A DNA stretch of 20,490 bases from a virus. The DNA is taken from IMG/VR virus record IMGVR_UViG_3300017788_000224, positions 1 to 20,490 of that record; one strand, written 5' to 3'. Shown piece after piece: positions 1 through 20,490 of this stretch. Both the position numbers and the translations under genes were made by a program. The notes below the pieces were generated by a model that was not told where the DNA came from, did no database searches, and saw nothing but the letters and a program-made list of their open reading frames with translations. Position 1 is the first letter of the stretch. The number at the start of each line of letters is the position of its first letter.

Positions 1-346
1 TGATGACCAGATGCTCATCTTCCCATCTCTGATAAGGCAGCATCGCAGTGATTTTTTCCGCGATCTCATCGGGAGAATAGAATGGTGACAAATGCTTGAA
101 TGCTGGGTGCCACGAGGCATAACTGTCGCAGCCCGTAGAAACCAACGGTAGATCTCGGTAGTCTTTATAAAGGTCTATATTGGCTACGATAGGTTCGATT
201 TCTGTGGTGCTTTCACCTTGAGGCATACCGAATGATGCGCACTGAAAATTACAACCAAATGTTCGCATAAACACACTGGGAACACCCATATATCGACCTT
301 CTCCCTGAATTGAGTAAAAAATTTCAGAGATTTTAATTTTTTCCAT
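1..346 (-). CDS. queE: 7-carboxy-7-deazaguanine synthase QueE, N-terminal part (runs off left edge)
   Basis: This radical SAM enzyme turns 6-carboxy-tetrahydropterin into 7-carboxy-7-deazaguanine, the third step of preQ0 synthesis. About 115 residues are visible, starting at ATG 346. The N-terminus has the QueE signature [18 protein letters not shown] and then FGCNFQC. The iron-sulfur cysteines appear to be C32, C36 and C73. The third sits in GCDSYASW, which aligns with the CDSAFTW type of ordinary QueE, so about 34 extra residues lie between the second and third cysteine compared with CxxxCxxC. I recall this form from other phage QueE proteins. The start codon directly follows the stop of a duplicated N-terminus, whose Gln-Gly-Glu-Gly codons supply the purine-rich Shine-Dalgarno (AAGGAGAAGG). 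With folE, queD and the dpdA-like gene of this window it forms a DNA-modification pathway. The C-terminus is not visible. Confidence 0.92.
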
Positions 347-403
347 TTAGCGTCCTTCTCCTTGTATGCTGTAAAATACTTCTGCGATTTTAATTTGTTC
401 CAT
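347..403 (-). pseudogene. 18-codon duplicate of the queE N-terminus
   Basis: A mini-ORF reads [18 protein letters not shown] and then stops with TAA, directly followed by the ATG of queE. Fifteen of its 18 residues match queE residues 1-18, and by my count 44 of 57 bases match. The three replacements are Q/K, A/S and V/I, and most other differences are synonymous. This is the divergence expected from a stretch once under selection as QueE. Its start overlaps the end of the upstream 114-aa gene by 14 nt. It may be the remnant of an older queE copy left by recombination, or a short coupled leader ORF. Whether the peptide is made is unknown. Confidence 0.8.
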
Positions 404-734
404 TTTTTTCTTTTTTCCTAAATTCTTCTACATCTTCTATAGAAGATTTTAACACATCTGCGTAATTAAGTGCAGTCTGTTTGTCCATAACGATCGTAGT
501 TTCAAAATCTGCATGACCTTTGGTTAGTAATTTCCAGATATGCGACCATCTGTTTTTCGACCAAAAATTTGTTCTTGTGGTTGTGTAGATAGAAACGTTT
601 ACATCTGTATCTGCTTCAATGTCGATAGTATGCGAACACTCGTCATTGCCGCATTCGCAAACAGCTTTGTACATTTTAGAACTGCCCCAGTTGTTTACGA
701 GCAATATTCCTTTAGCTGGTTTTTCTGGCGTCAT
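390..734 (-). CDS. conserved phage protein of unknown function, Cys/His cluster
   Basis: A 114-aa soluble protein with no function I can name. Near residues 22-35 it has the cluster CECGNDECSH, which could bind a metal. This is followed by a Thr-rich, strand-like segment with a tryptophan-rich middle (FWSKNRWSHIWKLL), and a charged helical C-terminus. Proteins opening with a similar LVNNWGSSKMYK-type segment recur, from memory, in aquatic T4-like phages. It is translationally coupled to the gene before it: its ATG overlaps that gene's stop as ATGA at 731-734. Its own stop overlaps the duplicated queE start. Its place in the run suggests co-expression with queE but does not prove a shared job. 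Confidence 0.7.
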   Translation of the reverse strand: MTPEKPAKGILLVNNWGSSKMYKAVCECGNDECSHTIDIEADTDVNVSIYTTTRTNFWSKNRWSHIWKLLTKGHADFETTIVMDKQTALNYADVLKSSIEDVEEFRKKEKNGTN

Positions 735-1009
735 GATTTTAAAACCTCCATGGTTGCGATCTTAGCGATACGTTCTCCAAAATCTTGTTCGTTGGTGATG
801 ATATAAGTCTGTGTATTATGACGATCACGTTGACGATCATAATGTCTAAATTCTACAACTTTACCACCTATTGCACTGAACACTCGAAAATGTAAGACAG
901 GGTCGTTATCAGATATTGGCTCTGCCGCTGCGGCACTTGCAGCGAGTTTTACTTCATCTTTATCATCCAATATCCAATCACGTAGTTTTCTTCTTAAAAA
1001 TTTTACCAT
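731..1009 (-). CDS. conserved phage protein of unknown function
   Basis: A 92-aa protein. It begins with a basic amphipathic helix (MVKFLRRKLRDWILDD), then an Ala-rich linker, then a compact C-terminal part with the recognisable run GGKVVEFRHYDRQRDR followed by YIITNEQDFGERIAKIATMEVL. I recall this C-terminal pattern from many uncultured aquatic myophages, always without a known role. The start overlaps the end of the HIT-family gene by 7 nt (ATGGTAA), and the stop overlaps the next gene as ATGA. The basic N-terminus might bind membrane or nucleic acid; that is a guess. Confidence 0.72.
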   Translation of the reverse strand: MVKFLRRKLRDWILDDKDEVKLAASAAAAEPISDNDPVLHFRVFSAIGGKVVEFRHYDRQRDRHNTQTYIITNEQDFGERIAKIATMEVLKS

Positions 1010-1401
1010 TTTTTATAATTACCTCTTTCAGGAATGACATGACGTACACCACCTGTGGGATCTTCCATATCGCCTTTACGTCTGGGAATCAGATGAACAT
1101 GGGGCCATTCTACAGTTTGTCCAGCAGCTGAACCATAATTAAATCCTATATTGAATCCATCCCATTCACCAGATTTTACATGATTGATACCGTCGTTGAC
1201 GGCGTCGTGGAAAGCATCCATCAATACAGATATGGTGTTATATTTAGGAACGAATAGCAAATGTCCAGGTGTCACAGGATATTTGTCTTCGAAAACTTTA
1301 ACATGAAAATCTTCTTCGATCATTTCGGTCCACGGAGCTTTACTATCTTCTATATAAGATGGTTGAGAAGATATAACTTTATGTGTGTCATTTTTTTTCA
1401 T
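1003..1401 (-). CDS. HIT-family nucleotide-binding protein, paralogue 1
   Basis: HIT proteins are nucleotidyl hydrolases or transferases whose active site is the triad HxHxHxx, with the middle His as nucleophile. Here the motif reads GQTVEWPHVHLIPRR. Aligned to the usual GQxVxHxHxHxxPR, the first His is Trp (W99), while the nucleophile position (H101) and the third His (H103) are kept. The preceding GHLLFVPK and GFNIGFN segments and the C-terminal GGVRHVIPERGNY are also family-like. I chose ATG 1401 (132 aa); a TTG at 1416 in the same frame would add five residues, and neither has a strong Shine-Dalgarno. A second, more degenerate copy lies at 3317-3637. The substrate is unknown; nucleotides or nucleotide sugars are the family's usual ones. 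Confidence 0.88.
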   Translation of the reverse strand: MKKNDTHKVISSQPSYIEDSKAPWTEMIEEDFHVKVFEDKYPVTPGHLLFVPKYNTISVLMDAFHDAVNDGINHVKSGEWDGFNIGFNYGSAAGQTVEWPHVHLIPRRKGDMEDPTGGVRHVIPERGNYKKW

Positions 1402-1418
1402 TTTTTTGATTTCCAATT

Positions 1419-1604
1419 TTAGCCGGTACAGCTATCATTCCATAATGTCTGAGATTGTTTTTTGTATTGTTCTAATTCCCATTGGATTTTCTTTTTCTGA
1501 TACAGATCTTCGCTCAACCCATGCCACCCTATACATTTTCCGATAGGGCTACGTCCACACCCGCATTTGCTAAAATCATCACCGTCATCTTGTTTGTCAA
1601 CCAT
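1419..1604 (-). CDS. small CDGSH-like Cys/His protein
   Basis: A 61-aa protein whose core is KCGCGRSPIGKCIGWHGL. The pattern is C-x-C-x2-S-x4-C-x-G-x-H. It keeps the three Cys and one His order of the CDGSH iron-sulfur motif (C-x-C-x2-(S/T)-x3-P-x-C-D-G-(S/A/T)-H) but is one residue shorter and lacks the Asp. The rest is acidic at the N-terminus and helical and charged at the C-terminus. It could bind a 2Fe-2S cluster or zinc. It lies 9 nt after folE and 17 nt before the HIT gene, so it is almost certainly cotranscribed with both. Two of the neighbouring pathway enzymes are metal enzymes (FolE, QueE), but a link is only inferred. Confidence 0.72.
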   Translation of the reverse strand: MVDKQDDGDDFSKCGCGRSPIGKCIGWHGLSEDLYQKKKIQWELEQYKKQSQTLWNDSCTG

Positions 1605-1613
1605 TACATTTCC

Positions 1614-2450
1614 TTATCTAGGAGCAAAGTCCTGCTGGAGTTTGATGTTATCAAAAAATTCTTTTTTAGTTCCGGGATCATTTTTAAATGCTCCCATCAA
1701 TACAGTAGTCTGTGTTAAACTGCTATGCGCCATGATACCCCTGTTTTCACAGCATCCGTGTGTGGCCTGTACATATACACCTACATCTTTAGAACCGGTG
1801 GCTTTGGAAATCTCACGAGCGATATCATTAGCCAGTTCTTCTTGTAATGTTCCTCTACGGCTACACCATTGCGCGATGCGAGTATACTTAGAAAGACCGA
1901 TTAATTTTTCTGCAGCCAGAACGCCAATATAAGCAACGCCAGCAACGGGTTGGTGATGATGACTACACATACTACGAATTTCACTACGAACCACGAGCAT
2001 GCCATCATAACGTTCCTCGCCCTCGTTAGGGAACGCTGTACAATCTGGTGCCGGATCATATCTTCCTTTCATTATCTCATTAAAGTACATCTTAGCTAAT
2101 CTACGTGCAGTTCCTTGGCTGTTGGGATCAGTTTCACGATCGATCAGCAGTCTATCTAATACGACTTCAAATGCTTCTGTTGCTTCGTTGATTAGATGTT
2201 CTTTGTCTGTGTCGTGGAGATAATCTGAGATATTATCCCCTGCCCAGAATCTCTTACCATCACGCTTCATTTTAGCACGGATAGCGTCTCCCAAATATGC
2301 TGTTTCGTATCCTTTGTCACTCATATCATCGCCAGCTTTTACAAAGACTTGGGTTTTCAAAGGCACATAATTATCTTTGAATTCTTCTTTTATAAATGTC
2401 TTGTCTGTTTCCAAACTGAGGATAGGATCTGGTATAAATTCTTTCGTCAA
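1614..2450 (-). CDS. folE: GTP cyclohydrolase I
   Basis: FolE converts GTP to 7,8-dihydroneopterin triphosphate, the first step of both folate and 7-deazaguanine synthesis. The 278-aa protein has the zinc and active-site motifs of type IA enzymes: MCSHHHQPVAG (C162, H165), GLSKYTRI, then SRRGTLQEELANDI and ATHGCCENRG (H231, C233). The core starts near residue 85. The first 85 or so residues are an extension compared with the usual 190-220 aa enzyme. The start is TTG at 2450, preceded by GGAG at a 7-nt spacing; no better ATG lies near. A GTG/TTG start may limit its level. In this context, with queD, queE and a dpdA-like gene, it most likely feeds preQ0-type base synthesis rather than folate. 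Confidence 0.95.
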   Translation of the reverse strand: MTKEFIPDPILSLETDKTFIKEEFKDNYVPLKTQVFVKAGDDMSDKGYETAYLGDAIRAKMKRDGKRFWAGDNISDYLHDTDKEHLINEATEAFEVVLDRLLIDRETDPNSQGTARRLAKMYFNEIMKGRYDPAPDCTAFPNEGEERYDGMLVVRSEIRSMCSHHHQPVAGVAYIGVLAAEKLIGLSKYTRIAQWCSRRGTLQEELANDIAREISKATGSKDVGVYVQATHGCCENRGIMAHSSLTQTTVLMGAFKNDPGTKKEFFDNIKLQQDFAPR

Positions 2451-2493
2451 TTTATTTCTCCGAAATTCGTATCTGATTTCTTATTTTATATGA

Positions 2494-3288
2494 TTATTTA
2501 GGTTTTTGCAACCTTAATAGCAAGTTTTTCTTTACCGCAGTTTTTAAAACGTCCATTTCAATTCCTTTCTTCTTAGCGAATTGTATCATAGCTGCGGTAT
2601 CTTTAGGAAAACACATGCCTCCAAATCCATATTGTCCATCTGGCCCTGGAACTTGAGCGTGCCCTTGACCGACACGCGAATCAAAATCTAGCATTTTATA
2701 TAAATTCTCCCATTGGTATCCTAGAGAATCGGCTAACATAGCAGCTTCATTCATAAAAACTACTTTGGTAGCAAGAAAACTGTTGATCATATACTTTATT
2801 AAAGCTGCCTCTCCTATCCTACAGAATATTGTATTTTTTATAGGCTGGCTGAGTTTTAATATACGTTCCGCCTCTGTTTGATAAGACAAAATATATCCGC
2901 CAATGATAGCATTTTTTTGATTAGTAAAATCTTCATAGGCATTAACGGCAGTGAGAAATTCTGGAACATGCACTAAATTAGGGTATATCGTTTGCATTCT
3001 TTCATAAAAATCAGGAGGAGCAGTTGTTTTACTAATAATAACATTTTTGTAATCTTTGAGCAGATACAATACTGCATCCAGTATGCTAGTGTCGCAGGTG
3101 CCATCTCCGTTGTCTGGACTGGGCACGCAGACGAATACACCTTTACAAGACATAAGATCCTTATATGTTCCATTACTTTTATTTTGATCTACATCTACAG
3201 TTACTACTTCGAAACCTTTTTCTGTATAGCAGTCATAGATAGCTTGACCGACATATCCTATTCCAACGATGCCTATTTTTTCTAACAT
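2494..3288 (-). CDS. UDP-glucose/GDP-mannose dehydrogenase family protein, short form
   Basis: The family oxidises a nucleotide sugar to its uronic acid in two NAD-dependent steps. The 264-aa protein has an N-terminal Rossmann motif GIGYVG (G9, G11, G14), the central-domain helix KYMINSFLATKVVFMNE (K165, N169), and the catalytic GFGGMCFPKD with Cys at 226. It then ends about 35 residues later. Full-length enzymes run to roughly 390-450 aa and have a third, C-terminal nucleotide-sugar-binding domain, which is absent here. The reading frame is clean and the last residues lead straight to a stop, so this looks like a naturally short phage form rather than a frameshift. It may act on a small or different substrate, or supply a sugar acid for the glycosyltransferase at 5478-6581. 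Confidence 0.88.
   Translation of the reverse strand: MLEKIGIVGIGYVGQAIYDCYTEKGFEVVTVDVDQNKSNGTYKDLMSCKGVFVCVPSPDNGDGTCDTSILDAVLYLLKDYKNVIISKTTAPPDFYERMQTIYPNLVHVPEFLTAVNAYEDFTNQKNAIIGGYILSYQTEAERILKLSQPIKNTIFCRIGEAALIKYMINSFLATKVVFMNEAAMLADSLGYQWENLYKMLDFDSRVGQGHAQVPGPDGQYGFGGMCFPKDTAAMIQFAKKKGIEMDVLKTAVKKNLLLRLQKPK
2495..2501 (-). promoter_or_regulatory. late-promoter-like box CTAAATA upstream of folE
   Basis: On the minus strand the box CTAAATA sits 44 nt before the folE start and overlaps the stop codon of the dehydrogenase gene. It resembles the TATAAATA/CTAAATA boxes of T4-like late promoters. The same 14-nt string CAAAAACCTAAATA occurs before the clamp gene (11068-11081). A TATAAA box also lies at 2485-2490. 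The region is AT-rich, so chance is a real alternative. Confidence 0.3.
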
Positions 3289-3316
3289 AGAATATGATTT
3301 CCTAATTTATTTTTCT

Positions 3317-3637
3317 TTATTCTAAATCCCCTCTGCGCCTCGGTAGCATATGTATGTAAGGATATTCTATATTTTGTCCTGCTACTACACCTACAGATTG
3401 CACTATGTTAAATCCTTCCCACTTACCTGAGACGATACCATCGTATCCCCATTTATAGGCCGCTTGATATGTTTCTGAGAGACAGCGACTATTGCAAAAG
3501 GTAGGCACAAAGCACAGATAACCCTTGGCTGGGGCATTTTCTGTGTCTGAAAAAATCCAGAAGTCTTTGCAGCGATATTCGATTTCTTTCCAAGGAGCGA
3601 TGCCATTTGCTAATGCCTTTTCAATGTCAGTTACCAT
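3317..3637 (-). CDS. HIT-like protein, paralogue 2, catalytic His lost
   Basis: A 106-aa relative of the HIT protein at 1003-1401. Shared landmarks are APWKEIE, the GYLCFVP strand (GHLLFVP in the other), SGKWEGFNI, and the final AGQNIEYPYIHMLPRRRGD. In that motif the first two triad histidines are Tyr (Y92, Y94) and only the third His remains (H96). Without the middle His the usual nucleotidyl-transfer chemistry should not work. The protein also stops right after the motif, without the GGVRHVIP tail. It overlaps the phosphoribosyltransferase gene by 11 nt and is probably coupled to it. It may be a binding or regulatory partner, or a subunit pairing with the other copy. Confidence 0.82.
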   Translation of the reverse strand: MVTDIEKALANGIAPWKEIEYRCKDFWIFSDTENAPAKGYLCFVPTFCNSRCLSETYQAAYKWGYDGIVSGKWEGFNIVQSVGVVAGQNIEYPYIHMLPRRRGDLE

Positions 3638-4184
3638 TTTTCCAAAATTCTTCCCAAGGATAGACTAACCAACAATCTTCCTCAGCCTTGTTTACTTCCC
3701 ATCGATAATAATCAACTTCTTTAAAATTGCTAGATAGATTGTGCGTTAATACTGCGAATCGAACATTGTTATGCCAAACGTGATCCCAGACAGATGTTTC
3801 TTTAGAAAAACAACCACTGGGCCAATCTTTTTTTATCCATTCTAATGTGGCACCACTATCATTGATATCGTCGACGATCAGTATTTTTTTCTTAAAACTA
3901 GGATCCCATCTGCTGTTTATTTTTTCCTGTTCTTCTCTCGAAACGCACCCAAATGCATCTTCGGCCATCCAAAGATTGGATTCGCATGCAGTTTCGTCAC
4001 GCAGGCTTACCTTGAGGGTTTCCATAGGTACATTTAAATATTGGCTTAACATAACGGCTGGAGTAATACCTCCTCTGGTAATACCCACTATATAATCAGG
4101 CTTCCAATTAGAATGTTGAAGCTGTCTTGCTAATTCTAAAATCGCACCTTCTATATCTCGCCAACTGTAATATATTTTTTTCAT
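3627..4184 (-). CDS. type I phosphoribosyltransferase (purine-type)
   Basis: A 185-aa member of the PRTase fold, which transfers phosphoribose from PRPP to a base. The PRPP-binding signature ILIVDDINDSGATL is at residues 101-114 and the loop VGITRGGITPA at 33-43. Length and the N-terminal YYSWRDIEGAILELA segment fit xanthine/hypoxanthine/guanine PRTases. It is coupled by ATGA to the gene before it. In a phage with 7-deazaguanine genes it could serve purine salvage, or could act on an unusual base; the base specificity cannot be read from the sequence. Confidence 0.87.
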   Translation of the reverse strand: MKKIYYSWRDIEGAILELARQLQHSNWKPDYIVGITRGGITPAVMLSQYLNVPMETLKVSLRDETACESNLWMAEDAFGCVSREEQEKINSRWDPSFKKKILIVDDINDSGATLEWIKKDWPSGCFSKETSVWDHVWHNNVRFAVLTHNLSSNFKEVDYYRWEVNKAEEDCWLVYPWEEFWKNGN

Positions 4185-4369
4185 TCTGCATAGTCCTTAA
4201 ACATTTTTTTTCGGCCATCTTCACCGAGATGGAAATCAAAAATTTCTCTTACACGCTGCATCATAGCACAGGCTAACATTAGCTGATCTTCGCGATCATC
4301 ACACATTAACATCTGCCGATCTATAGGTTCCATTAATTCTGCCATTCGTCTCTCAATATTGTCTGTCAT
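4181..4369 (-). CDS. conserved small phage protein of unknown function
   Basis: A 62-aa protein starting MTDNIERRMAELMEPIDRQM. I chose ATG 4369 because AAGG stands 8 nt before it. The longer frame back to 4471 lies inside the preceding gene and has no such signal. It is all-helical by eye and rich in Met and Asp, with the run MCDDREDQLMLACAMMQRVREIF. Similar small proteins recur, as I recall, in aquatic T4-like phages without a function. It overlaps the preceding gene by 17 nt and the next by 4. Confidence 0.7.
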   Translation of the reverse strand: MTDNIERRMAELMEPIDRQMLMCDDREDQLMLACAMMQRVREIFDFHLGEDGRKKMFKDYAE

Positions 4370-4718
4370 CTTTATCACCTTTAAGTTCATCCCACATCCT
4401 ATATTTTGATAATTCTTTGATGTATTGGTCATACATTTTTTTGAGTTTAGGATATTTCTTTTCCATCTCAATATCTCGTTCTGGAATCATTAATACTTTT
4501 TCAATAATAGATAATCGTTCTTCTAAATCTATTCCGTTGTGTATGATCTTACCTTTAACTTCTAAACTACTGGGATTATTTTTAATTACAACTTCGGGAC
4601 TTATTTGATATCCAGCGGTGTTGGTAATAGTATGACTGCTTCCTGGACCGCCGTTACTTGATATAATGCTTTGTGTAGTCCAATTAAGTGGAACTGACGT
4701 TTTGTTGTTTACGGTCAT
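4353..4718 (-). CDS. conserved phage protein of unknown function
   Basis: A 121-aa protein in two parts. The N-terminal half is Ser/Thr/Asn-rich with strand-like spacing. The C-terminal half reads EVKGKIIHNGIDLEERLSII and then IPERDIEMEKKYPKLKKMYD, followed by a charged helix. The second part is a familiar block in T4-like phages of aquatic origin, but I know no function. It overlaps the cupin gene by 35 nt and the following small gene by 17 nt, so it is translated as part of the chain. Confidence 0.7.
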   Translation of the reverse strand: MTVNNKTSVPLNWTTQSIISSNGGPGSSHTITNTAGYQISPEVVIKNNPSSLEVKGKIIHNGIDLEERLSIIEKVLMIPERDIEMEKKYPKLKKMYDQYIKELSKYRMWDELKGDKDDRQY

Positions 4719-5139
4719 ATAAATATTTCTCGTTATGAATCCATTTGTTGTTTACTAAAAATCCCCATTCTCGACAATGTGGTCCGGGAACGAAAAGGGT
4801 CCAAGCATTAACATCTGGTTCAAGCTCAATTCTATGTAGGCTCTTAGAAAGACAAATTCTAAAATGACCTGGTGCTCTCCAAAATCTTCCTTTGGGAGTG
4901 TATTCCCAATAGCCTCCTTTGAGGATAAGAGTAAAGTAAGGCCAAGGATGATCATGTAAATCATCGGGATCTGATTTTAAAAACTTATGTAAAAAGATGT
5001 TAAACGGAAATTTTTTCCTATCTTTAAGAAATAGATAATATCTTTCTAAATATGGTTCAGCAGAAATACGATCAAGTATGATTCTTTTTCGACCTCGGTC
5101 TTTTAACCAACCTAAAAATTTATTCTTGATCTTTTGCAT
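4684..5139 (-). CDS. cupin-like protein
   Basis: A 151-aa protein with a single cupin-type core. DLHDHPWPYFTLILKGGYWEY gives a possible metal pair at H62 and H64, and HRIEL gives a third His at 102. It closes with AWTLFVPGPHCREWGF. Such phage proteins are often annotated as cupins; the reaction is unknown, and sugar or small-molecule binding is a fair guess. A TTG two codons upstream (5145) is in frame, but I prefer ATG 5139. The basic N-terminus (KIKNKFLGWLKDRGRKR) is unusual for a cupin. It overlaps the previous gene by 20 nt. Confidence 0.75.
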   Translation of the reverse strand: MQKIKNKFLGWLKDRGRKRIILDRISAEPYLERYYLFLKDRKKFPFNIFLHKFLKSDPDDLHDHPWPYFTLILKGGYWEYTPKGRFWRAPGHFRICLSKSLHRIELEPDVNAWTLFVPGPHCREWGFLVNNKWIHNEKYLYDRKQQNVSST

Positions 5140-5524
5140 TGTCAAAATCGTCTTTTACTAAGGTATAAATTGTTTGGAAATTTCTTAATGCTATTTCTAA
5201 TCCGGGATATTTTTGACACATATTTTGTACACGATCCCAGTCGGGAAAAGAATCTACAAATTCGTTGGTCGAACTCCAAACAGTATTAAGTCCATCTAAT
5301 ATAATAGTATCATTATTACCGATATTATAAGTTGAATTCATACTAGTATAACCAGACATTATGATATTGTTAAAATCAATAGTGTCATTGGTAAGGGTTA
5401 TTGTAAAGGCATCTGTTGACACCATTGATTCACCAGCGCCGCCCACGACTATACTGTCTAAATTAATGTTTGTACATTCAGAGGACATGTTTGAGTAATT
5501 CGGTAGCTGAGAAGAATCGCTCAT
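5120..5524 (-). CDS. conserved phage protein of unknown function
   Basis: A 134-aa acidic protein. Residues 1-90 are rich in Ser, Thr, Asn and Ile and look like repeated beta strands (for example DSIVVGG, FTITLTNDTIDF, DTIILDG). The last 45 residues, FPDWDRVQNMCQKYPGLEIA onward, are a helical block that I recall from other aquatic myophages. A good Shine-Dalgarno (AAGGA, 8 nt) precedes ATG 5524. It overlaps the glycosyltransferase end by 47 nt. The strand-rich part could be an adhesin or structural segment; there is no direct evidence. Confidence 0.68.
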   Translation of the reverse strand: MSDSSQLPNYSNMSSECTNINLDSIVVGGAGESMVSTDAFTITLTNDTIDFNNIIMSGYTSMNSTYNIGNNDTIILDGLNTVWSSTNEFVDSFPDWDRVQNMCQKYPGLEIALRNFQTIYTLVKDDFDNAKDQE

Positions 5525-6581
5525 GTAAAATTTCCTTTTGTTTTTTCAACATAGGTAAAAATTTATCATAGTTTTCCATATATTGAGTAATTTTAAAACA
5601 CACATCTGGACGGTAGACAGAGTATGCTTCGAAATTTTCTGTCCATTCGCTAGGGTACTTAAATGTATCAAAGTACATTTCGGTATAACTTAATCTATCA
5701 GGAACCATAGGTATAGTGTCAACAACAGCACCCTCGTAGCAACTGATGCCTAAAGTTTCTTGCAAGTTAGCGCTGAATATCAGTTTAGCTTCTCCTAATA
5801 AATTATGATATTCATTTTTTGTTAATTGCTGGTCTTGGCATACAACAAATTCATATTGAGGCAAATGTTCTTTTAAATCTCTAAAAATTTCTACTTGTTT
5901 TTCTGGGGCTATACGATGTGGAAATAGTATAAGATCACGTTTAGACATTCCTTTATACGAAGTTAATGCGTCATCCATATACTCCATAGGCCAACCCGAA
6001 CGCACAATTTTATCTGTAAATGTGCCAGCACGTAGTTCTGCTAAATCATCTTCAAACCAAGGATTTTCAGTAGGATAATCATTTAACAAATTAGTAAAGA
6101 ACATCTCAATATGAAATTGAGTAGCAAAATAATTGTAATCAAATGCATGGAAGAAACTCTTCTCTGCATGACGTACCCAAGGCTTATTACCAACAAGCCG
6201 ACCTAAGAAGTCTTGAGGATCATAACTGCCAGCATGCCATAAGCCGTGTGTAGTTATTGGAATACCCAACAGCTCACTCATGTATTTTAGATTTATAATG
6301 CCCGGATGCCAAGCGTCAGTAAAAATAAAATGGTCGCCAGCTGAAATGCATCCAGAGCAAAATAGTCTACCCATTTGTTCAACTTGGCTAGACTTATATA
6401 TATTAGTACCGCCAAAATTAAGAAAGGCCCCAGGAGTAACGGCGCTAGGAATATTCGCAGGGCCACTAATAACTTGAACATCGTTTCCTTTTTTTCGTAA
6501 TAAATCTGGCAAATGGGTTTTCCATTGCCCTGTATATCTCGTTTCAACAGCTTCTAAATCAACGAGAAAGATTTTGGCCAT
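5478..6581 (-). CDS. GT-B fold glycosyltransferase (GT4-like)
   Basis: A 367-aa protein with the two-domain GT-B look. The C-terminal half has the donor-binding features of GT4-type enzymes: LILFPHRIAPEKQ (residues 217-229), the strand EFVVCQD, and E-x7-E in ETLGISCYE (E275, E283). The N-terminal half carries ISGPANIPS, then DHFIFTDAWHPG and ITTHGLWHAGSYDP. The acceptor is unknown. Candidates are a modified base in phage DNA, a virion protein or a cell-surface glycan. The nearby dehydrogenase at 2494 could supply a uronic-acid donor. It overlaps the preceding 85-aa gene by 23 nt. Confidence 0.82.
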   Translation of the reverse strand: MAKIFLVDLEAVETRYTGQWKTHLPDLLRKKGNDVQVISGPANIPSAVTPGAFLNFGGTNIYKSSQVEQMGRLFCSGCISAGDHFIFTDAWHPGIINLKYMSELLGIPITTHGLWHAGSYDPQDFLGRLVGNKPWVRHAEKSFFHAFDYNYFATQFHIEMFFTNLLNDYPTENPWFEDDLAELRAGTFTDKIVRSGWPMEYMDDALTSYKGMSKRDLILFPHRIAPEKQVEIFRDLKEHLPQYEFVVCQDQQLTKNEYHNLLGEAKLIFSANLQETLGISCYEGAVVDTIPMVPDRLSYTEMYFDTFKYPSEWTENFEAYSVYRPDVCFKITQYMENYDKFLPMLKKQKEILHERFFSATELLKHVL

Positions 6582-6816
6582 TGCGTTTTCCGTTATTGTT
6601 GTCCCAGCGAGGTTTGCTACCTTGATAAGTTTTTCTAGGACGTTTACTATTCAAGTAAGACTGATAGTTTGTCGAATCTTTACGATAAAGATCCGCCGGA
6701 TTAAAATCACAAAGTTCGAATCTGCAAAAATCAAGATAGTTATCGAGATCGTCAAAAATTTTGACTACCTCGGGTTTCATGGTAAGATATTTGTCAAGCC
6801 AGGCAGGTTGTGCCAT
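6559..6816 (-). CDS. conserved small phage protein of unknown function
   Basis: An 85-aa protein. The N-terminal half, WLDKYLTMKPEVVKIFDDLD and FCRFELCDFNPADLYR, is a helical block known to me from aquatic T4-like phages. The C-terminal half is basic and Asn/Gly-rich (RPRKTYQGSKPRW), probably disordered and possibly nucleic-acid binding. AAGGA lies 8 nt before ATG 6816. It follows queD by 18 nt and overlaps the glycosyltransferase gene. Confidence 0.7.
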   Translation of the reverse strand: MAQPAWLDKYLTMKPEVVKIFDDLDNYLDFCRFELCDFNPADLYRKDSTNYQSYLNSKRPRKTYQGSKPRWDNNNGKRNGQNLSR

Positions 6817-6834
6817 TTTGTATTTCCTTAAAAT

Positions 6835-7215
6835 TTAACCGGGGAGGTGTTCAACGATGCCATCGGATTCCCCGTCCTCCGAGACAATGATTTCGTAATA
6901 TCTCTCACCATATCGAGGTAAGAGATGCTCTCGTAAAATATCAGTGGCGATCATTTCACAGCTTTTATGATTCATTTGGCTGGCTACGAGATAATCTTGT
7001 AGTGCCCATTTAACTAAGAAGAATTCTAATTCACGATCAAGATGTGTGACAGAAATTTTTACTTCTACCTTAAATATATGTCGATGTTCATTTTCTAAAA
7101 ACTGGATGCGCGAATCGATAGATCCTGCACCAGGATAATGATGGAATCCTTCAAATTCTGTGCGGACTTTGATATATGTTTCTGTGCGAGGACGCACATC
7201 TGTTTGGATGATCAT
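6835..7215 (-). CDS. queD: QueD-like 6-carboxy-tetrahydropterin synthase
   Basis: QueD makes 6-carboxy-5,6,7,8-tetrahydropterin from dihydroneopterin triphosphate, the step between FolE and QueE. The 126-aa protein has the family's zinc histidines in GFHHYPGA (H25/H26) and NEHRHIFKVEV (H44, H46). The later motif HKSCEMIATDIL stands where PTxE usually is, and VSEDGES is the C-terminal Glu-containing motif. Length matches the usual 115-140 aa. The motif spellings differ from cellular QueD but agree with a common phage version. AAGG lies 9 nt before the ATG, which overlaps the stop of the 65-aa gene as ATGA. Specificity (QueD rather than PTP synthase) is inferred from the neighbours. Confidence 0.86.
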   Translation of the reverse strand: MIIQTDVRPRTETYIKVRTEFEGFHHYPGAGSIDSRIQFLENEHRHIFKVEVKISVTHLDRELEFFLVKWALQDYLVASQMNHKSCEMIATDILREHLLPRYGERYYEIIVSEDGESDGIVEHLPG

Positions 7216-7409
7216 TTGGTTAAACCTTCGCAGAGGATGTTGATTTCGTTGTCATCTAGGAAAAATTGATAGGTACTAGTTTGTTCTACTTCCCCATCTT
7301 TGATGTGTTCTTGTATGAATTCAAGATTGAATAGGCCTTCTGGTTTTACACAGGCATTCTTCTTACAGATCAATCGGAATGAATCTGATTCTTTGATTAC
7401 AGTTGTCAT
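7212..7409 (-). CDS. small protein of unknown function before queD
   Basis: A 65-aa protein, MTTVIKESDSFRLICKKNAC at the start, with strand-like segments (FNLEFIQEHI, TYQFFLDDNEINILCEGL) and three Cys. AAGG lies 9 nt before its ATG. It is tightly coupled on both sides: TAATATG with the gene before and ATGA with queD after. I do not recognise it. Its fixed position next to queD makes a role in the same pathway possible. Confidence 0.68.
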   Translation of the reverse strand: MTTVIKESDSFRLICKKNACVKPEGLFNLEFIQEHIKDGEVEQTSTYQFFLDDNEINILCEGLTK

Positions 7410-7410
7410 A

Positions 7411-7938
7411 TTATAGCACCTTATCCTGTTTATAGCGATCCCAGTCTGTGAATTTATCTCGATCCATCAGCGAGTGTAGGCTGTGCGTCCATACGCCGGG
7501 ATTACTTGCTTTGAAATCGCTGTCGTCGATCTTGATCATAGTATTATAGTTCCACAATCGAATGTAGGGAATCGGCACTCGAATCTGCGGAATAAAATTA
7601 TCGTATTCGTTTAAACCGCCGTCGTTAAACTGTTCTACTGCTGCTAAAGGGATATCCAATGAGCACCAATAACCTCGATCTAAAAAGTATGAGATCATAT
7701 CTTCCCATAGTTTCCATTCGGCATAATCGTTGTATTTGATTTGGAAGCTATGATTGGCACCAAAGAAAATATGACGAGTATCATAGGTAGTTCCTGCCAT
7801 CTTATCTAAGATCTCATCGATGCTTTTTACACCTACCACGAACAGTGTGTGCATGCCAAAAGCAGGAGTGTGTTCTACTTCTTTGCCCCAGAAAAAATCT
7901 ACATCATCTCTGACGCCATCTATGTAATTACGATTCAT
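7411..7938 (-). CDS. unknown conserved protein between queD and dpdA
   Basis: A 175-aa protein with many aromatic residues. Landmarks are FFWGKEVEHTPAFGMHTLFV, RHIFFGANHSF, then YFLDRGYWCSLDIPL and VPIPYIRLWNYNTMIKID. The alternating strands and helices suggest a compact alpha/beta domain. I do not recognise a family. The start is ATG 7938; the codon before it is TTG, which the longer frame would use. It overlaps the preceding gene by 11 nt and is followed at once by the 65-aa gene and queD. It is a good candidate for an uncharacterised member of the modification pathway. Confidence 0.68.
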   Translation of the reverse strand: MNRNYIDGVRDDVDFFWGKEVEHTPAFGMHTLFVVGVKSIDEILDKMAGTTYDTRHIFFGANHSFQIKYNDYAEWKLWEDMISYFLDRGYWCSLDIPLAAVEQFNDGGLNEYDNFIPQIRVPIPYIRLWNYNTMIKIDDSDFKASNPGVWTHSLHSLMDRDKFTDWDRYKQDKVL

Positions 7939-8452
7939 CAAACAATGACCCCCAATTTGTTTTTTTAATACCTGCTTTATAAATTATATTTTTGTCATCA
8001 TTTATATTGCCGATTGGTTTAGATCCGACTATTTCTTTATATTTACTGATAAGTTCTTGTTCCATACAATACACTTCGTCCCAGGGATCAATCCATTCAA
8101 ACGGGTAGTTAGTGGTATCCCATATTTTAACATGTAAATATTCTTTGTCAAGATCAAATCCGTAAGTTTTAAAAAAATCTTCTTCAATGATCCTCCATTC
8201 GGCTCCACTAGAGCAGACTAATCTTTGATCACCCCAACTTTTGCTGTGACCAATTTGTCTATAAAGACGTTCTCCGTATGCTCGACTATTGTCAGCGCTC
8301 ATACCGTATTTAATAACGATACCTTTCCACATTATTCGATAAACATATTTGTCTATTTTTGCTTTTCTCATCCTTTTACAGATATCATAAGGTTTAGATA
8401 AAGTAGACACATCTAATGTGTATGTTGGTATAATGGACCAATCAATTTTCAT
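7928..8452 (-). CDS. possible GIY-YIG-fold protein
   Basis: A 174-aa protein. Residues 36-70, KYVYRIMWKGIVIKYGMSAD and on to GERLYRQIGH, resemble the start of a GIY-YIG nuclease domain: VYRI for GIY, KYGMS for YIG, then Arg and His in the next helix. Near residue 134, MEQELISKYKEIVGSKPIGN resembles the conserved Glu helix that ends in an Asn. The first motif is not a clean GIY, so the protein could be a divergent nuclease or a non-catalytic relative. It overlaps both neighbours by 11 nt, so it is part of the operon and not a freestanding homing gene. Confidence 0.55.
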   Translation of the reverse strand: MKIDWSIIPTYTLDVSTLSKPYDICKRMRKAKIDKYVYRIMWKGIVIKYGMSADNSRAYGERLYRQIGHSKSWGDQRLVCSSGAEWRIIEEDFFKTYGFDLDKEYLHVKIWDTTNYPFEWIDPWDEVYCMEQELISKYKEIVGSKPIGNINDDKNIIYKAGIKKTNWGSLFDES

Positions 8453-8762
8453 GTTTTTTACTTTCTTCGTATTGTTTGAATAAACGAACTACGGGTTCCA
8501 TTCGTTCTTGGAACACATCGGGGGAATCTTGAGCAGCCCTCATCATGTCCCAAGTGCTAGGATAATGTCGTAGGATATTATTTGCTTCTCTTCTGACAGA
8601 TTTTGGAATACGAGGATATTTTTTAGTATCTGTTGCTAATTCTTGCAAAAATTTCGCCGCCCATATCACAGCACGATAACGTTCGTCTGGTAATGTCATT
8701 TCTTTTATCGTTCTTTCATTATCTTCTTTAACATAAGACCAATCTTGATGATCTAAATTCAT
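8442..8762 (-). CDS. BPSL0761-like small helical protein
   Basis: A 106-aa helical protein. The run TLPDERYRAVIWAAKFLQEL followed by PKSVRREANNILRHYPSTWD resembles the small BPSL0761 family of proteobacteria (PDERxRAV, FLxEL, VRREAxxLLRHYP). That family has no known function, and the resemblance is from memory. It follows the dpdA-like gene by ATGA overlap and is followed by an 11-nt overlap. A role next to DpdA is possible but unsupported. Confidence 0.62.
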   Translation of the reverse strand: MNLDHQDWSYVKEDNERTIKEMTLPDERYRAVIWAAKFLQELATDTKKYPRIPKSVRREANNILRHYPSTWDMMRAAQDSPDVFQERMEPVVRLFKQYEESKKHEN

Positions 8763-10306
8763 TTTACTTCTGATTCTAATTCATCTAATTTTTGAGATTC
8801 TTCTTCAGTAAATTCTTCTCCGTGTCCACATTGTACAATCGTTATCTCTTCTTCGTCAAAGAATTTGGCAAAGTTAGTAGTGGCGTTAATAGTTTTTTTG
8901 CCAGTAGCACCCCTAGTGCCAATGATCGTAGTCCAAAATCTACTGTATTCTTCAACAACAGCATCGGCAATGGCTCTATCGCTAGTGGCAAAAATCGCCT
9001 CGACAACATCTTTGAAAAATAATCTATCAAATTTTTCTTGCACGAGCATATTTGGAACTTTGCCTAGATCATATTGACGATTAGCTTCTTGTACTGCGTT
9101 GCAATGCATCCAAACATTGTGTCCCATCATGATAGCGTACGAAAAACTATCCCAAGATGTTTTTCCTATTTTTCCTAACTTGTTTGTATCATTAGCACCA
9201 TAGATACAGATATCTTTAATTTCTACTTGATCAATGATAGGACTAGATTCAAAGTTTTTAAATATACCGTCTTGGATGACAGCATCTTTAAATAATCTAG
9301 CATCTGAAGCATATTTCTTATCGTCTGCTGAAGGCACCATCCGATAGACCCATTTAGTTCTATCTTCAGTTTCGGTCTGTACATAGATCTGCCCGTTAGC
9401 TGTGGCAAGGAAAGGACTGGCGCAGTCAAAGCTAATAGTGAAGTTAGGATTATGATATTTACGTACAGCACGTTGGATATCTGTAAGCAACACTGCCCAC
9501 TCTAGCTTACTAGTTCCGAGGAAGTGCATCCAATCATGTAATCCTTGTTCTAACAATCCATCAAACCTTAATGACACTAATCTCTTGAGCACAAGATGAA
9601 TGTCGCACATGTTTTGACCACCCATGGCCCAACCGTTAAAATGTCGATCTGGATATTGTTTGGGATCGCAGTATTTTTTCATACGCTGATACCAATCATC
9701 GGCATCGGTGTGATTTTCTCCTTGCAGTACGTTTAAAAACTTACAGTTTCCATTCCTATTATTAACGAAGTAATCATTGTTAATATAAGTTCCTTGAACT
9801 GCTTCTGCGTATGAAGTGATACCGGTGGCCTTTTGTCCCGCCGGACTACGAGCTACCCATGCCGGGATATCTAGAATCATGCCATAGTCCATAAGAGAAT
9901 CCATCCAGGTTAAAACTTGTTGCCGTTTCTTAGCAGCTTTAGGACAGTTGGGATCCTTCCAATCAGCCTCCCACACCCCCTTTCCAATTTGGAATCCTCC
10001 AGAATCGCCTAATACCCAACTGGTGCTATGGTTGCGATTACGAAACATATCTTCAGTTTCGTCTTGCTTGTTTAAGTCTAAATTTGCGTGTCCTGCGGAA
10101 TACAAACACCAATTGTAGTAAAATAACCCTTTATCAGGTTCTAAATAATTGAGACTCTCAACACCGTTGATAAATGATTTTGGAATTCTAGCAGGATCTA
10201 CATAATTTCCGTATCTTTGTTTGCCTATAAATGTAGCATAGAAACCAGACGTAGCGGGTAAAAACACTGCGTAGTCATTTTGGGTAGCTGTTAAATTACG
10301 ATTCAT
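8759..10306 (-). CDS. dpdA: DpdA-like DNA guanine transglycosylase (TGT superfamily)
   Basis: DpdA proteins are relatives of tRNA-guanine transglycosylase that exchange guanine in phage or plasmid DNA for a 7-deazaguanine. This 515-aa protein keeps the TGT landmarks in order: GDSGGFQIGKG (D101, the general-base position), FLNVLQGENHTDADDW (the VQGG region), GWAMGGQNM (GYAIGG), HFLGTSKLEW and TISFDCASPF. D294 in the last motif matches the nucleophilic Asp of the FDC-x-PTR motif. The CxCx2C zinc site of tRNA enzymes is not seen. About 200 residues follow the barrel and are rich in charged residues at the end (GEEFTEEESQKLDELESEVK). Its ATG shares one base with the clamp stop codon (TAATG), so it is coupled to replication genes. 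Which deazaguanine it inserts is unknown. Confidence 0.88.
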   Translation of the reverse strand: MNRNLTATQNDYAVFLPATSGFYATFIGKQRYGNYVDPARIPKSFINGVESLNYLEPDKGLFYYNWCLYSAGHANLDLNKQDETEDMFRNRNHSTSWVLGDSGGFQIGKGVWEADWKDPNCPKAAKKRQQVLTWMDSLMDYGMILDIPAWVARSPAGQKATGITSYAEAVQGTYINNDYFVNNRNGNCKFLNVLQGENHTDADDWYQRMKKYCDPKQYPDRHFNGWAMGGQNMCDIHLVLKRLVSLRFDGLLEQGLHDWMHFLGTSKLEWAVLLTDIQRAVRKYHNPNFTISFDCASPFLATANGQIYVQTETEDRTKWVYRMVPSADDKKYASDARLFKDAVIQDGIFKNFESSPIIDQVEIKDICIYGANDTNKLGKIGKTSWDSFSYAIMMGHNVWMHCNAVQEANRQYDLGKVPNMLVQEKFDRLFFKDVVEAIFATSDRAIADAVVEEYSRFWTTIIGTRGATGKKTINATTNFAKFFDEEEITIVQCGHGEEFTEEESQKLDELESEVK

Positions 10307-11037
10307 TATTTGCTTTGTGCTGGCAAGATATAGTTATATTCAGCAAGGCCGCTATCTATGGTAATTTGCATGGCGCCTGCATCGCTGATTTTCATAGTTT
10401 TATCTCCGTTGAGAGCAAGAATGCTCATAACTTGCACCACAGGCCAAGACCATGTTGATTTTAATTTTCCGTTGACATTAGATTGAAATACAAAACTACC
10501 TGCGTGTGTGCTGGCATCTCCAAAACTAAACACTAGGTTGCCACCATCGGTTTTGACCTGGAACACTGTTTCTTCTGTATGCGCCTGGCTTTGGAACTTC
10601 AATCTTTGTATGCTGTTAACACTGGGAGCGAATTCGATATCCCAGCTAGTACCTTTGAATTTCACTGATTTAAGTTTTTCGTTGATGATCTCAGTGTTCA
10701 TGAAACGATAATCATTTTGAAAATCTCCTGCTTCGTTTTCAAAGTGAATAGTGGTAGGAATTTCTGATCCATTCCTTTCTTGGCGAACGATATCGATTTT
10801 AGCATTTTCTTTATACTCAGGACATTTGAGATGCGTGGTAAGTTTGTCTAGATTGGGCATACCAAACACACCTTCAAATTCATTAATTGGATCGTGTGTT
10901 TTAGCATTTAAGATCACAGATCGATCTTCAGCCATAGATTCGATGCTAGTATCGCTCATAGTTCCAGAGACTTTGACGATAGGTAAAAATCCCAGTGCAT
11001 GTGTATGTGTAACAATATCTTGTAAAATGTCTTTCAT
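10306..11037 (-). CDS. 45: sliding clamp, T4 gp45-like
   Basis: The trimeric clamp tethers the phage DNA polymerase to DNA, and in T4 it also activates late transcription. The 243-aa protein (T4 gp45 has 228) has the late pattern ILALNGDKTMKISDAGAMQI and then DSGLAEYNYILPAQ, typical of the second clamp domain. The N-terminal half reads ILQDIVTHTHALGFLPIVKV. It lies directly after the polymerase gene, as expected for a replication pair, and overlaps the dpdA-like gene by one base. A strong sigma-70 promoter and an AAGGA at 7 nt precede the start. The gene number follows T4 usage. Confidence 0.88.
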   Translation of the reverse strand: MKDILQDIVTHTHALGFLPIVKVSGTMSDTSIESMAEDRSVILNAKTHDPINEFEGVFGMPNLDKLTTHLKCPEYKENAKIDIVRQERNGSEIPTTIHFENEAGDFQNDYRFMNTEIINEKLKSVKFKGTSWDIEFAPSVNSIQRLKFQSQAHTEETVFQVKTDGGNLVFSFGDASTHAGSFVFQSNVNGKLKSTWSWPVVQVMSILALNGDKTMKISDAGAMQITIDSGLAEYNYILPAQSK

Positions 11038-11063
11038 TGCGGGTTCCTTTAAGGTTATTTGCT

Positions 11064-11092
11064 ATTATATTTAGGTTTTTGTTAAAAGTCAA
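11064..11092 (-). promoter_or_regulatory. sigma-70 type promoter for the sliding clamp gene
   Basis: On the minus strand TTGACT (11092-11087) is followed after exactly 17 nt by TATAAT (11069-11064), a 5/6 plus 6/6 match to the consensus. The -35 hexamer lies in the last codons of the polymerase gene. The start of transcription should fall near 11057, about 20 nt before the clamp ATG. The box CTAAATA, like T4-type late promoters, overlaps the spacer and -10 (11068-11074), so the site could serve early and late transcription. Confidence 0.75.
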
Positions 11093-13745
11093 ATAATTTA
11101 TTGAAAGTATTGTTCTGTTCGGTTGATTTGATATCCCAATTCAATACTCCAATTAAATTCTCTAACTTATTATCGATGATCGTCGACTCCATTTCGTCGT
11201 GATCAAACGGTAAATCTTTAAACCACTGAGGTAATCTCAGTTCATCTACAGGATATGCCACTGACGTGAATCCCATAGGATTATCTTTGATTTTGCAGAC
11301 TATAACTTTTTGTCCATCTGTGATCTGCATTGAATATTTGTCATTATACATTCGTTTTAAAGTATTCCAGTTAATGCTGGCTCGGACGTGACCAGGCATA
11401 TTTGCCTTGCCCTGTTTCTGTTCCTTGGATTGGTATTCTGTAATGTTGTTGGCACGTTTTGGAGATCCCTTCTCCCAGCCAGGCCTAGCTTTAAACTCTG
11501 TTCGAAAATTTGCTATATGATCAAGAACTGCTTCCTCGTTAGCCCCTGTTAACACTTTTTCTAAAACATCGCTTAAAAAGTTTTGTATGAATTCAGGAGT
11601 ATCTGATCTTTTAAGGTCTAGACCCATAGCTTTGATCTTTCCTGGTTTGCCTTCTACGTCTTGACGTTTGCCTTCTTTGTCATAGTAAAGAACAGCATAT
11701 CGTTTTTTAGTAATAAACAATCCTTTGCTACCGACGATTTCTCGACCTGCTTTAATCACTTCTCCTCTTGTTTTTGGACAATGGAATGCATCTAACATAA
11801 AATCAGGAAATGTAGAATTAACTTCGGATCCGATTTGATCATATAACTGAATCACTGTTTCTTTAGACCAAGGTATATGACCAGCATCGATTTCTTTCTT
11901 TAAAGTTTTATATGCCGAAAAATAACAACTGTCAGTATCACCGTAAATGATAGCTTTTCCTACGTGATTATATTCTCCTGTGATTATTTCATTGACTTTA
12001 CCAGCCATATGTCTAGCGATAGCACGACCAGTAAGTGTGGTACTCTGTCCGATGCGTTTATCAAAGAAACGACATCCTGGATTAAGAATAGCTCCATAGA
12101 GGCTATTTAGATTAATCTTTTTAACCAACTGTCTTTTATCCCAGTATTCTTCTTCAATTTTGTTGCCTGCCTGGATACATTCTTTGAGTTTGGTCTGCAT
12201 TTCCTTACGTTCGCTGTACCAACGTTTTAGCAAGCCAGGAATAATACCTTCTTTTTCGTAGGTAAAGATAGTTCCGTTGGCGCTGAGCATAAGACTTTGG
12301 TGGCTTTCGAAGATAAGTCTATAAACTTCGGCAGCACTGAGTATATCATTACGACCGTCTTCCCAATCGATGGTTATTTCCACACCGATACGTCGTTCCA
12401 TGACTGCTTCATACTCTAAAGAACCAAATCTTCCTTCCCATGCGGCAGCAAAGCTTTTGCCTTTGTAGATGAGATCATCGATATAATCCTTGGTCATATT
12501 TTGTCTTAGCTGACCGACAATGGTTTCTGGCCCCATATTTAGAGCTCGAATCGCTGAAGGATATAGACTGTTGATGTCTAGAGAACCTACCCAATCTTGT
12601 ATTCCTTCTTTGGGATAAGCAACATAAGCACCTGCGGCCTGCGTGTCACTGCCGTCATCATGCTTAGGTCGATTAGGTACTTGGAATCCTCTTCGATGTG
12701 CTTCATTGATGATGGCCTGCTCGGTAACAGCCACAGCGCCCATGGTTGTTTGTAGCAGTACTGTATTTTCATGTGCTAGTTTGTTGGATAGATCGAGGAA
12801 TTTTAGTTTTTTATCTAATTTATCTAACAGTGCGCAGTCTTGTCTGTTATATTCGATGAACTTACGGAAGTCGTTGTTATACAATTGATCTAACGTGCCT
12901 TCATAGACGGTCTTGCTTTCACCTATTTCCATTTCTCCGATGGCATCTAATCGATACGTATGCCGCTCTTCATAGGTATATTTCCTGTAAAGTTCGAGGC
13001 TATCTAAATGGACCCTTCCGATCAAATCATAGGTAGTGGCGGTTTTACCGTATTTCTCATATTCTCGTTTTCTCGGATAATGATCCCATAGACAAAATCT
13101 CCGGGTGTCATCTTTGCTCAAGACTTTGGTTACACGATTGACAGTATACGGAATATCAAAACCTTCCGAGTTCCAGCCGCTAAGGACATCAGCATCTTCT
13201 ATAAGGTTAAGGAAGGTATCCAGCATATCTGCTTCATTATCAAAGATATGTGTGTTAGAAAAATCTTGCACTAGTTCTCGAGCTTTGTCGACAGACATAC
13301 CTTTTGGAGGAACCGCTAAACACACTAGAGTTTCTAACCATTGTAGATGTACAGCGATCGCTGTGATCGGCATAAAAGCATCGTCAGGAGAAGCGTAGCC
13401 TCTTTCTGGATCAAACGCTACTTCAATATCGAAAAACGCTACATTTAATTTTGGAGATTCGGCGTTGAGATAATTCTCGCTCAAACATACGAATATAGGA
13501 TTGATGTCAGCTTCGTATAATTTCTTGTTTGAATTGATCGCGAGTTCTTTACGAAAGTCTTTGCTGTTTTTGCAAACGACTCGATTCAGGGGTTCTCCAT
13601 ATATGCTTTGGAATTTACCACGAGGATCTTCGTAATAAAAGGTATAGCGTATCGGAAATTCTTTGTATACTCTTTTACCATCTTTACTTCTTTCAACGAC
13701 TTTGATGATATCAGCATCACGCTGAAAATAAGCGTCTACATACAT
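11082..13745 (-). CDS. 43: family B DNA polymerase, T4 gp43-like
   Basis: The replicative polymerase with 3'-5' exonuclease; 887 aa against 898 in T4. The exonuclease motifs are FFDIEVAF (D106, E108), SGWNSEGFDIPY (D197) and EYNRQDCALLDKL (D303). The polymerase motifs are SLDINSLYPSAI (motif A, D390), VKKINLNSLYGA (motif B, Y550) and YGDTDSCYF (motif C, D603 and D605), followed by KKRYAVLYYDK. No intein or intron interrupts it. The start, ATG 13745, has AGGAG at 8 nt. A hairpin touches that AGGAG, as in the T4 gp43 translational operator. The last residues NTFNKLFDF may be the clamp-binding tail, which in T4 is also C-terminal. Confidence 0.97.
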   Translation of the reverse strand: MYVDAYFQRDADIIKVVERSKDGKRVYKEFPIRYTFYYEDPRGKFQSIYGEPLNRVVCKNSKDFRKELAINSNKKLYEADINPIFVCLSENYLNAESPKLNVAFFDIEVAFDPERGYASPDDAFMPITAIAVHLQWLETLVCLAVPPKGMSVDKARELVQDFSNTHIFDNEADMLDTFLNLIEDADVLSGWNSEGFDIPYTVNRVTKVLSKDDTRRFCLWDHYPRKREYEKYGKTATTYDLIGRVHLDSLELYRKYTYEERHTYRLDAIGEMEIGESKTVYEGTLDQLYNNDFRKFIEYNRQDCALLDKLDKKLKFLDLSNKLAHENTVLLQTTMGAVAVTEQAIINEAHRRGFQVPNRPKHDDGSDTQAAGAYVAYPKEGIQDWVGSLDINSLYPSAIRALNMGPETIVGQLRQNMTKDYIDDLIYKGKSFAAAWEGRFGSLEYEAVMERRIGVEITIDWEDGRNDILSAAEVYRLIFESHQSLMLSANGTIFTYEKEGIIPGLLKRWYSERKEMQTKLKECIQAGNKIEEEYWDKRQLVKKINLNSLYGAILNPGCRFFDKRIGQSTTLTGRAIARHMAGKVNEIITGEYNHVGKAIIYGDTDSCYFSAYKTLKKEIDAGHIPWSKETVIQLYDQIGSEVNSTFPDFMLDAFHCPKTRGEVIKAGREIVGSKGLFITKKRYAVLYYDKEGKRQDVEGKPGKIKAMGLDLKRSDTPEFIQNFLSDVLEKVLTGANEEAVLDHIANFRTEFKARPGWEKGSPKRANNITEYQSKEQKQGKANMPGHVRASINWNTLKRMYNDKYSMQITDGQKVIVCKIKDNPMGFTSVAYPVDELRLPQWFKDLPFDHDEMESTIIDNKLENLIGVLNWDIKSTEQNNTFNKLFDF

Positions 13746-13758
13746 TTAATTTTCTCCT

Positions 13759-13778
13759 TTGCGATTTCCGGCTCGCAA
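13759..13778 (-). promoter_or_regulatory. hairpin abutting the polymerase ribosome-binding site (putative gp43 operator)
   Basis: In the mRNA sense the arms TTGCGA and TCGCAA form a perfect 6-bp stem around the 8-nt loop GCCGGAAA. The right arm is directly followed by the Shine-Dalgarno AGGAG of the polymerase gene. In T4 and RB69, gp43 represses its own translation by binding a hairpin with an 8-nt loop at this place; the loop sequence differs there. The layout supports, but does not prove, self-regulation here. Confidence 0.6.
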
Positions 13779-13789
13779 GCACCAAACAT

Positions 13790-13805
13790 GCGGTTTATGG
13801 CCCGC
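13790..13805 (-). promoter_or_regulatory. second hairpin in the polymerase leader with a related loop
   Basis: In the mRNA sense GCGG and CCGC form a 4-bp stem around the 8-nt loop GCCATAAA. The loop differs from that of the hairpin at 13759-13778 at two positions only (GCCxxAAA in both). The two hairpins stand 11 nt apart in the 75-nt leader between the membrane-protein gene and the polymerase. It could be a second protein-binding site. Confidence 0.4.
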
Positions 13806-13820
13806 CTACCTTAATCTATA

Positions 13821-14114
13821 TTAGTTAATTAGCATTCTAATCAAACCTACACTATCAATCGTGACTAACAAGAGATAGTTAGCCAGCATGCCAAAAGATT
13901 TCCTAGTATAAGCAGCCCAACTATACATAGCACAGCCAAGAATCCAAATAGGATAAAGAATGAGTAATGGCGGAGTAGGGACCGTAAGGGCCATCGTGAT
14001 GCTACAGCCGATACTAATAGCCCAAGCAATAAGCTCGATAGCAAAACGAAAAGGATGAGATCTCCAATCATCTTTGATCCATTTTATAGTCGGGCGGAAT
14101 ATGTCATTAATCAT
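13821..14114 (-). CDS. small membrane protein of unknown function
   Basis: A 97-aa protein with about three membrane spans: residues 24-46 (FAIELIAWAISIGCSITMAL), 49-70 (LLILYPIWILGCAMYSWAAY) and 76-96 (MLANYLLLVTIDSVGLIRML). The N-terminal 22 residues are charged (WIKDDWRSHPFR) and likely cytoplasmic. Its ATG directly follows the TAA of the dsbA-like gene. I do not know its role. As an early gene beside the polymerase it could tie replication to the membrane or alter the host envelope. Confidence 0.72.
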   Translation of the reverse strand: MINDIFRPTIKWIKDDWRSHPFRFAIELIAWAISIGCSITMALTVPTPPLLILYPIWILGCAMYSWAAYTRKSFGMLANYLLLVTIDSVGLIRMLIN

Positions 14115-14381
14115 TTATTCCTTGGGAAGTCTGTTGGTAACACCGAGGATCATTTCAATTTCGTTCCAATCATTTTCATGATCTTTCCAATTGTCCTTAT
14201 GGGCAATGGTAATAGCCTTATTGATGATGCTGGGTTTGATCTCCAATTCTTCTGCCACAGCTTTAACCGTTTCTTTGAGACCTTCTTTGAGATCTTCGAT
14301 TTCACGCAAAACGGTACTTCCTTCGGTGATAAGACGCTCTAATTTGGCTTTTTCTTCTGGTCCATACATACGTGTACTCAT
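14115..14381 (-). CDS. dsbA: DsbA-like double-stranded DNA-binding protein (late transcription)
   Basis: T4 DsbA is an 89-aa dsDNA-binding protein that modulates late promoters. From ATG 14381 this protein has 88 residues, with AAAGGA ending 6 nt before the start. The longer frames from 14387 or 14417 lack a usable Shine-Dalgarno. The C-terminal part, KAVAEELEIKPSIINKAITIAHKDN, matches the T4 pattern IRAKDELGVDGKMFNRLLALYHKDN in spacing and character, and is preceded by a coiled helix. Its start codon overlaps the -35 box of the opposing plus-strand promoter, so the two units may interfere with each other. Confidence 0.75.
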   Translation of the reverse strand: MSTRMYGPEEKAKLERLITEGSTVLREIEDLKEGLKETVKAVAEELEIKPSIINKAITIAHKDNWKDHENDWNEIEMILGVTNRLPKE

Positions 14382-14409
14382 TGACATTCCTTTAAAATGA
14401 TCGTATAAT
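14381..14409 (+). promoter_or_regulatory. perfect consensus sigma-70 promoter, plus strand
   Basis: TTGACA (14381-14386), a 17-nt spacer, and TATAAT (14404-14409) match the bacterial consensus in all 12 positions. Transcription should start near 14416, about 26 nt before the plus-strand CDS. The -35 box lies over the start codon of the minus-strand dsbA-like gene. Such a promoter should be read by host RNA polymerase at once on infection. Confidence 0.88.
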
Positions 14410-14441
14410 GTTAACATACTTAATTATGCAGAGCAACTTTT

Positions 14442-14762
14442 ATGAAAAAAATTCTTTGTTTGTTATTAGCATTTTCTGTTTCTAATGCGCATGCATATCT
14501 GGGCACATGGAATGACCCTTTAAAATCCTTTGATGCCACAAAAAATCAATACAGTAAAGTAAACATCGAATGGGTGGTATCCGAAGATGTTGTTAAAGAT
14601 TGTAATAAAGAAAATAACAAATGGGGGTTCGCTCCTTTGGGTCCTCTGACAGCCTGCGCATTTTGGCGGGGTAATACTTGCAAAATAATTACCAGTCGAA
14701 CTCCAACCATGCACGAAATTGGACATGAAGTACGACATTGTTTCCAAGGAGCCTGGCATTAA
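14442..14762 (+). CDS. secreted protein with HExxH zincin-like motif, moron-like
   Basis: The only plus-strand gene. The 106-aa product starts with a Sec signal peptide, MKKILCLLLAFSVSNAHA, with a likely cut after Ala18. Near the C-terminus is HEIGHEVRHCFQGAWH: an HExxH zinc motif with two more His nearby. Four Cys in the mature part could form disulfides in the periplasm. From memory, phage proteins ending in HEVRHCFDG-x-WH are fairly common and uncharacterised. A mature protein of 88 residues is very small for a metalloprotease, so it may bind metal without proteolysis. It has its own promoter and terminator, which fits a gene expressed apart from the rest, perhaps changing the host envelope. 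Confidence 0.82.
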   Translation: MKKILCLLLAFSVSNAHAYLGTWNDPLKSFDATKNQYSKVNIEWVVSEDVVKDCNKENNKWGFAPLGPLTACAFWRGNTCKIITSRTPTMHEIGHEVRHCFQGAWH

Positions 14763-14786
14763 AAAACCGCCCATTGGGCGGTTTTT
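14762..14786. terminator. bidirectional rho-independent terminator
   Basis: The arms AAAAACCGCCC (14762-14772) and GGGCGGTTTTT (14776-14786) form a perfect 11-bp stem with the 3-nt loop ATT. The GC core has T-runs on both strands. It lies between the convergent ends of the plus-strand gene (stop at 14760-14762) and the minus-strand 299-aa gene (stop at 14789-14791), and can stop both. Confidence 0.93.
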
Positions 14787-14788
14787 AT

Positions 14789-15688
14789 TTATGGAGCAGC
14801 GTTTACGGCCCCAGGTCGAAGTTTTTGGTATCTAAGAATTAGGGCATCTAATTCGGGTAGTCTTCCCATGTGAGGATCGAATTCTTGGGCCAATACTCCC
14901 ATTTCACCTTCCTCTTCGGGAGTTAATGCAGCAGCTGGTGGATTAGCCGAACTAGCAGCAGGCGGTTTAGGTGCTGCTGGTTTAGGTGCTGCCGGTTTAG
15001 GTGCTGCCGGTGCTGCTGGTGCTGCCGGTGCTGCTGGTGCTGCTGGTTTAGGTGCTGCTGGTTTAGGATCAGGAACTGACAGGTATCCAGCAGTGCCAGC
15101 AGCCGCAGCTCCAAGTGCACCTGTAGCAACTTTTTGTCCAGTAGTCATTCCGGGTTTAATTTCTTTAGCGTCGACATCGATTACATTGGGGTCTTTTTTT
15201 GGAACAGCTCCTGCAGGTTTTGCCACAGCAGGGGGTTTCGCTCCTTTGAACAGTGTCGTCAATGGGCCTTCATCTATTTGATCTAATTTATTTCTTAGTT
15301 GTGCGATTCTTTCAGATTCTCTCATTTTATTCTCCGTTTGACCCTCTTTAGCGAATTTGTCTTTTATTGCTTGTCCGAGTTCGTCGTAGTCACCTTTTTT
15401 AATATCTCTTCCAATGTTAACAGCATCTAGTGCTGATCCTGCCGCTGTCCCTAATCCGGGAGCAAGAAACGCAGCACCTGCAAGTGCAGCTATCACTGCA
15501 CCACTTCTGTCTCCTTGCTTCCAGCGATCCCAGGCATCAGTCCAACTTAATGCTGTGCCGACTCCTGGAATTAATTTTGAACCCATTTTTTTAGCTATTG
15601 TTCCGGCGGCAGCCGCCTGGGCACTAGATTTGGCAACACCAACGGCATTTTCATCGATGAGTTGCAGGACTTTTTTTATATCATTCAT
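14789..15688 (-). CDS. Ala/Pro-rich protein with glycine-zipper segment, putative virion protein
   Basis: A 299-aa protein. The start MNDIKKVLQLIDEN resembles the leaders of its neighbours and contains I-x-E. Residues 25-95 hold small-residue hydrophobic stretches (IPGVGTALSW, GAVIAALAGAAFLAPGLGTAAG) that could enter or cross a membrane. Around residue 185 is another Ala/Gly run. Residues 207-243 are a PKPAAP/AAP repeat, then SSANPPAA, then an acidic tail. The SSANPP and PKPAAP elements also occur in the next gene upstream. It begins one base after the LysM gene's stop (TAAAATG). Such architecture fits an internal head protein or a protein ejected with DNA; this is inferred. Confidence 0.72.
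   Translation of the reverse strand: MNDIKKVLQLIDENAVGVAKSSAQAAAAGTIAKKMGSKLIPGVGTALSWTDAWDRWKQGDRSGAVIAALAGAAFLAPGLGTAAGSALDAVNIGRDIKKGDYDELGQAIKDKFAKEGQTENKMRESERIAQLRNKLDQIDEGPLTTLFKGAKPPAVAKPAGAVPKKDPNVIDVDAKEIKPGMTTGQKVATGALGAAAAGTAGYLSVPDPKPAAPKPAAPAAPAAPAAPAAPKPAAPKPAAPKPPAASSANPPAAALTPEEEGEMGVLAQEFDPHMGRLPELDALILRYQKLRPGAVNAAP
14960..15070 (-). repeat. PKPAAP/AAP low-complexity coding repeat
   Basis: Short imperfect 9- to 18-nt repeats built on GGTGCTGCTGGT (plus-strand reading) encode a Pro/Ala/Lys linker of about 37 residues in the 299-aa protein. Closely similar sequence occurs in the LysM gene at 15900-15992, so recombination between the two genes is possible. Confidence 0.85.
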
Positions 15689-15689
15689 T

Positions 15690-16772
15690 TTATTTTGGTA
15701 AATTTAACTTAGCACCGGCAGCTATTTTATTTTGATCTTTGATCTGAGGATTAGCAGCCATAATAGCTGGCACAGTAGTTTTATTTGCAGCGGCAATCGC
15801 AGTTAGAGTGTCACCTGGTTTGATGGTATAAGATCCTTGACCTGCTGGTGCCGCAGCATTTTGTCTAGCTAATCTAGCGGTTTCAGCGTCTGACTGATTA
15901 GGTGCTGCTGGTTTAGGTGCTGCCGCAGCATTTTGTCTAGCTAATCTAGCGGTTTCAGCGTCTGACTGATCAGGTGCTGCTGGTTTAGGTGCAGCAGGTT
16001 TTTCCTGTTTCCCACCGGCTGGGGGATTTGCGCTTGATCCGGCAGCCGGTTGTTTTGCCCCAGCCTCGGCTTTGTCCAACAGTTCTTTAAATCTCTTTAA
16101 TTTAGCAGGATCAATAGTTCCAGGATCTGTTGATCCTCCAGGGGGATTGGCAGAACTACCCGAAGAGGCCAGTTTATCTAATGCTGCTTGTGCATCTGCT
16201 AATACCTTGGCCACTTCAGGATCATTGTCACCTATATCAGATAATTCTCCCATGATCGTTTTAATTTCGGCTACTTCGTTGGGGAATTGTCCTCCAGGAG
16301 CATCTGCTTCGTTAAGAGAATAATTGAAACTTTCAACAAGTTTTTTAGCGATAGCAGATTTAAAAACAATAGATTCAGCCGCAGGTGCCGGAGCAGAAAT
16401 TTTTGCTATCAGTTCCTTAAGCCTTGATACTTTTTGTTTTACAAATGCCGCGCTGGTGTCGCTAGCTTTATTGACAGCGACTGCATGTGCCTGTGCATCT
16501 GTGGCACCTCCCAAGCTGCCCGCGCGAGCGATCCAGTCAGGCTTACCTATGGGTGCAGGCATTTTGCCGTCCCACTGTTCGATTGGGGGTAGTTTTGGTG
16601 GAAGCCCCATACGTTGGCGCACGATTTCGTCATCTCCGCTGTATTGCGCTGCCCTTTCTAAGTTGGCCATTTGCTGTTGTGCTCTTGCATATTCAGCAGG
16701 ATCACCAGCTTCCATTAGGGTGCGTTTTCCCTCTATATAATCCATTTTAGATATCAGTGCTCGTAAATCCAT
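15690..16772 (-). CDS. LysM-domain protein with tandem repeats, putative virion protein
   Basis: A 360-aa protein. The last 45 residues are a LysM domain (GSYTIKPGDTLTAIAAANKT then PAIMAANPQIKDQN and AGAKLNLPK), which binds peptidoglycan or chitin-like glycans. Before it stand two nearly identical 24-aa repeats with the core QSDAETARLARQNAAA, and SSANPP linkers. The N-terminal 190 residues are helical. I chose ATG 16772, with GGGGA 5 nt before it; a TTG at 16784 is also in frame. The leader MDLRALISKMDYIEGK and the LMEA site near residue 21 look like a T4-type capsid-targeting sequence. A LysM on a virion protein would help at the cell wall during entry or lysis. Confidence 0.82.
   Translation of the reverse strand: MDLRALISKMDYIEGKRTLMEAGDPAEYARAQQQMANLERAAQYSGDDEIVRQRMGLPPKLPPIEQWDGKMPAPIGKPDWIARAGSLGGATDAQAHAVAVNKASDTSAAFVKQKVSRLKELIAKISAPAPAAESIVFKSAIAKKLVESFNYSLNEADAPGGQFPNEVAEIKTIMGELSDIGDNDPEVAKVLADAQAALDKLASSGSSANPPGGSTDPGTIDPAKLKRFKELLDKAEAGAKQPAAGSSANPPAGGKQEKPAAPKPAAPDQSDAETARLARQNAAAAPKPAAPNQSDAETARLARQNAAAPAGQGSYTIKPGDTLTAIAAANKTTVPAIMAANPQIKDQNKIAAGAKLNLPK
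15849..15992 (-). repeat. 72-nt tandem repeat, two copies
   Basis: The stretches 15849-15920 and 15921-15992 are direct repeats that differ at one base (T at 15899, C at 15971). The difference changes Asn to Asp. Each unit encodes 24 residues of the LysM protein, including QSDAETARLARQN. The near identity points to recent duplication or ongoing slippage. Confidence 0.95.
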
Positions 16773-16883
16773 AACTTTCCCCAAATTTTAGTATATTATA
16801 TTTATCAGTACTACTTTTAAAAACACGGGTAGCGAATCCTGTTCTCGGGCAGTAGCCGCCTACACACCGTAAACACAACGGTC
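16773..16883 (-). other. leader with hairpins and a 23S-rRNA-like stretch
   Basis: This 111-nt gap separates the 114-aa gene from the LysM gene. In the minus-strand sense it can form the hairpins ACCGT-TGTGTTT-ACGGT and GTAG-GCGG-CTAC, then a GATAAATA box at 16806-16799 with TATAAT at 16800-16795. In the plus-strand sense it holds AACGGTCCTAAGG and GGTAGCGAA, strings found in bacterial 23S rRNA domain IV. The 8-mer GTAGGCGG also occurs in the polymerase leader (13802-13809). No T-rich terminator is seen. Confidence 0.5.
16799..16806 (-). promoter_or_regulatory. late-promoter-like box GATAAATA before the LysM gene
   Basis: GATAAATA on the minus strand ends 26 nt before ATG 16772 and runs into TATAAT. 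It is one base from the T4 late consensus TATAAATA. No good -35 is present, which fits a late promoter rather than a host sigma-70 one. Confidence 0.45.
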
Positions 16884-17228
16884 CTAAGGCATGTTCCTTT
16901 TTAATACCTTTTTAGCTACTACTTCAGCTAATAAATCAGATTTTTCTTTTGATCTTTTTTCTGATTCTAAAAATTCTTGTTCTACAGTTTTAAAATATTT
17001 TCCTATCATCGATGGCCTAGCATTTTTATCGACATTTAATACCGGATTAGTAATCGTTTTCTTTTGTTCTGTGTAATGAGTTATTGCTATAGATTCTGCA
17101 GTAGTTAGACGATTTAAAGGCCCTTTGCCTTCAACGATCTGCATAAACTTTTTCATATCGTTGGAACCTTCTGCAGGCTTCTTCGATGAAGCACTGTCAA
17201 CGGCCTGTAAAATTTTCTTCATGTCCAT
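16884..17228 (-). CDS. small phage protein with duplicated leader motif
   Basis: A 114-aa protein read from ATG 17228, with AAAGG 8 nt before it. The frame extends to 17258, but that part overlaps the preceding gene and lacks a Shine-Dalgarno. The N-terminus holds the same motif twice: DMKKILQAV at residues 2-10 and DMKKFMQIVEG at 24-34. The second ends in I-V-E before Gly, a possible T4 gp21-type cleavage site. The remainder is basic and helical (EQEFLESEKRSKEKSDLLAE). I do not recognise a family. The setting suggests a prohead-core or internal protein. Confidence 0.65.
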   Translation of the reverse strand: MDMKKILQAVDSASSKKPAEGSNDMKKFMQIVEGKGPLNRLTTAESIAITHYTEQKKTITNPVLNVDKNARPSMIGKYFKTVEQEFLESEKRSKEKSDLLAEVVAKKVLKRNMP

Positions 17229-17251
17229 CGTATTAACCTTTAACACGCATA

Positions 17252-18397
17252 CTACCAATTTCTGTTAATCCGTGATTCGGACATGGTTTGCCTTTTGGAT
17301 TTAGCTTTTTTAACCACAGCGCTTTTTTCCCCTTTGGTCATACCGGCGCTGGGCTTTGCTTCACCTAATGCAGCACTGGAATTGGCTTTTTTAAGATCTA
17401 ATTGAGTGGCCCTTTTTCCTGGAACGGAAGTTCTAGCTGTGGCAGGAATATCAGTCTTACTGGCCACCGGATTAGATATCGCCGTTTCGTTTGATTTACT
17501 GCGATACGGAAGTTTATAAGTATCTGCTATCACCTGCAGTGTTTGTAAGTATTCAGCGTCAGATCCTTCTCGAGATTTATTTTTTTGATATGTATTTGTA
17601 GTCGATTTAAAAACCTGTGCTAGTTTAGAATTCTTAATTGATGCGCTTTGTAAGACAGCCTCTAATTCTTTTATCTGTGCCTCAGTATCAGCATAAAGAC
17701 TTGCAAATTTTGCATGACCGGGATATTTTAAAGGATCTGACGGGGGTTGTTTCATTAACTCGATATTTTCATTAGATTTTTTCCTTCCACGACCTGGCTT
17801 GGTTTTCGCAGGTTCCTCTTCAGTGTCCGATCCACTGGGACCTAATTTACCATAACCACCTTTTTTCTTTCTATCTGCATATTCTTTTTCTAATTCATCA
17901 TCTTTACCGTATTTGGCTTGATGGCGTTCTTTTTCAGTGCCGTGTTTAGCTTTGTATTCTTTAGTTCCAGGCCATGCTGTTTTATTTTTGGCTGCTTGTT
18001 TCATCGGTTCTTTTTTATCGCCATCTTTATCGATATCGATGTAATCTGGTTTAGAACCGCCTTCTAAAACCCTTGAAAGTTTAGCTAATTTAGTTTTAGC
18101 TTCGATAAGTTTAGCTTTGAACTGATTTTTGACTTCTTCAGTATACATATCTGAAGTTTCTAATTTTTCTCCGTACTCGCTGAATTTCATCTCGTACTCC
18201 ATGAAATGATAAACTGATGCAACATAGTCAGCAGCTTTGGTGATTTTGGCTTGTACCCAACCTTCTAGCTGATCACCATCTTGGATCATTTTAAAAAGTT
18301 TCATGCTATAGTTGGCTAGTTTATAAAGATCTGCACGAGCCATCGCGGCTTCATGATCATCTGGGTTTTGTCTTGGCATCATATCTAATCCTGGCAT
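17252..18397 (-). CDS. Lys-rich phage protein with DxDxDG motif, putative virion protein
   Basis: A 381-aa protein. Residues 12-90 are a helical block, HEAAMARADLYKLANYSMKL to YHFMEYEMKFSEYG, that I recall from many aquatic T4-like phages. Near residue 120 is PDYIDIDKDGDKKEPMKQA, with DxDxDGD resembling a calcium-binding EF-hand loop. A long Lys/Glu/Gly-rich linker follows (KKKGGYGKLG, KTKPGRGRKK), then another helical section and a basic tail. CGGAG lies 8 nt before ATG 18397, and a GATAAATA box 21 nt before it. High charge and low complexity fit a DNA-condensing or scaffold-like internal protein. The function is not known. Confidence 0.72.
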   Translation of the reverse strand: MPGLDMMPRQNPDDHEAAMARADLYKLANYSMKLFKMIQDGDQLEGWVQAKITKAADYVASVYHFMEYEMKFSEYGEKLETSDMYTEEVKNQFKAKLIEAKTKLAKLSRVLEGGSKPDYIDIDKDGDKKEPMKQAAKNKTAWPGTKEYKAKHGTEKERHQAKYGKDDELEKEYADRKKKGGYGKLGPSGSDTEEEPAKTKPGRGRKKSNENIELMKQPPSDPLKYPGHAKFASLYADTEAQIKELEAVLQSASIKNSKLAQVFKSTTNTYQKNKSREGSDAEYLQTLQVIADTYKLPYRSKSNETAISNPVASKTDIPATARTSVPGKRATQLDLKKANSSAALGEAKPSAGMTKGEKSAVVKKAKSKRQTMSESRINRNW

Positions 18398-18418
18398 TTG
18401 TTAAACTCCGTTATTTTG

Positions 18419-18426
18419 TATTTATC
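18419..18426 (-). promoter_or_regulatory. late-promoter-like box GATAAATA before the 381-aa gene
   Basis: On the minus strand GATAAATA overlaps the stop codon of the 637-aa gene and ends 21 nt before ATG 18397. It is the same box as at 16799-16806. Confidence 0.4.
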
Positions 18427-20335
18427 GTTTTATGGGCGGACCACCAAAAAGACTAGCACCTTTGATTTCGTGTGCGTTTTTAGCTGTACCATCGGGATTC
18501 TTAGGTTGTATGATTTTAGGTTGTGGAGGAGCTTTTGTGCCGCTGCGACCTGTGTTGGGATCTCCTAGATAGCTTTTTTTGCCTCGAGCTTTTCCCGGAC
18601 TAATGTGCGGAGCATCTACAGTACCTATGTTAGCAGCGCTGGTAGCACCTGCTGTAGCTGATTCGGACATATCATCGATTGGATTTCTAGTTAAAAATAC
18701 TTTGTCTTTTAATTCAGGTTTATTTTTTAAAATCACAAGACCATAATTGTTAGCGCCTTTTTTCCAATCAAATGCTTTAGGTTCTCCGCCTTTCTTTAAA
18801 ATCTTACCATTGACTTTTAAATACCAAGGACCGCGATCTCGATCCATTTGTTTTTGACGCATCTTGCGTTCAAAGTCTGGATCATCTTCATGTCCTAATT
18901 CGTGTTGTAATTCTGCACGTTTAAATGCCTGTTTATCGTTGTCCATCTGACGTTGTTGATATCGTTCATCGTCTAAGGGATTGTAGCCTCCTTCTGAATA
19001 GTATGTTGAGCGCATCACATTCCTGAAATCAACCTTGCCGGTTTCGGGATCATATTGATGGATGTGTATCTCATCAGCGTCGTCTGTGTGGCGCACATTG
19101 TGATCACCTACGGAGTCTCGATAGAATGTGACACGGCCATCGCCATATTCATCTTCCATCTGCTGCGCCACATACTGTTTGACACTTAGTCCTGACGGTC
19201 TTGTCTTCTTTTTAAAGGTACTTTGATCGTTTGGTTTTGGAGACATCATAGCTTTGCGTATGATTTTTCGTAGACGGGTTCTGAGGTCAGCTGTAGGTGC
19301 TAGCGCGGCATGTTCCTTGGCTGCGGCATATTCTCCCATGTCTAATAATTGTCTTACATCGTATTCTAATCTTTTTAGATGGGTATCCCCACTGCCTTCC
19401 GCCACGCCTTTGTCTGGGCGTATGCTCAACTTGTCTGCGGGGCTGGGGCCAAAAGCCGCCCGGGCACGTTCACGTGATGCAGCATCGCGCTCTCGGTGAT
19501 CCGCACGAGCCTGCTTCTTTGTACCTTTTTTGATGTTGCTCAGCATCCGATCAAATGCGTAATCTTTGGCACCTTGTTTGATATTGCTCAGCATCCGATC
19601 AAATGCCATATCTCTAGTGACTTCTGAGACATCTTGCTGACCTTTAATGGCCTGTAACAATGCACGGGCCACTACACGATCTTTTTCTTGTTCTTCGTCG
19701 GGTAATTCACTATAATTAATTTTCATCAATTTAGCACGTTGTTGTAACTTTGCTTCTAATTTACCAGCAGCTTTTAATTTTTCAGTGTCGCTGAATTGAT
19801 CAGGATCTTTTACGAATTCTCGAGCAGTTACGTTCCAACCCTTGTGTATGGCATCACTGATCTCTTCGATATCAGTTTCTCCGGAATCGATCATTCTTTT
19901 AGCAAACTCTGCAGATTTTAAATTAGCCTGCCACCCAAATGTATTTCCTGGACTGCTACGACCGTAACCGTAGGCTTTATCTAGTGCTTCATCGCTTATT
20001 GCAGCCAGTTGTTGAATGCTTAAATCTTCGGAGCCTTCTTGAAAACTTTCTTTGATTTTTTTCTTTGCTTTCTTTTCGTCAGGTGAATGTCCGAAAGTTT
20101 TATGGACTAGCTTGTCCAACTGAGAATGGAATTTATCTTCTTTTGCCTTCGGAATGCCTTTAGAAGACACTTCCTCCATGGGGATCTTATCTTTCTTGTG
20201 CTTGACTTCTCCTGTCTTAGCAGCACGTTTTTTATCTTTATGAGCGCCGCTGCCTTTGGCGACTCGTTGAGCAGCCTTGGCTACAGGATTACGAGTCTTG
20301 GGTAATTTACTTTCTAACAGTTCTCTGATTTTCAT
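18422..20335 (-). CDS. large mosaic phage protein with RyR-like and C-terminal phage domains
   Basis: A 637-aa protein built of several modules. The leader MKIRELLESKLPK has an L-L-E site. Next is a very basic stretch (VAKAAQRVAKGSGAHKDKKR). Residues 105-235 hold IQQLAAISDEALDKAYGYGR, AISDAIHKGWNVTA and then INYSELPDEEQEKDRVVARA, the last resembling a RyR domain. After it come two 16-aa repeats (AFDRMLSNIK), an Arg-rich coil, and LEYDVRQLLDMGEYAAAKEH. Near residue 500 is the module RGPWYLKVNGKILKKGGEPK, which I recall as a common tail in aquatic phage proteins. Its role is unknown; a head-core or ejected protein is inferred. It starts one base after the lysis gene's stop (TAAAATG). Confidence 0.75.
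   Translation of the reverse strand: MKIRELLESKLPKTRNPVAKAAQRVAKGSGAHKDKKRAAKTGEVKHKKDKIPMEEVSSKGIPKAKEDKFHSQLDKLVHKTFGHSPDEKKAKKKIKESFQEGSEDLSIQQLAAISDEALDKAYGYGRSSPGNTFGWQANLKSAEFAKRMIDSGETDIEEISDAIHKGWNVTAREFVKDPDQFSDTEKLKAAGKLEAKLQQRAKLMKINYSELPDEEQEKDRVVARALLQAIKGQQDVSEVTRDMAFDRMLSNIKQGAKDYAFDRMLSNIKKGTKKQARADHRERDAASRERARAAFGPSPADKLSIRPDKGVAEGSGDTHLKRLEYDVRQLLDMGEYAAAKEHAALAPTADLRTRLRKIIRKAMMSPKPNDQSTFKKKTRPSGLSVKQYVAQQMEDEYGDGRVTFYRDSVGDHNVRHTDDADEIHIHQYDPETGKVDFRNVMRSTYYSEGGYNPLDDERYQQRQMDNDKQAFKRAELQHELGHEDDPDFERKMRQKQMDRDRGPWYLKVNGKILKKGGEPKAFDWKKGANNYGLVILKNKPELKDKVFLTRNPIDDMSESATAGATSAANIGTVDAPHISPGKARGKKSYLGDPNTGRSGTKAPPQPKIIQPKNPDGTAKNAHEIKGASLFGGPPIKR
19536..19606 (-). repeat. 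48-nt period repeat encoding AFDRMLSNIK twice
   Basis: A 23-nt block is identical at 19536-19558 and 19584-19606, with a period of 48 nt (16 codons). The surrounding codons are similar (NIKQGAKDY against NIKKGTKKQ). It lies between the RyR-like part and the Arg-rich coil of the 637-aa protein. Confidence 0.88.
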
Positions 20336-20336
20336 T

Positions 20337-20490
20337 TTACTCGCCTTCGAATAGATCTAATGCTATGTTCCAGTGCTTGATGCGATCTTCTAGACCAATG
20401 GTTCCGCCATTGATCCTCTTGCTGAGCAGCACGATATCGCCTTGATCGCAGATAGCGTTCAAACCGTTTTTCCTCCAAAACCAACAGGCA
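20337..20490 (-). CDS. endolysin, GH19 (chitinase/lysozyme-like), C-terminal end
   Basis: The last 50 codons of a gene that enters from the right edge; the stop TAA is at 20337-20339. The visible part reads WFWRKNGLNAICDQGD, then LLSKRINGGTIGLEDRIKHW and a short tail. The combination of FW, LN-x-ICD and the INGG-x-x-GLEDR block is the C-terminal signature of phage GH19-type endolysins, which cut peptidoglycan glycan strands at lysis. The catalytic Glu residues would lie upstream, outside the window. The gene is followed one base later by the 637-aa gene. Confidence 0.82.
   Translation of the reverse strand, partial: ACWFWRKNGLNAICDQGDIVLLSKRINGGTIGLEDRIKHWNIALDLFEGE

Follow-up and report, generated by a model that had tools for sequence, protein, structure and literature searches.

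Tandem mini-pseudoknots in the leader of a phage DNA polymerase gene, a candidate translational self-operator

The polymerase leader and its two hairpins

The window, the whole 20,490-nt stretch of viral DNA analyzed here, encodes on its minus strand an 887-aa family B DNA polymerase of the T4 gp43 type (11082..13745, ATG at 13745-13743). Domain and family matches support this assignment (Pfam DNA_pol_B and DNA_pol_B_exo1, PHROG 262), and most of the best solved relatives of the protein are structures of RB69 gp43, for example 1clq and 1ig9. Upstream, an ORF of 97 aa (13821..14114, minus strand) has its stop codon just 5' of a 75-nt intergenic leader, which extends on the minus strand to the polymerase start, according to direct reading and the ORF list.

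Direct reading of the leader confirms two hairpins with 8-nt loops (GCCNNAAA), 11 nt apart, the second touching AGGAG, in accordance with an earlier sequence-only reading. Both lie on the minus strand. In element 1, GCGG pairs with CCGC around the loop GCCATAAA (13790..13805), so that the element reads, 5' to 3', GGT (13810-13808), AG, GCGG, GCCATAAA and CCGC (13793-13790). In element 2, UUGCGA pairs with UCGCAA around GCCGGAAA (13759..13778), the DNA strands of the stem being TTGCGA (13778-13773) and TCGCAA (13764-13759), and the Shine-Dalgarno sequence AGGAG (13754..13758) directly adjoins this stem. Each loop opens with GCC (13801-13799 in element 1, 13772-13770 in element 2; strand S1-3'), followed by AUAAA in element 1 and GGAAA in element 2 (L3). 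Ahead of each hairpin stands a GGU (S1-5'; 13808..13810 and 13781..13783, respectively), which in element 1 represents a conserved RGY facing the loop RCY.

Conservation and covariation of the stems

The loci compared are environmental contigs whose relatedness lowers the number of independent events and whose polymerase starts were placed by homology; the tandem recurs in 138 of the 148 with related polymerases, in agreement with the sequence-only reading, which had the hairpins repeated before a gene 43 homologue. At least one copy lies directly before the gene in 144 of the 148, and in three of the other four (L099, L111, L126) the motif precedes a short ORF that runs up to the polymerase start. 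In a set of 80 related loci, recognizable elements occupy the same position. The two loops are 27-30 nt apart in relatives and share the consensus GCCNNAAN; element 2 varies at the two N positions, where element 1 mostly has AU. Of 117 leaders, 112 have the Shine-Dalgarno sequence starting 0-3 nt beyond the 5-bp stem.

Compensatory changes in relatives, the check that the sequence-only reading had named, are numerous in both stems. All 4 stem pairs of element 1 show double compensatory changes (alignment A4), as do all 6 pairs of element 2 (alignment A3), and the stem covariation score reaches 0.761, compared with 0.268 for shuffled and at most 0.110 for slid alignments. RNAalifold recovers both hairpins unprompted from the alignment of relatives. 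Although the folding energy of a single copy in the window is unremarkable (z about -1 per hairpin), chance is ruled out, because the hairpins are conserved and covary; the two are real conserved RNA elements. Cross-pairing between elements 1 and 2, favored by single-sequence folding of some longer stretches, was considered and rejected, as the alignment fold disagrees with it.

Pairing of each loop with an upstream triplet

The main feature of the leader, overlooked in the sequence-only reading, is the pairing of GGU with GCC that makes each hairpin a pseudoknot. The conserved GGU lies 5-8 nt upstream of each loop and is complementary to the loop GCC. Upstream and loop triplets covary as classes: GGY goes with GCC and AGY with GCU, while phages further removed combine GUC with GAC or AGU with ACU. 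GCU loops are accompanied by AGU or AGC, and the ACC loop of L124 by GGU. A complementary upstream triplet was found for 216/224 GCC, 39/40 GCU, 11/15 GAC and 7/12 ACU loops, compared with 1/25 and 0/16 for the unrelated loops ACA and AAG. In element 2, S1 is paired in 78 of 78 distinct sequences (outer pair GC in 71, AU in 7), and scoring of 275 loci, 77 of them of the A/U type, revealed no discordant case.

A simple Fisher value for this covariation ignores ancestry and is not usable as a probability. The pairing is instead supported by the absence of discordance over about five independent switches, a small number (three in element 2, placed on the polymerase tree, and two in element 1), together with the further triplet classes. 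On the evidence of covariation, S1 is paired in both elements. Because GGU pairs and covaries with loop GCC, outside the hairpin itself, each element is a mini H-type pseudoknot. Its plan is R-G-Y, an L1 of about 2-3 nt, an S2 of 4-6 bp, a gapless R-C-Y, an L3 of N-N-A-A-N that is mostly A, and the 3' strand of S2. Arranged in this way (S1, short L1, S2, no gap, S1', L3, S2'), the parts would have the classical H-type geometry. Conserved unpaired bases are few, essentially the AA of L3.

The pairing changes how the recurring GCC is to be understood. It had been taken as part of a shared GCCxxAAA loop denoting a new loop specificity; since it pairs with the upstream GGU, it is structural rather than simply a new specificity, and it becomes GCU or GAC when its partner changes.

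In the leaders of group 2 (L189-L323), the first element lies about 50-80 nt before the polymerase and carries GUC/GAC, AGU/ACU or GAG/CUC. Some of these first elements are plain hairpins, for example CGCCC-AUAU-AGGGC, which suggests that the upstream copy of group 2 is decaying or built differently.

Confinement to the polymerase operon

Two covariance models, one built from the tandem (R1) and one from element 2 alone (R2), when run on 16 records of 41-278 kb, return one strong site per record, always in the polymerase leader. Matches outside the leader were rejected as further sites: they are weak, and the best of them (G006:372-424) reads as coding sequence of L102. In a scan of viral contigs by DNA pattern alone, with no protein information, 75 of the 75 newly fetched motif-only sites among the matches listed head a polymerase operon; the polymerase follows immediately in 72 of these, and in the other 3 a Cys-rich ORF of about 60 aa comes in between. 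Among 84,980 bacterial and archaeal genomes, one per species, the pattern matched 10 times, in no case with a 4-bp stem or a downstream polymerase, and these are chance matches. Taken together, the genome and contig scans indicate that the tandem belongs to the polymerase operon.

No terminator was found at the leader. Promoter boxes resembling TATAAT or TATAAATA occur at fixed positions in only a minority of leaders and are therefore not part of the element.

Several lineages carry short Cys-rich ORFs (about 50-63 aa) between the operator and the polymerase, each ending at the polymerase start (L099:2825-2998, L126:2825-2998, L195:2831-3004, L196:2852-3004; also downstream of the motif in L422, L423 and L435). 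Their products are possible zinc binders.

Comparison with known leader elements

Control of an mRNA by the replication enzyme that it encodes has a textbook example in the gp43 operator, also the target of the first RNA SELEX; to our knowledge, such operators have been described from only a few coliphages. In T4 and RB69, gp43 represses translation of its own mRNA by way of a hairpin close to the ribosome binding site (PMC3014915). The leader described here shares with that system a gp43 homologue downstream, a paired element near or touching the ribosome binding site, and presumed autogenous control. The T4/RB69 operator, however, is one hairpin with the UAAC-core loop AAUAACUC, in which nothing points to a pseudoknot, whereas here there are two mini-pseudoknots, with GCCNNAAN loops whose RCY is paired upstream. 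The likeness to T4 and RB69 that the sequence-only reading had drawn thus stands for position, and so does its remark that the loop letters differ; the resemblance of the 8-nt loops is superficial, because their first three bases pair with the upstream GGU. The element may work as the T4-type operators do; it cannot yet be counted among them, and one of their defining features, the loop sequence, is missing. For RB49, the gene 43 leader is reported to carry a -UAAA- loop (PMC3014915), and its sequence contains neither a GCCNNAAA hairpin nor a tandem.

The gene 32 leader of T4 and RB69 offers a second parallel: there too a replication gene is preceded by a pseudoknot, about 28 nt long, which serves autogenous repression by gp32 (PMC535899). 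It differs in preceding another gene, that of the single-strand binding protein, and in being followed by an unstructured stretch of more than 40 nt with UUAAA repeats; the present element is a tandem before the polymerase gene and directly adjoins the Shine-Dalgarno sequence.

In overall shape, a third parallel is the preQ1-I translational riboswitch, likewise a very small H-type pseudoknot with an A-rich third loop near the Shine-Dalgarno sequence. The present elements differ from it in sequence, in their 3-bp S1, in their tandem arrangement and in the polymerase downstream, and they return no covariance-model match to it. Searches of Rfam with the window, the leader and eight relatives assigned the element to no family (best match at the leader freshwater-2, 16.6 bits against a gathering threshold of 49.9, E 1.3). 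No DNA similarity to cultured phages was found in the phage collection, nor any paper describing the element in the open-licence literature searched.

Proposed function and alternatives

We give an even chance to the reading that the tandem knots act as the polymerase operon's translational operator, through which surplus polymerase binds and blocks its own mRNA. Judging by position, specificity and analogy, the likeliest function is that the polymerase represses its own translation; we infer both the repression of translation and the identity of the binder. Surplus polymerase, free of DNA, would bind the leader pseudoknots, recognizing their shape and A-rich L3 rather than the letters of S1, and the bound protein would stop ribosomes from loading; the upstream copy may add affinity or host a second bound molecule. 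Element 2 ends 0-3 nt before the Shine-Dalgarno sequence in nearly all leaders, which places a bound or stable knot within the ribosome footprint. Autogenous repression is favored because the T4 and RB69 polymerases repress their mRNA from the same place.

The arrangement is not general to this polymerase type, since the motif is missing in the closest cultured polymerase relatives (Phosso, Atu_ph07, the 121Q type and GAP32, about 42-51% polymerase identity) and in many group 2 members. Some T4-related gp43 proteins lack autoregulation (review, PMC3014915).

It is unlikely that the knots are bound by some other phage or host protein controlling polymerase translation. Candidates would be the single-strand binding protein, the clamp, a DsbA-like protein, the small Cys-rich ORF product or a ribosomal protein: gp32 of T4 recognizes a pseudoknot in the leader of its own message (PMC535899), two genes upstream is a DsbA-like ORF, and in several lineages small Cys-rich ORFs separate the operator from the polymerase. 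A global regulator, however, should have more sites, and none was found outside the polymerase operon.

That the knots act without a ligand, tuning ribosome access or shielding the 5' end of the mRNA, is improbable. Conserved positions are mostly those that the fold needs, as such an element would require, but two copies at near-constant spacing in one operon, across hundreds of phages, suggest a specific partner.

Slightly more improbable still is a riboswitch, in which each mini-pseudoknot would bind a small molecule (a 7-deazaguanine precursor or a nucleotide) and hide the Shine-Dalgarno sequence in the manner of preQ1. The H-type fold with its A-rich L3 next to that sequence would suit this, as would the QueE-like and FolE genes of the window and a TGT/DpdA-like gene that accompanies the operon, downstream of the polymerase, in 16 of the 16 group 1 records searched. 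Rfam, preQ1 families included, nevertheless gives no match, the window's queE and folE genes are not preceded by the motif, and few of the unpaired bases are conserved. Records G025 and G027, in which no tandem was detected, carry the DpdA-like gene as well; present with and without the tandem, the gene is too widespread to discriminate. Finally, plain hairpins with a sequence-specific GCCNNAAA loop, their GGU kept for another reason, are very improbable: GCC and GGU are indeed the commonest forms, but loop and upstream triplet change together in several classes, without discordance in 275 loci.

Self-repression by the polymerase thus remains the preferred function, and the element before the gene is most likely a switch limiting the amount of polymerase, built unlike that of T4. 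Only tentatively can a new RNA class be proposed: tandem mini H-type pseudoknots of about 25 nt, forming a polymerase self-operator recognized by shape, with the pairing letters free to drift. If true, this polymerase lineage would have an operator built quite unlike the T4-type hairpin. As far as the sequences indicate, this is a new RNA element and would be a variant of a known control, the polymerase being a candidate ligand. At the place of the T4-type operator, hundreds of environmental phage contigs carry this element of different structure, which has apparently not been described before, and its natural sequence variation makes RNA-protein co-evolution directly testable. The element also provides a natural pseudoknot of very small size that can serve as a model for binding or structure.

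Neighboring genes and further observations

The window also encodes FolE (1614-2450, minus strand), a QueE-like protein (2-346, minus strand) and a DpdA-like protein of 515 aa (8759-10306, minus strand). The last has no Pfam, NCBIfam or PHROG match and contains a DSGGFQ motif, which is typical of tRNA-guanine transglycosylases. The combination suggests a putative 7-deazaguanine DNA modification pathway.

Antisense to the replication operon lies a secreted-looking ORF of 106 aa (14442-14762), preceded by a perfect TTGACA-17-TATAAT promoter-like site (14381-14409, plus strand). In a relative, L259:73-181 (minus strand) matches the Rhizobiales sRNA Atu_At1 in Rfam (43 bits against a gathering threshold of 60, E 0.0005). 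At about 14758-14791 of the window, a strong hairpin (ACCGCCCAAUGGGCGGU) is flanked by T/A runs on both strands; it accounts for the weak Rfam matches of the window and is likely a bidirectional terminator between convergent genes.
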